Below, in pieces: positions 1 through 64,000 of a DNA stretch of 64,000 nt. A program made the position numbers and the translations under genes. How positions within the stretch are numbered: the stretch's first letter is position 1; each line of letters starts with the position of its first letter. The stretch lies in assembly GCF_900172225.1 (NCBI RefSeq), contig NZ_FWFO01000005.1, positions 1-64,000 of the forward strand, written 5' to 3'. A model generated the notes under the pieces. The model saw only the letters and a list, made by a program, of their open reading frames with translations. It searched no databases and was not told the DNA's origin. Source of the stretch: Falsiruegeria litorea R37 (lineage in GTDB: Bacteria > Pseudomonadota > Alphaproteobacteria > Rhodobacterales > Rhodobacteraceae).

Positions 1-426
1 CCGTAGCGCCTCAGCGCCGCCGGTGAAGGGGGTTCTAGTCCTAACTCCAAACACCCGCAACCCAAAAATTCACAAAAATCACAAAAACATCAAAAAACTT
101 GAAAACATAAACAAATTCAACATGTTAGCTCGACAATGAGCACTTACATCATCTCATTCCACGGTAAACTGTGAACGCTACCGTTTGCCGAACCAGTCAA
201 CACAAATGACCAAAAATCTACATCTAGTGAGAGATAACCACAAAGCCACAAGCCTTCGCCGGAATCCGCCCACGAGTCGCCCTCACTACAACTTGGAACT
301 TGGCTGTTGATTCACACGGATCGTGATTTCGGCTCGAGTTTCATGATCGAAACCTTTGACCAATTGACGACGGATCAAAGATGTTGGAAAAAGTCGGCCC
401 AGTATCACTGCAAGTCGCATTGTACT
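1..426. other. Gene-free spacer upstream of tRNA-Thr
   Basis: No coding region with a start codon and ribosome binding site is convincing here. The first 40 bases are GC-rich, and bases 55-200 are strongly A-rich on the plus strand. One forward frame is open from base 2 to a stop near 139 and could be the tail of something beginning before the window, but its composition (many Lys, Asn, Ile) is unlike the other genes. I see no clear promoter for the tRNA beyond TTGAC-like words near 357-369. Confidence 0.4.
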
Positions 427-502
427 GCCTCAATAGCTCAGCTGGTAGAGCAGGTCCTTCGTAAGGACAAGGTCGGGGGTTCGAGTCCCTCTTGAGGCAC
501 CA
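427..502 (+). tRNA. tRNA-Thr (anticodon CGT)
   Basis: A complete cloverleaf can be drawn. The acceptor stem is GCCTCAA (427-433) with TTGAGGC (492-498). The D stem is GCTC/GAGC. The anticodon stem is GGTCC/GGACA, with the outermost pair mismatched (G-A), and the loop TTCGTAA puts anticodon CGT at 460-462. The T arm is GGGGG-TTCGAGT-CCCTC. The discriminator is A499 and CCA (500-502) is encoded in the DNA. The anticodon reads ACG threonine codons, which are common in a GC-rich genome. Confidence 0.95.
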
Positions 503-549
503 CCCCCCAAACCCGACCTTTGCAGCGAACTCTTCGAAATTTTGTGGTT

Positions 550-784
550 TCACTCCGCCTCGCAAAATCCCTTTCGCTTCTGTTTTGCGATCAAGACCCG
601 ACTGGCCAGTACTACAATCAAGGCAATAGCCGTGAAGCAGCCGAACAAGCAGACCGCCGAGTTGGCGACACGGCTTATGTCATCGGTTTCGTTGAACCCG
701 ATGAAGTCTCCCAATCAGGATTGCAGCCGCCGTTCCAAACACGACCAAGAACATTTGCACGGTGGACAATGCTGATGGCGCCAT
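550..784 (-). pseudogene. Small two-helix membrane protein, frameshifted
   Basis: Reading from the ATG at 784 gives a hydrophobic segment (VQMFLVVFGTAAAILIG) that ends early at a stop near 680. Skipping one G at 710-713, where the minus strand reads ATTGGGAGA, moves into a frame that stays open to a stop at 550-552. That frame encodes a second hydrophobic helix (CLFGCFTAIALIVVLAS) followed by a basic tail. The joined product would be about 77 residues with two membrane spans. A one-base G expansion, a sequencing error or a real pseudogene would all look like this. The ribosome binding site is weak (GAG 7 bases before the ATG). I do not recognise a family. Confidence 0.35.
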
Positions 785-840
785 GTCGCGCTCAGACTGA
801 AATTGCACAGGTGTCATAGATTTTTGCATCAAAGACTGCG

Positions 841-881
841 AGCAAACAAAAACGCCCACCTGCGTGGCTGCAGATGGGCGT
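841..881 (-). terminator. Intrinsic terminator after hemY
   Basis: On the minus strand ACGCCCA (881-875) pairs with TGGGCGT (858-852), followed by TTTTTGTTT. It lies 23 bases past the hemY stop codon. Confidence 0.8.
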
Positions 882-903
882 CTCAATAGCGATGTTATGT
901 AGC

Positions 904-2397
904 TCAGGACTGGCGTGCTGGATCTTCCACGGTGTTCTCTTCGGCCACCACTTCGATTAGATCCTCTTCTTCGACTGTCTCAGCCGTGTCTTCGTCCACG
1001 GCCCGGGGCTTGTCTTCGATCGCACCCACGATCAATGGCAGCATATGCGCACCGGTTGCGGTCGAAACCTCTGCCTTGGGGCTCGCCTTCCAGGACAGTG
1101 TGTCAAAGCTGCCGCAGTTCGAGCAGACCGGTGTCCATTCCGCGTGGATGTCATGGCAGTTGTCGCAGACCCATTGCGGACCACGAGGTGCCGACAGCGC
1201 TTTGGCCAGCCACCCCTGAACCACGGTGTCCGAAGCACCCTCACCTCGTTCGATGGCCGCCATCAGGGTATAAGCCCGGGCGTCAGCGTCGTCCTGCTCG
1301 ATCAGATCACCCAAAGCACGACGCGCCTCGGGGAAATCCTCGGCAACGATGTGCAACTCGGCCATCATCAGACGGGTTTCCATGTGCTGCGGATGAACCT
1401 TTGCCAGCACGGCAAAACGTTTGACACGCTCGTCGGCTGTCTCATCCGGAGCCGCATCGGCAAAAGCGTGGGCCAGATCGGGGTGCGGCTGCGCATCCCA
1501 GGCCTTTTTGAGCAGACGCCCTGCGTTCTTGGGTTTGCCCTTAGCGATATGCGCCCGAGCTGCCATGGCCGCCGCTGGCACCAGATCAGGCGACAGTTTG
1601 TTCGCTTCGATCGCGCGTTCTTGCGCTTCGACCGAGTTGGTGTCGGACAGGATATCTTTGGCCTCGGACAGGGCCAGCACCGCATCACGGCGCTTGTACA
1701 CGTCACGCGGCAAGCTACCGGATTTCAGTTTGGCAGTCAGAGTCGAACGCGCACCGGTCCAGTCCTGCGATTTGGTTTGCAAACCCAGCAGGATGTCTTG
1801 CGTCTCTTCGTGGCGGGGCTTGATCGCCAATGCCTTTTCCGCCAGCTTCAACGCGGTCTCGTCATCGCCTTCGGACAGCTTCTGTTTCAGCACACCGCGC
1901 ACCCCAACAAAGCGGGTGGCGTTGTCGCCGATCAACTTCTTATAGGTCTCGGCCGCCTTTTTGGTGTCGCCGGTCATTTCGGCCGCTTGTGCCACCAGCA
2001 GGTTGGTCAGCTCGGGCTTTTGCAACAGTTTCTCGGCTTTGGCCGCCTTGGACAAGGCCAGGCGTCCCTCGCCCGAGGCCAGCGCCATCAGGCCATCAGC
2101 CAGCGCCTGATAGCCGCGCTTTTCACGTCCCCGGTCGAAATAACGCGACAGGGCGGTTTCATCGCCATTGAGGAACTTGAGCGTCGCAATCAGTAGGGTC
2201 AGCAGCTTGAAGAACAGCCAGACCGCGCCGACCAGCACCATGAACCCGATCACTGACTGTAGCGGGCCAAGCGTATATTCGGTTCCGGCCACAGTGATCT
2301 GCACGCCGCCCGATGTCTCCATCAAAAAGCCCGCGCCCAGCGCCAACAGGCCAATGATCGCAACAAAAACAAGTATCTTGAGCAGGGACCAAAGCAT
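904..2397 (-). CDS. hemY: HemY-family TPR membrane protein with C-terminal zinc ribbon
   Basis: The product is 497 residues. Two membrane helices (about 5-25 and 47-70) form the HemY N-terminal domain, followed by a long helical TPR region to about residue 400. A CxxC...CxxC cluster (about 411, 414, 425, 428) then looks like a small zinc ribbon, and an acidic tail follows. HemY proteins are associated with tetrapyrrole synthesis at the inner membrane, but their biochemical role is unclear. The ATG at 2397 is chosen because GAAGGAT lies 8 bases upstream and it begins exactly at the first helix; a longer in-frame extension to 2535 overlaps the preceding gene. It is the last gene of the hemD-mic60-hemY operon, 10 bases after mic60. 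Confidence 0.88.
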   Translation of the reverse strand: MLWSLLKILVFVAIIGLLALGAGFLMETSGGVQITVAGTEYTLGPLQSVIGFMVLVGAVWLFFKLLTLLIATLKFLNGDETALSRYFDRGREKRGYQALADGLMALASGEGRLALSKAAKAEKLLQKPELTNLLVAQAAEMTGDTKKAAETYKKLIGDNATRFVGVRGVLKQKLSEGDDETALKLAEKALAIKPRHEETQDILLGLQTKSQDWTGARSTLTAKLKSGSLPRDVYKRRDAVLALSEAKDILSDTNSVEAQERAIEANKLSPDLVPAAAMAARAHIAKGKPKNAGRLLKKAWDAQPHPDLAHAFADAAPDETADERVKRFAVLAKVHPQHMETRLMMAELHIVAEDFPEARRALGDLIEQDDADARAYTLMAAIERGEGASDTVVQGWLAKALSAPRGPQWVCDNCHDIHAEWTPVCSNCGSFDTLSWKASPKAEVSTATGAHMLPLIVGAIEDKPRAVDEDTAETVEEEDLIEVVAEENTVEDPARQS

Positions 2398-2407
2398 GGC
2401 AGATCCT

Positions 2408-3817
<1,410 letters not shown>

Positions 3818-3863
3818 TCCCCTTTGATTCTCAAATTGTTTAACCGCGAGACGCGTCTGAACA

Positions 3864-4589
3864 CTAATGCGCGTCTGGTCCGCCCTCAACCCGCAACGCT
3901 TGCTTCACAAGCTTTTCAACCGCTGTCACCATCGCGTCGGAATCGGGACGTTTCGCGACCCGAACTGCCTGAGCGGTCAAGGAAATAAGGGGTTTCGCAA
4001 CAGCGTCGCTCATCGCAGCCAGCAACAGTGGTGCAACGGGTTGGACAAGGTCGGCAAATTGTCGCGCGGTCCGAGGTGAGAAAATCGGCGCAATGACAGG
4101 TGCGGAACCGCCAAGGGCACTGACTGCTTCGTCGGTGAGCGGCAGAAGATCCTGACAATAAACAACCCGCTCGCGCGTAGTTAGACCCAACTGCGTCAAT
4201 GTCTGCGCCACGTCGCCGACGCCGCTTTGACCGCGTAGGTGCAGCAGCGGCCCATCCGGGCGCTGCCGCAGCAGCCCGGCAATCAGTGCTTCAGCGCTTT
4301 CGCCCGCCATTGACGCCGACCACCCCTGCCGCCTGGCCGCAACTGTGGTGGCCTGTCCGACACAAAAGCATGGCAAATTGCGGGCTGTCATGATCCGGGC
4401 CGCAGCCGCCACCCCGTTCGAGGATGTGAATATCAACCCCCGCGTATCCCCAACATCCACATCCTCTCCAACCAGGCGAATATCCAACAGAGGGGAATAG
4501 ACTGGTTCTATCACCTCCTGAACGGGCTGGGACAGTTGGGCCACAAACCGCTCGGACGCGGCCCGAGGGCGTGTCATCAAAAGATACAC
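3864..4589 (-). CDS. hemD: Uroporphyrinogen-III synthase
   Basis: The product is 241 residues, the usual HemD size. It should close the linear hydroxymethylbilane into uroporphyrinogen III with inversion of ring D, in the common tetrapyrrole pathway. Family-like features are the N-terminal [13 protein letters not shown], the LIFTSSNGV segment, and FSPRTARQF in the second half. I chose the GTG at 4589 (MYLLMTRP) because AGGAGG sits 11 bases upstream; the ATG at 4577 is the alternative. Divergent from tsaD with under 90 bases between, and first gene of the hemD-mic60-hemY operon. Confidence 0.9.
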
Positions 4590-4676
4590 TGGCTGTGTCG
4601 CCTCCTGCCTCGGGATTGTTTGCAGAGCTGCGGGGTGATACCCCGCCACGAGGTTATGATGCAACGGTTGGGGCCG

Positions 4677-5774
4677 ATGGAGCAAACACTTACCATCCTT
4701 GGGCTGGAAAGCAGCTGCGACGACACGGCTGCCGCGATTGTTCGGCAAACGGGCGATGGGGCGGCGGAAATCCTGTCGTCGGTCGTGCACGGTCAGACCG
4801 AGCTTCACAGCGCCTTCGGCGGCGTCGTGCCCGAGATTGCGGCCCGCGCCCATGCCGAAAAGCTGGATGTCTGCGTGATGCAAGCGCTAGAGCAATCTTG
4901 CCTGTCGCTGACCGATGTAGATGCCATCGCCGTGACCGCCGGGCCCGGACTGATCGGCGGCGTGATGTCGGGTGTCATGTGCGCCAAAGGGCTGAGTGCT
5001 GCGACAGGCAAGCCGTTGGTGGGCGTCAACCATCTGGCGGGTCACGCGCTGACCCCACGTCTGACGGATGGTGTGGCCTTTCCCTATCTGATGCTGCTGG
5101 TTTCGGGAGGTCACTGCCAATACCTGGTTTCCCATGGCCCCGAAGAGTTCACCCGCCTGGGCGGCACCATTGACGACGCACCGGGCGAAGCGTTCGACAA
5201 GACCGCCCGCCTGTTGGGTCTGCCGCAACCCGGCGGCCCCTCGGTCGAGGCCGAAGCGCGCAATGGCGATCCCAAACGGTTCCGCTTTCCCCGTCCCTTA
5301 CTGGATCGACCCGATTGCGATCTGTCATTCTCAGGCCTCAAGACCGCGCTAATGCGGATGCGGGATCAGGTGGCCGGGGAAAAGGGTGGCCTGTCCCGTC
5401 AGGATCGCGCTGACTTGTGTGCCGGATTCCAGCAGGCGGTCGTCGACACTTTGGCCGAAAAGACCCGCCGCGCGCTCAAACTCTATCTGGAACACGACCC
5501 CGCGCAGCCAACCGTGGCCGTTGCCGGAGGCGTTGCTGCCAACACCGCGATCCGTACGGCACTGCAAGAGGTTTGCGCCGACGCGGGCGCCGAATTCCTT
5601 GCCCCACCGCTCGCGCTGTGCACCGACAACGCCGCGATGATCGCCTATGCAGGAATGGAGCGGTTCAAGCTTGGAAAGACCGATGGCATGGATTTGATGG
5701 CCCGCCCACGCTGGCCGCTGGACCAATCCGCACCCGCAATGCTGGGCAGCGGCAAAAAAGGGGCCAAGGCATGA
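4677..5774 (+). CDS. tsaD: tRNA N6-adenosine threonylcarbamoyltransferase TsaD
   Basis: The product is 365 residues. TsaD transfers the threonylcarbamoyl group to A37 of ANN-decoding tRNAs, working with TsaB, TsaE and TsaC; tsaE lies at 17653. Visible hallmarks are [10 protein letters not shown] at the N-terminus, the metal-ligand region RAHAEKL, NHLAGH, and the ASKHA-type glycine-rich segments VSGGHCQ and [12 protein letters not shown]. The start at 4677 follows the family pattern. ATG codons at 4656 and 4659 are in frame, and a GAGG at 4650-4653 favours 4659, so the protein may be six residues longer. Its stop overlaps the gpsA start (ATGA). Confidence 0.95.
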
Positions 5775-6733
5775 GCGTTGCTGTTCTTGGGTCCGGCGCC
5801 TTTGGCACGGCCCTGGCCATTTCACTGGCCGGAAAACAGCCTGTCACCCTGTGGTCGCGCAACCCCGTTCATGCGCAGGCCATGACTGAGGCGCGGGAAA
5901 ACACGGCCCGCCTGCCCGGGTATCCGTTGCCCGAGGCGATTCTGGTCACGTCGGACCTTGAACAGGCCACCCAAGCCGACACCCTGCTGTTAGCCGTTCC
6001 GATGCAAAAACTGCGCGCAATCCTGGCCGAACACAGTGCCCTGTTCGACGGGCATGTTCTGGTTGCCTGCTGCAAGGGGATCGAGCTGACAACCGGCCTT
6101 GGCCCGGTGCAAGTGATGAACGAAACGGTGCCATCCGCCAAGGCCGCCCTGCTGACGGGTCCCAGCTTTGCCCAGGACATTGCCGCTGGTCTGCCCACCG
6201 CACTGACGCTTGCTTGCAGTGACCCGAACTTATGCACCAAACTGCAAGAGCAACTGACCACTGCCAATCTACGCCTCTACCGCACCACCGATACAGCAGG
6301 CGCTGAACTGGGTGGCGCATTGAAGAACGTCATGGCCATCGCGTGCGGCGCGGTCATTGGTGCGGGCATGGGCGACAGTGCGCGCGCCGCCCTGATGACG
6401 CGCGGCTATGCCGAGATGCAGAGGATGGCATTGGCCTGTGGTGCCAAGCCGGAAACACTTGCCGGGTTGTCAGGTTTTGGGGATCTGACACTCACCTGCT
6501 CGTCCGAGCTGTCGCGCAACTACCGTCTGGGGTTATCCATCGGCCGGGGCGAGGGGTTCGATCCCTCGGTCACGGTCGAAGGGGCCGCCACCGCTCGGGC
6601 CGTGGATTCCAAGGCGCGCGACATGAACCTCGACATGCCCATTACCCACACAGTCGTCGGTTTGCTTGATCACAGCTTGACGATTGCCCAAGCCACCGCT
6701 CAACTGCTCGCCAGACCATTGAAAGAGGAATGA
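5771..6733 (+). CDS. gpsA: Glycerol-3-phosphate dehydrogenase [NAD(P)+]
   Basis: The product is 320 residues. It reduces dihydroxyacetone phosphate to sn-glycerol-3-phosphate for phospholipid synthesis. The Rossmann motif [12 protein letters not shown] opens the protein; [36 protein letters not shown] and [11 protein letters not shown] are typical GpsA blocks, including the catalytic Lys of LKN. It starts inside the tsaD stop codon (ATGA), so translation is probably coupled. Confidence 0.96.
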
Positions 6734-6734
6734 C

Positions 6735-7001
6735 ATGCTGATTGCCCTGATCGCCAAAGACAAAGCAGGCGCCCTGCAAACGCGGCTCGACAACCGTCCG
6801 GCCCATGTGGACTACCTTAAATCCACCGGCGTTGTGTCCCAGGCCGGGCCGCTGCTGGATGGCGAGGACATGATCGGCTCGCTGGTGATCTTGGACGTCG
6901 AAGACATGGCCGCTGCGCAAGACTGGGCCGACAATGACCCTTATGCCAAGGCCGGTCTATTCGAATCCGTCGAACTGATTCCATGGAAAAAGGTGATCTG
7001 A
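6735..7001 (+). CDS. YciI-like protein
   Basis: The product is 88 residues, a single YCII domain with a ferredoxin-like fold. It keeps the conserved His of the RPAHVDYL segment and Asp in DPYAKAGLF, the putative active-site pair of the family. The substrate is unknown. It starts one base after the gpsA stop with GAGGAA as binding site, and its stop overlaps the EVE-domain start (TGATG), so it is a middle member of the tsaD operon. Confidence 0.88.
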   Translation: MLIALIAKDKAGALQTRLDNRPAHVDYLKSTGVVSQAGPLLDGEDMIGSLVILDVEDMAAAQDWADNDPYAKAGLFESVELIPWKKVI

Positions 7002-7423
7002 TGGCGTTCTGGCTGTTCAAATCCGAACCCTCGACCTGGAGCTGGGATGACCAGGTCGCCAAGGGTGAGGTGGGCGAAGAATGGGATGGCGTCCGAAACT
7101 ACCAGGCGCGCAATTTCATGCGCGAGATGAAGCTGGGCGATCGCGGTTTCTTCTACCACTCGCAAAAGGAAAAGTCGGTGGTTGGCATTGTCGAAGTATG
7201 CGCCGAAGCGCACCCTGACAGCACCACCGAGGACGACCGTTGGGAATGCGTGGACATCAAGGCAGTTCGCGCCATTGAAGCACCTGTTTCCCTGGATCAG
7301 ATCAAGGCCGACGGACGGTTGGATGACATGGTGCTGGTCAAGAACTCGCGCCTGTCGGTACAGCCTGTCACCGAAAGTGAATGGCAGGTGATCTGCGGCT
7401 TGGGGCAGACAAAGCCGGATTGA
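7001..7423 (+). CDS. EVE-domain protein
   Basis: The product is 140 residues, all one EVE (PUA-like) domain. The N-terminus FWLFKSEPSTWSWDD, then WDGVRNYQARNFMREM and GFFYHS, are signature blocks of this family. EVE domains are thought to bind modified bases in RNA or DNA, and this short form is widespread in proteobacteria as a stand-alone protein of unsettled function. Start chosen from AAAGGTG 7 bases upstream; it overlaps the YciI-like stop. Confidence 0.9.
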   Translation: MAFWLFKSEPSTWSWDDQVAKGEVGEEWDGVRNYQARNFMREMKLGDRGFFYHSQKEKSVVGIVEVCAEAHPDSTTEDDRWECVDIKAVRAIEAPVSLDQIKADGRLDDMVLVKNSRLSVQPVTESEWQVICGLGQTKPD

Positions 7424-7462
7424 TCCGGCAGTGTGATCCTGCATCACGCAGGAGACCACCAC

Positions 7463-7858
7463 ATGGACCCACTGAGTATTTTTGCTGCTGCCCTCGCCGC
7501 CTTTATTCTTGGATCGGTGTGGTACATGGCGTTTGCGGATCGCTGGAAAGTTGCCGCCCGCCTGCCCTTGAACGCCGAGGGGGATCCCCAAAGCGGCATG
7601 TCTCTAAAGGTGTTTGGGTCCAGCTTTGTTCTGTTGCTGATAGTGGCGGCAGCGCTGCAATTTTTGTTCCTGCACACTGGCGTGATATCGATGACCCAAG
7701 GGGCCGCCACCGGAGCTGGAGTCGGTTTGCTGTTCATTACGCCCTGGATCGGAATCAACAACCTTTATGCCATCCGCTCACCCATCCTGACCTTGATCGA
7801 CGGCGGATATGCCACGCTCGCCTGCTCGCTCATGGGCGTCGTACTAACATTGCTATGA
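7463..7858 (+). CDS. DUF1761 membrane protein
   Basis: The product is 131 residues with four predicted membrane helices (about 5-24, 50-70, 78-98 and 108-130). The early GSVWYMAF segment and the later GIGINNLYA-like region (PWIGINNLYAIRS) fit the DUF1761 family, whose function is unknown. AGGAGA lies 7 bases before the ATG at 7463. It follows the EVE gene after 39 bases and may be in the same transcript. Its stop codon abuts a hairpin whose T-run faces the opposite strand. Confidence 0.8.
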   Translation: MDPLSIFAAALAAFILGSVWYMAFADRWKVAARLPLNAEGDPQSGMSLKVFGSSFVLLLIVAAALQFLFLHTGVISMTQGAATGAGVGLLFITPWIGINNLYAIRSPILTLIDGGYATLACSLMGVVLTLL

Positions 7859-7963
7859 AAAAACGGGGAGAGTTCCGACGATACAGAACCCTCCCCCACC
7901 CCGCGTGCTCCCAAGTCACCACACGCGTATGAAATCCGAGGTCCTGACCGTCCTGGTCTGGAT
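7859..7963 (-). ncRNA. Candidate small RNA with its own promoter and terminator
   Basis: On the minus strand a promoter-like pair TTGAAC (7998-7993) and CATAAA (7975-7970) is separated by 17 bases, predicting a start near 7963. About 105 bases on lies a strong intrinsic terminator: GGGGAGGGTTC pairs with GGAACTCTCCCC (7896-7886 with 7875-7865, one mismatch), then six T. Between them are two hairpins, GACC/GGTC (7958-7946) and CGCGTG/CACGCG (7927-7902). No open frame of note lies inside. The upstream minus gene (DUF2853) has its own hairpin at 8032-8054. I cannot match it to a known RNA family. Confidence 0.45.
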
Positions 7964-8031
7964 GTATTCTTTATGGCCCAAGCCGTGGCTTCGTTCAAAT
8001 GCAAAGCCTTGAAGATACGTCTAAAATGCGA

Positions 8032-8054
8032 AACGCCCGCAAGTTGCGGGCGTT
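8032..8054 (-). terminator. Hairpin terminator after DUF2853 gene
   Basis: A perfect 9-bp stem AACGCCCGC/GCGGGCGTT with a 5-base loop lies 22 bases past the stop codon. The following T-run on the minus strand is short and broken. Confidence 0.6.
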
Positions 8055-8076
8055 CACAAACAGTCAGGTCGACGGA

Positions 8077-8418
8077 TCAGCCGTAGACCGACTCTTTGCC
8101 AAAATGCTTGGTCAGCATGTAATAGACAACCGCGCGATATTTGTTGCGCTCGGATTTGCCATAGGTTTCGATCACTTTGTTGATCGCTTCCATCAGTTCG
8201 GGCCCATCAGCCAAACCCAGTTTCTTGATCAGAAAGTTGTTCTTGACCGTTTCCAGCTCGCTTTCCTGAGTGGCTGCAACTGTCGACGCATCCGCATCGT
8301 AAATCGCCGGACCGCATCCGATGGTGACTTTGGTCAGTAGGTCCATGTCGGCATCCATGCCGCATTTGTTTTTCAGATCGTCGGCGTATTGAGCGATCAG
8401 ATCGTCGCGTTTGCCCAT
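8077..8418 (-). CDS. DUF2853 family protein
   Basis: The product is 113 residues, small, soluble and helical. It begins MGKRDDLIAQYADDLK and ends in a YYMLTKHFGKESVYG-type tail, matching what I know of DUF2853, a family of unknown function seen in alphaproteobacteria and Bacteroidetes. The ATG at 8418 is preceded by GGGAGAA; an open extension upstream lacks a binding site. No membrane or export signal. Confidence 0.75.
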   Translation of the reverse strand: MGKRDDLIAQYADDLKNKCGMDADMDLLTKVTIGCGPAIYDADASTVAATQESELETVKNNFLIKKLGLADGPELMEAINKVIETYGKSERNKYRAVVYYMLTKHFGKESVYG

Positions 8419-8574
8419 GTGTGTTCTCCCAAAAGTGTGAGTGCCAAACGGTGATGTGATCACCGCAAAAGAGCCTAGACGGGGAATATTGCGACACAAA
8501 GGGAAATTTTGCCCGGTTTCTTCCCCCCAAACAGAGGATACCCGCCAAAAGCTTGCATTTCTCCCCTCCATTAT

Positions 8575-8590
8575 TTAACAATATTGTTAA
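8575..8590. promoter_or_regulatory. 16-bp perfect palindrome before the DUF899 gene
   Basis: TTAACAATATTGTTAA is a perfect AT-rich dyad ending 16 bases before the start codon and just before the AAGGAAGG binding site. It resembles an operator for a dimeric helix-turn-helix repressor, placed where it would block transcription initiation or elongation. No regulator gene is adjacent. Confidence 0.45.
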
Positions 8591-8606
8591 TCAAGGAAGG
8601 AAAGCC

Positions 8607-9257
8607 ATGACAGTCCATTTCCCAAACGAAAGCCCGGAATACCGCGCCGCGCGAGCCGATTTGCTGCAAGCCGAAATCGACTTGCGCCAACAGATCGAAA
8701 CCGTCGCCGCCAAGCGTCGCGCGCTGCCCAAAGGGGGCGCCGTTCCCACCGACTATGGTTTTTCAGATCTGCTGGGCGGGCGCCGGTCGATGTCTTCGCT
8801 GTTCGGCGATCACGACACATTGGCGATCTATTCCCTGATGTATGGGCCAAATGCGACGTCGCCCTGCCCCATGTGTTCGGCCTTTCTTGACGGGTTGACC
8901 GGGCAGATCGGCCATATCCAAAAGCGCATGTCCATCGCGGTGATTGCCCAGAACAGCCCTCAACGTCTGAGCGAACTGCAGGATCAGATGAGCTGGCAGG
9001 CGCTACCGCTCTTTTCGGCGCAGGATACCAGCTATCAAACCGACTACCTTGGTCAAAGCCCGGATGGCGACCAGTTGCCAATGATCAACATCTTTGTCCG
9101 GAATGATGATGACATTCGGCATTTCTGGGGGTCCGAGATGTTCTATGCGCCCAGTGATTGGCACCCCCGCCATGTCGACGCTCTCTGGCCGCTTTGGAAT
9201 CTGCTGGACCTGACCCCATCAGGGCGCGGCACCCACATGCCCAGCTTGTCTGCGTGA
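8607..9257 (+). CDS. DUF899 thioredoxin-like protein
   Basis: The product is 216 residues. DUF899 proteins have a thioredoxin-like fold. Here the helix-turn-helix N-terminus (ARADLLQAEIDLRQQIE, VAAKRRALP) is followed by DYGFSDLLGG, a CPMC Cys pair near residue 91, and DTSYQTDYLG. The CxxC pair in thioredoxin-like position suggests redox chemistry, but no substrate is established. Start at 8607 has a strong AAGGAAGGAAAG ribosome site. A 16-bp palindrome just upstream suggests dedicated repression. Confidence 0.8.
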   Translation: MTVHFPNESPEYRAARADLLQAEIDLRQQIETVAAKRRALPKGGAVPTDYGFSDLLGGRRSMSSLFGDHDTLAIYSLMYGPNATSPCPMCSAFLDGLTGQIGHIQKRMSIAVIAQNSPQRLSELQDQMSWQALPLFSAQDTSYQTDYLGQSPDGDQLPMINIFVRNDDDIRHFWGSEMFYAPSDWHPRHVDALWPLWNLLDLTPSGRGTHMPSLSA

Positions 9258-9345
9258 CCGCGCCGTGACCCGCAGGGGCGCGGCGCCCGGCCCAAGGGGA
9301 TTGGTACTGCCAATGGCAGTGCCCATCCGCGCGGGAGCCCCCCCG
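9258..9345. repeat. Cluster of short inverted repeats
   Basis: The spacer after the DUF899 gene holds GGGCGCGGCGCCC (9276-9288), a dyad with one central base, and ACTGCCA-A-TGGCAGT near 9306-9320. Neither is followed by a T-run, so they are not standard terminators. They look like intergenic palindromic repeat material of GC-rich Roseobacter genomes; no second copy was found in this window. Confidence 0.35.
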
Positions 9346-9365
9346 ACTCCATAACGCCTATCCAA

Positions 9366-9399
9366 CGAAAAATGCCGCCAGATTTCTCTGACGGCATTT
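9366..9399 (-). terminator. Intrinsic terminator after ahcY
   Basis: On the minus strand AAATGCCG pairs with CGGCATTT (9399-9392 with 9377-9370), followed by TTTTT. It lies about 20 bases past the ahcY stop. Confidence 0.8.
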
Positions 9400-9417
9400 C
9401 GAAAACTTGAGCGGCAC

Positions 9418-10806
9418 TTAGTAGCGGTAGTGCTCGGGCTTGTAAGGGCCTTCGGGCTTGACGCCGATGTAGGCGGCCTGCTCGTTGTCCATCTTGGTCA
9501 GCTTCACGCCGATGCGATCCAGGTGCAGACGTGCAACCTTTTCGTCCAGATGCTTGGGCAGGATGTAGACATCGTTCTCGTACTCGTCACCCTTGGTGAA
9601 CAGCTCGATCTGAGCCAGCACCTGGTTGGTGAACGACGCCGACATCACAAACGACGGGTGGCCTGTGGCGTTACCCAGGTTCAGCAGACGACCCTCGGAC
9701 AACAGGATCAGACGGCTGCCCGAAGGCATCTCGATCATGTCCACCTGTTCCTTGATGTTGGTCCACTTGTGGTTCTTCAGGGCAGCGACCTGAATTTCGT
9801 TGTCGAAGTGGCCGATGTTGCCGACGATGGCCATGTCCTTCATCTCGCGCATGTGCTCGATGCGGATCACGTCCTTGTTGCCGGTGGTGGTGATGAACAC
9901 GTCAGCAGTGGCAACTTCGTCTTCCAGCAGGGTGACTTCGAAACCGTCCATCGCGGCCTGCAGGGCACAGATCGGGTCGACTTCGGTCACCTTCACACGA
10001 GCGCCAGCACCTGCCAGCGATGCGGCCGAGCCTTTGCCCACGTCGCCATAACCACAAACCACAGCAACCTTGCCGGCCAGCATGGTGTCGGTGGCGCGGC
10101 GGATACCGTCAACCAGCGATTCTTTACAACCGTATTTGTTGTCAAACTTCGACTTGGTAACGCTGTCGTTCACGTTGATCGCCGGGAAGGGCAGGTGACC
10201 CTCTTTCACCAGCTGATACAGCCGGTTAACACCGGTGGTGGTTTCCTCGGACACGCCTTTGATCTGGTCGCGCATCTTGGTGAACCAGCCGGGGCTTGCC
10301 GCCATACGCTTGGCGATCTGCGCCTTGATCACTTCTTCCTCTTCCGAGGTCGGCACGGCGATGATGTCCTCGCCCGCTTCGGCACGTGCGCCCAGCAGGA
10401 TGTACAGCGTCGCGTCGCCGCCATCGTCCAGGATCATGTTCGGGCCATCTTCAAACAGGAAGGATTTGTCCAAGTAGTCCCAGTGCTCTTCCAGGGTCTG
10501 GCCCTTGATTGCAAAGACCGGGATGTCAGCCGCCGCAATCGCAGCCGCCGCATGGTCTTGGGTCGAGAAGATATTGCACGATGCCCAACGCACGTCCGCA
10601 CCCAAAGCAACCAGCGTTTCAATCAAAACGGCGGTCTGAATGGTCATGTGCAGCGAACCAACAATGCGCGCGCCAGTCAGCGGCTTGCTTTCGCCGTATT
10701 CCGCACGCAGGGACATCAGGCCCGGCATTTCGGTTTCAGCGATGTTCAGTTCCTTGCGGCCAAACTCGGCCAGCGAAATGTCCTTGACGATATAGTCCCC
10801 GGCCAT
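9418..10806 (-). CDS. ahcY: Adenosylhomocysteinase
   Basis: The product is 462 residues. It hydrolyses S-adenosylhomocysteine to adenosine and homocysteine, relieving product inhibition of methyltransferases in the activated methyl cycle. Hallmarks are [21 protein letters not shown], the substrate region [17 protein letters not shown], the NAD-binding [10 protein letters not shown], and the C-terminal PEHYRY. The ATG at 10806 has GGAG 6 bases upstream; an in-frame ATG at 10818 has no good site. The upstream leader can fold to hide that GGAG (see 10813-10897), suggesting control at translation. Confidence 0.96.
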
Positions 10807-10812
10807 CAGATG

Positions 10813-10897
10813 CTCCATTCCGGTTAGATCATTTTGCCTGCCACTAACATTCATCAATCAAAGTGGCAACGCACATGACCCTTCACACCGGAATGGG
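10813..10897 (-). promoter_or_regulatory. Structured ahcY leader that can mask the Shine-Dalgarno site
   Basis: On the minus strand CCATTCCGGT (10896-10887) is perfectly complementary to ACCGGAATGG (10824-10815), whose last two G are the start of the GGAG ribosome site. Inside lie GGTCAT/ATGATC and TTGCCAC/GTGGCAG stems around an 18-base loop. The inner stems use G-U pairs on the minus strand that would be A-C mismatches on the other strand, so the fold belongs to the ahcY transcript. It does not show the known SAH or SAM/SAH riboswitch core as I know them. Confidence 0.5.
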
Positions 10898-10951
10898 TGG
10901 AGCCAGTGGGGCTTTTTTGGTTAGAAAACCTGCAATCTGGCTGTTTTCAGC

Positions 10952-11266
10952 TCAGCTGCTCGTGCCGTCGACCGTGACTTTGGGCACGGCCTGGAAGAAA
11001 TCGGTTCCCGCGGCGATGATGCAGCTGGTTCCGTTGGCATGGGTCAACAGCACGGTATAGGTACCCGTTTCGCTGGATGACCAGATCTCCATGACAGACT
11101 GCGCACCGTTCACCTTTTGCAAGCCACCAACCGTAAGCGTTTCCGAATACTTCTTGGTCAATTGCTCGACAAGGGCGTCGCGCATCCCGCAGGAGGCAGC
11201 AATAGCAGGCGGGGCCGTAGCGGCCATGCCAAAGGCAAGGGCAAATCCCAACAGACGCTTGAACAT
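10952..11266 (-). CDS. Small secreted protein of unknown function
   Basis: The product is 104 residues. A clear Sec signal peptide (MFKRLLGFALAFGMAATAPPAIAA) precedes an approximately 80-residue mature part with two cysteines (early SCGMRD and later TSCIIAAG), possibly a disulphide in the periplasm. I do not recognise a named family. AAGGAG lies 6-8 bases before the ATG. A long inverted repeat (11296-11337) sits in its upstream region. Confidence 0.7.
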   Translation of the reverse strand: MFKRLLGFALAFGMAATAPPAIAASCGMRDALVEQLTKKYSETLTVGGLQKVNGAQSVMEIWSSSETGTYTVLLTHANGTSCIIAAGTDFFQAVPKVTVDGTSS

Positions 11267-11295
11267 AACAAGCTCCTTTCAGTAAAGGTTTCAGT

Positions 11296-11337
11296 CTGAG
11301 AGGGGCGCGCCGGGAGGAAGAAACACGCCCCCCTCAG
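11296..11337. promoter_or_regulatory. 12-bp inverted repeat upstream of the secreted-protein gene
   Basis: CTGAGAGGGGCG (11296-11307) pairs with CGCCCCCCTCAG (11326-11337) with one mismatch across an 18-base loop. It sits about 30 bases upstream of the start codon on the minus strand and has no T-run either way. It could be a leader hairpin or an operator. Confidence 0.35.
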
Positions 11338-11446
11338 CACTTGATATCGTGATCATGCCGTCCCATTACAACTTACGGGACCTCAACTCGGCGTTGGCAG
11401 CATGTGATCAGATAAGATCAGGCTGCGCCTGAATTGTGGCGAAAAA

Positions 11447-12070
11447 ATGGCGCAGAAACAGGGGCGTGGCAGCATGGCAACACAACCAAGAGCGTGGCAA
11501 CGGATGCTATCCGGGCGCAGGCTGGATTTGCTGGACCCAACCCCCGTTGATGTCGAGATCGAAGACATTGCCCACGGATTGGCCTTTGTTGCACGTTGGA
11601 ACGGTCAAACCATTGGAGACTTTGCATATTCCGTGGCTGAACATTCTCTGTTGGTCGAAGAGCTCTTTGGTCGGATCGCCCCTAGGGCACCCATCAAATG
11701 GCGGCTGGCCGCCCTGCTGCATGATGCCCCCGAATATGTGATCGGTGACATGATTTCACCGGTGAAAGCTGCCGTAGGATCCGGCTATGGCGAATTGGAT
11801 GATCGGTTGACGGCCGCAATTCACATCCGCTTTGGCCTACCTGCTGCGATCCCCTCTTCTGTCAAACGTCAGATCAAAAAAGCCGACCGCATCAGCGCAT
11901 GGATGGAAGCGACACAGATCGCCGGGTTTTCCGAGGCTGAGGCCAGCAAGTTCTTTGGCCGTCCGGACACAACATTGATCGACGGGCTGCGTATTGCTCT
12001 GCGCGCCCCGATTGACGTGCGAAAGGATTTCACCAACCGGCACGCCGAACTGATGTCTCAGCTGGATTGA
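11447..12070 (+). CDS. HD-domain phosphohydrolase (YfbR/COG1896-like)
   Basis: The product is 207 residues. A metal-binding HD constellation is visible: the His of SVAEHSLLV, then LLHDAPEYV (about residue 88), and the Asp of KKADRISAWME. This arrangement matches YfbR-type 5'-nucleotidases and related HD hydrolases acting on nucleotides. The ATG at 11447 has a weak ribosome site; an internal ATG nine codons later with GGGGCG upstream is an alternative. The 3' end overlaps the convergent glycosyltransferase gene by 13 bases. Confidence 0.75.
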   Translation: MAQKQGRGSMATQPRAWQRMLSGRRLDLLDPTPVDVEIEDIAHGLAFVARWNGQTIGDFAYSVAEHSLLVEELFGRIAPRAPIKWRLAALLHDAPEYVIGDMISPVKAAVGSGYGELDDRLTAAIHIRFGLPAAIPSSVKRQIKKADRISAWMEATQIAGFSEAEASKFFGRPDTTLIDGLRIALRAPIDVRKDFTNRHAELMSQLD

Positions 12071-13260
12071 GTTGCCTCGCGCGCGGCTCGGCGGGCGCGT
12101 CGTTCTTGACGGACACGCCGAATACGGCGTTGGGCATATTCAGGCGATTCCACAAATTCACCGGAATCCCCAAGACCCTTGTCCAGAAAGAGCTGCTTGC
12201 GCTGCTTGTCGGTCAAAGGTTCCCATTCAACGTTGGGATCGATGAATCCACCCTCGCCCAAAGCCCGCCCGATCAGTTTGTGATTGAGTTCGCCAAATGA
12301 CTGCCGATTGGACTTGCCCTTGGTCGAGCGTACCCATTCGGTGTGCAACGCATCGATTATTATTGGCTCTGAGCCAGTGAAGTGCTTCACATTTTCGGCC
12401 AGCAGATTGTTGGCCCCCGCTTTGCGGCGCAGGATCATCGCCACATTCTGATCCGGTCGACCCACCATGGCATAGAGATGCAGAGCCGAACCGTCTGCCG
12501 CAACCACATGCTTGGCCGCCTTGTACCGTGCCAATTGGGTTTTCAGATCGTATTTCTCGGGATGGAAAATGTCATATCCCTGCTTGATCAGCAGATCTTC
12601 CAGACGTTCTTCGCCCAGCAGGCCACCTTTGCCTATGCCCAGAGCAGAGCGCGAAATATAAATCTTGCTCGCCCCATCGGGTTCAACGTTGCTGGCGAAC
12701 CGGCTGTGAACAGCATCTCGGAACCTTTGCGTGCCCTGCGTGATCTTTCCCAACCCAAAGCCCTGCCCCGGAACAATAAGCTCTTCAACTTCAAGCGGTT
12801 CCGTTGTCACACGAATAGGCAATTCCGGTGCCATCAAATCCACGAAATCGCGGTGAAACCCGCGCACTGAATCACCCACCTTGGGGCGTTTGGGCATGAA
12901 CAGAATGCCGTCAATTGGTTCATCGATATGTTCCAAGGCCCACAATCGGGCCGAGCTTTCCACCAGGAAGTGGCCGAAATGCGCCCACAGCACACCACCC
13001 CAAAGCCAACGACCTGACAGCTTCGTCGGTTTCTTTTTTGGCATATCGGGTTGAGTGGTCAGAGGCCGGAACTTGCGCCACAACGCACCTTCAGGACAGT
13101 ATTCGCCATCGCTGCTCAAAACCCCGGCAGGTTGAACAAAAGCGCTTTCTTCCGGCGGTACAACTACAGCATCCGACAGGGTCACGATCCGTTCGGACCA
13201 GCCCCCCTCGGGCAGTGGCTGGACGGTGGGATTATTGGGATCCAGCTCTTCTTCCGACAT
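12058..13260 (-). CDS. Glycosyltransferase family 61 protein
   Basis: The product is 400 residues. The central region matches DUF563/GT61 proteins: WGGVLWAHFGHFLVES near residue 90, then KIYISRSALG, and a later HVVAADGSALHLYAMVG block. The C-terminus is very basic (RRIRRVRQERRARRAAREA). GT61 enzymes transfer sugars such as xylose in surface polysaccharides, but the acceptor here is unknown. It starts only 10 bases after the regA stop with AAAGG as ribosome site, so it is probably co-transcribed with senC-regA. Confidence 0.75.
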   Translation of the reverse strand: MSEEELDPNNPTVQPLPEGGWSERIVTLSDAVVVPPEESAFVQPAGVLSSDGEYCPEGALWRKFRPLTTQPDMPKKKPTKLSGRWLWGGVLWAHFGHFLVESSARLWALEHIDEPIDGILFMPKRPKVGDSVRGFHRDFVDLMAPELPIRVTTEPLEVEELIVPGQGFGLGKITQGTQRFRDAVHSRFASNVEPDGASKIYISRSALGIGKGGLLGEERLEDLLIKQGYDIFHPEKYDLKTQLARYKAAKHVVAADGSALHLYAMVGRPDQNVAMILRRKAGANNLLAENVKHFTGSEPIIIDALHTEWVRSTKGKSNRQSFGELNHKLIGRALGEGGFIDPNVEWEPLTDKQRKQLFLDKGLGDSGEFVESPEYAQRRIRRVRQERRARRAAREATQSS

Positions 13261-13270
13261 GGGAAACCTT

Positions 13271-13825
13271 TTACCGTGGACTACGTTTGGCCAAAATACG
13301 CTGCAATGTGCGCCGGTGCATGTTTAACCGACGAGCCGTTTCACTGACGTTACGATCACACAACTCATAGACCCGCTGGATATGCTCCCACCGAACGCGG
13401 TCCGCGCTCATCGGGTTTTCCGGCGGCGGCGGCAATTCGTCAGGCTGCGCCAAAAGCGCGTTGGTGATGTCGGTGGCATCGGCGGGTTTCGACAAATAGT
13501 CGGTCGCACCGATCTTGACCGCAGCCACGGCCGTCGCAATCGCGCCATAGCCGGTCAGCACAACAACGCGGCTATCGGGGCGTTTTTCACGCAAAACCTC
13601 GACCACATCCAGGCCGTTCCCGTCCTCAAGCCGCAGGTCGACGACCGCATATGCAGGGGGACGCGCAGTTGCTATGGCGCTGCCGGCTGCAACGGACGAG
13701 GCGGTTTCAATCTCGAACCCGCGTTTTTCCATGGCTTTGGCAAGGCGGCGCAGAAATGGTTCGTCATCGTCCACCAACAACAGGGATTTATCCGGTCCGA
13801 TTTCAAGCTGCTGCGTATCTGCCAT
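13271..13825 (-). CDS. regA: Redox response regulator RegA (PrrA/ActR)
   Basis: The product is 184 residues, equal to the Rhodobacter capsulatus protein as I know it. The receiver domain shows the acidic pocket LLVDDDEPF, phospho-acceptor D63 in AVVDLRLEDG, and Lys in YLSKPAD. A proline linker (LPPPPENP) leads to a Fis-type helix-turn-helix (NVSETARRLNMHRRTLQRIL), nearly invariant in the family. RegA, phosphorylated by RegB under low oxygen, controls photosynthesis, respiration, and carbon and nitrogen fixation genes. Start 13825 has GGAAAG 8 bases upstream. senC is upstream on the same strand; regB is divergent. Confidence 0.96.
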   Translation of the reverse strand: MADTQQLEIGPDKSLLLVDDDEPFLRRLAKAMEKRGFEIETASSVAAGSAIATARPPAYAVVDLRLEDGNGLDVVEVLREKRPDSRVVVLTGYGAIATAVAAVKIGATDYLSKPADATDITNALLAQPDELPPPPENPMSADRVRWEHIQRVYELCDRNVSETARRLNMHRRTLQRILAKRSPR

Positions 13826-13911
13826 GCTCTGCACTTTCCGTTGGTCTTGTTATGTCTTGCCTAGGCTGAATATGACCCTGACCCGTGGAAAGGTCAAACA
13901 CACATGCCTCA

Positions 13912-14532
13912 TTAAGCGGCATCCAGGAAACAGCCCACCTTGTCGGCCATGCTTTCCGGTGTCTCATCACGTTTGAAAAACTCGACAAATCCAACCTCGG
14001 GCAAAACCAGATAGGTAAAGGTCGAATGGTCGACCAAATAGTATTCGTCGCTCTTGTCTTGGGCTTTGTAGTAGGTCTTGTAGGCCTTGCTGGCCGCCTT
14101 GACCTGCTCGGGCGAGCCGGTCAAACCGATCATCTTTTCGTGCAGGTTAAAGGCAAAATCACCCACCACCTCGGGTGTGTCGCGGTCCGGGTCGATCGAG
14201 ATGAACACAGGTGTCACGCTCTGGCCACGCTCGGTCAACACGTCGATCGCTTCGGCATTTCGGGACACATCCAGCGGGCAGACATCGGGGCAGAACGTAT
14301 AGCCAAAGTAAATCAAGGTTGGTTCCGTGATCACATCCTTGTCCGTCACGGTTTCGCCTTTGGCATCAAGCAGCTCGAACGGCCCGCCGATGGCGCCTGC
14401 GCCGCCCGCAACCTGAGTCGAACGGCATTGCGCAAACTGATCGCCCGAGCGCCCCCCCAGTGTCAGCAGCCAGACACCCCCAAGGATGATGGCAAGAACA
14501 ACGGCGGCAAGAATGGCATACAGGCGGGTCAT
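13912..14532 (-). CDS. senC: SenC/PrrC (Sco1-type) copper chaperone
   Basis: The product is 206 residues. One N-terminal membrane anchor (about 5-25) exports a thioredoxin-like domain with the copper ligands CPDVC (C81, C85) and a His in VDHSTFTYL (about residue 173). Sco1/SenC delivers copper to the CuA centre of cytochrome oxidase and influences RegB signalling in Rhodobacter. Start 14532 has AAGGTTT upstream. Gene order senC-regA divergent from regB is the classic one; the hvrA gene of Rhodobacter does not follow here. Confidence 0.93.
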   Translation of the reverse strand: MTRLYAILAAVVLAIILGGVWLLTLGGRSGDQFAQCRSTQVAGGAGAIGGPFELLDAKGETVTDKDVITEPTLIYFGYTFCPDVCPLDVSRNAEAIDVLTERGQSVTPVFISIDPDRDTPEVVGDFAFNLHEKMIGLTGSPEQVKAASKAYKTYYKAQDKSDEYYLVDHSTFTYLVLPEVGFVEFFKRDETPESMADKVGCFLDAA

Positions 14533-14624
14533 GGTCGCAAACCTTGTGACACAGGGGATGTTGATCGTTTCGGCGCGGACACCTATCAAGATATCCAGCC
14601 GTTGCAACAGGACATAATCGACCG

Positions 14625-16022
14625 ATGACAGAATCCAATATGGGCCTCTGGCGCGGGCAACAGCGCAGCAGCTGGATCCGCCTGCGGACCTTGATCGTTC
14701 TGCGATGGGTCGCCATCGTCGGGCAGATTGCCGCGATCACCGTGGCGCAGCGCATGTATGACCTGCAGCTTGAGCTGGGGCTGTGTTACCTAGCGATTGG
14801 TGTATCGGTCGTGGGAAACCTGGTGGCAATCTTTGTCTTCCCCGAGAATAAGCGCCTGTCAGAGTTTGAAAACTTCCTGATGGTGCTGTTCGATCTGCTT
14901 CAGCTGGCGTTTCTGCTTTATCTGACTGGCGGGCTGCACAATCCCTTTGCATTGCTACTTTTGGGGCCGGTGACAATCTCGGCCAACGTCATGGGTTTGC
15001 GCTCGACCCTGATCATCGGCGGTACGGCAATCGTACTTGTCACATTGCTAGCAGAATTTCACTTGCCGCTAAGAACCGACATGGGCTTTCTGATGCGGGT
15101 GCCTGACATTTTCGTGTTCGGCAACTGGATCGCCATCATCATCGCAATTGTTTTTCTTGGCGCCTATTCCTATCGCATCAGCGCCGAAGTCGTGTCGATG
15201 TCCGAGGCCCTCTCGGCCACCCACATGGCGCTGGCCCGGGAGCAGAAACTTACCGACCTTGGGGGCGTCGTAGCCGCCGCCGCGCATGAGTTGGGCACGC
15301 CACTGGCCACCATCAAACTGACCAGCGCAGAACTGATCGAAGAGCTGGATGACCGCCCTGATCTGCGCGAAGATGCCGCCCTGATCCGCGAACAAGCCGA
15401 CCGTTGCCGCGACATCCTGCGGGACATGGGACGCGCCGGCAAAGACGACCTGCACCTGCGGCAAGCGCCGCTTAGCACCGTCATCCACGAAGCTGCAGAG
15501 CCGCACATGGGCCGTGGCAAAATCGTTCATTTCGAAGAGGGTCCCGGCGAAGGCGGCGACGTCCAGCAGCCCGCCATCCTTCGCAAGCCCGAAATCATCC
15601 ACGGCATGCGCAACCTTATCCAGAACGCGGTGGATTTCTCGCGCGCCAATGTTTGGGTGGAATCCGAATGGACCGAAGATCAGATCGTGGTGCGAATTGC
15701 TGACGATGGGCGCGGCTATTCACCTCATATGATCGGTCGGATAGGCGATCCTTTCATGCGCCGCCGCCGGTCTGATGCCGAGAAAAAGTCACGTCCCGAA
15801 TACGAAGGCATGGGTCTTGGCCTTTTCATCGCCAAGACGCTCCTTGAACGCAGCGGCGCATCGCTGAGTTTTGCCAATGGTTCGGACCCCTACCAGACTT
15901 TGACCGATCACCCCGATCATCGCGGGGCTGTTGTCAAAGTCAGTTGGCCACGCGCGCAGATCGATGCACAACACGGCAAGAATGCCGTGCCCATCGGCTT
16001 CAACGAACAGTTCAAGATCTGA
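14625..16022 (+). CDS. regB: Redox sensor histidine kinase RegB (PrrB)
   Basis: The product is 465 residues. Six membrane helices span about 20-185, with the quinone-binding heptapeptide GGLHNPF at 102-108. The H box AAAHELGTPLATI carries H221. The redox-active Cys sits at C261 (ADRCRDIL), the counterpart of C265 in R. capsulatus. N and G boxes follow (NLIQNAVDFS, DDGRGYS, GMGLGLFIAK). It senses the quinone pool and aerobic redox state and phosphorylates RegA. Divergent from senC with 92 bases between. Confidence 0.97.
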   Translation: MTESNMGLWRGQQRSSWIRLRTLIVLRWVAIVGQIAAITVAQRMYDLQLELGLCYLAIGVSVVGNLVAIFVFPENKRLSEFENFLMVLFDLLQLAFLLYLTGGLHNPFALLLLGPVTISANVMGLRSTLIIGGTAIVLVTLLAEFHLPLRTDMGFLMRVPDIFVFGNWIAIIIAIVFLGAYSYRISAEVVSMSEALSATHMALAREQKLTDLGGVVAAAAHELGTPLATIKLTSAELIEELDDRPDLREDAALIREQADRCRDILRDMGRAGKDDLHLRQAPLSTVIHEAAEPHMGRGKIVHFEEGPGEGGDVQQPAILRKPEIIHGMRNLIQNAVDFSRANVWVESEWTEDQIVVRIADDGRGYSPHMIGRIGDPFMRRRRSDAEKKSRPEYEGMGLGLFIAKTLLERSGASLSFANGSDPYQTLTDHPDHRGAVVKVSWPRAQIDAQHGKNAVPIGFNEQFKI

Positions 16023-16105
16023 TCTGCGGGATTGGTTAAATCCGCGTTAACCTTTGTGAAGCATGGTTTGTGTCACTAACCGATGTGAATCAAGGGACGC
16101 GAGGT

Positions 16106-17611
16106 ATGATTTCTGAATGGGTTTTGATGGGTGTGGTCTGCCTTGTGTCGGCTTCCATGGTCTTGTTGTGGCTAACGCCGCGCCAAGCAAAGCCTCCTCT
16201 CTCTCAGGTCACATCTCTGGACAAACTCAGCAACGACCCGATCTTTCTGTTCGAAGGAACCGAATTGGTGGGTCTGTCTGACGCAGGCGAGCGCGAAGGG
16301 GTCGAGATTGCCGATTGGCCTGGGTTACGCGCTCATCTTGCAGGTCGCTTCCCGAACTTTCCAGAATCCCCAGATCAAATCCAACAAGCTGGTGAACTCG
16401 TCGTCCCGCCCGTGGATGTCAGTGCACGCCAAGATGTCCATTGCGAGTGGATCGATGGTGTGACGCGTGTGCATCTGCGCCAAATGGACGAGCCCGCCCC
16501 AAAGCGACTTGAACTTGATCCGGTTCGTGCCGCAACCGAAAGTGCGCCCTATCCGGTGTGGTGTGTGGATTCACAAGGCGCGGTTTGCTGGCACAATGAG
16601 GCCTATTCCCGATTGGCGCGCAAAGTGCGTGGACAAGATACCCGCGATCTGAGCCCCCTATTTGATTTGACCGACACAACTGGGCCCAACGGACACCGCA
16701 GACGCATTTCGATCTCGCCCGAAGGCAGCGACCAGAAGCTTTGGTTCGACCTTTCCGTGGTTGAGCGGGATGAAAACAAGCTGTGCTATGCCACTGACAT
16801 AAACGCTGTTGTTGATGCCGAAGTGGCCCAGCGGAACTTTGTTCAGACGCTCGCCAAGACCTTTGCCCAACTGTCTATCGGGCTTGCGATTTTTGACCGC
16901 AACCGACAGTTGGCCCTGTTCAATCCGGCGCTGATCGATCTGACAGCCCTACCAGCCGATTTTCTAAGCGGCCGCCCCAGCGTCATGAGCTTTTTCGACC
17001 GCCTCAGGAACCAGAACATGATGCCCGAGCCAAAGAGCTACGGTGGGTGGCGGCAACAAATGAACGACCTTGTCGAGGCTGCCGCAGACGGTAGGTACCA
17101 AGAAACCTGGTCGCTGCCATCCGGGTCGGTTTACTCTGTCAGTGGCAGACCTCATCCCGATGGGGCCGTGGCCTTTTTGTTCGAAGACATCACAGCCGAA
17201 ATCACGTTGACCCGCCGATTCCGCTCCGAGTTGGAACTGGGCCAGTCCATCCTGGATCAGCTCGAAGACGCAATTGCGGTTTTTGCCTCGGACGGGGCTT
17301 TGGCCTTTTCAAACGTCGCCTATCATCAGCTTTGGCAGGTCGATCCCGAGGCAAGCTTTGCTACCGTCTCGGTTTTGGATGCAACTCGTATCTGGCAAAA
17401 CGAATGCAGCGCCACACCGGTTTGGGGAGAGATACGCGATTTTGTGGCCCGACGCGAAAACCGTTCGCAATGGCGCGAGCAGGTGCACTTGCGGTCTGGT
17501 CAAACCCTCATCTGTACCATCAGCCCGATCCAGAACGGCGGAACGATGATCCGATTTACCTCTCAGTCACATGTTTCCCAGACCCCGAAATTGAGCGCTG
17601 CGCAAAGCTGA
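16106..17611 (+). CDS. DivL-like PAS-domain membrane protein lacking a kinase domain
   Basis: The product is 501 residues. One N-terminal membrane helix (about 5-24) is followed by three PAS-like segments (around 145-235, 255-365 and 375-480; the middle one contains IFDRNRQLALFNPAL, the last AVFASDGALAFSNVAY). No H box or HATPase domain follows, and the protein ends soon after the third PAS. In Rhodobacterales a PAS protein upstream of tsaE is regarded as the DivL counterpart, acting in the CckA-ChpT-CtrA pathway; the link here rests on position and layout. Start at ATG 16106, with AAGGGA at a good distance. Confidence 0.65.
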   Translation: MISEWVLMGVVCLVSASMVLLWLTPRQAKPPLSQVTSLDKLSNDPIFLFEGTELVGLSDAGEREGVEIADWPGLRAHLAGRFPNFPESPDQIQQAGELVVPPVDVSARQDVHCEWIDGVTRVHLRQMDEPAPKRLELDPVRAATESAPYPVWCVDSQGAVCWHNEAYSRLARKVRGQDTRDLSPLFDLTDTTGPNGHRRRISISPEGSDQKLWFDLSVVERDENKLCYATDINAVVDAEVAQRNFVQTLAKTFAQLSIGLAIFDRNRQLALFNPALIDLTALPADFLSGRPSVMSFFDRLRNQNMMPEPKSYGGWRQQMNDLVEAAADGRYQETWSLPSGSVYSVSGRPHPDGAVAFLFEDITAEITLTRRFRSELELGQSILDQLEDAIAVFASDGALAFSNVAYHQLWQVDPEASFATVSVLDATRIWQNECSATPVWGEIRDFVARRENRSQWREQVHLRSGQTLICTISPIQNGGTMIRFTSQSHVSQTPKLSAAQS

Positions 17612-17652
17612 TCCACCTTGCAGCCGCCGACCGTCGCGGCCATTGTGGCGCC

Positions 17653-18126
17653 ATGACCCGTCTGCCTCTTTCCATCGACCTGATCACGCCGGAAAAGACG
17701 GCCGAATTGGCCGAGTTTCTTGCTTTGCACCTGCGTCCGGGTGATTGCATTCTGCTGTTTGGAGAGATTGGCAGCGGCAAGACATTCTTTGCCCGCAACC
17801 TGATCCAATCCCTGCTCGACCACCCCGAAGATGTCCCCTCACCTACGTTCACGCTGGTGCAGGTCTATGAAACATCCGTCGGGGAAATCTGGCATTCGGA
17901 CCTGTATCGCCTGACATCGATCGACGAAGTCGAGGAATTGGGCCTGATCGAAGCGTTTGAGACATCCATCTGCCTTATTGAATGGCCCGAAAAACTGGAT
18001 GATCTAGCGCCACAAGATGCCCTTTCGCTACATTTCACGGCCGATCCCGAACACGACACGCGACGGGCTCTCACCCTCAACTGGAACGATCCCAAATGGG
18101 ACACACGCCTGGACCCTCTGAAATGA
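17653..18126 (+). CDS. tsaE: tRNA threonylcarbamoyladenosine biosynthesis ATPase TsaE
   Basis: The product is 157 residues. The P-loop GEIGSGKTFFAR (about residue 36), PSPTFTLVQVYE, the HSDLYRL block and the C-terminal CLIEWPEKL are typical TsaE features. It drives the TsaB-TsaD complex that makes t6A37 in tRNA. The start at 17653 is chosen by alignment to the family; the ribosome site is weak. The stop overlaps the next start (ATGA). Confidence 0.93.
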   Translation: MTRLPLSIDLITPEKTAELAEFLALHLRPGDCILLFGEIGSGKTFFARNLIQSLLDHPEDVPSPTFTLVQVYETSVGEIWHSDLYRLTSIDEVEELGLIEAFETSICLIEWPEKLDDLAPQDALSLHFTADPEHDTRRALTLNWNDPKWDTRLDPLK

Positions 18127-19127
18127 CCAATCGAGCTGTCGTCAGCGAAGCCATCATCGCAAGAACCAAATGGGCGGGCGTCACCCCTGCACCGCTTGCC
18201 GGAGACGCATCGAACCGGATTTATCACCGGTTGACCGACCCCGCATCGAAAGACACTGCCGTCCTGATGGACGCCGACCCAGAAAAGGGCGAAGACGTCC
18301 GACCCTTTGTTCGCGTCGCCAACTACTTGCGCGACCTAGGCCTTAGCGCGCCCGAGATCTTGGCCGAAGACGAGGATTTTGGATTTCTGTTGCTCGAGGA
18401 TCTGGGAGACGGCCTGTTTGCCCGTGTGATGGCCGATCAACCCGAATTGGAGCGGCCCCTGTACGAGGCCGCGACCGATGTGCTGATCCACCTGCACAAA
18501 TCGCCCGTGCTGGATCTGGACAGCTACGGCCCGCGCATGATGACCCAGCGCGCAACAATGGCGTTCTCGCACTATGCGACCGGGATAACCGGCGCCGATC
18601 AGACCGACGTTCAAGACCGGTTCAGCAAACTGTTCCAGGACGTCCTTCTGGACACAACCGGCGGACCAAAGGTTGTCGTCTTGCGCGACTATCACGCCGA
18701 AAATCTGATTTGGCTACCTGATCGCTTGGGGCTGGCGCGTGTTGGGCTACTCGATTTTCAAGACGCCATGCTGGGTCATCCGGCCTATGATCTGATGTCG
18801 ATGCTGCAAGATATCCGCCGCACCGTTCCTGCGGGGATCGAGATGACAATGATCAACCGCTACCTGCAAGCGACCGGCGTGGACGAACACGCGTTTCGCC
18901 AAGCCTATGCCGTGCTGAGCGTACAGCGCAACTTGCGCATCCTGGGCGTCTTTGCCCGCCTCGCCGTTGAGCGCGGCAAGCCGTCGTATGTTGATCTGAT
19001 GCCCGCCACATGGGACCATCTGGTGCGCGGCCTCAATCACCCAGCCCTGGCATCGGTGTCGGACCTGATCCTGAAAACGCTGCCCAAGCCGACCCCGGCC
19101 AACCTGCAAAAGTTGAAGGACAGATGA
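18123..19127 (+). CDS. amgK: Anomeric cell-wall sugar kinase AmgK-like
   Basis: The product is 334 residues, an aminoglycoside-phosphotransferase fold. The catalytic loop LRDYHAENLIWL and metal-binding LLDFQDAMLG are visible. With the murU gene directly after it (ATGA overlap), it fits AmgK, which phosphorylates MurNAc and GlcNAc at the anomeric carbon in the peptidoglycan-recycling bypass that confers intrinsic fosfomycin tolerance in Pseudomonas and Caulobacter. The substrate is inferred from the neighbour. Confidence 0.82.
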   Translation: MTNRAVVSEAIIARTKWAGVTPAPLAGDASNRIYHRLTDPASKDTAVLMDADPEKGEDVRPFVRVANYLRDLGLSAPEILAEDEDFGFLLLEDLGDGLFARVMADQPELERPLYEAATDVLIHLHKSPVLDLDSYGPRMMTQRATMAFSHYATGITGADQTDVQDRFSKLFQDVLLDTTGGPKVVVLRDYHAENLIWLPDRLGLARVGLLDFQDAMLGHPAYDLMSMLQDIRRTVPAGIEMTMINRYLQATGVDEHAFRQAYAVLSVQRNLRILGVFARLAVERGKPSYVDLMPATWDHLVRGLNHPALASVSDLILKTLPKPTPANLQKLKDR

Positions 19128-19810
19128 CCCGATCACCCCACGCTGCCATGCTCTTTGCCGCGGGTTTCGGCACGCGGATGAAGCATCTGACAAAGGATCG
19201 CCCCAAGCCGATGATCCCGGTGGCAGGGCGCCCACTGATCGACCACACCATCGACCTGGCGCGCGATGCAGGTGTCGAGACACTGGTGGCAAACCTGCAT
19301 TACCTGCCCGAACTGCTGGCGGACCACCTATCCCCCCAAGGCGTGAAACTATCGTGGGAGCTGCCAGACATCCTGGAAACCGGGGGTGGGTTGAAGGCCG
19401 CGTTGCCCATGTTAGGGAATGATCCGGTCATCACCATGAACACCGATGCCATCTGGTCCGGGCCAAACCCGGTAAGCCTGCTGTTGCAGGCCTGGAACCC
19501 GGACAGGATGGATGCGTTGCTGATGTGCGTGCCGACCTCACAAACCCTGGGCCATTCCGGGGGTGGAGACTTCGCGCTTGACGCGGACGGCAGGCTGTCT
19601 CGCGGTGGGTCGCTGACCTATGGCGGGATTCAGATCCTGAAAACCGATCTGCTGGACAGCATCGAGCAGCGCGTCTTTTCGCTCAACTTGCTGTGGGATC
19701 GGATGCATGAGCAGGGCCGCCTGTGCGGGCTAAGTTTCCCGGGCCGGTGGTGCGACGTGGGTCACCCCAACGGGATCGCCTTGGCCGAAAGCCTGATCAA
19801 CGATGTTTGA
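19124..19810 (+). CDS. murU: MurNAc-1-phosphate uridylyltransferase MurU-like
   Basis: The product is 228 residues. The nucleotidyltransferase signature LFAAGFGTRMKHLTKDRPKPMIPVAGRP-type start is split here as FAAGFGTRM and KPMIPVAGRP; LETGGGLKAALP and MNTDAIW (metal-binding Asp) follow. It should form UDP-MurNAc from MurNAc-1-phosphate made by the upstream kinase. GAAGGA precedes the ATG, which overlaps the amgK stop; its own stop overlaps the addB start. Confidence 0.88.
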   Translation: MTRSPHAAMLFAAGFGTRMKHLTKDRPKPMIPVAGRPLIDHTIDLARDAGVETLVANLHYLPELLADHLSPQGVKLSWELPDILETGGGLKAALPMLGNDPVITMNTDAIWSGPNPVSLLLQAWNPDRMDALLMCVPTSQTLGHSGGGDFALDADGRLSRGGSLTYGGIQILKTDLLDSIEQRVFSLNLLWDRMHEQGRLCGLSFPGRWCDVGHPNGIALAESLINDV

Positions 19811-22742
19811 GCCCAGCGCAAAACCCCACGTCTTTGCCGAAGCCCCGGGTGTCGATTTTCCGGCCGCCTTGGTCGAAGGCTTGCATGCTCGGGCAAAAGC
19901 ACATCCGCCCGAAGCCCTGGCGCGGGTGCAATTGGTGGTCAACACCCGCCGAATGGCACGTCGCATCCGCGATCTGTTTGATGCGGGTCCTCCGTGTCTG
20001 CTGCCACAGATCTCGATGATCACCGACCTGGGTGAGACGCAGGATCTATCACGCTTGCCACCTGCCGTCCCGCCCCTGCGCAGACGGCTGGAGCTGACAC
20101 AGCTGATTTCGCGCCTGTTGGATCAACAACCCGATCTGGCCGCGCGGTCTTCGCTCTATGATCTGTCAGACAGCCTGGCCGATCTGATTGATGAAATGCA
20201 GGGTGAAGGTGTGTCACCGCAGACCATCCGAGACCTCGATGTCAGCGACCTCTCAGGCCATTGGGCGCGCACCCAGCAGTTCATCGCCATCGCCGATCAA
20301 TTCATCGGCTCGGACGAACTGGACGTGCAGGCGCGCCAACGTAAGGTCGTCGAAAACCTGATCGGACACTGGCAAGTTGCACCGCCCCGGCACCCCATCA
20401 TTCTTGCAGGCTCCACCGGATCGCGCGGCACGACGCTGATGTTGATGGAGGCGATCGCCCGCCTGCCCCAAGGCGCGTTGATCCTGCCGGGATACGACTT
20501 TGCCCAACCCACCTCGGTCTGGTCCGGCCTGGACGATGCGCTGTTGTCCGAGGATCATCCACAATACCGGTTCCGCAAGCTGATGCGCGGGCTGGACCTT
20601 TCGCCGGACGCTGTCGAACCTTGGACAGGGTGGGAGCCCCCGTCCCCGGCCCGCAACCGGCTGGTTTCGCTGGCCCTGCGCCCTGCGCCCGTCACCGACG
20701 CCTGGATGACCGAAGGTGCACATCTGACTGACCTGCCTGACGCAACCAAGGGGTTCACATTGGTCGAGGCCCCCTCGCCCCGGTCTGAGGCTTTGGCCAT
20801 TGCCCTGCGCCTGCGCCAAGCGGCCGAAGATGGGCAGACCGCGGCGCTGATCACCCCGGACCGGATGTTGACGCGTCAGGTCAGCGCGGCGCTGGACCGG
20901 TGGTCGATCATTCCCGACGACAGTGCCGGTCTGCCATTGCAGCTGTCCCCCCCCGGACGTTTCCTGCGCCATGTCGCCGGCCTGTTCGTGCGTCGACTGG
21001 ATGGCGAGGCGTTATTGACCCTACTCAAACACCCGCTGTGCCACATGGGCGGTGCGCGGGGCGATCACCTGCGCCAGACGCGCGATCTGGAACTCGACTT
21101 GCGGCGCCACGGCCCCCCGTTTCCGGACGTCGAAGGGTTCGAAGCCTTTGCGTCGCGCCGTTTGGCCGGTCAGGTTGAGATCCCACCTGCCTGGCTGGAC
21201 TGGCTGGGCGATTGCTTTGTCGACCAACAAGTCAGCGGCGAGCTGTCCCTGACACAATGGGTCGAGCGCCTGCGCAACCTGGCCGAGGCTATCTCTATCG
21301 GCAGCGCACGGGACTGCGACGACATTCTGTGGGACAAGAACAACGGCCAAAAAGCGCTTGAGGTGTTCAGCAAGCTCGAAGCCGAGGCCGAGCATGGCGG
21401 CGACATGACTGCCCGCGATTTCGCCGATTTGATCGGTGCCATCCTGGCAGATGAAGAGGTCCGCGACCGCGACGCGCCGCATGATCACATCATGATCTGG
21501 GGCACGCTCGAGGCGCGGGTGCATGGTGCCGATCTGTTGATCCTGGGCGGCCTGAACGAAGGCAGCTGGCCCGAAGCGGCCAAGCCAGACCCCTGGCTCA
21601 ACCGTCAGATGCGGGATGCAGCAGGGCTGCTGCTGCCAGAGCGGCGCATTGGCCTGTCTGCGCATGATTTCCAGCAAGCGGTCTGCGCCGAAGAGGTCTG
21701 GCTGACTCGCGCCACACGCTCGGATGATGCAGAAACAGTTGCCTCACGGTGGGTGAACCGTCTGACAAACCTGCTCAGCGGTCTACCGGATCAAGGTGGC
21801 CCCGAGGTTCTGAAGGAAATGAAAGCGCGCGGCCAGCTGTGGCTGGATCGCGCCGATGTGCTGGAAGAGGCCCCGGCCATTCCCGCCGCCAACCGCCCCT
21901 CGCCGCGCCCGCCGGTGACCGCCCGCCCGCGCCGCATGTCGGTGACCGAGATCAAGCGCCTGATCCGCGACCCTTACGCGATCTATGCCAAACACGTGCT
22001 GCGCCTGAAACGGCTGGACCCGCTGGTGCAAGCCCCCGATGCGCTGCTGCGCGGGATCGTGGTACACGAGGTGCTGGAAAAATTCGTCGCAGGTACACTG
22101 GAACACCCCGAAACCCTGACGCGCGAGGCGTTTCTGGCCCAAGCCCGCACCCTGCTGGACGAGCTGGTCGCCTGGCCCACCGCCCGCAAGCTTTGGCTCG
22201 CACGGATAGAACGGATGGCCGATGCGTTTCTGGTCAGCGAAGAGCAGCGCCGCGCCATCGCCAACCCCATCGCGTTTGAGGCCAAGCTGAAACAGCGCCT
22301 TGATCCGCTGGATTTCGAACTGGTGGGCCGCGCCGACCGGATTGATCAGAACGCGCGCGGCGACCTGTACATTTATGATTACAAAACCGGCGCCCCGCCG
22401 ACGGCTGCGCAGCAATCGAAGTTCGACAAACAGCTGCTGATCGAAGCGGCGATGGCCGAAGAAGGCGGGCTTGAGGGGAAGGACCCGATGCAGGTTGCCG
22501 CCGCCGTCTTCATCGGTGTGGGCGGCTCGTTCAAAGAGGTGCCCGCGCCGCTGGACAAGGAACCACCCGCCAAGGTCTGGGCCGAACTGCGCGAGCTGAT
22601 TGAGGCATACTTTGACCAGGAACAGGGTTACACCGCGCGCCGCATGCTACACCGCGATACGGACATTGGCGATTACGACCACCTGTCCCGCTTTGGCGAA
22701 TGGGACCGCACGACCGAGGCCACGCCCGAGGATCTGACATGA
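19803..22742 (+). CDS. addB: Double-strand break repair protein AddB
   Basis: The product is 979 residues, the alphaproteobacterial AddB size. AddB pairs with AddA as the helicase-nuclease that resects double-strand ends for RecA, replacing RecBCD. The N-terminal part is a degenerate helicase fold. The C-terminus holds a PD-(D/E)xK nuclease: VGRADRID around 840 and IYDYKTG around 860. No four-Cys iron-sulphur cluster is evident. It overlaps murU at its start and addA at its stop (ATGA). Confidence 0.93.
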   Translation: MFEPSAKPHVFAEAPGVDFPAALVEGLHARAKAHPPEALARVQLVVNTRRMARRIRDLFDAGPPCLLPQISMITDLGETQDLSRLPPAVPPLRRRLELTQLISRLLDQQPDLAARSSLYDLSDSLADLIDEMQGEGVSPQTIRDLDVSDLSGHWARTQQFIAIADQFIGSDELDVQARQRKVVENLIGHWQVAPPRHPIILAGSTGSRGTTLMLMEAIARLPQGALILPGYDFAQPTSVWSGLDDALLSEDHPQYRFRKLMRGLDLSPDAVEPWTGWEPPSPARNRLVSLALRPAPVTDAWMTEGAHLTDLPDATKGFTLVEAPSPRSEALAIALRLRQAAEDGQTAALITPDRMLTRQVSAALDRWSIIPDDSAGLPLQLSPPGRFLRHVAGLFVRRLDGEALLTLLKHPLCHMGGARGDHLRQTRDLELDLRRHGPPFPDVEGFEAFASRRLAGQVEIPPAWLDWLGDCFVDQQVSGELSLTQWVERLRNLAEAISIGSARDCDDILWDKNNGQKALEVFSKLEAEAEHGGDMTARDFADLIGAILADEEVRDRDAPHDHIMIWGTLEARVHGADLLILGGLNEGSWPEAAKPDPWLNRQMRDAAGLLLPERRIGLSAHDFQQAVCAEEVWLTRATRSDDAETVASRWVNRLTNLLSGLPDQGGPEVLKEMKARGQLWLDRADVLEEAPAIPAANRPSPRPPVTARPRRMSVTEIKRLIRDPYAIYAKHVLRLKRLDPLVQAPDALLRGIVVHEVLEKFVAGTLEHPETLTREAFLAQARTLLDELVAWPTARKLWLARIERMADAFLVSEEQRRAIANPIAFEAKLKQRLDPLDFELVGRADRIDQNARGDLYIYDYKTGAPPTAAQQSKFDKQLLIEAAMAEEGGLEGKDPMQVAAAVFIGVGGSFKEVPAPLDKEPPAKVWAELRELIEAYFDQEQGYTARRMLHRDTDIGDYDHLSRFGEWDRTTEATPEDLT

Positions 22743-25700
22743 GCCAGCGCAACGAAGCCACCCAGAAACAGGTGACGGCAGCACAGCCCAACGCCTCGAC
22801 CTGGCTGTCGGCCAACGCGGGCTCGGGCAAGACGCGCGTTCTGACCGACCGTGTGGCGCGGCTGCTGCTGAGCGACGTGCAGCCGCAGCACATCCTGTGC
22901 CTGACCTACACCAAGGCCGCCGCGTCCGAGATGCAGAACCGGCTGTTCAAACGCCTGGGCGAATGGGCGATGTTGCCGGACGAAAAGCTCTATTCCCAAC
23001 TGAACGACCTTGGTGTCGATGGCGTCGTGAATACTGACCGGCTGTCTCATGCGCGCACGCTCTTTGCCCGCGCGATTGAAACTCCCGGTGGATTGAAAAT
23101 CCAGACGATCCACTCGTTCTGTGCCTCGCTCCTGCGGCGTTTCCCGCTCGAGGCCGGGGTGAGCCCGCAGTTCTCGGAAATGGAGGATCGGTCCGCCGCC
23201 CTGTTACGCGAAGAGATCGTCGAGGCGCTGGCCGAGGGAGATCAAGCGCATCTGGTAGACGACATTGCACGTTATGTGACGGATACGGGCTTTGACGGGC
23301 TGACACAGGCGATCACACAAAAACGCGATGCGTTTACAGGCGCGGTTGATTGGGCTGCGCTGATGGGCTGTTTCGAATTGCCTGCCGACTTTGACGAACA
23401 GGCCCTTTTGGATCGCGTCTATCTGGGCGGTGAGCTGGAGTTGATCTCGGCCATCCGTCCCTTGTTGACCGACAGCGGCGGCAACAATGCCAAGGCGGCG
23501 GCCAAACTGGCCGGATTCACCGATCGAACTCTGGCCACCTTGCCCATACTGGAAAGCGTGCTGCTCACTGGTGCTGGGGCCAAAGAGCCATTCACAGCCA
23601 AGTTAAACGGCTTCCCCACCAAAGCCCTGCGCGAAGGTGCAATGGCGGCGCAAATGCCACAGCTTGAGGCGCTGATGCGCCGGGTCGAAGACGCCCGCGA
23701 GCAGCGATTGGCACTTGTGGCGGCGCGTAAATCGCTGGCGTTACATCGGTTTGCCAGCGTCTTTTTACCGGAGTACGAACGCCGCAAGCAGCTGCGCGGG
23801 TGGCTCGATTTTGACGATCTGATCCTGAAAGCGCGTCAGCTGCTGAACGATCCCTCAGTGGCGGCTTGGGTACTTTATCGTCTGGACGGCGGCATCGACC
23901 ATATCCTGGTGGACGAGGCGCAGGATACCAGCCCCGCGCAATGGGACGTGATTGAAAAGCTGGCGCAGGAATTCACCAGTGGTGAGGGCGCGCGATCGGA
24001 TGTTGAACGCACGATCTTTGTGGTCGGCGACAAGAAACAGTCGATCTATTCCTTTCAGGGCGCAGACCCCGAAGCGTTTGACCGGATGCAGCAGGAATTT
24101 GGGCACAGACTTGAAGAGGCCGACTCTCACTTGGTGAGTTTGACGCTGGAATACTCCTTCCGATCCTCTGCCGCGGTACTGGGGCTGGTCGATCAGGTTT
24201 TCGATGGCAAAGTCGAGGCCGGTTTTCATGACGAGGCCAAGCACAAGGCGTTCAAAGCCGCCCTGCCCGGCCGCGTCGACATCTGGCCGGTGGTCGAAAA
24301 GGTCGACGATGACGACGACCGCCCCTGGACCGATCCCGTCGACCGGCCCAGCGCGCAGCATCACACAGTGATCCTGGCCGAACAGGTTGCCCGCGCCATC
24401 AAGCGGATGATTGATGAGGGTGAGACGATTCCCGAAGACGGCTCTGGACCAGGGAAATTTGTGCGCAGGCGGGTTAAACCAGGGGATTTCATGATCCTGG
24501 TGCAGCGGCGGTCTGACCTTTTTGCCGAGATCATCCGCGCCTGTAAGGCCGCTGGCCTGCCCATCGCAGGCGCCGACCGGCTCAAAGTGGGTGCGGAACT
24601 GGCGGTCAAGGATCTGGCCGCCCTGCTCAGCTTTCTCGCCACGCCCGAGGATGATCTGTCACTGGCCACAGTTTTGAAATCACCCCTATTGGGATGGAGC
24701 GAGCAACAGCTATTTGATTTGGCTCACCGCAGGACGGACAAGTACCTGTGGCCCGCGCTGCGCAACCGTGCCGAAGAGTTTCCCGAGACGCTTGCCGTTC
24801 TCAATGACCTGCGCGGCATGACCGATTTTCTACGGCCCTATGACCTGATCGAACGCATCCTGACGCGGCACGGCGGTCGGCAAAAGCTGCTGGGGCGACT
24901 AGGCGCCGAGGCCGAAGATGGGATCAACGCGCTGCTCAGCCAGGCCCTGGCTTATGAGCGGACGGATATTCCCAGCCTCACAGGCTTCCTGGTGTGGATG
25001 CAGACCGACGACCTTGAGATCAAACGCCAGATGGGTGGCGTGGGTAACATGATCCGGGTGATGACGGTGCACGGCTCCAAAGGGCTGGAATCGCCCATTG
25101 TGATCCTGCCCGACACGGGTGCGCGGCGTGCCCCCACGGATGACGAGATCATGATGGCGGGCGACATGCCGTTGTGGAAGGTGTCACGCGATGTCTCGCC
25201 GGGTGCTATTGCGCAGGCACGAACCGAGGCGCAAGCGCGGCAGATGAACGAGCGGCTGCGCTTGCTTTATGTTGCGCTGACGCGCGCCGAAAAGTGGCTG
25301 ATCGTTGCAGCTGCGGGAGATTTGGATAAATCCGGCGACAGTTGGTACCAGATGGTCGAAAGCGCGATGCGCGAAAAGGGTGCCGAGGCAATCCCCAATA
25401 CCACAATTCAGCGGTTGCAGCATGGCGATTGGTCCGGCCTGGCCCTGCGCGAAGAGCAAGCGCCTGAGAAAACCACTGTCACCCTGCCCGACCATTTCAG
25501 AAGCCGCGCCCCTGCCCCGGTTCCGTCACCGGCGACGATCAGCCCGTCGGATCTGGGTGGAGCCAAGGCCTTGGCTGGTGACATGGGTCTGGATGAGGAA
25601 ACCGCCAAGCTACGAGGCACACGAATCCATACGCTTTTGGAGCATCTGCCGGGAATCGCACCCACAGCCTGGCGACAAGTTGGCGCGCAACTGCTGCCCG

Positions 25701-26098
25701 ATTTGACCAGCGCGGAGTTTGACGATGTGTTCAACGAGGCGCAGCGCGTTTTTATCGCCGATGACCTGACCCATGTCTTTGCCAGGGATACCTTGGCCGA
25801 GGTTCCGATCTCGGCCACACTGGGAGAGGCCCGGATGCATGGTATCATCGACCGGCTGATCGTGACGGACGGCCATGTTCAGGCCATTGATTTCAAAACA
25901 AATGCCACGGTGCCCGAGATTGCCGAGGGCTGCCCCAGCGGGCTGCTGCGGCAGATGGGGGCCTATGCTCAGGCGCTGGCGCAGATCTATCCGGGGCGTG
26001 AAATCCGCACTGCGATCTTGTGGACACGGACCGCTACGTTGATGCCGCTGCCACACGATCTTGTGACAGATGCATTACGAAACACCCAGATATCTTGA
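22739..26098 (+). CDS. addA: Double-strand break repair helicase-nuclease AddA
   Basis: The product is 1119 residues, a UvrD-like SF1 helicase with a C-terminal RecB-type nuclease. Walker A is SANAGSGKT (24-32); motif Ia is LTYTKAAASEM; motif II is VDEAQDTSPAQW; VGDKKQSIYSFQGADP, MTVHGSKGLE and LYVALTRAE follow. The nuclease centre is AIDFKTN near residue 1050. It works with AddB encoded just upstream (ATGA overlap). Confidence 0.96.
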   Translation: MSQRNEATQKQVTAAQPNASTWLSANAGSGKTRVLTDRVARLLLSDVQPQHILCLTYTKAAASEMQNRLFKRLGEWAMLPDEKLYSQLNDLGVDGVVNTDRLSHARTLFARAIETPGGLKIQTIHSFCASLLRRFPLEAGVSPQFSEMEDRSAALLREEIVEALAEGDQAHLVDDIARYVTDTGFDGLTQAITQKRDAFTGAVDWAALMGCFELPADFDEQALLDRVYLGGELELISAIRPLLTDSGGNNAKAAAKLAGFTDRTLATLPILESVLLTGAGAKEPFTAKLNGFPTKALREGAMAAQMPQLEALMRRVEDAREQRLALVAARKSLALHRFASVFLPEYERRKQLRGWLDFDDLILKARQLLNDPSVAAWVLYRLDGGIDHILVDEAQDTSPAQWDVIEKLAQEFTSGEGARSDVERTIFVVGDKKQSIYSFQGADPEAFDRMQQEFGHRLEEADSHLVSLTLEYSFRSSAAVLGLVDQVFDGKVEAGFHDEAKHKAFKAALPGRVDIWPVVEKVDDDDDRPWTDPVDRPSAQHHTVILAEQVARAIKRMIDEGETIPEDGSGPGKFVRRRVKPGDFMILVQRRSDLFAEIIRACKAAGLPIAGADRLKVGAELAVKDLAALLSFLATPEDDLSLATVLKSPLLGWSEQQLFDLAHRRTDKYLWPALRNRAEEFPETLAVLNDLRGMTDFLRPYDLIERILTRHGGRQKLLGRLGAEAEDGINALLSQALAYERTDIPSLTGFLVWMQTDDLEIKRQMGGVGNMIRVMTVHGSKGLESPIVILPDTGARRAPTDDEIMMAGDMPLWKVSRDVSPGAIAQARTEAQARQMNERLRLLYVALTRAEKWLIVAAAGDLDKSGDSWYQMVESAMREKGAEAIPNTTIQRLQHGDWSGLALREEQAPEKTTVTLPDHFRSRAPAPVPSPATISPSDLGGAKALAGDMGLDEETAKLRGTRIHTLLEHLPGIAPTAWRQVGAQLLPDLTSAEFDDVFNEAQRVFIADDLTHVFARDTLAEVPISATLGEARMHGIIDRLIVTDGHVQAIDFKTNATVPEIAEGCPSGLLRQMGAYAQALAQIYPGREIRTAILWTRTATLMPLPHDLVTDALRNTQIS

Positions 26099-26158
26099 CG
26101 CCCCCTATGGGCGCACTTACGTTCTGATCCCAAGCGCATTCCATTCAGGAGACAGAAT

Positions 26159-26479
26159 ATGTCCACCGTAGCCGTCACCGACGCAACCTTCGACGCCGAA
26201 GTCAAAAACTCGGACATCCCCGTAGTGGTGGATTTCTGGGCCGAATGGTGCGGTCCGTGCAAACAGATCGGCCCCGCTCTGGAAGAGCTGGCCGCGCAAT
26301 ACGACGGCAAGGTGAAAATCGCCAAGGTCGACGTCGACAACAACCCGAACTCGGCCGCTGCAATGGGCGTGCGTGGCATCCCTGCGCTGTTCATCTTCAA
26401 AGACGGTCAGGTTGTGTCGAATCGCGCCGGCGCTGCCCCCAAAGCGGCGCTGGAAAGCTGGATCAACGACTCGATCTAA
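26159..26479 (+). CDS. trxA: Thioredoxin
   Basis: The product is 106 residues with the active site WCGPC (C31, C34), the preceding VVDFWAEW strand, and the cis-proline loop [10 protein letters not shown]. It is the general cytosolic disulphide reductant. AGGAGACAGAAT leads to the ATG, 60 bases after addA, and a strong terminator follows. Confidence 0.97.
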
Positions 26480-26504
26480 GCGGTTGCACAGAATTCTTGG
26501 ATCA

Positions 26505-26532
26505 AGGCGCTCCGTCACGGGGCGCCTTTTTC
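26505..26532 (+). terminator. Intrinsic terminator after trxA
   Basis: AGGCGC pairs with GCGCCT around an 11-base loop, followed by TTTTTC. It closes the long tsaE-addA-trxA transcript. Confidence 0.85.
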
Positions 26533-26545
26533 TTTGGTGGTTGTC

Positions 26546-26620
26546 GGATGGGGGCGCTGCCCCCGTCGCTGCGCTCCTCCCCCGCCGTACTTTTGCCAAG
26601 AAGAAACATGGGGGGTCTGG
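26546..26620. repeat. GC-rich intergenic palindromic element (REP-like)
   Basis: GGGGGCGCTGCCCCC forms a hairpin, followed by a GCTGCGCTCCTCCCCC segment and a TTTTGCCAAGAAGAAAC tail. I recall near-identical GGGGGC-hairpin plus AAGAAGAA elements scattered in Roseobacter intergenic DNA. Only this copy is in the window. It lies between the trxA terminator and the first Lin0512 gene. Confidence 0.5.
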
Positions 26621-26701
26621 TGCCACGGGCGTGTGTCATTTGGACCTTTCGCCTGATCCGAAAACAGGCAAAGTGGCATCAGGTATTTGACAGGAGGCAA
26701 C

Positions 26702-27052
26702 ATGGCCAAGACACGGGTTCTGGTGGAATTTGGCATGGGCAGCTCGCTCAGGCGCGAGGATTACACCGAAGCGGCGCTCAGGGCGTTGAAAGACGCACTG
26801 TGGCACAACTCGGTCAACATGGCCGAGCTGTTCGATTTTCCCAAAGAGGCGATGATCATTGACGCCGAGATTGGGGTGCAGAAGCCTGATCAGGTGGATG
26901 TCGACGCGCTGCTCAGCATCTTTCCCTACGGCCAGCCCAGCATCACGGTGGTCGAGGGTGGACTGGACATCGAAAAGCCGCACACGGACGGGCGCACAAT
27001 CATGGCCAATGCGGCGATTGTCGTGTCCTTTGACATGGAGCCAGCCCAATGA
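26702..27052 (+). CDS. Lin0512 family protein, copy 1
   Basis: The product is 116 residues. It opens KTRVLVEFGMGSSLRREDYTEAALRALKDAL and has the IDAEIGVQKPDQVD and VEGGLDIE blocks of the Lin0512 family, whose function is unknown (seen in Listeria and in Rhodobacteraceae). CAGGAGG lies 7 bases before the ATG. It overlaps the following paralogue (ATGA); both subunits probably act together. Confidence 0.82.
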   Translation: MAKTRVLVEFGMGSSLRREDYTEAALRALKDALWHNSVNMAELFDFPKEAMIIDAEIGVQKPDQVDVDALLSIFPYGQPSITVVEGGLDIEKPHTDGRTIMANAAIVVSFDMEPAQ

Positions 27053-27417
27053 CCGAGAAACGTATCATCCTGGAAATGGGCATGGGCAACGACCTTTATG
27101 GTCAGGACTATACCAAGGCCGCGCGCCGCGCCGTTCAGGACGCGCTGCATCACTCGTCGATCACGTTGTTTTCCAAGCTGGGCGTCGATCACACCGAAAT
27201 GCGGGTGCAGGTGACGATTGGTGTGCAGGACCCGGATGCGGTGGATTGCGATCTGGTGGCGGCCGATCTGCCGCGCGGTCGGGCCGAGGTGCGCGCGGTC
27301 AAAGGTGGATTGGATGTTTCGGATGCCGAAGCGGGAACGCGACACGTCGTGGCCACAGCTGCGGTCGAGGCCTGGGTGCCCGACATGGCAGGTAAATGGG
27401 TGCAGAGCCCCAAATAG
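27049..27417 (+). CDS. Lin0512 family protein, copy 2
   Basis: The product is 122 residues, a clear paralogue of the gene before it: RIILEMGMGNDLYGQDYTKAARRAVQDAL aligns with that N-terminus, and VTIGVQDPDAVD and VKGGLDVSDAE with its later blocks. Start and stop overlap (ATGA) implies coupled translation and perhaps a heteromeric complex. No catalytic residue is established. A terminator follows. Confidence 0.82.
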   Translation: MTEKRIILEMGMGNDLYGQDYTKAARRAVQDALHHSSITLFSKLGVDHTEMRVQVTIGVQDPDAVDCDLVAADLPRGRAEVRAVKGGLDVSDAEAGTRHVVATAAVEAWVPDMAGKWVQSPK

Positions 27418-27421
27418 AAAC

Positions 27422-27459
27422 AAAAAAGCCGCCCCCGAGGGATGGGGCGGCTCTTTTTC
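27422..27459. terminator. Bidirectional intrinsic terminator
   Basis: AGCCGCCCC (27427-27435) pairs perfectly with GGGGCGGCT (27444-27452). Five T follow on the plus strand and six A precede, so it serves both the Lin0512 pair (plus) and the DUF1127 gene (minus). Confidence 0.9.
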
Positions 27460-27477
27460 GTCAAAGACGGCTCAAGA

Positions 27478-27672
27478 TCAGATGTTTGCGATCTCGGCGC
27501 GGCTCAGGCCGATGTCGCTCAGCATTTCGTCCGACAGGTTGGACAGAGCTTTGCGTGTTTTGCGGGCCTCGTTCCATTCGGTGATGGACTCTTTGACGGA
27601 CACGAATGCGTTGACCACACGGAGAGTTGCGACTGCTCCGAAAGGCACGGTGTTGGTGGCTACGTTTGCCAT
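27478..27672 (-). CDS. DUF1127 small protein
   Basis: The product is 64 residues. The C-terminal DUF1127 motif is clear: RKTRKALSNLSDEMLSDIGLSRAEI. These small proteins in alphaproteobacteria affect RNA turnover, phosphate and carbon metabolism; in Rhodobacter one such gene (ccaF1) is stress-induced with trailing small RNAs, which I do not see here. AAGGAAG lies 6-8 bases before the ATG. Divergent from hslV. Confidence 0.9.
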   Translation of the reverse strand: MANVATNTVPFGAVATLRVVNAFVSVKESITEWNEARKTRKALSNLSDEMLSDIGLSRAEIANI

Positions 27673-27753
27673 GATGCGCTTCCTTTATTTGAAACCAGCC
27701 GACCCTGCGTCGGTTGTGAGCCTCATGTAGTACCGCCAAGTGAGTCCCACAAT

Positions 27754-27812
27754 TGTTGAGTCAACAGCCCCGATTTGCGCCCAATGCATAGCGAAACAGC
27801 ACAAAATCGGGG
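27754..27812. promoter_or_regulatory. Palindrome and inverted repeat between DUF1127 and hslV
   Basis: TGTTGAGTCAACA (27754-27766) is a perfect 13-bp dyad with one central base. Just beside it CCCCGATTT (27768-27776) pairs with AAATCGGGG (27804-27812). They lie between the two divergent genes and could be operators or a leader structure. No regulator is identified. Confidence 0.35.
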
Positions 27813-27863
27813 TGAAAACCGCATTTTTGAGCAAAAAAGGAAATGCGACCAATGCGATGCCCC

Positions 27864-27893
27864 GTTGCCTCTGCTCCCCGCGCGGCCCATATA
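27864..27893 (+). promoter_or_regulatory. RpoH-type heat-shock promoter of hslV
   Basis: GTTGCC (27864-27869) and CCCATATA (27886-27893) fit the sigma-32 pattern CTTGAA-N13-16-CCCATNTA, with the -10 element the better match. Predicted start near 27900, 22 bases before the hslV ATG. This agrees with HslVU being a heat-shock protease. Confidence 0.55.
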
Positions 27894-27921
27894 GATCGCA
27901 ACTCACAAGCTGGAGGCACCC

Positions 27922-28479
27922 ATGGCAGACGATCAATTCCCCGGTTGGCACGGCACAACCATCATCGGCGTGAAAAAGGGCGGTGAGGTCGTGATCGCGG
28001 GCGACGGGCAGGTGAGCCTGGGACAGACCGTCATCAAGGGCACGGCGCGTAAGGTGCGCCGCCTGTCGCCGGGCGGGTGCGATGTGGTCTGTGGCTTTGC
28101 CGGATCAACGGCGGACGCTTTCACCCTGCTGGAGCGCCTGGAAACCAAGCTGGAAGCAACTCCGGGTCAGTTGGCGCGCGCGAGCGTTGAGCTGGCCAAA
28201 GATTGGCGCACCGACAAATACCTGCAAAAGCTTGAAGCGATGCTGATCGTAACCGACGGCACGGACATGTTCGTGATCACCGGGGCAGGGGACGTGCTGG
28301 AACCCGAACACAACGTCGCCGCCATCGGATCTGGCGGCAATTTCGCACTGGCAGCAGCGCGCGGCATGATGGACACCGACAAGGATGCCGAAGCAGTAGC
28401 GCGAGATGCCATGGCGATTGCGGCGGACATCTGTGTTTATACCAACGGTAAGCTGACCGTCGAAAAAATCGGGGGCTGA
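27922..28479 (+). CDS. hslV: ATP-dependent protease subunit HslV
   Basis: The product is 185 residues. HslV is the threonine peptidase core of the HslUV protease. The mature catalytic Thr lies in [12 protein letters not shown] (about residue 12), so a short propeptide is removed; [25 protein letters not shown] and the Gly-rich [13 protein letters not shown] follow. GGAGG lies before the ATG and a heat-shock-type promoter upstream. Unusually, hslU is not next in line: a convergent DM13 gene lies between. Confidence 0.96.
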
Positions 28480-28496
28480 GCAAAAGCTCAACCCCC
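28471..28496 (+). terminator. Terminator-like hairpin at hslV stop
   Basis: GGGGGCTGAGC pairs with GCTCAACCCCC around an AAAA loop with one mismatch. It includes the hslV stop codon. No T-run follows, so termination may be weak or Rho-assisted. Confidence 0.45.
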
Positions 28497-28536
28497 TGTG
28501 GGCTTCGTCGTGAGTGGCGGCGCCCGATGGTGCGAT

Positions 28537-28932
28537 TTAGTTGATCTTAGCAACACCCAGTGGCACGCCTGCAACTTCGCACCAGATGTAGACCTCGTTG
28601 TATTTGGACGCGTCCAGAGTGGGCGGCACAGCGTATTGCTGTTTGCCGGTCAGGTGCAGCAGCGCGCCCAGTTTGGTGTCGGGGTCGTACTTGCCGTCCT
28701 TACCAAAAGCGACGCGCGGATCAGGGCCGCCATCCAACGAGAAGTCTTTGCCCAGCTCGACAATGTAGCGATCGCCATCCTTGACCACTTTGACACCGCC
28801 CGACGTGACGTGATTGCTGAGACCGGTAAACGTGCCCTTGGCGCCACCGGCCAGTGCGGCTCCGGTGCTTGCAACGGTCAATGCCATGCCAGATGCGGCT
28901 GCGGCCAGGAACAAAGAACGACGGTTCATCAT
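28537..28932 (-). CDS. DM13-domain exported protein, Tat-type signal
   Basis: The product is 131 residues. The N-terminus MMNRRSLFLAAAASG has the twin arginine followed by a hydrophobic stretch ending at AALA, suggesting Tat export. The mature part is one DM13 domain: GTFTGLSNHVTSGGV, YIVELGKDFSLDGGPDPRV, LTGKQQYAVP and the conserved EVYIWCEVAGVPLGVA with its Cys. DM13 has been proposed to act in electron transfer or redox. AGGGAGG lies 8 bases before the first ATG. It sits convergent to hslV and divergent from hslU. Confidence 0.82.
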   Translation of the reverse strand: MMNRRSLFLAAAASGMALTVASTGAALAGGAKGTFTGLSNHVTSGGVKVVKDGDRYIVELGKDFSLDGGPDPRVAFGKDGKYDPDTKLGALLHLTGKQQYAVPPTLDASKYNEVYIWCEVAGVPLGVAKIN

Positions 28933-29132
28933 GAGTGGGGACCTCCCTTGGAATTCTTAGGCTTGATTGCCTTGCGCTGACATTTGAGCAATCGGCGCGC
29001 GTTTGTAAGGGGGTCTCACGCGCCCCTGATCAGGCGTGTTTCGCGCGTGTTTCAGCGTGAGGAGCGCGTGATCATCTTGTGTTTTCCGCGCCCATGCTTA
29101 GGTTCCCCGATAACCCAACGGATAGAGTGACC

Positions 29133-30440
29133 ATGACCGACCTGACCCCGCGCGAGATTGTTTCTGAACTGGACCGTTTCATCATCGGCCAGAAGGATGC
29201 CAAACGGGCCGTCGCCGTGGCGTTGCGCAACCGCTGGCGGCGCAAGCAGCTGTCTGATGACCTGCGGGACGAGGTGTATCCCAAGAATATCCTGATGATC
29301 GGCCCCACCGGTGTCGGCAAGACCGAGATCAGCCGCCGCCTGGCGAAACTGGCCCGCGCGCCCTTCATCAAGGTCGAAGCGACAAAGTTCACCGAGGTGG
29401 GCTATGTCGGTCGCGACGTGGAACAGATCGTGCGCGATCTGGTGGATGCTGCCATCGCACAGACGCGTGAGTACATGCGTGAAGACGTCAAGGCCCGCGC
29501 CCACAAAGCGGCTGAGGATCGTGTGATCGAGGCGATTGCCGGCACCGATGCCCGCGAAGCCACGCGCGACATGTTCCGCAAGAAGCTCAAATCGGGCGAA
29601 TTGGACGACACCGAGATTGAACTGGAACTGTCCGACACAACAAACCCGATGTCGATGTTCGAAATTCCGGGTCAGCCCGGCGGCAACATGGGCATGATGA
29701 ACCTGGGCGATATGTTCGGCAAAGCCTTTGGTGGTCGCACGACCCGCAAAAAGTTGACCGTTTCCGAAAGCTATGAGGTGCTGATCGGGGAAGAGGCCGA
29801 CAAGCTGCTGGATGATGAAACCGTTACCCGCATTGCGTTGGAAGCCGTTGAGCAGAACGGGATCGTGTTCCTGGACGAGATCGACAAGGTCTGCGCCCGC
29901 ACAGACGCGCGCGGCGGCGACGTCAGCCGCGAAGGCGTGCAGCGCGATCTGCTGCCCCTGATCGAAGGCACCACCGTGTCGACCAAACATGGCCCCGTTA
30001 AAACCGACCACATCCTGTTCATCGCGTCCGGCGCGTTCCACATCGCCAAACCGTCGGATCTGCTGCCCGAGCTTCAGGGCCGACTGCCAATCCGCGTTGA
30101 ACTGCGCCCGCTGACCGAAGAGGATTTCGTGCGCATCCTGACCGAAACTGACAACGCGCTGACCCGCCAGTACACCGCCTTGATGGGCACCGAAGAAGTC
30201 GCTGTCACCTTTACCGACGATGGCATTGCCGCGTTGGCCAAGATTGCTGCGGACGTGAACCAGTCGGTTGAAAACATCGGCGCGCGTCGTCTTTACACCA
30301 TCATGGAACGCGTGTTCGAGGAACTGTCGTTCACCGCGCCTGACCGGTCAGGGGACGCCGTGACCGTGGACGCAGGTTTTGTACAGGAAAACGTGGGCGC
30401 TCTGGCGCAATCGACGGATGTCAGCCGCTACGTTCTCTAG
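29133..30440 (+). CDS. hslU: ATP-dependent protease ATPase subunit HslU
   Basis: The product is 435 residues. HslU unfolds substrates and feeds them to HslV. Features are the N-terminal [17 protein letters not shown], Walker [11 protein letters not shown], the [15 protein letters not shown] pore region, an inserted I domain (about 115-230), Walker [10 protein letters not shown], and the sensor arginine region [19 protein letters not shown]; the tail ends DVSRYVL. Start 29133 follows the family; the ribosome site (GAGTGACC) is modest. Separated from hslV by a DM13 gene on the other strand. Confidence 0.96.
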
Positions 30441-30493
30441 ACGCCGACAGAAAATCCGCTAGCGTGGTTACGTTCGCTAAAGGAGCATCCAGC

Positions 30494-31615
30494 GTGCGGA
30501 TTATCTGGTTTCTGTTTTTTGGGCTGCTTCTCGCAACCTGCACCGATCGCAGCTATTCCCCGGTTGTGCCCAGCGCGTTGGACGTGGGCACGCCCAAAAC
30601 CGTGTTTGCCGCAACCTCGCGCGTGAAAGAAGCAGATGGCAGTTTTGCCCATCGCCGGTCCGAAAACCTGAGCCTGTTGGAATTGACCGTGTCGATCCCA
30701 CCGTCCCACACGCCGGGGTCGCTTGACTTTGCCTATGCCAATCCGAACCCACACAAAGAATTCACGCTGGCCGGGCGCGAAGAGTTCGTCAGTCTTGACG
30801 CCTTTTCCCAACGTCTGAACCAAGAGATCCGGAAAGAGGGCGTGCCGTCGCGCGATGTCACCATCTTTGTGCATGGCTATAACTCGACCCAGACCGAAAC
30901 CGCGTTCCGCGCCGCGCAGTTGTCACACGACATTCAGTTGCCCGGCGCCATGGTGATTTACTCCTGGCCAAGCCGCGGCAAACCCTTTGGTTATGCCTAC
31001 GACTATGACAGCGTGCTTTTTGGGCGTGACGGGCTGGAACGCGTAATCCGCAAGATCAAGGCCACAGGGGTGAACAACATCTTTATCGTGGCGCATTCCA
31101 TCGGGTCCGTCCTGACGATGGAGATGCTGCGTCAAGCCGACATTCGTGAACCTGGCTGGGCCGACCGAAACCTGAGCGGCGTTGTCCTGCTGTCCCCGGA
31201 CATCGACGTGGATCTGTTCAAGTCACAGATGGGCAGCCTGAGAAAGGTGCCGCAACCCTTCGTTGTGGTGGTTTCGGAAAAGGATAAAGCGCTGAACATT
31301 TCAGGCCGTCTGCGCGGCAACTCGGATGCGCAGCGGTTGGGTAACATCTCATCCATCGAGGCGGTAGCGGACCTGCCGATTAACATCGTCGACACCACGG
31401 CCTTTGCCGGTGATGCGCAATCCTCGCACCTTGTGGCCGGGACATCGCCGACACTGATCGCGATGCTGCAATCCATTCGCGCAATGGACGATTCTTTTGA
31501 AGCTGATCCAAGCAATTTGGATTTCTTCCTGCCGCAGGGCGCAGATTCCACACCTGACCACGCACGCGAGATTGTCTTGAACAAGGGTGGATTCACCGGA
31601 GACTACGACCGGTGA
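30494..31615 (+). CDS. Alpha/beta hydrolase, DUF900 (COG4782) esterase
   Basis: The product is 373 residues. A hydrophobic N-terminus ending LLLATC may be a membrane anchor or an imperfect lipobox. The alpha/beta fold follows: FVHGYN oxyanion loop near 130, nucleophile elbow AHSIGS near 205, acid in LLSPDIDVD, and a late His in SSHLVAG. Substrate unknown. The GTG at 30494 is chosen because AAAGGAGC sits at normal spacing. Its stop overlaps the following MFS gene start (GTGA). Confidence 0.8.
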   Translation: MRIIWFLFFGLLLATCTDRSYSPVVPSALDVGTPKTVFAATSRVKEADGSFAHRRSENLSLLELTVSIPPSHTPGSLDFAYANPNPHKEFTLAGREEFVSLDAFSQRLNQEIRKEGVPSRDVTIFVHGYNSTQTETAFRAAQLSHDIQLPGAMVIYSWPSRGKPFGYAYDYDSVLFGRDGLERVIRKIKATGVNNIFIVAHSIGSVLTMEMLRQADIREPGWADRNLSGVVLLSPDIDVDLFKSQMGSLRKVPQPFVVVVSEKDKALNISGRLRGNSDAQRLGNISSIEAVADLPINIVDTTAFAGDAQSSHLVAGTSPTLIAMLQSIRAMDDSFEADPSNLDFFLPQGADSTPDHAREIVLNKGGFTGDYDR

Positions 31616-32832
31616 AACTCCAATCTGCGCTGGAGTTTCTGACACAGAATGCCCGGTGGTTGACCGCTGGTGGTGTGCTGACGTTTTTGTCGAGCTTTGG
31701 TCAGACCTTTTTCATCTCGGTCTTTGCCGGCGAAATCCGCGAGACGTTTGACCTGAGCCATGGGGAATGGGGTGGCCTTTATTCCCTTGGTACGATGGTA
31801 TCAGCTGTCGTGATGGTCTGGGCCGGCGCTGCAACTGATTTCTTTCGTGTACGCCTGTTGGGTCCCCTCATTCTGGCTGGGCTGGTTGTTGCCTGTCTCG
31901 TGATGGGACTGAACACTTGGGTCTGGGCCTTGCCGATCAGCGTTTTTCTATTGCGGTTCTTTGGGCAGGGGATGAGCAGCCATATGGCCATGGTGGCCAT
32001 GGCGCGCTGGTTCACCGCGACACGGGGACGGGCGCTGTCCATTGCTACATTGGGTTTCGCAGTGGGAGAGGCGCTGCTGCCGCTGGCCTTTGTCACCGCA
32101 ATGCTTAGCGTGCATTGGCAAACCTTGTGGATCCTCAGCGCCGGCATTTGCGCCATGGGCATTCCGGTCTTGATCCTGTTGCTGCGGCACGAGCGGACAC
32201 CGCAAAGCCTGGCAAAGAGCAATGCAAGCACCGGGATGGAGGGGCGCCATTGGACGCGGGCAGAGGCGCTGCGGCACCCGTTGTTCTGGACGCTGATGCC
32301 TGCGATCCTGGGGCCGTCCGCCTTTGTGACAGCTCTGTTTTTTCATCAGGTGCACTTGGCCGAGATCAAAGGCTGGTCGCATATCCAGCTGGTGTCGTTG
32401 TTCCCGGTCTATACGGCTGCCGGTATCGTTGCGATGCTCACCACCGGCTGGGCATTGGACAGGTTCGGCACCGCACGATTGATGCCATTCTACATGCTGC
32501 CCTTCGTTGTCGGATTCTTGTCATTCGCTTTGGGCAATTCGCTGCCTTTGGCTTTGATCGGGTTTGTGTTCCTCGGCCTCACCAGCGGTGCAATCGCCAC
32601 CCTGATCCCGGCCTTTTGGGCCGATTTCTATGGCACCGCGCACATTGGCGCGATCAAGGCGCTGGCCACGGCGGTCATGGTTTTGGGGTCAGCCATCGGT
32701 CCGGCCATCACGGGCGCACTGATCGACGTTGGTATCGGGTTCGAGACTCAGCTTATCGGGGTTGTGGTCTATTTCATCATGGTCAGTGCGCTGACCACAT
32801 GGGGCGTCAGGCGCGCAGCCCAAACACTTTAA
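31612..32832 (+). CDS. MFS transporter
   Basis: The product is 406 residues with twelve predicted membrane helices in two sets of six, split by a hydrophilic loop (about 195-220). The loop after helix 2 (GAATDFFRVR) and its counterpart GWALDRFGTARLM show the MFS motif A pattern. It resembles monocarboxylate/oxalate-formate-type carriers, but the substrate cannot be read from the sequence. Starts at GTG 31612 overlapping the esterase stop; its own stop overlaps the convergent smr gene by four bases. Confidence 0.85.
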   Translation: MKLQSALEFLTQNARWLTAGGVLTFLSSFGQTFFISVFAGEIRETFDLSHGEWGGLYSLGTMVSAVVMVWAGAATDFFRVRLLGPLILAGLVVACLVMGLNTWVWALPISVFLLRFFGQGMSSHMAMVAMARWFTATRGRALSIATLGFAVGEALLPLAFVTAMLSVHWQTLWILSAGICAMGIPVLILLLRHERTPQSLAKSNASTGMEGRHWTRAEALRHPLFWTLMPAILGPSAFVTALFFHQVHLAEIKGWSHIQLVSLFPVYTAAGIVAMLTTGWALDRFGTARLMPFYMLPFVVGFLSFALGNSLPLALIGFVFLGLTSGAIATLIPAFWADFYGTAHIGAIKALATAVMVLGSAIGPAITGALIDVGIGFETQLIGVVVYFIMVSALTTWGVRRAAQTL

Positions 32833-33416
32833 CGCAACCTGCGCAGATAGACGTAATACGCCCCATAGCCACCATGAGACAGATGCGCCGGCGTCACCTG
32901 CATCACCGCCTTGGACAGCGGCGGCAAAGACAGCCACTGCGGAACCTGATTGCGCAGCACACCGCGCGGGGTTGGAATGGGGCCAGGTTCATCGCGGTCT
33001 TTACCCTTGCCCGTGATCACCAGAACCAAACGCTTGCCGGATGCCTGCGACGACAGGATGAAACGCGTCAGCGCAGGGTGGGCGGTGTCCACGCGCATGC
33101 CGTGCAAGTCGATCCGGCCTTCGGGCTTCAGCTTACCACGTTTCATTCGGCCATACGCCTTGTTGTCCATCTGTACGGGCATCTTGGACAGGTGTTGCGT
33201 GATAGATGGTTTCAGGCTGTTGCGTGCAGGTTTCGCGCCGGCTTTTTGACCCACCGAAAACTTGGTCAGGGGTTCTATCGGGTCCTTGGTCGGTTTCGGT
33301 TTGGGAAGCGAAGTTGCATGGCCTTCCTCGACCCGCGCCGGGTTCAGGCGATCCGCCTTTTCAACAACCTTGTTCCAAAGGTCGACTTCTTCTTCTGACA
33401 ATCTGCGTCGGGCCAT
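32829..33416 (-). CDS. Smr-domain protein
   Basis: The product is 195 residues. The C-terminal half is a Smr domain: RIDLHGMRVDTAH (near 103), LVLVITGKGKDR, and GVLRNQVPQWL. Stand-alone Smr proteins act as endonucleases or RNA-binding proteins, with recent links to ribosome-collision rescue in other bacteria. The N-terminal half is basic and probably disordered. The start shares one base with the mltA stop (TGATG), so it is translationally coupled within the tim44-mltA-smr operon. Confidence 0.88.
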   Translation of the reverse strand: MARRRLSEEEVDLWNKVVEKADRLNPARVEEGHATSLPKPKPTKDPIEPLTKFSVGQKAGAKPARNSLKPSITQHLSKMPVQMDNKAYGRMKRGKLKPEGRIDLHGMRVDTAHPALTRFILSSQASGKRLVLVITGKGKDRDEPGPIPTPRGVLRNQVPQWLSLPPLSKAVMQVTPAHLSHGGYGAYYVYLRRLR

Positions 33417-34468
33417 CAGAACCCATCCGGCAACAAGGCATAGGCCTGCTGAATGGGCAACAACACCAGCATCCGTCCCGGATCACGTAGACGGCCGGCG
33501 GCCTGACCGGCCGCGTCTCCGGTGCCAAAAAAGATATCGGCCCGCTGCGCGCCTTTGATGGCTGATCCGGTATCCTGAGCGATCATCAGGCGGCGCATCT
33601 TCCCCGCGCCATCCTTTTCCACCCAGACCGGAGCACCAAGCGGCGTAAAGGCAGGATCAACCGCAATCGAGCGCATTGCCGTCACCGAACGGTTCATCGC
33701 ACCGAGAGGACCATCAGCCGAGGATACACGCCGTACCTCGCGAAAAAACACATAACTGGGGTTGTGCAACAACAGCTCGACGCCGGCGGTTGGGTTACGG
33801 CGTACCCAGTTCTTGATCACCTGCGCGCTCACTTGGTGGGCGCTGTAGACGCCACGGCGCACCAGTTCGACCCCGATGGACCGATAGGAATGCCCGTTGG
33901 CGCCGCCATATCCCACCCGAACCGTCGATCCGTTGGTCAGGCGGATACGCCCGGACCCCTGGATCTGCAAAAAGAACAGCTCGACCGGGTCATCGACCCA
34001 GGCAATTTCCAACCCACGGTTGTCCATCACGCCGCTTGTCAGGATCTCACGCCGGCTGAGCCAGGGGTTCGATGCCTTTGCTTCGGGCGGCATTTTATAG
34101 ACCGGATAACGGAACCGGCTGGTCGGGACACGAGACCCTTCAAGCTCGGGCTCGAAATACCCTGTGAACATCGCGTCTTTGCCGTCCTGGATCAGGACTG
34201 GACGAAAGAAAAGCTCGAAAAACGACCGCGCTGTTTCCCGCGAATGGGTCTGTGCCACGGCACACAGCGACGACCAATCTGGATCGTCGAAGTCGGCACA
34301 CGTGTTGAGGAATGTGTCAAAGGCCGCAGCGTGATCATCTGCGGCCCATCCATCCAGATCGTCAAAAGAGGCAACGGTGTACGTGATGTCAGACCCGTTG
34401 CCCGAAGCAGAACCTGCTGCGGTCATAACGGCACACGCCAGAAACACCGACCGCAGCGCTGCAATCAT
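33416..34468 (-). CDS. mltA: Membrane-bound lytic murein transglycosylase A
   Basis: The product is 350 residues. A Sec signal peptide (about 1-22, ending AGSASG) leads to the MltA barrel with MFTGYFEPELEGSR and a 3D domain at the end: SIAVDPAFTPLGAPVWVE, then QDTGSAIKGAQRADIFFGTG, carrying the catalytic Asp residues. It cleaves peptidoglycan glycan strands to form 1,6-anhydroMurNAc, which ties to the recycling genes amgK-murU in this window. No lipobox Cys is evident. ATGA overlap with the tim44 stop. Confidence 0.92.
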   Translation of the reverse strand: MIAALRSVFLACAVMTAAGSASGNGSDITYTVASFDDLDGWAADDHAAAFDTFLNTCADFDDPDWSSLCAVAQTHSRETARSFFELFFRPVLIQDGKDAMFTGYFEPELEGSRVPTSRFRYPVYKMPPEAKASNPWLSRREILTSGVMDNRGLEIAWVDDPVELFFLQIQGSGRIRLTNGSTVRVGYGGANGHSYRSIGVELVRRGVYSAHQVSAQVIKNWVRRNPTAGVELLLHNPSYVFFREVRRVSSADGPLGAMNRSVTAMRSIAVDPAFTPLGAPVWVEKDGAGKMRRLMIAQDTGSAIKGAQRADIFFGTGDAAGQAAGRLRDPGRMLVLLPIQQAYALLPDGF

Positions 34469-35121
34469 GCGTCCGTGGCGACAAGCAGCCAGTTCGGATC
34501 GTCGGTGCCCATGGTGCGGGCAAAGGTCCACGTATCCTTTTGGCGTTTGACGGTGTTTGCGTTGCCTTCGATGATGTCTCCACCACGGTCACGCACGACC
34601 GAGGTCAGCTCGCCGACAAAGCGCATGGTGATCTCGGCCAGTTGGCTGTCCTTGTCAAACTTGGCATCCACCAGGGTGGTTTCGCGAACCCCGATAAACT
34701 CGGCCTCGATCTTCAGACCTTGATCTTCGCGGTCAGAAACAACGCTTACGAAGGTTTCGAACACATCTTCGGCCAGGAACGGCTGGATGTCGTTCAGATC
34801 GCCGCGCTCGAATCCCATGACGATCATCTCATAGGCGCCGCGTGAACCCTGGACAAAATCGGTGACTGAAAATCCGGGTTCGATCCGCTTCATCGCGGTC
34901 AATTCCTGCGCCTGCGGGCTGTCTTCGGCAACGTGATCGGTGATGTCCCGATCCGGGCCACCCTCGATCACTTCAAAGTCGCGGGCCGTGCGACCATTGG
35001 GCTGTTGTGGCACGGGGGGCTTTTCGAAACCTTCACGCGTACCCAGAACACTGCGCAAGCGCAGAATGAGAAAAATGGCGATGCCGGCCAATACCAAAAG
35101 CTGGATCAAGGGTGAGTTCAT
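34465..35121 (-). CDS. Tim44/TimA-domain membrane protein
   Basis: The product is 218 residues. One N-terminal helix (about 5-22) anchors a hydrophilic linker and a C-terminal Tim44-like domain (about 75-218: GFSVTDFVQGSRGAYEMIVMGFERGDL to DDPNWLLVATDA). Bacterial Tim44 homologues (TimA) are regarded as relatives of the mitochondrial import motor component; their bacterial role is unclear. GAGGAAGAA precedes the ATG. First gene of tim44-mltA-smr. Confidence 0.9.
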   Translation of the reverse strand: MNSPLIQLLVLAGIAIFLILRLRSVLGTREGFEKPPVPQQPNGRTARDFEVIEGGPDRDITDHVAEDSPQAQELTAMKRIEPGFSVTDFVQGSRGAYEMIVMGFERGDLNDIQPFLAEDVFETFVSVVSDREDQGLKIEAEFIGVRETTLVDAKFDKDSQLAEITMRFVGELTSVVRDRGGDIIEGNANTVKRQKDTWTFARTMGTDDPNWLLVATDA

Positions 35122-35147
35122 TTCTTCCTCGTTTCAGGCAAGAGGCT

Positions 35148-35176
35148 TTGTAAGCAAGGCCTCAGGCCACTATGTA
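35148..35176 (+). promoter_or_regulatory. Sigma-70 promoter of fxsA
   Basis: TTGTAA (35148-35153), 17 bases, then TATGTA (35171-35176). The -10 sits in a CTATGTAGGGGACA sequence that recurs exactly at the rho promoter (39976-39989). Predicted start near 35183. Confidence 0.55.
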
Positions 35177-35229
35177 GGGGACAGGGCGGTGCAAGTCCAC
35201 CGTTCTGCCCTAAGGAAAGGATAACCTAA

Positions 35230-35763
35230 ATGTACCTGTTTCTGGCCTTTTTGCTGGTTCCGATCATCGAAATAGCCTTGTTCATCCAAGTTGGCGGCCT
35301 GATTGGGCTTTGGCCAACCCTTGCAATTGTTGTGCTGACAGCGGTGTTGGGCACCTGGTTGGTGCGGACACAAGGTCGCATGGCGATGGGACAGTTGCAG
35401 CAGGCCTTTTCCACCCTGGATGACCCGACCGAGCCTTTGGCCCATGGTGCGATGATCCTGTTTTCCGGCGCATTGCTCCTGACGCCCGGTTTTTTTACCG
35501 ACGCCGTCGGCTTTGCCTTGCTGGTACCCGGCGTCCGGGTGGCGGTGTTCCGCTATCTTCGGTCCAAGGTGACGGTATCGAGCTTTCAGATGGGCGGCGA
35601 CCCCCGGTTTCAGAACATGCACTCTGGCTTTGATCCCAGACAGGGCACACGCCATCCCGGTGGACCCGGCGACATCATCGACGGCGAATACGAAGAGGTC
35701 GGCAAACCGCGTGACCCCAACGCCCCACCGTCAGGTTGGGTCGAAGGACCGGACCGCCATTGA
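35230..35763 (+). CDS. fxsA: FxsA-family membrane protein
   Basis: The product is 177 residues. Three to four hydrophobic segments fill residues 1-110: MYLFLAFLLVPIIEIALFIQVGG, then LAIVVLTAVLGTWLVR with the RTQGRMAM loop, and LLLTPGFFTDAVGFALLVPGVR, all family blocks. The C-terminus is polar and Pro/Gly-rich. Overexpressed FxsA in E. coli relieves phage T7 exclusion by F plasmids; its normal role is unknown. AAGGA lies upstream of the ATG. Confidence 0.9.
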   Translation: MYLFLAFLLVPIIEIALFIQVGGLIGLWPTLAIVVLTAVLGTWLVRTQGRMAMGQLQQAFSTLDDPTEPLAHGAMILFSGALLLTPGFFTDAVGFALLVPGVRVAVFRYLRSKVTVSSFQMGGDPRFQNMHSGFDPRQGTRHPGGPGDIIDGEYEEVGKPRDPNAPPSGWVEGPDRH

Positions 35764-35819
35764 GGTGATAGGGGCAAGCTGCTAAGCAGTGTCGAATTTG
35801 ATTTTCACGGAGCAAATCC

Positions 35820-36323
35820 ATGGCCGAAAACGGCGCCGCCGAAGGCAACCAACAGCAGCAACCCCCCCAAGTTCAGATGCGCGTTCTGGGACAGTTCATC
35901 CGCGACCTGTCGTTCGAAAACGTAATGGCGCAAAAAGGCGCGTCGGGTGACGTACAGCCGGACGTCAACGTTCAGGTGAACCTGGACGCCAAGAAACGTT
36001 CGACCGATCACCAATACGAAGTTGCGATCAAGCTGAACATCGAATCCAAGGCGAAAGAACTGGGTGAAACCCTGTTCGTGTTCGAGATCGATTACTGCGG
36101 CATCTTCCACGTCGAAGGCGTGGCCGAGGATCAGCTGCATCCGTTCCTGCTGATCGAATGCCCGCGCATGTTGTTCCCATTCCTGCGCCGCATCGTCAGC
36201 GATGTGACCCGCGATGGTGGCTATCCGCCGCTGAATCTGGACAACATCGATTTTGTTGCGCTCTATCGCAACGAGCTGGCGCGCCTGCAGGCCGCGCAGC
36301 AAGAACAACAGGCTGACGCCTGA
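35820..36323 (+). CDS. secB: Protein-export chaperone SecB
   Basis: The product is 167 residues. It keeps unfolded preproteins export-competent and delivers them to SecA. Typical blocks: QVLGQFIRDLSFENV-like start (QMRVLGQFIRDLSFEN), YEVAIKLNIESKA, GIFHVEGV, and LLIECPRMLFPFLRRIVSDVTRDGGYPPL. The N-terminus and C-terminus are Gln-rich extensions common in alphaproteobacteria. Starts 56 bases after fxsA. Confidence 0.96.
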   Translation: MAENGAAEGNQQQQPPQVQMRVLGQFIRDLSFENVMAQKGASGDVQPDVNVQVNLDAKKRSTDHQYEVAIKLNIESKAKELGETLFVFEIDYCGIFHVEGVAEDQLHPFLLIECPRMLFPFLRRIVSDVTRDGGYPPLNLDNIDFVALYRNELARLQAAQQEQQADA

Positions 36324-36330
36324 TTTCGGA

Positions 36331-36363
36331 AAACGCGCTTGGGGCCGGCCCTCAGGCGCGTTT
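36331..36363. terminator. Hairpin between convergent secB and dnaQ
   Basis: AAACGCGC (36331-36338) pairs with GCGCGTTT (36356-36363) around an inner GGGCCGGCCC dyad. It covers the dnaQ stop codon and could end both transcripts, though T-runs are short. Confidence 0.4.
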
Positions 36364-37077
36364 CCACATCGCATCTTCCCCCAAATTATCGACAAAGGCC
36401 AGATGGGCTTCTTGCTCTTGGGCCGTGAGGCGTGAGGGCAGGGGATTGGGCCGCGCGGTCGGGCGCCAGTCATCAGCGACAGCGCCACCAGCACCGCCTT
36501 GAACCTGCGACAGGCCAAAGTCGGGCTGCTTGCCACCGATCAGCTCCAGATACACCTCAGCCAGGATTTCACTATCCAGCAAAGCGCCGTGCAGCGTCCG
36601 GTTTGTGTTGTCGATGCCAAATCGGCGGCACAACGCATCCAGTGACGCCGGCGAGCCAGGAAATTTCTTGCGTGCGATGGCTAGCGTGTCGAGCGCTTGC
36701 TCCCATGGGATTTCCGGCAGACCCATCCATCGCAGTTCGGCATTCAGGAATTTGATGTCAAAGGCGGCGTTGTGGATCACCAGCTTGGAATCACCAATAA
36801 AGTCGCGAAAGGCCTGACCCACCTTGGCAAAAACGGGCTTATCTCGCAGCGTCACCGCGCCCGGGCCAGGCTGTTGAGGGGATTCCAGCAGGTCGGGACC
36901 AATCCCATGCACGCCAAACGCCTCAAGTGGCATAGAGCGTTCGGGGTTGATGTATTGATGATAGGTCTCGCCCGTGGCCACGTGGTTCCACAGCTCGACG
37001 GCACCGATTTCAACAATCCGGTCGCCGCTTTCGGGATCAAACCCGGTGGTTTCCGTATCAAGAACGATTTCACGCAT
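36352..37077 (-). CDS. dnaQ: DNA polymerase III epsilon subunit (3'-5' proofreading exonuclease)
   Basis: The product is 241 residues. Exonuclease motifs are intact: Exo I LDTETTGFD, Exo II HNAAFDIKFLN, Exo III with HGALLDSEILAEVYLEL. A proline-rich insert (ESPQQPGPGAVTLR, about 66-79) lies between the HGIGPD and DKPVFAKVGQAF blocks. The C-terminus (QEQEAHLAFVD) would bind the alpha subunit. It overlaps the coaE stop by eight bases and ends the maf-aroE-coaE-dnaQ operon. Confidence 0.95.
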   Translation of the reverse strand: MREIVLDTETTGFDPESGDRIVEIGAVELWNHVATGETYHQYINPERSMPLEAFGVHGIGPDLLESPQQPGPGAVTLRDKPVFAKVGQAFRDFIGDSKLVIHNAAFDIKFLNAELRWMGLPEIPWEQALDTLAIARKKFPGSPASLDALCRRFGIDNTNRTLHGALLDSEILAEVYLELIGGKQPDFGLSQVQGGAGGAVADDWRPTARPNPLPSRLTAQEQEAHLAFVDNLGEDAMWKRA

Positions 37078-37663
37078 CGTTTAATCCTGCTCTGATCTGC
37101 TCCACAACAGCCTGCACCTGTTGACGCGCGTGGTCCAGCGTATCGGTCACGATCACAAAATCGGATCGCTCACATTTCTCGTCATTCGGCATCTGCTTGG
37201 CGCGGATTTGTTCGAATTGCTCCAAGCTCATCGTGCCGCGGGCCAAAACGCGCTCTTGTTGAATATCAGCCGAAACCGAAACACAGGCCACCGCGTCCAT
37301 CGCCGCGTTACCGCCGGTTTCAAACATCAACGGCACATCGAACACCAGAATGTCGGCATCTGTTTCAGCCTTGAACTGCTCGCGATCCTGGCCAACCAGC
37401 GGATGCACGATCTGTTCGATCTCTTTCAACGCGCTCGGGTCGGCTTGAATGACCCCACGCAGCGCATCGCGACTGACGGCACCATCAACAATTGCATCCG
37501 GAAAGGCAGCTTGCATCGGGGCGACCGCAGCACCGCCGGGCGCATAAAGTCGATGAACAGCCGCATCCGCATCCCAAACGGCGCAGCCCATTTCAGCAAA
37601 CAGCTTGGCCGTTGTGCTTTTTCCCATACCGATAGAGCCGGTGAGCCCCAGCAGAAAGCTCAT
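37070..37663 (-). CDS. coaE: Dephospho-CoA kinase
   Basis: The product is 197 residues. It performs the last step of coenzyme A synthesis. Walker A GLTGSIGMGKSTTAKLF opens the protein; WDADAAVHRLY, HPLVGQDREQF and VFDVPLMFETGG are family blocks. The ATG at 37663 overlaps the aroE stop (ATGA) and begins right at the P-loop, so the longer in-frame reading is rejected. Confidence 0.95.
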   Translation of the reverse strand: MSFLLGLTGSIGMGKSTTAKLFAEMGCAVWDADAAVHRLYAPGGAAVAPMQAAFPDAIVDGAVSRDALRGVIQADPSALKEIEQIVHPLVGQDREQFKAETDADILVFDVPLMFETGGNAAMDAVACVSVSADIQQERVLARGTMSLEQFEQIRAKQMPNDEKCERSDFVIVTDTLDHARQQVQAVVEQIRAGLNDA

Positions 37664-38493
37664 CGCAGGGCCGCCGCGCGGGTGGCGCTGTCGACCGTGG
37701 GCCGTTCCCCGAACCAACGCTCAAAGCCAGGTACGGCTTGATGGAGCAACATACCAAGACCATCGACTGTGGTGCATCCGGCTTCTTCGGCAGTGAGCAA
37801 CAGTTTGGTCTTAAGAGGTGCATAGACCAGATCTGTCACAACGGCAGACGGCTTCAATCCATCCATCGGCACGCGCAGTTCGGAATTGCCAACCATACCA
37901 AGCGAGGTCGTGTTCACCACCAGATCTGCATCTTCAACCACATTGCCGGCTTGGACCCAATCGATCACCTGCACCCGCTTGCCGAAATCATCGCGCAGCT
38001 TTTCCGCGCGAAGGCGGGTGCGGTTCGACAGGAAGATTTCCGGAACGCCGGCCTCGAGCAGGGCTGATATCACGGCTCGAGCAGCTCCGCCGGCCCCAAG
38101 CACCAAAGCCGGGCCGGATTTCGGATCCCAATCAGGCGCACCACTATGTAGGTTTTCCATGAACCCATAGCCATCGGTATTGTCAGCGTGGATCTTGCCA
38201 TCTTCGCGGAAGATCAGCGTGTTCGCCGCACCGATCAGCGTCGCCCGATCCGTGATCTGATCAGCAATTGCCATCACCGCCTCTTTGTGAGGGACGGTCA
38301 CGTTGACGCCCACAAAGCCGGCCTTGGGCAGCGTACGCAGAACCGTTTCCAGATCCTGTGGCGCAACGTCCATCGGGATGTAGTGCCCGGCGATGCCATA
38401 AGTCTTGAGCCAGTGCCCGTGCAATCTGGGGGATTTGGAATGCGCAATCGGGTGTCCGATCACCCCAGCCAAAGGAATACGTGTGTTCGTCAT
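37660..38493 (-). CDS. aroE: Shikimate dehydrogenase
   Basis: The product is 277 residues. It reduces 3-dehydroshikimate with NADPH in aromatic amino acid synthesis. Substrate loop IGHPIAHSKSPRLH, catalytic Lys in VNVTVPHKE, DNTDGYGF, and the dinucleotide motif VLGAGGAARAV are all present. ATGA overlaps at both ends (with maf and coaE). Confidence 0.96.
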   Translation of the reverse strand: MTNTRIPLAGVIGHPIAHSKSPRLHGHWLKTYGIAGHYIPMDVAPQDLETVLRTLPKAGFVGVNVTVPHKEAVMAIADQITDRATLIGAANTLIFREDGKIHADNTDGYGFMENLHSGAPDWDPKSGPALVLGAGGAARAVISALLEAGVPEIFLSNRTRLRAEKLRDDFGKRVQVIDWVQAGNVVEDADLVVNTTSLGMVGNSELRVPMDGLKPSAVVTDLVYAPLKTKLLLTAEEAGCTTVDGLGMLLHQAVPGFERWFGERPTVDSATRAAALR

Positions 38494-39089
38494 TGTTCGA
38501 TCACCCCCCGCAACGTCAGGAAATTGAGCAGCTCTAACAGGGGCATACCCAAAACGTTAAAATAGTCCCCGTCAATGGTTGTGAACAAACGTACACCCTC
38601 TTCTTCGAGTTTGTAGGCCCCAACCGCATGGCGAATGCTGTCCCAGTTCCGATCAACATAAGAGCGCAGATAGGTGTCCGAACTCGCCCGCATCCGTAAA
38701 CGCACCTGACCCACGTGACGCCAGATCGGTTCGCCGTTTTCATAGATCACAGCCGCTGACAACAGCATGTGACGTTGACCGCGCATCGCCTTGAGCTGAT
38801 CAAACGCTTGATCCGGCGAGGCCGGCTTGGACAGAAGCTGTCCCTGAAAGTCCAAAACCTGGTCACAGCCCAGAACCAACGCACCTGGTGTTTTCAGACT
38901 GATCTTGCGCGCCTTGAGCTCGGCCAGGGCATCAGCGATGTCGCGGGGCGGGGCCTCTTCCGCGATCAGTGCATTTTTAACAGTATCTTCATCAACACGG
39001 GGCACATTAACTTCAAAAGGGACACCTGCGTTGCGCAGCAGCTGCGCCCGGATGGTTGAGCCAGAGGCGAGGACGATGGGGACAGTCAT
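38490..39089 (-). CDS. maf: Maf-family nucleotide pyrophosphatase
   Basis: The product is 199 residues. Maf proteins hydrolyse non-canonical or canonical NTPs to NMPs. Blocks: VLASGSTIRAQLLRNAGV, ALVLGCDQVLDFQGQ (catalytic Asp region), and DGDYFNVLGMPLLELL. The ATG at 39089 is chosen by family alignment; a perfect DnaA box (39089-39097) begins at its first base, so the gene directly abuts the origin. In Caulobacter and Rickettsia the same maf-aroE-coaE-dnaQ cluster flanks the origin. Confidence 0.9.
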   Translation of the reverse strand: MTVPIVLASGSTIRAQLLRNAGVPFEVNVPRVDEDTVKNALIAEEAPPRDIADALAELKARKISLKTPGALVLGCDQVLDFQGQLLSKPASPDQAFDQLKAMRGQRHMLLSAAVIYENGEPIWRHVGQVRLRMRASSDTYLRSYVDRNWDSIRHAVGAYKLEEEGVRLFTTIDGDYFNVLGMPLLELLNFLTLRGVIEQ

Positions 39090-39496
39090 GTGGATAACCC
39101 CTTGGGCAAGTCTTTGAGCGATTTCGGATGGTTTGTATGACTTTCCGCTTGCCACGCAACCCCCGGAGTATTGCGAAAAACATCTCTGAGTCGTTCGAGT
39201 TGTATCCTTTCGGGACAAGGATAACTTGAATCCCGTGGATAACCCGATCACCCCAAGTTACCCGCAAGCTTATCCCCAGGATCTCCAAGTTTGACTTGGA
39301 TCAAGGTATTGTTTTTAAACTGATTTTATTGAATGTGGGGAAACCACGCATGGACACCTGCCATCTTTCCCACATGGGGAAAACTGACAGGATAGATGAG
39401 TTATCCACGAAAATCGGGCTACCTACAAAAATCATCATCCTTTTTTCTTTCTTTCTTTTTTATTAGGTATCCCGGAACCCGAGCCGCGAGATATCC
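39090..39496. other. Putative chromosomal replication origin (oriC)
   Basis: This 407-bp non-coding stretch holds DnaA boxes: TGTGGATAA (39089-39097, perfect, minus), CGTGGATAA (39234-39242, minus, 8/9), TTATCCCCA (39270-39278, plus, 8/9), TTATCCACG (39401-39409, plus, 8/9), and weaker TTTCCCACA (39366-39374), TGTGGGGAA (39334-39342) and CAAGGATAA (39216-39224). An AT-rich unwinding candidate lies at 39303-39335, containing TTAA-N7-TTAT (39315-39329), one base from a CtrA site. A GANTC methylation site is at 39228-39232, and TCCAAGT-TTG-ACTTGGA is a dyad at 39284-39300. A pyrimidine tract follows at 39439-39462. Gene context matches known alphaproteobacterial origins. Confidence 0.82.
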
Positions 39497-39946
39497 ATGA
39501 CCGATTTCCTGTTCACGATTTACCCATGGGTCAAATCCCTGCACATCATGGCAGTCATCTCGTGGATGGCGGGGCTGTTCTATCTCCCCCGCCTGTTCGT
39601 GCATCATGTCGAGCAAGCTAAGAAAGTTCGGGGAGCACCTGAAATCTTTCTGATGATGCAAGAGAAGCTTTTGCGGATCATCATGCGACCGGCAATGATC
39701 GTGACCTGGGTCTGCGGTCTGATCATGGTCTTTACACCGGGTATCGTCGACTGGTCGTGGATCTGGCCCTGGACCAAAGGTGCATCGGTTCTGGCGATGA
39801 CCTGGTTCCATCATTGGCTGCTCAAGCAACATCGCAGCTTGGAAGAGGGGACCAATACCCTCTCAGGGCGCACATACCGCCTCATGAATGAGGTTCCGAC
39901 CGTTTTGATGGTCATCATCGTGCTGTCGGTCATTTTGAAATTCTGA
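39497..39946 (+). CDS. hemJ: Protoporphyrinogen oxidase HemJ
   Basis: The product is 149 residues with four membrane helices. HemJ oxidises protoporphyrinogen IX to protoporphyrin IX in bacteria lacking HemG or HemY-type oxidases. The conserved His in KSLHIMAVISWMAGLFYLPRLFVHH, the Arg/Lys-rich loop and WFHHWLLKQH are family features. It borders the origin on the side where other alphaproteobacteria carry hemE and, like them, precedes rho. Confidence 0.9.
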   Translation: MTDFLFTIYPWVKSLHIMAVISWMAGLFYLPRLFVHHVEQAKKVRGAPEIFLMMQEKLLRIIMRPAMIVTWVCGLIMVFTPGIVDWSWIWPWTKGASVLAMTWFHHWLLKQHRSLEEGTNTLSGRTYRLMNEVPTVLMVIIVLSVILKF

Positions 39947-39953
39947 CGGCAGT

Positions 39954-39982
39954 TTGACTCCACTGTCACGCACCCCTATGTA
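39954..39982 (+). promoter_or_regulatory. Sigma-70 promoter of rho
   Basis: TTGACT (39954-39959), 17 bases, TATGTA (39977-39982). The -10 lies within CCCCTATGTAGGGG, a 14-base near-perfect dyad, and shares CTATGTAGGGGACA with the fxsA promoter. The start codon lies about 80 bases downstream, leaving a short leader that could take part in Rho autoregulation. Confidence 0.6.
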
Positions 39983-40067
39983 GGGGACAACTGACCCGTC
40001 CGGGTTACGTGTCTTCCGTACTTATATCTGTCCATGCCGCGCAATCGCGGTCAAAGGGTGTTTGATC

Positions 40068-41339
40068 ATGTCTGCTGAATCCCTGTCGCTTGCCTATCTC
40101 AAGGCCAAGAGCCCCAAAGACCTGTTGTCGATGGCCGAAGAGCTTGAGATCGAAAACGCATCGACCATGCGCAAAGGCGAAATGATGTTCCAGATCCTGC
40201 GCGAACGCGCGGACGAGGGATGGGAGATTTCAGGCGATGGCGTGCTCGAGGTGCTGCAAGACGGTTTTGGCTTCCTGCGTTCTCCGGAAGCGAACTATCT
40301 GCCGGGCCCTGATGACATCTATGTCTCGCCTGACATGATCCGCCAGTACAGCCTGCGCACCGGGGACACCATCGACGGGGTGATCAAGGCGCCGCTGGAC
40401 AACGAACGTTATTTTGCGCTGACCAATGTCACCAAGATCAACTTTGAAGACCCTGAGAAGGCCAAGCACAAGATCGCGTTCGACAACCTGACGCCTCTGT
40501 ACCCGGATGAGCGTCTGAAGATGGAAGTCGAGGATCCCACCATCAAGGATCGCTCAGCCCGTGTCATCGACCTGGTGGCGCCGATTGGTAAGGGTCAGCG
40601 TTCGCTCATCGTGGCGCCGCCGCGGACCGGTAAAACCGTGATCCTGCAGAACATCGCCAACTCGATCGAAAAAAACCACCCCGAGTGCTACTTGATCGTC
40701 CTGCTGATCGACGAACGTCCCGAAGAAGTGACCGACATGCAGCGCTCGGTGAAGGGCGAGGTCGTCTCCTCTACCTTTGATGAACCTGCAACTCGCCACG
40801 TGGCCGTGTCCGAGATGGTGATCGAAAAGGCCAAGCGTCTGGTCGAGCATAAACGAGATGTTGTTATCCTACTTGATTCGATAACAAGACTTGGTAGGGC
40901 CTTCAACACTGTTGTGCCTTCATCGGGTAAAGTGCTTACCGGTGGTGTCGATGCCAACGCATTGCAGCGTCCGAAACGCTTCTTTGGGGCCGCCCGGAAC
41001 ATCGAAGAGGGTGGTTCGCTGACCATCATCGCGACCGCACTGATCGATACGGGCTCTCGTATGGACGAAGTCATCTTTGAAGAATTCAAAGGTACAGGTA
41101 ACTCAGAGATCGTTCTAGATCGTAAGATTGCGGACAAACGCGTGTTCCCGGCGATCGACATCCTTAAGTCCGGTACCCGAAAAGAGGACCTTCTGGTCGA
41201 CAAGCTGGACCTTCAGAAGACATTTGTCCTGCGCCGTATCCTGAACCCGATGGGTACAACGGACGCGATCGAGTTCTTGTTGTCGAAGTTGAAACAAACC
41301 AAGACAAACGGCGAATTCTTCGACTCGATGAACACCTGA
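40068..41339 (+). CDS. rho: Transcription termination factor Rho
   Basis: The product is 423 residues. N-terminal RNA-binding domain with a cold-shock fold ([33 protein letters not shown]), then the RecA-type motor with Walker [14 protein letters not shown]-loop region and R-loop ([24 protein letters not shown]). It ends transcripts as a hexamer on C-rich RNA. Start ATG 40068 with AAAGGGTG at fair spacing; a TTG two codons upstream is possible. Confidence 0.97.
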
Positions 41340-41367
41340 CACCGGTCTGAACAGCGAGGCCACTGGA

Positions 41368-42657
41368 ATGGATACGATCTTTGCCTTGGCCAGCGCCCCC
41401 GGCAAAGCCGGCGTTTCCGTGATCCGTATCTCGGGTCACGGTGCCTATGTAGCTGCACAATCCCTGTCGACCAAACCATTACCAGTTCGCGGTATGAGCC
41501 TGAGAATCCTACGAGATTCCACAGGTGATCGGTTGGACGAAGCATTGGTTCTGACGTTCCAGGGCCCGGCCAGTTTCACCGGTGAAGACGTCGTTGAACT
41601 GCATGTGCACGGCAGTATGGCAGTGGTCAATTCTGTCATAGTGGCCTTGTCTGAATTGCCCAACGTGCGGTTGGCAGAACCGGGCGAGTTTACCAGAAGA
41701 GCTCTGGAGAACGGCAAGATGGATTTGGCTCAGGTCGAAGGCTTGGCCGATCTGATCGATGCCGAAACCGAAGCGCAGCGTCGACAGGCACAAACTGTGC
41801 TTAAAGGAGAGTTGGGGCAGCTTGCCGAACGCTGGCGCCGCGACTTGATTCGAGCGGCATCATTGCTTGAGGCTGTTATCGACTTTGCGGACGAAGAGGT
41901 GCCCACTGATGTGACACCCGAGGTGAATGACCTTCTTGATGCTGTGGCATCCGATTTGTCCCAGCAAATTTCAGGCGTGCAAATCGCCGAACGAATTCGC
42001 ACGGGGTTCGAAGTGGCCATCATCGGTAAACCAAACGTCGGAAAATCCACGTTGTTGAATGCGCTGGCAGGTCGCGACGCCGCGATCACGTCAGAGTATG
42101 CAGGCACGACACGTGATGTTATCGAGGTGCGTATGGATTTAGCCGGGTTGCCAGTGACCTTGTTAGATACTGCGGGTATTCGTGAAACCGACGATGTAGT
42201 TGAAAATATGGGCATTGCCCTGGCGCGCAAGCGAGCCATGGCTGCGGATCTTCGCGTTTTTCTGTTGGAAAACCAGGATGATGCACCTGAGTTTGAACCT
42301 GATGAACAAGATATTGTTGTCCTGGCAAAAGGCGATCTGCACTCGGCCTCTATTGCTTCCGTCTCGGGAAAAAGTGGCAAGGGTGTGGATCAACTTGTTT
42401 CTCAGGTATCTGAGCGTCTTCTGAACCGCAGTGCAAGTGCTGGGATCGCCACTCGTGAACGGCACAAAGAAGCTATGACACGTGCACATCTCGCGCTGAT
42501 CGAAGTGAGGAGAGTTCTCGAGTTTGGCGAAGATCAGTATGATATTGGAGCCGAGGAAATTCGAACGGCGATCCGAGCTCTTGAATCCTTGGTTGGTCGT
42601 ATTGATGTTGAAAACTTGCTGGACGAGATCTTTGCCAGCTTTTGCCTTGGTAAGTAA
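41368..42657 (+). CDS. mnmE: tRNA uridine-5-carboxymethylaminomethyl GTPase MnmE
   Basis: The product is 429 residues. With MnmG it makes (c)mnm5U at the wobble position of some tRNAs. N-terminal folate-binding domain ([22 protein letters not shown]), G domain with [21 protein letters not shown] and DTAGIR, and the C-terminal FCLGK carrying the essential Cys. The base composition is less GC-rich than in rho, the beginning of an AT-richer stretch reaching parA. It ends three bases before the mnmG region containing parS. Confidence 0.96.
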
Positions 42658-42661
42658 GGAG

Positions 42662-42677
42662 TGTTTCACGTGAAACA
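42662..42677. other. parS centromere site 1
   Basis: TGTTTCACGTGAAACA is a perfect 16-bp palindrome identical to the consensus ParB-binding parS. It spans the mnmG start codon (GTG 42670-42672). Confidence 0.95.
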
Positions 42678-44538
42678 TTTTGACTTTGACGTGGTGGTGA
42701 TTGGAGCAGGGCACGCGGGGGCTGAAGCTGCGCATGCATCTGCCCGGATGGGCGCACGCACGGCTTTGGTAACACTGGCTGAAACTGACATCGGTGTGAT
42801 GTCGTGCAATCCAGCAATTGGCGGATTGGGAAAGGGTCACCTGGTTCGCGAAATTGACGCGCTGGACGGCGTCATGGGCCGTGTGGCAGACTTTGCAGGC
42901 ATTCAATTTCGCCTACTGAATCGGCGAAAGGGACCAGCAGTTCAAGGACCACGAGCCCAGGCTGATCGCGAGATCTATCGGCGTGAAATGTTGGCAGCTA
43001 CCCACGCACAAGAAAACTTGGACCTCGTTTTCGGCGAAGTTGTAGATATTCAGACAGACGGACAACGGGCGACAGGAGTAGAACTTTCAGATGGAAGCCA
43101 AATCACAGCGCATTCCGTCATACTGACATCAGGTACATTCCTGCGCGGGGTCGTCCATATAGGGGATGTCTCTCATCCCGGTGGTCGAATGGGAGATCGT
43201 CCATCAATAAAGTTGGCTGAGCGAATTCAAGACCTCGGCCTTGAGCTTGGACGATTGAAAACCGGTACGCCACCTAGATTGGATGGCCGCACAATCAATT
43301 GGGAGGGCTTGGACAGACAAGAAGGTGATGATGATCCAACCTTCTTCTCTTTTCTGTCGACCGCGGTGTCTGCACCCCAAATTTCATGTGCGATCACTCA
43401 TACCAATGAAAGAACGCACGATATTATTCGAGAGAACCTAGAGCGATCTGCAATGTATGGGGGGCATATCGACGGCATTGGTCCACGGTACTGCCCATCA
43501 ATTGAAGACAAAATTGTCCGATTTGCTGAAAAGACATCTCACCAGATCTTTCTGGAACCCGAAGGCGTGACAAGCCACACTGTGTACCCGAACGGGATAT
43601 CGACCTCTTTGCCGAAAGATGTACAGGTCGACTATGTCCGTTCAATTCTTGGGCTTGAAAAGGCCGAGATTCTACAGCTCGGGTATGCGATTGAATATGA
43701 CTACGTGGATCCGAGATCGCTGAACTCGCAACTGATGTTAAAGTCGATGCAAAATCTCTATCTGGCAGGGCAAATCAACGGTACCACAGGGTATGAAGAG
43801 GCAGCCGCACAAGGATTGGTGGCTGGGTTGAATGCGGCTCTTGCAGCTCGACACGAAGAACCGATCCACTTCAGCAGATCTAACAGCTATATCGGCGTTA
43901 TGATCGACGACTTGACGACACGTGGTGTTGCAGAGCCCTATCGCATGTTTACATCTCGGGCTGAGTTTCGGCTGTCTTTGCGGGCAGACAACGCAGATCA
44001 ACGCTTGACGGGTCTTGGACTCGAAATTGGGTGCGTTTCAGAAGAGCGAAAACGTCAATTCGTTGAAAAGATGGACGCTCTGCACGAAGCAACTATTGCG
44101 TTGAATTCAAGCGAATTCACCCCGAAACAGCTGACTGAATCTGGAATTTCTGTCAATCAAGATGGCAATAAAAGGACAGGGATGGCGGTCTTGGCTTTTC
44201 CCGATGTCAAGTTTGCTGACCTTCAAAACCTAATTCCTGAGTTGTCCCAGGTCGATGTTTCTATACAGAGACAAATAGAACGAGATGCCTTGTATGCGAA
44301 CTACATTGCTCGCCAGAAGAATGACGTCGAAACACTAAGGAAGGAAGAGGATCTTCAGATTCCCGCTGATTTTTCCTACGATGTGTTAGAGGGGTTGTCC
44401 AATGAGCTTAAACAAAAGCTCAAGAGACATCAGCCCGGGAATTTGGCTCAAGCGGGTCGAATTGAAGGCATGACCCCAGCAGCTATGGCTCTGTTGTTCG
44501 CGCGACTGAAACGAATGCGGCGAGTGAAATCGGCATGA
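42670..44538 (+). CDS. mnmG: tRNA uridine-5-carboxymethylaminomethyl modification enzyme MnmG
   Basis: The product is 622 residues, an FAD protein ([17 protein letters not shown]) partnering MnmE. Other blocks: [55 protein letters not shown], and [19 protein letters not shown] chose GTG at 42670 because AAGGAG lies 10 bases upstream; a GTG at 42661 leaves only one base of spacing. The start codon lies in the centre of a perfect parS. AT-richer than most genes in the window. Stop overlaps rsmG (ATGA). Confidence 0.95.
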
Positions 44539-45173
44539 AGAAGGATGCCTTTGAGAGAGCGACCGGACTGAATGTTTCACGTGAAACATTTAAACGCCTG
44601 GAAACCTATGTAGCTCTGGTGAAGAAGTGGAATCCCGCGATCAATGTGGTGTCTCGCAAGAGCTTGGATGATATCTGGCCTAGGCATATCGTGGATTCTG
44701 TTCAGTTGTTCACTTGCATAGAAACTTCAAAATCTTGGTTGGATCTAGGGAGTGGCGGCGGCTTCCCTGGCGCTGTGATCTCTATTCTTGCCAATGAGTT
44801 TTCTGCGGATACGTCAGTTACTCTGGTGGAAAGCGATCAGAGGAAATCCGCTTTTCTAAGGAATGTTTCACGTGAAACATCGTCTGACTTTAGGGTAATT
44901 AGTAAGCGAATCGAGCAAGTTGAACCGCAACATGCAGATGTGATTTCAGCGAGGGCGCTCACAAATCTGAGTGGACTGATGGCGTTTTGCGAACGTCACC
45001 TCAACCCAGCGGGTGTGGCGATTTTTCCCAAGGGCGCAACTTGGAAAAAAGAGGTCAGTGAGGCGCAAAGAGATTGGCAATTTGAGGTGGATACGATTAC
45101 TAGTATCACTGAACCCCAGGCCGTAATCCTTAAAATCAAGGGAATCGAGCGTGCACGATCTGTCCCGTCCTGA
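44535..45173 (+). CDS. rsmG: 16S rRNA (guanine-527-N7)-methyltransferase RsmG
   Basis: The product is 212 residues. Methylates G527 of 16S rRNA. The SAM motif [13 protein letters not shown] (about 69-81) and [14 protein letters not shown] are typical. Two parS sites are embedded: both are read in the same frame as Asn-Val-Ser-Arg-Glu-Thr, at residues 13-18 and 110-115, so part of the protein sequence is dictated by the centromere. ATGA overlap with mnmG; its end overlaps parA by 23 bases. Confidence 0.95.
44573..44588. other. parS centromere site 2
   Basis: Perfect TGTTTCACGTGAAACA within rsmG, coding for NVSRET at residues 13-18. Confidence 0.95.
44864..44879. other. parS centromere site 3
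   Basis: Perfect TGTTTCACGTGAAACA within rsmG, coding for NVSRET at residues 110-115. Confidence 0.95.
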
Positions 45174-45960
45174 TGGACCAAAAATCATTGCGGTTGCCAA
45201 TCAAAAGGGCGGAGTTGGGAAGACTACAACAACAATCAATTTGGCCGCAGCTTTGGTCGAACGCGGTATGCGTGTTCTTGTCGTTGATCTTGATCCTCAG
45301 GGAAATGCGTCGACAGGGCTGGGTATCGAAAGATCTGATCGCACCCAAACCAGCTATGATCTTCTGGTTGATGACGCTGCACCCGAAGAAGTCATCCATA
45401 GTACCGACTTCGATGGTCTTTCGATAATTCCAGCAACCGTTGATCTAAGCTCGGCTGACATTGAACTGGTTTCCAATGAAAAAAGGAGTTTTTTGCTCCA
45501 CGATGCCCTGCGTCAAACTGCGATGGACGCCTTTGGCTGGGACTATATTCTTGTTGATTGCCCGCCGTCTTTGAACCTGCTGACTGTCAATGCGATGGTA
45601 GCAGCACACTCTGTCCTGGTCCCGCTGCAAAGTGAATTCTTTGCTCTGGAAGGTTTGTCCCAATTGATGTTGACGATCCGCGAAGTGCGGCAAACTGCAA
45701 ATCCTCAGCTGCGAATAGAGGGGATTGTTCTGACGATGTTTGATCGGCGAAACAACTTGTCGCAGCAAGTAGAGGCTGATGCCAGGGACAATTTGGGTGA
45801 TCTAGTCTTCGAAACCAAGATCCCCAGAAACGTTCGGGTCAGCGAAGCGCCTTCTTACGCACTTCCAGTTTTGAGCTATGATCCGAACTCATTGGGTGCT
45901 CAAGCCTATCGTGAGTTGGCGGGGGAGCTCATGGTAAAAGACAATAAGATTTCCGCGTAA
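45151..45960 (+). CDS. parA: Chromosome partitioning ATPase ParA
   Basis: The product is 269 residues. Deviant Walker A NQKGGVGKTTTTINLAAAL, VDLDPQGNASTGLG (A'), and LVDCPPSLNLLTVNA (B) mark a Soj/ParA ATPase, which moves ParB-parS complexes along the nucleoid. GTG start at 45151 with AAGGGA eight bases upstream; it overlaps the rsmG end. Followed by parB after 15 bases. Confidence 0.96.
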   Translation: MHDLSRPDGPKIIAVANQKGGVGKTTTTINLAAALVERGMRVLVVDLDPQGNASTGLGIERSDRTQTSYDLLVDDAAPEEVIHSTDFDGLSIIPATVDLSSADIELVSNEKRSFLLHDALRQTAMDAFGWDYILVDCPPSLNLLTVNAMVAAHSVLVPLQSEFFALEGLSQLMLTIREVRQTANPQLRIEGIVLTMFDRRNNLSQQVEADARDNLGDLVFETKIPRNVRVSEAPSYALPVLSYDPNSLGAQAYRELAGELMVKDNKISA

Positions 45961-45975
45961 AGGGGAGAAGCAGAA

Positions 45976-46869
45976 ATGGCTACAAACAAGGGAAAACCCC
46001 GGGGGTTGGGACGCGGGCTATCAGCGCTTATGGCTGATGTAACACCGGAGGAGGATATCAGCACAAGCACGCCGCGCCGGGCCGATATCACGGTTCCAAT
46101 TGAAAAGCTGCAAGCAAACCCTGATCAGCCACGTCGCACATTCAAGCAGGACGACTTGGATGATTTGGCCGCATCAATCAAGGAAAAGGGCATTCTTCAG
46201 CCTTTGATTGTTCGGTCGCTTGAAGGCGGCAACTACGAGATTGTTGCGGGTGAGCGGCGGTGGCGTGCGGCACAGTTGGCGCAGCTCCATGATGTACCGG
46301 TTTTGGTGCGCGAGCTGGACGATACCGAAGTTCTGGAAATTGCAATTATCGAGAACATCCAGCGTGCTGACTTGAACGCCGTGGAAGAGGCGGCAGGATT
46401 TCGGCAGTTGATGGATCGCTTTGGTCATACTCAGGAAAAACTGGCTGAGGCTTTGGGTAAGAGCCGCAGCTATATTGCGAACCTTCTGCGTCTTTTGGCT
46501 TTGCCCGAAGATGTTCAGCAGATGGTTGTTGATGGATTGCTGTCTGCTGGTCACGCGCGTGCTCTGATTACCTCAGAGAATCCGTCCGAGTTGGCCAAGA
46601 TTGTTATACGTGACGGTTTGTCTGTCCGTGCGACAGAAGCTTTGGTGAAACGTCAGCAGCAAAAGGATGCGCCTACAGCTGCCCCAAAAGCGCGTAGCTC
46701 AGGTTCGGAAAAGGATGCTGATACGCGTGCGCTGGAAAAAGACCTGTCCGCCATCTTGGCAATGAAGGTTGCGATCAATCACAAGGCCGGCACGGAAGCA
46801 GGGCAGGTGGTCTTGACGTATGAGAACCTGGATCAGCTCGACGATTTGTGCGCCAAACTTAGCCGCTAG
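45976..46869 (+). CDS. parB: Chromosome partitioning protein ParB
   Basis: The product is 297 residues. N-terminal CTP-binding/hydrolysing domain with QPRRTF and GERRWRAAQ; central helix-turn-helix (EKLAEALGKSRSYIANLLRLL) that binds parS; C-terminal dimer domain (TRALEKDLSAILAMKVAI onwards). Loads on the three parS sites 1-3 kb upstream and spreads as a sliding clamp. GGGGAGAAG precedes the ATG. Ends overlapping the convergent DUF454 gene by 11 bases. Confidence 0.97.
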   Translation: MATNKGKPRGLGRGLSALMADVTPEEDISTSTPRRADITVPIEKLQANPDQPRRTFKQDDLDDLAASIKEKGILQPLIVRSLEGGNYEIVAGERRWRAAQLAQLHDVPVLVRELDDTEVLEIAIIENIQRADLNAVEEAAGFRQLMDRFGHTQEKLAEALGKSRSYIANLLRLLALPEDVQQMVVDGLLSAGHARALITSENPSELAKIVIRDGLSVRATEALVKRQQQKDAPTAAPKARSSGSEKDADTRALEKDLSAILAMKVAINHKAGTEAGQVVLTYENLDQLDDLCAKLSR

Positions 46870-47212
46870 GACGGGTCCAGATGAAAATCAGGACCGCGCC
46901 GAGTGTGACCGCCTGAATGATCAGGATGTGGGTTGCCAACCCAAATGCCAGTGACAAACCAAAGACAGCCGCAACTGACAGGGTTGCGGCTTTTTTCGCG
47001 GCCGGGCGAATGGCGCCGTTTGTGTTCCAGTCGATGATCATTGGGCCAAAGACTTGATGCGACAGCAGCCAATCATGAAGGCGCTCGGAAGATCGGGCAA
47101 AACAAAAGGCGGCTAGCAGAAGGAAGGGAACTGTTGGGAGCAGGGGAAGAACCACGCCAATCATGGCAAGCGCCACGCAAAGGCTCCCTAGAATAACCCA
47201 AACCACACGCAT
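46859..47212 (-). CDS. DUF454 (YbaN-like) membrane protein
   Basis: The product is 117 residues with three to four membrane helices (about 4-22, 25-42, 78-95, 97-113). The block GVVLPLLPTVPFLLLAAFCFARSSERLHDWL is the DUF454 signature. Function unknown; E. coli YbaN belongs here. It lies four bases after the hemW stop codon on the same strand, so probably co-transcribed. Confidence 0.88.
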   Translation of the reverse strand: MRVVWVILGSLCVALAMIGVVLPLLPTVPFLLLAAFCFARSSERLHDWLLSHQVFGPMIIDWNTNGAIRPAAKKAATLSVAAVFGLSLAFGLATHILIIQAVTLGAVLIFIWTRPSG

Positions 47213-47216
47213 ACTG

Positions 47217-48374
47217 TTAATCCACCAATAATTCCCGAATGACGGCGTTCAAAACAGCGCGTCCTTCTTTGGTTGCCTTTAGCGTAGAGCCCACATGTTC
47301 GATCATTCCAATATCTTTCAGATAGTCCAGACGATCTTGCGGAACAGGCGTTGAGGAGAGAGCCTGAAATCGATCCATATCTATTCCCTGAACCAATCTA
47401 AGCCCCATCATCAGGTATTCATTAGCCTGATCTTGTGTGCCTAGCGATGTTCTTACCGATTCACCGGTGGCATTGCTCACCTGATTGAGCCACATGGACG
47501 GGTTCAAATGTGATTCAGTTGCGAATTTTTCGCCATCTATCGTCAGACGCCCATGTGATCCCGGGCCAATGCCGACATAGTCGCCATACCGCCAGTAGAC
47601 TTGGTTGTGCTGAGATTCTGCTCCGGGTTTGGCATGGTTTGAAATCTCATACGCCGGTAGTCCGGCAGCTTCGCAGATCTCTTGCGTGGCCATATACATG
47701 TCGGCCGAGGTGTCGTCTTCGGGCAGGCCGCGCAGTTTCCCAACGGCATATCGATCGCCAAAGGCTGTGCCTTGTTCGATCGTAAGCTGATAAAGTGACA
47801 GGTGATCTATGGCCATGGACAGCGCCTGTTTCAATTCGGCCTGCCAGTCCGCCAGGGTTTGATGCTGGCGGGCATAGATCAGATCAAAACTGACCCGATC
47901 AAAGCAATTTCGGGCGACGTCAAAGGCCTTTTGCGCCTCGGCCACCGTATGGATACGACCCAGACGTCGTAGGTCCTCGTTGTTCAGCGCCTGAATACCC
48001 ATCGAGACCCGGTTGACGCCAGCATCACGATAGCCGGCAAAGCGGCCGGCCTCGACCGACCCCGGATTGGCCTCGAGCGTGATTTCCATGTCGTTTGCGG
48101 CATGCCAATGTCCACGCGCGGCCTGTATGACGGCGTCAACTGTTTCAGGGGCCATCAAAGATGGGGTGCCGCCGCCAAAGAAGACTGTATTCAGAACCCG
48201 CCCCGGCGTTTGAGCAGCGTAGCGCTCGAGCTCCAGCAGATAGGCGTCAACCCAGGCGGATTGGTCTATTTTCCGGCTGACGTGGCTGTTGAAGTCGCAA
48301 TAGGGGCATTTGGCCTCGCAAAACGGCCAGTGGACATACAGGCCAAAGCCCCCGTTTTGCCAATCATCCGCCAA
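47217..48374 (-). CDS. hemW: Radical SAM heme chaperone HemW
   Basis: The product is 385 residues. The radical SAM cluster motif CEAKCPYC lies near residues 19-26, after GLYVHWPF; FFGGGTPSLM, RVSMGIQ and GIGPGSHG follow. HemW binds heme and passes it to respiratory proteins; it is often misnamed coproporphyrinogen oxidase (HemN), from which it differs by the single CxxxCxxC without the fourth Cys of HemN. Overlaps the rdgB end by 11 bases. Confidence 0.93.
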   Translation of the reverse strand: MADDWQNGGFGLYVHWPFCEAKCPYCDFNSHVSRKIDQSAWVDAYLLELERYAAQTPGRVLNTVFFGGGTPSLMAPETVDAVIQAARGHWHAANDMEITLEANPGSVEAGRFAGYRDAGVNRVSMGIQALNNEDLRRLGRIHTVAEAQKAFDVARNCFDRVSFDLIYARQHQTLADWQAELKQALSMAIDHLSLYQLTIEQGTAFGDRYAVGKLRGLPEDDTSADMYMATQEICEAAGLPAYEISNHAKPGAESQHNQVYWRYGDYVGIGPGSHGRLTIDGEKFATESHLNPSMWLNQVSNATGESVRTSLGTQDQANEYLMMGLRLVQGIDMDRFQALSSTPVPQDRLDYLKDIGMIEHVGSTLKATKEGRAVLNAVIRELLVD

Positions 48375-48978
48375 AACAGCCCTTTACGAACTTTTGCACC
48401 GCAAGCGCGCGGTGGCTGATCTTGTTCTTTTCCCAGCGATCCATCTCGGCAAAGGTGATGTCATGTCCTTCGGGGACAAACATCGGGTCATACCCAAAAC
48501 CCTGATCGCCGCGCATGGGCCAGGTCAGGTGACCGGGTGCGACGCCTTCGAACACCTCGTCATGCCCGTCAGGCCAAGCCACCACCAGCGTGCTGCGAAA
48601 TTGGGCAAGACGGGGATGGGCGGCGTTGATCGCCTCAAGCTCGTTGTGCGCACGGGTCATGGCCATGACAAAGTCGCGGCCATTGCCGGTTTCAGCCCAA
48701 TCGGCGGTATAGACACCGGGGGCCCCGTTCAAAGCATCGATGGTGATTCCGCTGTCATCCGAAAGACAAGGCAGGCCGGTGGCCTTGGCCGCGGCGTGCG
48801 CTTTGATCCGGGCGTTGCCGACAAAGGTGTCTTCGGTCTCTTCCGGTTCGGGCAGATCCATCTCGGCGGCGCCCACAACCTTGACCCCAAAGGGCGTGAG
48901 GAGATGTTCCATCTCCTCCAACTTGCCCTTGTTGTGGGTGGCAAAAACCAGCGTATCGCCATCGAATGCACGGGTCAT
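48364..48978 (-). CDS. rdgB: XTP/dITP diphosphatase RdgB
   Basis: The product is 204 residues. Cleans dITP, XTP and similar bases from the nucleotide pool. Blocks: [45 protein letters not shown], and [12 protein letters not shown] followed by SHRALA. ATGA overlap with the rph stop, so rph-rdgB-hemW-DUF454 form one operon. Confidence 0.95.
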
Positions 48979-49688
48979 GCGGTGGCGGCCTTTTGCATCG
49001 CGGCCAGTTCACCTACACCTTTTTCAGCCAGATCCATCAGCTGATCCATTTGCGCGCGGCTGAACACTGAACCCTCGGCGCTCATCTGCACTTCGATCAG
49101 CTTGCCCGAACCGGTCATGATAAAGTTGCCGTCAACGCCGGCTTCAGAGTCTTCGGGGTAGTCCAGATCCAGCACCGGCTGGCCGGCGTAGATGCCGCAG
49201 GACACGGCGGCGACCGGATCAACCAACGGATCGGAAATCACGTCGCCGGCTTTCATCAGCTTGTTGACCGCCAAACGCAGCGCAACCCAGCCGCCAGTGA
49301 TCGACGCACAGCGGGTGCCGCCGTCGGCCTGGATCACGTCACAATCGACGGTGATCTGGCGCTCGCCCAAAGCAACGCGGTCAACGCCGGCGCGTAGGGC
49401 ACGGCCGATCAGGCGCTGGATCTCAACCGTGCGGCCACCTTGTTTGCCGCTGGCAGCCTCGCGGCGCATCCGGGTATTGGTTGCGCGGGGAAGCATCCCA
49501 TATTCTGCTGTAACCCAACCCAGGCCGGATCCTTTGATAAAGGGAGGCACGCGGTCTTCGATGGTGGCGGTGCACAACACGTGCGTGTCGCCCATCTTGA
49601 TCAGGCAAGAGCCTTCGGCATGTTTGGTAAAGCCGGTCTCGATGGAAACGGCGCGCATTTGGTTCAGATCACGTCCAGAGGGTCGCAT
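48975..49688 (-). CDS. rph: Ribonuclease PH
   Basis: The product is 237 residues. Phosphorolytic 3'-5' exoribonuclease that trims tRNA 3' ends. N-terminus [26 protein letters not shown], then [26 protein letters not shown], and [16 protein letters not shown] contain the active-site residues. The ATG at 49688 has AAAGGATT just upstream. Divergent from hrcA, a common arrangement in alphaproteobacteria. Confidence 0.96.
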
Positions 49689-49748
49689 TGGAAATCCTTT
49701 GTTTGCTGGCTTGGGGATAACTCTGGTCAGCGCAGGGGGCAACCCCGA

Positions 49749-49776
49749 TTGACCTTTGCCGCTGGTGGGATTTAAT
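49749..49776 (+). promoter_or_regulatory. Promoter of hrcA-grpE
   Basis: TTGACC (49749-49754), 16 bases, TTTAAT (49771-49776). Predicted start about 17 bases before the hrcA ATG. No CIRCE inverted repeat (TTAGCACTC-N9-GAGTGCTAA) is present in the rph-hrcA spacer, so HrcA does not obviously control itself here. Confidence 0.5.
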
Positions 49777-49799
49777 GACGTCAAAGCCGGAGAAGCCCA

Positions 49800-50864
49800 A
49801 TGAGTGATGCGAGCAAAATTCTGGATGAGATGAACGACCGCTCGCGCGAAGTGTTCCGGTTGATTGTCGAGGGTTATCTGGACAGTGGCGATCCGGTGGG
49901 CAGCCGGACCTTGACCCGTACGCTCAGCGAAAAGGTCAGCGCCGCGACGATCCGCAACGTGATGCAGGATCTGGAGTTTCTGGGACTCCTCGACAGCCCC
50001 CATGTCAGTGCCGGCCGGGTGCCGACGCAAATGGGGTTGCGGATGTTCGTTGATGGGTTGCTTGAGGTCGGTGATCTGAACGCGGCGGATCGCAAAAAGA
50101 TCGACGCGACGGTGGACAGTAACTCGGCCGATGTCAGCGGGTTGCTGGATCGTGTTGGATCAGTGTTGTCAGGGGTGACACAAGGTGCATCCTTGGTGCT
50201 GACACCCAAGCACGAGGCCGAGATCAAGCATATCGAGTTTGTGTCGCTGGCCCATGATCGCGCGTTGGTGGTTCTGGTCTTTGCTGATGGGCACGTGGAA
50301 AACCGCCTGTTTACGCCGCCGCCAGGTCAAACGCCCAGTTCGATGCGAGAGGCAGCGAATTTCCTGAATTCTCTGATCGAGGGGCGGACCCTCAGCGAAG
50401 TGAGCACTGTTATCCAATCGCAGATCACCGCTCGCAAACAAGAGATCGACGTGCTGGCCCGCGAGATGGTCGAAGGCGGCCTGGCCGTCTGGGACGCCGA
50501 GGGGCAGGATTCAGCGCGTTTGATCGTGCGGGGGCGGGCGAATCTGTTGGCGGACACAGGGCAAGAAGAAGAGCTGGAGCGGATCAGATCCCTGTTTGAC
50601 GACCTGGAACGCAAGCGGGACATCGCTGAATTTCTGGAACTGACCGAAGACGGCGACGGTGTGCGCATTTTTATCGGGTCTGAGAACAAACTTTTTTCAC
50701 TTTCGGGCTCCTCTTTGGTGGTGTCTCCATATATGAACGCTGATCGAAAGATCATCGGTGCGGTTGGGGTGATTGGCCCGACGCGCCTGAATTACGGTCG
50801 GATCGTGCCCATCGTTGACTATACCGCGCAGTTGGTCGGCAAGCTCGTATCGGACCGGAGTTAG
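49800..50864 (+). CDS. hrcA: Heat-inducible transcription repressor HrcA
   Basis: The product is 354 residues. N-terminal winged helix ([38 protein letters not shown]) binds CIRCE at groE-type operons; the rest is the GAF-like HrcA domain, ending in [19 protein letters not shown]. Followed after 10 bases by grpE, so repressor and co-chaperone are co-transcribed. Confidence 0.95.
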
Positions 50865-50874
50865 AGGTAGAAAG

Positions 50875-51438
50875 ATGGCAGAGCCAAAGAACGAAGATTT
50901 TCTGGATGACATCGCAACGGCCGAAGCCGAAGAGCTGGCCGAAGAATTGGCGGAAATCAGTGGCGAAGCAGCCGAACTCGACGAGCTGCGCGCTGAACGG
51001 GATGAATACAAAGACAAGTTCATGCGCGCGCTGGCGGATGCGGAAAACGCCCGCAAGCGTGGCGACAAAGCCCGTCGTGATGCCGAGAACTATGGTGGTT
51101 CGAAACTGGCCCGTGACATGCTGCCCGTTTATGACAACCTCAAGCGCGGTCTTGAGGCAGCAACGGATGAGCAGCGAGAGGTTTCGGCGGCCCTGATCGA
51201 AGGTGTCGAACTGACCATGCGCGCGTTGCTGGATGTGTTTGGCAAGCACGGTATTCAAATCGTGTCACCCGAGGTTGGTGATCGCTTTGACCCGCAGATG
51301 CACGAAGCGATGTTTGAGGCCCCCGTGCCCGGTACCCGAGCTGGCGACATCATTCAGGTGTCTGCCGAAGGCTTCATGCTGCACGACCGACTGCTGCGCC
51401 CGGCGCAGGTTGGCGTAAGCTCGACGCCCGCTGGTTAA
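50875..51438 (+). CDS. grpE: Nucleotide exchange factor GrpE
   Basis: The product is 187 residues. Opens DnaK to release ADP. Acidic, coiled-coil N-terminus (EAEELAEELAEISGEAAELDELRAERDEYKDK), then RALADAENARKR, and the C-terminal beta domain with HEAMFEAPVP and HDRLLRPAQVGVS. GAGG lies eight bases upstream of the ATG. Confidence 0.95.
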   Translation: MAEPKNEDFLDDIATAEAEELAEELAEISGEAAELDELRAERDEYKDKFMRALADAENARKRGDKARRDAENYGGSKLARDMLPVYDNLKRGLEAATDEQREVSAALIEGVELTMRALLDVFGKHGIQIVSPEVGDRFDPQMHEAMFEAPVPGTRAGDIIQVSAEGFMLHDRLLRPAQVGVSSTPAG

Positions 51439-51463
51439 GGGCTCGCATATTTTGAGAAAAGGA

Positions 51464-51492
51464 AGGGGCGGTCAGGATTTGGCCGCCTCTTT
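51464..51492. terminator. Shared hairpin between grpE and mutS
   Basis: GGCGGTC and GGCCGCC form a stem (one bulge) around AGGATTT between the convergent genes; T-rich stretches flank it on both strands. The mutS stop lies inside. Confidence 0.4.
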
Positions 51493-54108
51493 CAGTTTAT
51501 AGATCAGATCCAACGCTTCACGCGGGCTCAGCTCGTCAGGGTGGATCTCATCGAGCATGCCGTCTACGGCAGAGGCCTTGACGGCTGGCGGCGGTGGGGG
51601 CGGCGCAGCGGAAAAGAGCGGCAAATCGTCGATCAGCGCCTTTTGCTTGCCGCCTTCGCGCTCGTTCTGTTCCAGTTGATCCAGAACCACACGGGCCCGT
51701 TCAACCACGGATGGAGGAAGGCCGGCCAGCTGAGCAACCTGAACACCGTAAGACCGGTCAGCGGCGCCTTTGCGCACTTCGTGCAAGAAGATCACTTCGC
51801 CTTCCCACTCTTTGACTGCGACGGTGGCGTTTTCGACACCTTTCAGACTACCGGCAAGGGCGGTAAGCTCATGATAATGCGTGGCAAACAGGGCGCGGCA
51901 ACTGTTGGTGGCGTGCAGATGCTCCAACGTCGCCCAGGCAATCGACAGGCCGTCATATGTTGCGGTGCCACGGCCGATTTCGTCCAGGATGACCAAGGCG
52001 CGCTCGTCGGCCTGATTGAGAATCGCGGCGGTTTCCACCATCTCGACCATGAAGGTCGAGCGCCCGCGTGCCAGATCGTCCGAGGCGCCGACGCGGCTGA
52101 ACAATTGGCTCACTAGCCCGATCTCGGCCTGTTCGGCGGGGACATAACTGCCCATTTGGGCGAGCAAGGCAATCAGGGCGTTCTGGCGCAGGAAGGTTGA
52201 TTTACCAGCCATGTTGGGGCCGGTCAAAAGCCAGACCGCCGCGCCGCCATTTGCGGTCAGATCGCAATCGTTTGCGATGAAAGCGTCGCCTGATTGCTGT
52301 TGAAGCGCTCGCTCAACAACCGGATGACGGCCCCCGGTTATGTTAAATGACCGGGTGTTGTCGACATGGGGTCGGCACCAATTTTCGCCCCGCGCCAGAT
52401 CCGCCAGAGATGTGGCAAGATCAAGCTCTGCCAGACCACGTGCCGCTTGGTTGAGCAGAGCGGCTTGGGCCAAGATTTCTTCAGAAAGCCTTTGATAGAG
52501 CCTCTTTTCAATCTCAAGCGCCAGATTTCCAGCGTTCAGAATGCGGGTTTCGATCTCGCTGAGTTCGACAGTGGTGAACCGAACCTGATTAGCCGTGGTT
52601 TGGCGGTGGATGTAAGTTTCAGAGAATGGCGCGCTGAGCATCTTGTCAGCGTGCGTCGCTGTGGTTTCGATGAAATAGCCCAGCACGTTGTTGTGCTTGA
52701 TCTTGAGCGAAGTGATGCCGGTGTGCTCGGCGTATTTTTGTTGAAAGCCGGCGATGACCGAACGCCCTTCGTCGCGCAGGGTGCGGGCCTCGTCCAGTTC
52801 TGTGTCAAACCCCGGTGCGATGAAGCCGCCATCACGGGCGAGCAGGGGCGGTTCGGCAACCAGCGAGGAGTCGAGCAACCCCAACAGGTCATCAAAGCCG
52901 CGCAGGTTGGCAGTGGCTTGGACCATCAAATTAGGTAAGTCGATGCCATCGGTCGAGGCAGCGATATCTTCGGCCTGGATCAACCCATTGCGGATTGCGG
53001 CCAGATCACGCGGGCCGCCACGATCAAGCGCAAGCCGGGACAGGGCACGGTCCAAATCCGGCGTCTTGCGCAGGCTGTCGCGCAGCTGTTCCGCCAGCGA
53101 AGATTGCTCGACACAGAAATCCAGCGCAGCGAGGCGGGCGTGAATGGTGTCGAGCTTGCGTGAGGGGCTGGAAATCCTCTGCTCCAGAAGACGGCCACCG
53201 CCCGGTGTCACCGTGCGGTCGATGACGGACAAGAGCGAGCCGAATTTGTCGCCATTCAGAGAGCGGGTCAGTTCCAGATTGCGCCGTGTCGCCGCATCGA
53301 TCTGCATCACCCGGTCTTCGCTGTCCTGTTCGGGGGGCAACAGCAGCGGCAGTTTGCCTTTTTGGGTGATCTCAAGATAATCGACCAGCGCGCCCATGGC
53401 CGACAGCTCGGGCCGCGAGAATTTGCCAAACCCATCCAGCGAGCCGACCTTGAACAGCTCTTGTAGGCGCTTTTCAGCGCCGGTGCTGTCAAAACTGGCT
53501 TTGCCCATTGGCGTCAGCGGAATTTTGAAATCATCCGCTAGCGGACGCAGGTTTTGAAACACAGGCTCGTCCACAACCAGCAGCTCGGACGGAGCAAGGC
53601 GCGCCAGTTCCGGCCCCAACCGTTGCTTTGATACGGTCATGACGTGGAACGCACCGGTCGAGATGTCAGCCCAGGCGAGCGCCGCGCTGTCGCGTACCTC
53701 GGCATAGGCCACCAAAAAGTTGTGGCGACGCGCCTCGAGCAAGGCATCTTCGGTCAAGGTGCCAGGGGTCACCAGGCGCACAACATCGCGCCGAACCACC
53801 GATTTAGAGCCTCTTTTCTTGGCCTCGGCCGGACTTTCCATCTGTTCACAGACGGCGACGCGGAACCCTTTGCGGATCAGCGTCAGCAGATACCCTTCGG
53901 CTGCGTGAACCGGCACGCCGCACATCGGGATGTCGTCGCCGTTGTGTTTGCCACGTTTGGTCAGCGCAATATCAAGCGCCTGTGCCGCGTCGACAGCGTC
54001 GTCAAAGAACATCTCGTAAAAATCACCCATGCGGTAAAACAGCAGGGCATCGGCGTGGGCCTCTTTGATTTCGAGGTATTGCGCCATCATGGGTGTGACA
54101 GTGGACAC
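51472..54108 (-). CDS. mutS: DNA mismatch repair protein MutS
   Basis: The product is 878 residues, full-length. Mismatch-recognition motif GDFYEMFF (Phe and Glu) near residue 30, connector and clamp domains, then ATPase domain with Walker A TGPNMAGKSTFLRQ, LDEIGRGTATYDG (Walker B/signature) and ATHYHEL. A Pro-rich linker (PPPPPPA) precedes the C-terminal dimer segment. GTG at 54108 is preferred (GGAGAAAG seven bases upstream); the ATG six codons on is an alternative. Confidence 0.96.
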   Translation of the reverse strand: MSTVTPMMAQYLEIKEAHADALLFYRMGDFYEMFFDDAVDAAQALDIALTKRGKHNGDDIPMCGVPVHAAEGYLLTLIRKGFRVAVCEQMESPAEAKKRGSKSVVRRDVVRLVTPGTLTEDALLEARRHNFLVAYAEVRDSAALAWADISTGAFHVMTVSKQRLGPELARLAPSELLVVDEPVFQNLRPLADDFKIPLTPMGKASFDSTGAEKRLQELFKVGSLDGFGKFSRPELSAMGALVDYLEITQKGKLPLLLPPEQDSEDRVMQIDAATRRNLELTRSLNGDKFGSLLSVIDRTVTPGGGRLLEQRISSPSRKLDTIHARLAALDFCVEQSSLAEQLRDSLRKTPDLDRALSRLALDRGGPRDLAAIRNGLIQAEDIAASTDGIDLPNLMVQATANLRGFDDLLGLLDSSLVAEPPLLARDGGFIAPGFDTELDEARTLRDEGRSVIAGFQQKYAEHTGITSLKIKHNNVLGYFIETTATHADKMLSAPFSETYIHRQTTANQVRFTTVELSEIETRILNAGNLALEIEKRLYQRLSEEILAQAALLNQAARGLAELDLATSLADLARGENWCRPHVDNTRSFNITGGRHPVVERALQQQSGDAFIANDCDLTANGGAAVWLLTGPNMAGKSTFLRQNALIALLAQMGSYVPAEQAEIGLVSQLFSRVGASDDLARGRSTFMVEMVETAAILNQADERALVILDEIGRGTATYDGLSIAWATLEHLHATNSCRALFATHYHELTALAGSLKGVENATVAVKEWEGEVIFLHEVRKGAADRSYGVQVAQLAGLPPSVVERARVVLDQLEQNEREGGKQKALIDDLPLFSAAPPPPPPAVKASAVDGMLDEIHPDELSPREALDLIYKLKEAAKS

Positions 54109-54250
54109 GGGTACTTTCTCCGACTGGACCGAGCGAGACCTTACAAATCCGTCCAGTCCGGCGAAAGCCGAAAACGCATTGTCGTTGAGACTGCGTGCTG
54201 CCTGCGCTATGAGGCAAAAAGCCCGAACTGTAAAAAGAACGACCGATCCG

Positions 54251-56506
54251 ATGCCTAAAGCGAAAATTACCGATCAAGAGGCGCTGGCCTTTCACCTGGA
54301 CCCCACCCCCGGCAAGTGGGAGGTGCAGGCCACGGTCCCGATGACCACACAGCGCGATCTGTCGCTGGCCTATTCCCCAGGGGTTGCCGTTCCTTGCGAG
54401 GCCATCGCGGCAAACCCCGAAACAGCCTATGATTACACCAACAAGGGCAACCTTGTGGCGGTGATTTCGAATGGTACGGCGGTTCTGGGTTTGGGGAACT
54501 TGGGCGCGCTGGGCTCGAAACCGGTGATGGAGGGCAAATCGGTCCTTTTCAAACGGTTTGCTGACGTGAACTCGATCGATATCGAGCTGGACACCGAGGA
54601 CACCGAGGCGTTCATCAACGCAGTCAGGCTGATGGGGCCGACCTTTGGCGGTATCAACCTCGAAGATATCAAGGCGCCGGAATGCTTCATAATCGAGCAG
54701 CGCCTGAAAGAAGAGATGGACATCCCGGTTTTCCACGACGACCAGCACGGCACGGCCGTGATCTGTGCGGCGGGTTTGCTAAATGCGCTGCACATCTCGG
54801 GCAAGAAAATCGAAGACGTTAAAATCGTTCTGAACGGTGCCGGTGCTGCCGGTATCGCATGTATCGAGCTGCTCAAGTCGATGGGCGCGCGGCACGAAAA
54901 CTGTATCGTCTGCGACACCAAGGGTGTGATCTATCAGGGCCGGACCGAGGGGATGAACCAGTGGAAGTCGGCTCACGCCGTCACCACTGAGTTGCGGACC
55001 CTGGAAGAGGCGATGAAAGGCGCAGACGTATTTCTGGGTGTGTCCGTCAAGGGCGCGGTCACACAGGACATGGTGGCGGCAATGGCCGACAACCCTGTGA
55101 TCTTTGCCATGGCAAACCCCGATCCCGAGATCACGCCAGAAGAGGCGCACGAGGTGCGTGTAGATGCCATCGTGGCGACGGGTCGGTCGGATTATCCGAA
55201 CCAGGTCAACAACGTGCTGGGTTTCCCCTATCTGTTCCGCGGCGCGCTGGATATCCACGCCCGCGCCATCAATGACGAGATGAAGATCGCCTGTGCCCAT
55301 GCGCTTGCGCAACTCGCGCGCGAGGATGTGCCGGATGAGGTGGCGATGGCTTATGGTAAGTCGCTGACCTTTGGCCGCGACTACATCATCCCGACGCCGT
55401 TTGACCCACGTCTGATCTATCGCATCCCGCCGGCTGTGGCCCGGGCCGGCATGGACACCGGCGCAGCGCGTCGCCCGATCATAGACATGGACGCGTATGA
55501 GCTGAGCCTGAAATCTCGGATGGACCCAACTGCGAGCATCCTGCGCGGCCTGAACGCCCGTGCACGCCAAGCACAAAGCCGGATGATCTTTGCCGAAGGT
55601 GACGACCCCCGCGTGCTGCGGGCAGCGGTGATGTATCAGCGATCGGGCTTTGGCAAGGCGTTGGTTGTTGGTCGTCAGGATGATGTCAAAGAAAAGCTCG
55701 AGGCTGCTGGGTTGGGTGACGCAGTGCGCGAGCTGGAGGTGGTGAACGCCGCCAACACCATGCATCTCGATACCTACAAGAACTTCCTCTACAAACGCCT
55801 GCAGCGTAAGGGGTTTGACGGCAAGGATATTCATCGCTTGGCTGCACGTGATCGACATGTGTTCTCGGCGTTGATGTTGGCGCATGGGCATGGCGATGGT
55901 CTGGTAACCGGTGCGACGCGCAAGTCGGCGCATTGCCTGGATCGGATCAACCACGTGTTTGACGCCGACGCTGACCACGGCGCAGCCGGTGTGACGGCGC
56001 TGTTGCACAAGGGCCGGATCGTACTGATCGGTGATACGCTGGTGCATGAATGGCCGGACGAGAACAACTTGGCCGACATTGCAGAACGCGCAGCCGAAGT
56101 GGCCCGCCACATGGGGCTTGATCCGCGCGTGGCCTTTGTCAGCTTCTCGACCTTTGGTTATCCGGTGTCGGAACGTGCTGAAAAGATGCACATTGCGCCC
56201 GAAGTGCTAGATCAACGCGGCGTTGATTTCGAATACGAAGGCGAGATGACCGTCGATGTGGCCCTGAATGCGCATCAGCAAGAGGCCTATCCGTTTTCAC
56301 GTCTGACAGGCCCGGCCAACATTCTGATCGTACCGGCGCGCCACTCGGCCAGCATCTCGACCAAGCTGATGCAGGAAATGGGCGGCGCGACTGTGATCGG
56401 TCCGATCCTGTCGGGTGTCGACAAGCCTATTCAGATCTGCTCGACTGGTTCGACGGCCAACGACATTCTGAACATGGCCATTCTGGCCGCTTGCGACATC
56501 GGGTAA
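54251..56506 (+). CDS. maeB: NADP-dependent malic enzyme with phosphotransacetylase-like domain (MaeB)
   Basis: The product is 751 residues. The N-terminal half is malic enzyme (YSPGVAVPCEAIA, FHDDQHGTAVI metal site, VLNGAGAAGIACIELL NADP fold), converting malate to pyruvate plus CO2. The C-terminal half (about 430-751) is a PTA-like domain (FAEGDDPRVLRAAV, RPANI-like GPANILIVPARHSA) that in MaeB acts in acetyl-CoA regulation rather than catalysis. Start 54251 fits the family (KAKITDQEALAFH); the ribosome site is weak, and the frame is open upstream to 54065. Confidence 0.94.
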   Translation: MPKAKITDQEALAFHLDPTPGKWEVQATVPMTTQRDLSLAYSPGVAVPCEAIAANPETAYDYTNKGNLVAVISNGTAVLGLGNLGALGSKPVMEGKSVLFKRFADVNSIDIELDTEDTEAFINAVRLMGPTFGGINLEDIKAPECFIIEQRLKEEMDIPVFHDDQHGTAVICAAGLLNALHISGKKIEDVKIVLNGAGAAGIACIELLKSMGARHENCIVCDTKGVIYQGRTEGMNQWKSAHAVTTELRTLEEAMKGADVFLGVSVKGAVTQDMVAAMADNPVIFAMANPDPEITPEEAHEVRVDAIVATGRSDYPNQVNNVLGFPYLFRGALDIHARAINDEMKIACAHALAQLAREDVPDEVAMAYGKSLTFGRDYIIPTPFDPRLIYRIPPAVARAGMDTGAARRPIIDMDAYELSLKSRMDPTASILRGLNARARQAQSRMIFAEGDDPRVLRAAVMYQRSGFGKALVVGRQDDVKEKLEAAGLGDAVRELEVVNAANTMHLDTYKNFLYKRLQRKGFDGKDIHRLAARDRHVFSALMLAHGHGDGLVTGATRKSAHCLDRINHVFDADADHGAAGVTALLHKGRIVLIGDTLVHEWPDENNLADIAERAAEVARHMGLDPRVAFVSFSTFGYPVSERAEKMHIAPEVLDQRGVDFEYEGEMTVDVALNAHQQEAYPFSRLTGPANILIVPARHSASISTKLMQEMGGATVIGPILSGVDKPIQICSTGSTANDILNMAILAACDIG

Positions 56507-56509
56507 GCC

Positions 56510-57382
56510 ATGGCGATCTGGAACCTGGGCTCGATCAATGCGGATATGGTCTATGCCGTGCCGCATCTGCCCGGACCGGGGGAAACCTTGGCCGCAACTG
56601 AACTCTCGCAGTTTCTGGGCGGCAAAGGGGCAAATATGTCAGTTGCGGCTGCGCGGGCCGGGGCGCATGTGTGCCACATTGGGGCTGTGGGTGCTGACGG
56701 GCGCTGGGCGGTTGATCGCCTGACCGAATACGGGGTGGACACCCGGCAGATTGCTGAGGTGTCGGCACCAACCGGCCACGCCATCATTGCGGTCGAGGCG
56801 TCAGGCGAAAACCAGATCCTGCTGTTTGCCGGAGCGAACCATGCGATCACGACCGATCAATTGGGGCAAGCGATGTCTCAAGCCGGGGCAGGGGATATTC
56901 TGGTTCTGCAGAACGAAACCAACGCACAGGTCGAGGCGGTCAAAATGGGCCGCGAGTTGGGGCTGAAGGTTTGCTATGCCGCTGCTCCCTTTGATGCGGA
57001 TGCGGTGCAGGCGGTCTTGCCGTATCTGGATTTTCTGATCTTGAACGAGGTTGAAGCGGCGCAGCTTCAAGAGGCGACGGGCATGGCGCCTCAAGACCTT
57101 CCTGTGGCGCAGGTCATCGTCACTTTCGGGGCGGATGGCGCGCGGTATTTTGACACTAACACAGGCGAAAATCAGGTTTTCCCAGCCTTCAAAGTCAAGG
57201 CCGTGGACACCACCGGGGCAGGCGATACCTTTACCGGCTACGTGCTTGCAGGGATGGATCGGGGCTTGCCAATGCCACAGGCGATCAGTCAAGCAATGCG
57301 TGCCGCAGCCATCATGGTCACGCGGCACGGGACGGCGGATGTGATCCCGGACCTCAAAGACGTCCAGGACGCCATTCTTTAG
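56510..57382 (+). CDS. PfkB-family sugar kinase (ribokinase-like)
   Basis: The product is 290 residues. Substrate motif GGKGANMSVAAARAG and anion-hole motif DTTGAGDTFTGYVLA with catalytic Asp identify a ribokinase-type PfkB kinase. Sugar specificity (ribose or a nucleoside) is not decided by sequence. It starts four bases after maeB and so shares its transcript. The 3' end overlaps the convergent msrA by four bases. Confidence 0.85.
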   Translation: MAIWNLGSINADMVYAVPHLPGPGETLAATELSQFLGGKGANMSVAAARAGAHVCHIGAVGADGRWAVDRLTEYGVDTRQIAEVSAPTGHAIIAVEASGENQILLFAGANHAITTDQLGQAMSQAGAGDILVLQNETNAQVEAVKMGRELGLKVCYAAAPFDADAVQAVLPYLDFLILNEVEAAQLQEATGMAPQDLPVAQVIVTFGADGARYFDTNTGENQVFPAFKVKAVDTTGAGDTFTGYVLAGMDRGLPMPQAISQAMRAAAIMVTRHGTADVIPDLKDVQDAIL

Positions 57383-58053
57383 CTGCCAACAAAGGGTGCG
57401 TCGCTGCCCCAAAGCTGTTTCACACGCTGATCGCGACCACAGGCGTTGCGATAGGCCTTGTAGGCCGACGCCTGACGTTTGGGACCAAAGCGGGTAAAGA
57501 CCAGTTTCGAACCTTTGTAGTAATCCTGGTGATATTCCTCAGCCGGATAGAACGTGCTTTCGGACAGGATGGGCGTCACGACGTTCTGGCCCAATGCACT
57601 CTGTGCCTCGGCCTTGATTTTGTCTGCGAGGGTCTTTTCGCCCGAGTTAGAGACGAAAATCGCGGTGCGATAGCTTTCCCCGCGGTCGCAGAACTGACCG
57701 CCTGCATCTGTCGGATCAACCGAGCGGAAAAACATGGTCAAAAGCTGCTCGCGCGAGACTTTGGCGGGGTCAAACGTGATCTGCACCGCCTCATAATGTC
57801 CGGTTCCGCCTGCTGTCACTTGCTTGTAGGTCGGGTCCTTTGCCTTGCCGCCGGTATAGCCCGAGACGGCCTCGATCACGCCGGGGACGCTTTCGAAATC
57901 GGATTCGACGCACCAAAAGCATCCCCCGGCAACCGTCAGGGTTTCCGTACCCGCTGCCGAAGCCGCACCAACGCGCAGCAGCGAGGCGGCGGTAATCAGG
58001 ATCACAAGTGCGATCACTTTGAAGTCGGATTTCAGATCGTGGGTCAGGGTCAT
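57379..58053 (-). CDS. msrA: Peptide methionine-S-sulfoxide reductase MsrA, exported form
   Basis: The product is 224 residues. An N-terminal hydrophobic segment (about 12-35, ending VGAASAAG) looks like a signal sequence, so the enzyme should act in the periplasm. Active site GGCFWCVESDFE, then VSGYTGGKAKDPTY, GHYEAV and DPTDAGGQFCDRG are family blocks. It repairs methionine S-sulfoxide. AAAGGAG lies eight bases before the ATG at 58053. Confidence 0.92.
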   Translation of the reverse strand: MTLTHDLKSDFKVIALVILITAASLLRVGAASAAGTETLTVAGGCFWCVESDFESVPGVIEAVSGYTGGKAKDPTYKQVTAGGTGHYEAVQITFDPAKVSREQLLTMFFRSVDPTDAGGQFCDRGESYRTAIFVSNSGEKTLADKIKAEAQSALGQNVVTPILSESTFYPAEEYHQDYYKGSKLVFTRFGPKRQASAYKAYRNACGRDQRVKQLWGSDAPFVGS

Positions 58054-58160
58054 GGCAAATCTCCTTTGAGCACAGGCTGACAGTCGATTAATCACGCAGC
58101 AAGTCACTGTCATGTCAGGTCACGCCGAGGTGAGGGCAGGTGATCTGTGGTGACGGATTG

Positions 58161-58799
58161 TTACCGCCTTTCCAGCAACCAGGCTTGTTCTTGCGCCGGG
58201 GCAACACCCTTGAGTCCGCCAGGGATGTCATGGGTGAACAACAGCGTCTTGGTGTATCTGCCCCCGTACATTGCCTTGATCTGGCCTTCAGGCACCGAAA
58301 ACGGCGGACCCGCAATCAGGCTTTGGTCATAATCGAACGAGATGACGAACTGCCGCGCTTGGTCGGTGATATTGGCCAGATGTGCGACGTATCTGGCGCG
58401 CATATCATCCGGCAACGCAACCATGGCAGCGCGGTCGTGGGTAAGGTCGACGGGGCCAAGCTGTTCGGGGTTAATGTCAAAGACATCGCCAACAAATACA
58501 TCCAGATCCGGCGCCTTGAAATGTTTCAGGGTGCCCAAATCCTTAACCTCTGGTGTGAACCCCAGATCGTCGAACAATTGGCGGATTGCGATTTCACTCA
58601 GTTCTGCTGCGACGACGCGGTAACCTTTGGACAGCAACCAACCGATGTCGCGGGTTTTGCCGCACAGGGGCACAAAGACCCGAGAGCCTTGGGGCAGGGG
58701 CGCGGCGTCAATAAACTTGACCAGCAGATGGTGCGCATCCACTTGATGCCAGCCCAGGCGATTTTCTTCCCAGCGGTTGATCCAGAAACTGCGGTCCAT
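58161..58799 (-). CDS. Thiopurine S-methyltransferase family protein
   Basis: The product is 212 residues. FWINRWEENRLGWHQ, VFVPLCGKTRDIGWL (SAM site) and VVAAELSEIAIRQLF mark the bacterial TPMT family, which methylates thiols or selenium and tellurium compounds. AAGGCTGGA precedes the ATG. Substrate not inferable. Confidence 0.88.
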   Translation of the reverse strand: MDRSFWINRWEENRLGWHQVDAHHLLVKFIDAAPLPQGSRVFVPLCGKTRDIGWLLSKGYRVVAAELSEIAIRQLFDDLGFTPEVKDLGTLKHFKAPDLDVFVGDVFDINPEQLGPVDLTHDRAAMVALPDDMRARYVAHLANITDQARQFVISFDYDQSLIAGPPFSVPEGQIKAMYGGRYTKTLLFTHDIPGGLKGVAPAQEQAWLLERR

Positions 58800-58940
58800 T
58801 CCAGCCTTCCTTTGTGATTGTCTGACGCAGATGGAATGCGGAACCGCGTGCCGTCAAGGGACCCCAGCATTCCGATTGCAATGCGCGTCAATTCGGCGTT
58901 TGGTGCGGAGACAGGCAATCACCAATCTATCGAGGGCAGA

Positions 58941-59654
58941 ATGCGTATAGCGATGTGGTCTGGTCCGCGGAACCTTTCGACGGCCATGATGTACAGCTTT
59001 GGCGCGCGCACCGACTGCGCCGTCGTGGATGAGCCATTTTATGCGGCCTATCTGCAGATGACCGGGCTGGACCACCCTATGCGAGAGGAGATCCTGACCT
59101 CGCAACCCCAAGACCCGGCGCAGGTGGCGTCAGCTTTGGTTGGTCCGACCCCGGGCGCGCGGCCGGTCTGGTATCAAAAACACATGACCCAACACATGAT
59201 CCCCGGTGTTCCGCGCGACTGGATGCGCAAGGTGCGCAATGTGTTCCTGATCCGCCACCCGGCGCGGGTGATCGCCAGCTATGCGGCCAAACGCGAGAAC
59301 CCGACGCTGGATGACATCGGGTTCTGGCAACAGGCCGAGTTGTTTGATGAGGTGCAGGGGTGGGGCGGTGATCCGGTGGTGATCGATAGCCACGACATCC
59401 GTGATGATCCGGCAGGCATGCTGGAACGGTTGTGCGTTGCGATTGATCTGCCGTTTTCGCCCGAAATGCTTGGTTGGCCACAGGGCGGGCATCCACAGGA
59501 CGGGGTCTGGGCGTCGCATTGGTACGGCGCGGTCTGGCGCAGCACCGGATTTGCCGAGCCCGAAGAGGGCTTGCCCGAGGTACCGGAGCATTTGCAGCCC
59601 GTGTTACAGGCAGCGCTGCCGTTTTATGAGAAGATGAAGGCGATAAAAATCTAG
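58941..59654 (+). CDS. Sulfotransferase-like protein
   Basis: The product is 237 residues. The N-terminus RIAMWSGPRNLSTAMMYSFGAR resembles a PAPS-binding 5'-phosphosulfate loop, and FLIRHPARVIASYAAKR resembles the 3'-phosphate block, as in sulfotransferase-fold proteins. The substrate is unknown and catalysis not certain. ATG at 58941 has GAGGGC upstream; an in-frame extension lacks a ribosome site. It is divergent from the TPMT gene. Confidence 0.75.
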   Translation: MRIAMWSGPRNLSTAMMYSFGARTDCAVVDEPFYAAYLQMTGLDHPMREEILTSQPQDPAQVASALVGPTPGARPVWYQKHMTQHMIPGVPRDWMRKVRNVFLIRHPARVIASYAAKRENPTLDDIGFWQQAELFDEVQGWGGDPVVIDSHDIRDDPAGMLERLCVAIDLPFSPEMLGWPQGGHPQDGVWASHWYGAVWRSTGFAEPEEGLPEVPEHLQPVLQAALPFYEKMKAIKI

Positions 59655-59941
59655 TTTGATTGCCCTAGCCGCACACACAACATTTCGTACTTTCTGCCAG
59701 CGTGGGTAGATATATTGTGCATCAACACCAAAAAAGACTCGACTCTCAATGCGGGACTCGGAATCATAAGGGCACCTACTCGCTCAAGTAGGTGCCCAAG
59801 ACTGCCGTAGACGACAGCCAGTCCTGTTAAGACACTGTGACGATCACAGTTTTGGTTTCTTTCGTCAAGCATGATGCGGCGTCCTAATCGTATCCGGCAA
59901 TGATGCCGGGTGCGATACTCTGCTGATGAAAGGATTTGAAC
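59655..59941. other. Hairpin-rich spacer before the DUF1508 gene
   Basis: No coding gene seen. GGGCACCTACT (59770-59780) pairs with AGTAGGTGCCC (59787-59797), an 11-bp perfect stem with a 6-base loop. ACTGTGA-CGA-TCACAGT (59834-59850) is followed by TTTTGGTTTCTTT, a plus-strand terminator. CCGGCA-ATGA-TGCCGG near 59900-59914 is a leader hairpin of the next gene. A small RNA ending near 59860 is possible. Confidence 0.45.
59834..59862 (+). terminator. Intrinsic terminator in the spacer
   Basis: Seven-base-pair perfect stem ACTGTGA/TCACAGT with a CGA loop and a T-rich tail. It lies 180 bases past the sulfotransferase stop, rather far for that gene. Confidence 0.65.
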
Positions 59942-60121
59942 ATGTACTTTGTTCTATTCAAAGACGTCGCTGGTTATTGGCGTTGGACGCTTAAGGCATC
60001 CAATCACGAGCCAATTGCAGTATCGTCAGAAAGCTATGTCCGAAAATCGGACGCCGAATACTCCATTCGGCTTGTAAAGTCTGCAAGCAATGCTCCGGTC
60101 TATGACCGCGCCGCAGCCTAA
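59942..60121 (+). CDS. DUF1508 (YegP-like) small protein
   Basis: The product is 59 residues, a single DUF1508 repeat: FKDVAGYWRWTLKASNHEPIAVSSESY then IRLVKSAS. YegP proteins usually carry two such repeats; this has one. Function unknown. AAAGGATT lies seven bases before the ATG and a terminator follows at once, so it is a monocistronic gene. Confidence 0.85.
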   Translation: MYFVLFKDVAGYWRWTLKASNHEPIAVSSESYVRKSDAEYSIRLVKSASNAPVYDRAAA

Positions 60122-60129
60122 GAAAGAAG

Positions 60130-60152
60130 AGGGCCATCTGCTCGGCCCTTTT
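60130..60152 (+). terminator. Terminator after the DUF1508 gene
   Basis: AGGGCC pairs with GGCCCT around ATCTGCTC, followed by TTTT. It may also serve the convergent SCP2 gene. Confidence 0.75.
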
Positions 60153-60155
60153 CAC

Positions 60156-60440
60156 TTAACCCAAAAGCGATCCCAGTTTCATCGCAACACCCATATTACC
60201 CGAGATCTTGAGCTTGCCCATGGCCACGCCCGTCATCGGGTTCAGCTTGCCGGTGAGCAGTTTGACCAGGTTGTCTTGACTGATGCGGATGGTGCAGTCG
60301 GTATCACGGTCCTGAGTGGTTGCGGTGTTGTCGGCCAGAACGATCACGCCGTCGTCACCACAGTCAAATTTCAGCGAGCCATCAAAGCTTTTGTCCGACA
60401 GTCCCGATTGAATGCGGTTTGCGATCTCTTGCAGTGCCAT
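60156..60440 (-). CDS. SCP2 sterol-binding-domain protein
   Basis: The product is 94 residues, a lone SCP2 domain: DGSLKFDCGDDGVIVLAD, DTDCTIRISQDNLVKLLTGKLNPMTGVAMGKLKISGNMGVAMKLGSLL. Such proteins bind lipids or acyl chains in a hydrophobic tunnel; the bacterial ligand is unknown. AGGAGG lies before the ATG at 60440. Confidence 0.88.
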   Translation of the reverse strand: MALQEIANRIQSGLSDKSFDGSLKFDCGDDGVIVLADNTATTQDRDTDCTIRISQDNLVKLLTGKLNPMTGVAMGKLKISGNMGVAMKLGSLLG

Positions 60441-60589
60441 TTTGTCCTCCTGGTTCGGACCGATTATCGGGTGCGGGGACAGGGGCGCGCAATGATGACG
60501 TAGCAGGAGTTGCGCGGCTGATTGAGGTAAATTTGCACGAATTGCGCAGGTAAAAGCCGACCCGTGCAGGGACGGCATGACATCCTGGG

Positions 60590-60620
60590 GTGTTTTGAGT
60601 AATCTATATCTACAAAACAC
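60590..60620. promoter_or_regulatory. Inverted repeat flanking a -10-like sequence upstream of the Hint gene
   Basis: GTGTTTTG (60590-60597) and CAAAACAC (60613-60620) are perfect inverted copies 15 bases apart, enclosing CTATATC. The spacing puts the half-sites about two helical turns apart, as for a dimeric regulator. Forty bases downstream is the start of the Hint-acyltransferase pair. Confidence 0.4.
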
Positions 60621-60661
60621 TATTCAGCGCCTGAAAACAGGTGCGATCGAGCAGGTTCAAG

Positions 60662-61612
60662 ATGGGTTACAACATCTCTGATGTTGGTGGTCAGGCCACC
60701 GACGGCGTTGACGTATGGAATGCGACGCTGGATCTGAGTTTGTCGAACGCCACGACGGTCAGCGGCGACTTCGATGTGGTCTCGTTGTTTTCGGGGGCGT
60801 CCTTAGGCGAAGCTACGGGCGGCTACAGCTTTTCGGCGCTATCCAATCCGTCTTTGGGAACGCTGGATTTCAATGAAACAACAGGCACCTATACGTTTAC
60901 CGTGGACTGGGGCGCCGTTCTGGCGACCGGGGCGGATCAGGTCGTCAGCTTTACCGTTACGGGCACGTCGGGTGGCAGTTCCGATACAGACACGGTTGTC
61001 ATCAACCTGCTCATCTGCGTTGCGCAGGGAACTTTGATCCAGACCACCAAGGGACCGGTCAGGGTCGAGGCTTTGGGCTGCGGTGATCTGGTAGAAACGC
61101 TTGATGCTGCTCCACAAGCTGTACGGTGGATCGGTTCGCGCAAGCTTTCGGTGGCCGAACTTATTCTGGACGAAACCAAGCGCCCCATTGTTTTCGAACC
61201 CGGCTCATTGGCCGAGGGTGTGCCCGAGCGCGAGTTGAGTGTCTCACCCCAGCATCGGATGTTCTTGCAGGGATGGCAGGCGCAGTTGCTGTTCGGAGAA
61301 GACCAGGTCTTGGTGCCTGCCAAAAGCCTGGTGAACGGATCTTCGATTCGACAAGCGGATGTGACCGGAGAGGTAGAGTATTTTCACCTGCTGTTCGACG
61401 AACATCAGATCATCTTTACCGAAGGGGCGCCAACCGAGAGTTTCCATCCGGGCGCCTACACATTGTCCGAGTTGGATGAGGCCGTGCGGGATGAGCTGTT
61501 TGCCCTGTTCCCCGAATTGCAGTCCGACGATGGCTATGGCGAAACGGCGCGTACAGCATTGCGCCCGTGGGAGGCGACCCTGCTTTCCCACACGATGGAG
61601 CAGTTTGCGTGA
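60662..61612 (+). CDS. Hint-domain (hedgehog/intein-type) protein
   Basis: The product is 316 residues. Residues 1-115 form a Ser/Thr/Gly-rich beta region resembling cadherin/Ig-like repeats of secreted RTX-type proteins. A Hint domain starts at C119 (CVAQGTLIQTTKGPVRVEAL), with block B SPQHRMFL and a later FHLLFDEHQIIF. Such proteins are frequent in Rhodobacteraceae; they may self-process, and the role is unsettled. No signal peptide is seen, consistent with type I secretion. ATG at 60662 has CAGG at 6 bases; an earlier GTG at 60641 is possible. The stop overlaps the acyltransferase start (GTGA). Confidence 0.85.
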   Translation: MGYNISDVGGQATDGVDVWNATLDLSLSNATTVSGDFDVVSLFSGASLGEATGGYSFSALSNPSLGTLDFNETTGTYTFTVDWGAVLATGADQVVSFTVTGTSGGSSDTDTVVINLLICVAQGTLIQTTKGPVRVEALGCGDLVETLDAAPQAVRWIGSRKLSVAELILDETKRPIVFEPGSLAEGVPERELSVSPQHRMFLQGWQAQLLFGEDQVLVPAKSLVNGSSIRQADVTGEVEYFHLLFDEHQIIFTEGAPTESFHPGAYTLSELDEAVRDELFALFPELQSDDGYGETARTALRPWEATLLSHTMEQFA

Positions 61613-62127
61613 GCGTCCTGGTGGACAGCCATGGGAACCCGCTTCCTGATCACGAAGCCCCATCAGCGGACAGGTTACGCGTGTACGGTGACTTTTCGTT
61701 TCTGGCGTTGCGAAGTGCGCGCCATTCCAGGATGAGCGTTGCGACCCTGCGGACCTACATGGAGCCGCCCATCGTGTCCGGGCAATTCCGTATCTTTCGC
61801 TTTGATGATGTGCCCCGTGCGATGTTCACCTGGGGTTGGCTGGGCCCAGAGGCAGAGCGCAAGCTGATCACAGGGCAACCGCTGGAAACGGCGGATTGGA
61901 CATCGGGTGATCATCTTTGGATCATAGATCTGATTGCACCTTACAAAGGGCTCACGGCGCAGATTGTCCGGTGGATCATGGTGCGCGGAAATTTTTCTGA
62001 GCGCGATTTCTATTTCCGCCGGGTAGGTGGGGAAAACGAAACACGCCGGATCGTCCACATCGATTTTGATGCTGATCGTTTGTCCCGCGTATACACGGAC
62101 GCCAAGTATCTGGAGCGCTTGGGTTAG
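61609..62127 (+). CDS. HlyC-type toxin-activating lysine acyltransferase
   Basis: The product is 172 residues. It shows the HlyC/TACT pattern: LRSARHSRM with the candidate catalytic His (H39), YMEPPIVSGQFRIF, FTWGWLGPEAERKL, and DWTSGDHLWIIDLIAPY with the catalytic Asp (D107). Known members transfer acyl chains from acyl-ACP to lysines of RTX toxins. Start GTG 61609 overlaps the Hint gene stop, so the Hint protein is the likely partner or substrate; no RTX toxin gene is in the window. Confidence 0.85.
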   Translation: MSVLVDSHGNPLPDHEAPSADRLRVYGDFSFLALRSARHSRMSVATLRTYMEPPIVSGQFRIFRFDDVPRAMFTWGWLGPEAERKLITGQPLETADWTSGDHLWIIDLIAPYKGLTAQIVRWIMVRGNFSERDFYFRRVGGENETRRIVHIDFDADRLSRVYTDAKYLERLG

Positions 62128-62148
62128 CCAGCTCCTGTTTCCAAAAGA

Positions 62149-62178
62149 AAATGCCCGCCGTTGTTTCGGCGGGCATTT
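62149..62178. terminator. Bidirectional terminator between acyltransferase and argG
   Basis: AAATGCCCGCCG (62149-62160) pairs perfectly with CGGCGGGCATTT (62167-62178). The minus strand continues TTTTCTTTT, serving argG; the plus side serves the acyltransferase. Confidence 0.85.
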
Positions 62179-62206
62179 CGATGTCTGGTTGGTTCTTTGC
62201 TGATGC

Positions 62207-63433
62207 TTAGCTTTTGACCCGCTTGTCGCGCGCGGCCAGCAGCTTGAGCCGCAGGGCGTTCAGCTGGATGAAACCAGCTGCGTCGGTCTGATCATATGCA
62301 CCTGCGTCTTCTTCGAACGTCACGTGCGCCTCGGAATACAGTGAGTGCTCGGACCAGCGGCCCACACAGGTGGCCGAACCCTTGTACAGCTTGATGCGAA
62401 CGGTGCCGGTCACATGGGTTTGCGAGGCGTCGATGGCGGCCTGCAGCATCTCGCGCTCGGGCGAGTACCAGAAGCCGTTATAGATCAGCTCGGCGTACTT
62501 CGGCATCAGTTCGTCTTTCAGATGCATCGCGCCGCGGTCCATGGTGATGGATTCGATGCCGCGATGCGCCTCGAGCAGGACGGTGCCGCCGGGGGTTTCA
62601 TAGATGCCGCGCGACTTCATACCGACAAAGCGGCCTTCGACCAGATCCAGACGGCCAATGCCGTGCTTGCCGCCGTATTCGTTCAGCTTGGTCAGGATGG
62701 TGGCCGGGCTCATCGCCTCGCCATTGATGCTGACCGCGTCGCCTTTTTCGAAACCAATCTCGATGAACTCGGGCTCGTTCGGCGCGTCCTCGGGGTGGAC
62801 GGTGCGCTGATAGACGTAATCGGGCGCGGCAACGGCCGGATCTTCCAGAACCTTACCCTCGGACGAGGTATGCAGAAGGTTGGCATCGACCGAGAAGGGG
62901 GCCTCGCCGCGTTTGTCCTTGGCGACGGGAATCTGGTTCTGCTCGGCAAATTCCAACAGTTTGGTGCGCGAGGTCAGATCCCATTCACGCCAGGGCGCGA
63001 TCACCTTGATTTCGGGGTTCAGGGCATAGGCCGCCAGCTCAAAGCGAACTTGATCGTTGCCCTTGCCGGTTGCGCCGTGTGCGACCGCGTCGGCGCCGGT
63101 TTGTTCGGCAATCTCGACCAGACGTTTCGAAATCAGCGGGCGCGCGATCGAGGTGCCCAGCAGATACAGACCCTCGTACACCGCATTGGCGCGGAACATC
63201 GGGAAAACGAAATCGCGCACGAATTCCTCACGGACATCTTCGATAAAGATGTTCTCGGGCTTGATGCCCAGCAGTTCGGCCTTTTGGCGGGCGGGTTCCA
63301 GCTCTTCACCCTGACCCAGATCGGCGGTGAAGGTGACGACCTCACAACCATACTCGGTCTGCAGCCATTTCAGGATGATCGAGGTATCAAGGCCACCGGA
63401 ATAGGCCAGGACAACTTTCTTGGGCGCGGACAT
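62207..63433 (-). CDS. argG: Argininosuccinate synthase
   Basis: The product is 408 residues. Condenses citrulline and aspartate with ATP in arginine synthesis. ATP-PP motif [17 protein letters not shown], then [32 protein letters not shown] and the C-terminal block with [14 protein letters not shown]. The ATG at 63433 is preferred (GGGGA eight bases upstream); the ATG two codons earlier is too near the site. Confidence 0.97.
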
Positions 63434-63574
63434 CAGCATTTCCCCTTAAACGTATGACGTCTGGCCCCTAGCGGTTTTTCTGCGCGGGGGCAAGTTGTGT
63501 GCTGTGTCGCAGGCGTGTAGAAAGATGAGCAACAGGCAAGTGATACAAGTATTGATTGAGGAGCAGGGCACACC

Positions 63575-64000
63575 ATGATGGGTTGGCGCATTTTCAAACA
63601 CTCGGTGCAGATGGTTCTGCGGAACTTTCAGCAAGCGTTGCAGATCGCGCTTGTGCCGGGTGTGATCGGGATGGCGCTGTTGATCGGGTTGGCGATGGTG
63701 ACCGGGACCTGGGACAGTTTGCAAGCGCCTGTGTCTGATCTGAATCCCGGATCAACGGACACCGATCTAGGTGGTTTAGGCGCGTTTGGCATCTCTGCCA
63801 TGCTGATCATCTGGACGATTTCGTTCTGGATCGTCGTAACCTGGCACCGGTACGTTTTGCTCGAAGAGATGCCAAAGGGTTGGTTGCCACCATTTCGGGC
63901 GGACCGTGTTCTGGCGTATACTGGGCTTTTCCTGATGTTGGGACTGATCGCCATGGTCGCTATGTTCCCATTTGGTATCTTGCTGGGGGTTATGGGACAG
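63575..64000 (+). CDS. Membrane protein, cut by the window end
   Basis: Translation from ATG 63575 (or 63578) stays open for 142 codons to the last base, so the gene is incomplete at its 3' end. It begins MMGWRIFKHSVQMVLRNF and shows three hydrophobic segments (about 23-43, 68-88 and 115-140). The second is followed by WHRYVLLEE, a pattern I associate with uncharacterised Rhodobacteraceae integral membrane proteins. GAGGAGC lies upstream. Divergent from argG. Function not recognised. Confidence 0.75.
   Translation, partial: MMGWRIFKHSVQMVLRNFQQALQIALVPGVIGMALLIGLAMVTGTWDSLQAPVSDLNPGSTDTDLGGLGAFGISAMLIIWTISFWIVVTWHRYVLLEEMPKGWLPPFRADRVLAYTGLFLMLGLIAMVAMFPFGILLGVMGQ

Follow-up and report, generated by a model that had tools for sequence, protein, structure and literature searches.

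Where replication of the chromosome begins in Falsiruegeria litorea R37 is the question raised by the spacer between the divergent genes maf and hemJ. The genome is a draft (4,687,986 bases in 18 contigs), of which approximately 0.9 Mb was read, namely 884 kb made up of the window (the whole 64-kb stretch of DNA under analysis) and 41 stretches of 20 kb. A sequence-only reading had placed the chromosomal replication origin (oriC) in this spacer, at 39090..39496, and five lines of evidence support the placement: a cluster of DnaA boxes, an element of low helix stability, a change in GC skew that appears after correction for gene strand, parS sites together with parAB, and a position conserved among relatives. 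They make oriC the best reading of the locus, and the spacer, taken as 39089-39496, is almost certainly the chromosomal oriC of this strain, as far as can be judged from the DNA. The proposed interval did coincide with the spacer but missed one base on its left side, where the perfect DnaA box begins at 39089.

Bordering genes and DnaA boxes

The G+C content of the spacer is 45.7%, against 57.9% for the window. The flanking genes proved to be those named earlier, with maf, aroE, coaE, dnaQ, rho, parA, parB and the UPF0093 gene hemJ recognized by Pfam and mnmE, mnmG and rsmG by NCBIfam models; secB (Pfam) is also among them. HemJ remained under the NCBIfam cut-off (130 vs 138.05 bits), yet far above that of Pfam, and the same applied to Maf (TIGR00172, 114.8 vs 117.15; best model, 182.8 vs 269). 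Among the best 80 of 350 loci, which come mainly from Ruegeria and its close kin, the nearest named relatives are Falsiruegeria mediterranea and Tropicibacter strains, with HemJ 96-97% identical. In 105 of 110 hemJ loci, maf lies upstream of hemJ in divergent orientation, with a median gap of 405 bp. The five loci dropped for having no maf upstream of hemJ (L009, L024, L030, L031 and L170) span just 3.4 kb, apart from L170, where the upstream part amounts to 609 bp. The 105 rows contain 5 exact duplicates and hence 100 distinct spacers, among which Ruegeria and near kin are overweighted. Features of the locus are collected in Table 1.

Table 1. Coordinates (window numbering) of the spacer elements, bordering genes and partition functions.
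Feature	Position	Strand	Remarks
maf (Maf-like nucleotide pyrophosphatase), left border	38490..39089	-	Pfam Maf, 147.7 bits
Perfect DnaA box TTATCCACA, 9/9	39089-39097	-	last A is the A of the maf ATG
GANTC (CcrM-type) site	39188..39192		position recurs in Ruegeria-type spacers
Inverted repeat TATCCTT-N7-AAGGATA with DnaA-box-like cores	39203..39223		right arm kept: AAGGATAA in 65 of 105 rows (duplicates included)
DnaA box TTATCCACG, 8/9	39234-39242	-
Weaker DnaA boxes, 7/9	39258, 39334, 39366, 39375
DnaA box TTATCCCCA, 8/9	39270-39278	+	TTATCC core kept in the 81-row alignment
Presumed FNR-type palindrome TTGACTTGGATCAA	39291..39304		overlaps the 17-bp dyad; ~190 bp upstream of hemJ
Most AT-rich 33-mer of the spacer	39300..39332		26/33 AT; poorly conserved
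DnaA box TTATCCACG, 8/9	39401-39409	+	adjoins the conserved AT-rich block
Candidate DNA unwinding element	39422..39465	+	conserved block CCTAC-AAAA-CATCATCCTTTTTT (39422-39445) plus least stable stretch (39430-39465)
hemJ (UPF0093), right border	39497..39946	+	Pfam, 187.4 bits
Presumed parS, exact	42662..42677		inside mnmG start
Presumed parS, exact	44573..44588		inside rsmG
Presumed parS, exact	44864..44879		inside rsmG
parA	45151..45960	+	Pfam AAA_31/ParA
parB	45976..46869	+	Pfam ParB_N, HTH_ParB, ParB_C

The spacer had been credited with one perfect and three 8/9 DnaA boxes in both orientations in addition to weaker ones, and exactly this set was found. In the slice 39075-39499, four boxes with no more than one mismatch compare with a mean of 0.15 in dinucleotide shuffles, none of 2000 of which reached four, while eight boxes with up to two mismatches stand against 1.5 expected (0 of 1000 shuffles). 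Such a cluster, beyond chance and found nowhere else in the genome, is what an oriC would be expected to carry; its uniqueness was established genome-wide for TTATCCAC only, and over 884 kb for the one-mismatch boxes. The 4.69-Mb genome contains 49 copies of the motif TTATCCAC, and nowhere but at the spacer do three of them fall within 320 bp. Counted per 420 bp over the 884 kb (window included), boxes with at most one mismatch number four in the spacer, two at the next-best places and 0.045 on average. The DnaA box is not over-represented genome-wide, as seen from the comparison with backward-read controls (49 vs 76 for TTATCCAC and 127 vs 99 for TTWTNCACA); it is the clustering at the spacer that stands out. 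Counting against the oriC reading, 8 of the 100 distinct spacers have just one box with one mismatch or fewer.

A separate pair of perfect TTATCCACA boxes, in the same orientation and 76 bp apart, was noticed at L188 3526-3610 (G000:C1:2388526-2388610). It occupies a gap upstream of an ORF which we take to be exodeoxyribonuclease III-like, beyond the ter-like skew change of contig C1 (see below), and is possibly a DnaA titration or regulatory site. An ORF consisting of low-complexity MFSSGSAP-x-GEGTQ repeats (L188 2819-3463) adjoins this pair.

Strand composition and partition sites

A minimum of the cumulative GC skew had been predicted at about 39.3 kb. The raw curve did not bear this out, having its minimum at 23,149 (contig C5, 1-144 kb). 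Because gene direction blurs the raw skew, four-fold sites were counted per gene strand, whereby the values left and right of 39.3 kb became -0.099 and +0.111 for plus genes and -0.053 and +0.108 for minus genes. The minus-to-plus change in strand composition that is expected of an origin is thus present in the four-fold-site skew, with the raw minimum offset to 23.1 kb. The change-point likelihood formed a plateau from 39.0 to 43.5 kb with a gain of 59.2-59.9 log units (57.7 at 42.0 kb), and the best cuts, at 42.5-43.5 kb, slightly beat those at 39.0-39.5 kb (59.9 vs 59.2 log units).

An origin close by but outside the spacer, such as one in the rho-parB interval or around 23 kb, would agree with the position of the raw minimum or with the marginally best likelihood. 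However, the 42.5-43.5 kb region falls within the mnmE/mnmG reading frames, the genome has no second group of three TTATCCAC, and the corrected skew is still negative from 26 to 39.3 kb (-0.078) and positive from 39.3 to 52 kb (+0.158). Overall, a nearby location is very improbable, and the spacer itself is retained as the predicted origin.

The skew of contig C1 (2.8 Mb) was sampled with 28 stretches of 20 kb. Up to 2.0 Mb, 17 of 21 samples were positive, and from 2.1 Mb on, 5 of 7 were negative; the exceptions were slightly negative at 0, 100, 800 and 1900 kb and slightly positive at 2300 and 2790 kb. This opposite change near 2.0-2.1 Mb is ter-like, as expected of a terminus. In G006, a member of the same family assembled as a single contig, 10 of 11 samples were negative from 1.62 Mb to hemJ (3.477 Mb of 3.559 Mb) and 6 of 9 were positive in the first 1.46 Mb. 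The change is located just roughly in this genome because the first two samples (0-195 kb), which are the nearest beyond hemJ, were negative.

The palindrome TGTTTCACGTGAAACA, which we take to be parS, occurs exactly three times, always in the window, 3.2-5.4 kb from the spacer and near parA and parB; no copy with up to two mismatches was detected elsewhere in the genome. Apart from this, TGTTTCACG was found to be half of the same palindrome. Ori-Finder 2008 put this motif forward as a 'species-specific DnaA box' for Bradyrhizobiaceae (PMC2275245), and it also served, together with two other DnaA box motifs, in assigning Rhodobacteraceae origins (PMC6699656); it is absent from the main text of Ori-Finder 2022 (PMC10225481). 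Alphaproteobacterial origin calls using TGTTTCACG may therefore have scored parS sites as DnaA boxes.

In many bacteria the origin lies at dnaA, and if this were so here, the boxes between maf and hemJ would be a DnaA titration or regulatory site. The dnaA gene is on another contig (C1, 74 kb), and the passage there from slightly negative skew at 0 and 100 kb to positive at 200 kb is a weak change with the right sign. Similar weak dips, however, are seen at 800 and 1900 kb of C1, no parS is near dnaA, and the four boxes with at most one mismatch in the surrounding 20 kb are scattered. Lacking a box cluster, dnaA was rejected as the origin site, and its chance of being the true one is minute.

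Candidate unwinding element and other motifs of the spacer

Conservation was followed in an alignment of 81 distinct spacers from the own genus and Ruegeria-type relatives, with more distant genera excluded (mean identity to the query spacer, 0.58). The most conserved parts were the maf-start box, the AAGGATAA arm at 39217-39224, the cores of the boxes at 39234, 39270 and 39401, the box-like TGGGGAAAA at 39375 and the block CCTAC-AAAA-CATCATCCTTTTTT. According to nearest-neighbour energies, the stretch 39430-39465 is the least stable one of 36 bases (35 steps) in the entire window, and it lies near the box at 39401. The readily melting, AT-rich element next to a DnaA box that is expected of an oriC is hence present by computed stability, the unwinding itself being predicted. 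We infer that the conserved block and the unstable stretch together are the best candidate for the unwinding element. The AT-rich 33-bp stretch pointed out by the sequence-only reading does exist at 39300-39332, but the least stable stretch of the window is a different one. The CATCATC repeat of the conserved block was also considered as a DnaA-trio and set aside, since by eye it gave no clean fit to the published consensus.

Several smaller motifs had been listed as well. The 17-bp dyad is indeed present at 39284-39300, but it is unconserved among congeners and was rejected as a functional element; two such dyads, this one and that at 39203-39223, arose in 123 of 2000 shuffles. The near-CtrA site TTAA-N7-TTAT is found at 39315, but only at chance level (487 of 2000 shuffles had as many), and the full site TTAA-N7-TTAA is absent from the spacer and present in 6 of the 105 relatives' loci. 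Control of the origin by CtrA in the Caulobacter manner, with several sites, was rejected, the sites being at chance level and unconserved. According to a perspective article, growth and viability do not suffer from loss of ctrA in the Rhodobacterales studied, although CtrA was shown to influence replication in some of them (PMC8116508). As for GANTC, there are two sites (39188 and 39228) rather than the single one reported, and the spacer is not enriched in them (1309 of 2000 shuffles).

The palindrome at 39291-39304 is presumably of the FNR type; one was present in 7 of 2000 shuffles. It recurred little for a conserved oriC element, in 4 of 105 rows, which represent three genomes after duplicate removal, two of them congeners. 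One of three congeners, G002, has TTGATTTCGATCAA at the place of the palindrome, and one Ruegeria has an FNR-type palindrome at a different position. Judging from its sequence, such a site could link oxygen to hemJ or to the origin.

With the spacer as oriC, initiation might proceed as follows. DnaA-ATP would bind the boxes between 39089 and 39409, and the box at 39401 would direct it to the adjoining unstable block 39422-39465, which would open and take up the helicase, as its position, conservation and stability suggest. Forks would then depart both ways, leaving the skew change that is seen as composition, and ParB on the three putative parS sites 3-5 kb to the right would segregate the new origins, consistent with the presence of the parABS genes and sites. 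By comparison with other genomes, the present neighbours are the outcome of hemE and ppsR loss from an ancestral maf-ppsR-oriC-hemE-hemJ-rho, with a probable order of loss given below.

Gene order around the origin and the DnaA box on the maf start codon

The placement of oriC on the maf side is already recorded for Rhodobacteraceae and is not new. According to DoriC, an oriC next to maf is conserved across the family (PMC4793288). As in F. litorea, the oriC of Ketogulonicigenium vulgare and other Rhodobacteraceae directly adjoins maf, with DnaA boxes found by Ori-Finder; hemJ, the loss of ppsR and hemE, and the box on the maf start codon are not discussed in the passages of that account dealing with the origin (PMC4793288). 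Kopejtka et al. used parAB proximity as one criterion in assigning oriC for 101 Rhodobacteraceae strains (PMC6699656), and the R. sphaeroides origin was assigned by GC skew and parABS (PMC6315104). Cori of Caulobacter crescentus, situated between hemE and CC_0001 (COG1806/DUF299, a ppsR homologue), is similar in having ~400 bp, a higher AT content than the genome, DnaA boxes and a homologous chromosomal position (PMC1914354). It differs in possessing five CtrA sites and an IHF site, whereas the CtrA sites of F. litorea are at chance level, and the F. litorea gap is no longer bordered by hemE and the DUF299 gene (PMC1914354). The Rickettsia prowazekii ori, between hemE and RP001, likewise has a homologous position and ~400 bp but is still flanked directly by hemE and the COG1806 gene (PMC1914354).

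The claimed homology of the flanks to the alphaproteobacterial origin cluster holds, since outgroups too have maf and hemJ-rho on opposite sides. Direct borders formed by hemE and ppsR (DUF299/COG1806) are lacking in F. litorea. The kinase-pyrophosphorylase gene ppsR was correctly said to be missing beside maf and has no match anywhere in the genome, and hemE is present in one copy on contig C4, where the ORF beside it is presumably hemC-like. The suggestion that hemE had been replaced by hemJ is wrong. Ten outgroup loci were selected from the 17 genomes with a hemJ match that belong to other families in the class: hemE is between the gap and hemJ in eight of them, ppsR borders the gap in six, and the complete order maf-ppsR-gap-hemE-hemJ-rho is found in four. 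The exceptions are L180 (ppsR without hemE between), L183 and L187 (maf facing hemE without ppsR) and L182 (hemJ alone). Across 61 genomes, ppsR was present in 14, comprising 3 of the 37 Rhodobacteraceae and 11 of the 24 remaining members of the class; within the family, G007 retains both ppsR and hemE, and G004 and G018 retain ppsR only. In L023 and L026, ppsR stands between maf and the gap, maf being directly adjacent in 103 of the 105 rows. From the outgroup and family gene orders, hemJ is therefore most simply ancestral between hemE and rho, with hemE and ppsR lost from the site; the simplest order of events in Rhodobacteraceae would be that hemE was lost first. Each of the eight outgroup gaps scanned had at least one DnaA box with one mismatch or fewer. 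In G005, G012 and G028, three genomes of the same family listed as 99-100% complete, HemJ was unmatched at E <= 0.001.

The overlap of the outermost DnaA box with the maf start codon was confirmed: one base is shared with the ATG, and the arrangement is kept among near relatives. In 83 of the 100 distinct spacers, the A of the predicted maf start is also the end of a box with no more than one mismatch, and in 91 such a box lies within ~20 bp, with the reservation that maf starts were extrapolated from protein matches and some registers may be off. A fairer sample is one locus per genus (25 family loci, 23 with maf, all from the best 30 matches), in which a near box was found in 16 of 23 and the exact register in 8 of 23. 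The loci with no near box are L010, L014, L018, L020, L023, L026 and L029. Of these, L018 and L020 show a box with two mismatches, and in L023 and L026 the place is taken by ppsR, whose start carries no box in either of these two family members. Literature searches on hemJ/maf/oriC together and on maf with DnaA brought up no title dealing with a box on the maf start codon, which, at the level of titles, is no proof of absence.

That maf expression is coupled to initiator binding, as the sequence-only reading put it, is a reasonable hypothesis backed by sequence conservation, but a box retained because it forms the origin's outer edge would leave the same pattern as one retained for the control of maf. 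A more specific scenario is that ppsR loss put maf against the origin, and that the register was selected in the Ruegeria-type group, and a near-start box in most genera examined, as edge-bound DnaA would switch maf off (or maf transcription would disturb the box). We consider this scenario rather doubtful, given that no more than 8 of the 23 one-per-genus loci show the exact register. The idea that the spacer merely holds the divergent promoters of maf and hemJ, with transcription regulated by DnaA, would suit the divergent genes, the box that most examined relatives have at the maf start and the FNR-type palindrome upstream of hemJ, but it deserves hardly any credence, leaving unexplained the skew change, the unstable element, the parS neighbourhood and the persistence of a box-bearing gap where ppsR and hemE flank it.

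Overall, with the maf-hemJ spacer read as oriC, a draft roseobacter genome gains an origin position from independent lines of evidence, and the conserved element map (boxes and candidate unwinding block) is open to testing in any Ruegeria-type strain. The new points are small, namely the route of neighbour-gene loss and the DnaA box on the first codon of maf. If the scenario of selected maf control were true, initiation would be directly linked to an enzyme of nucleotide house-cleaning.
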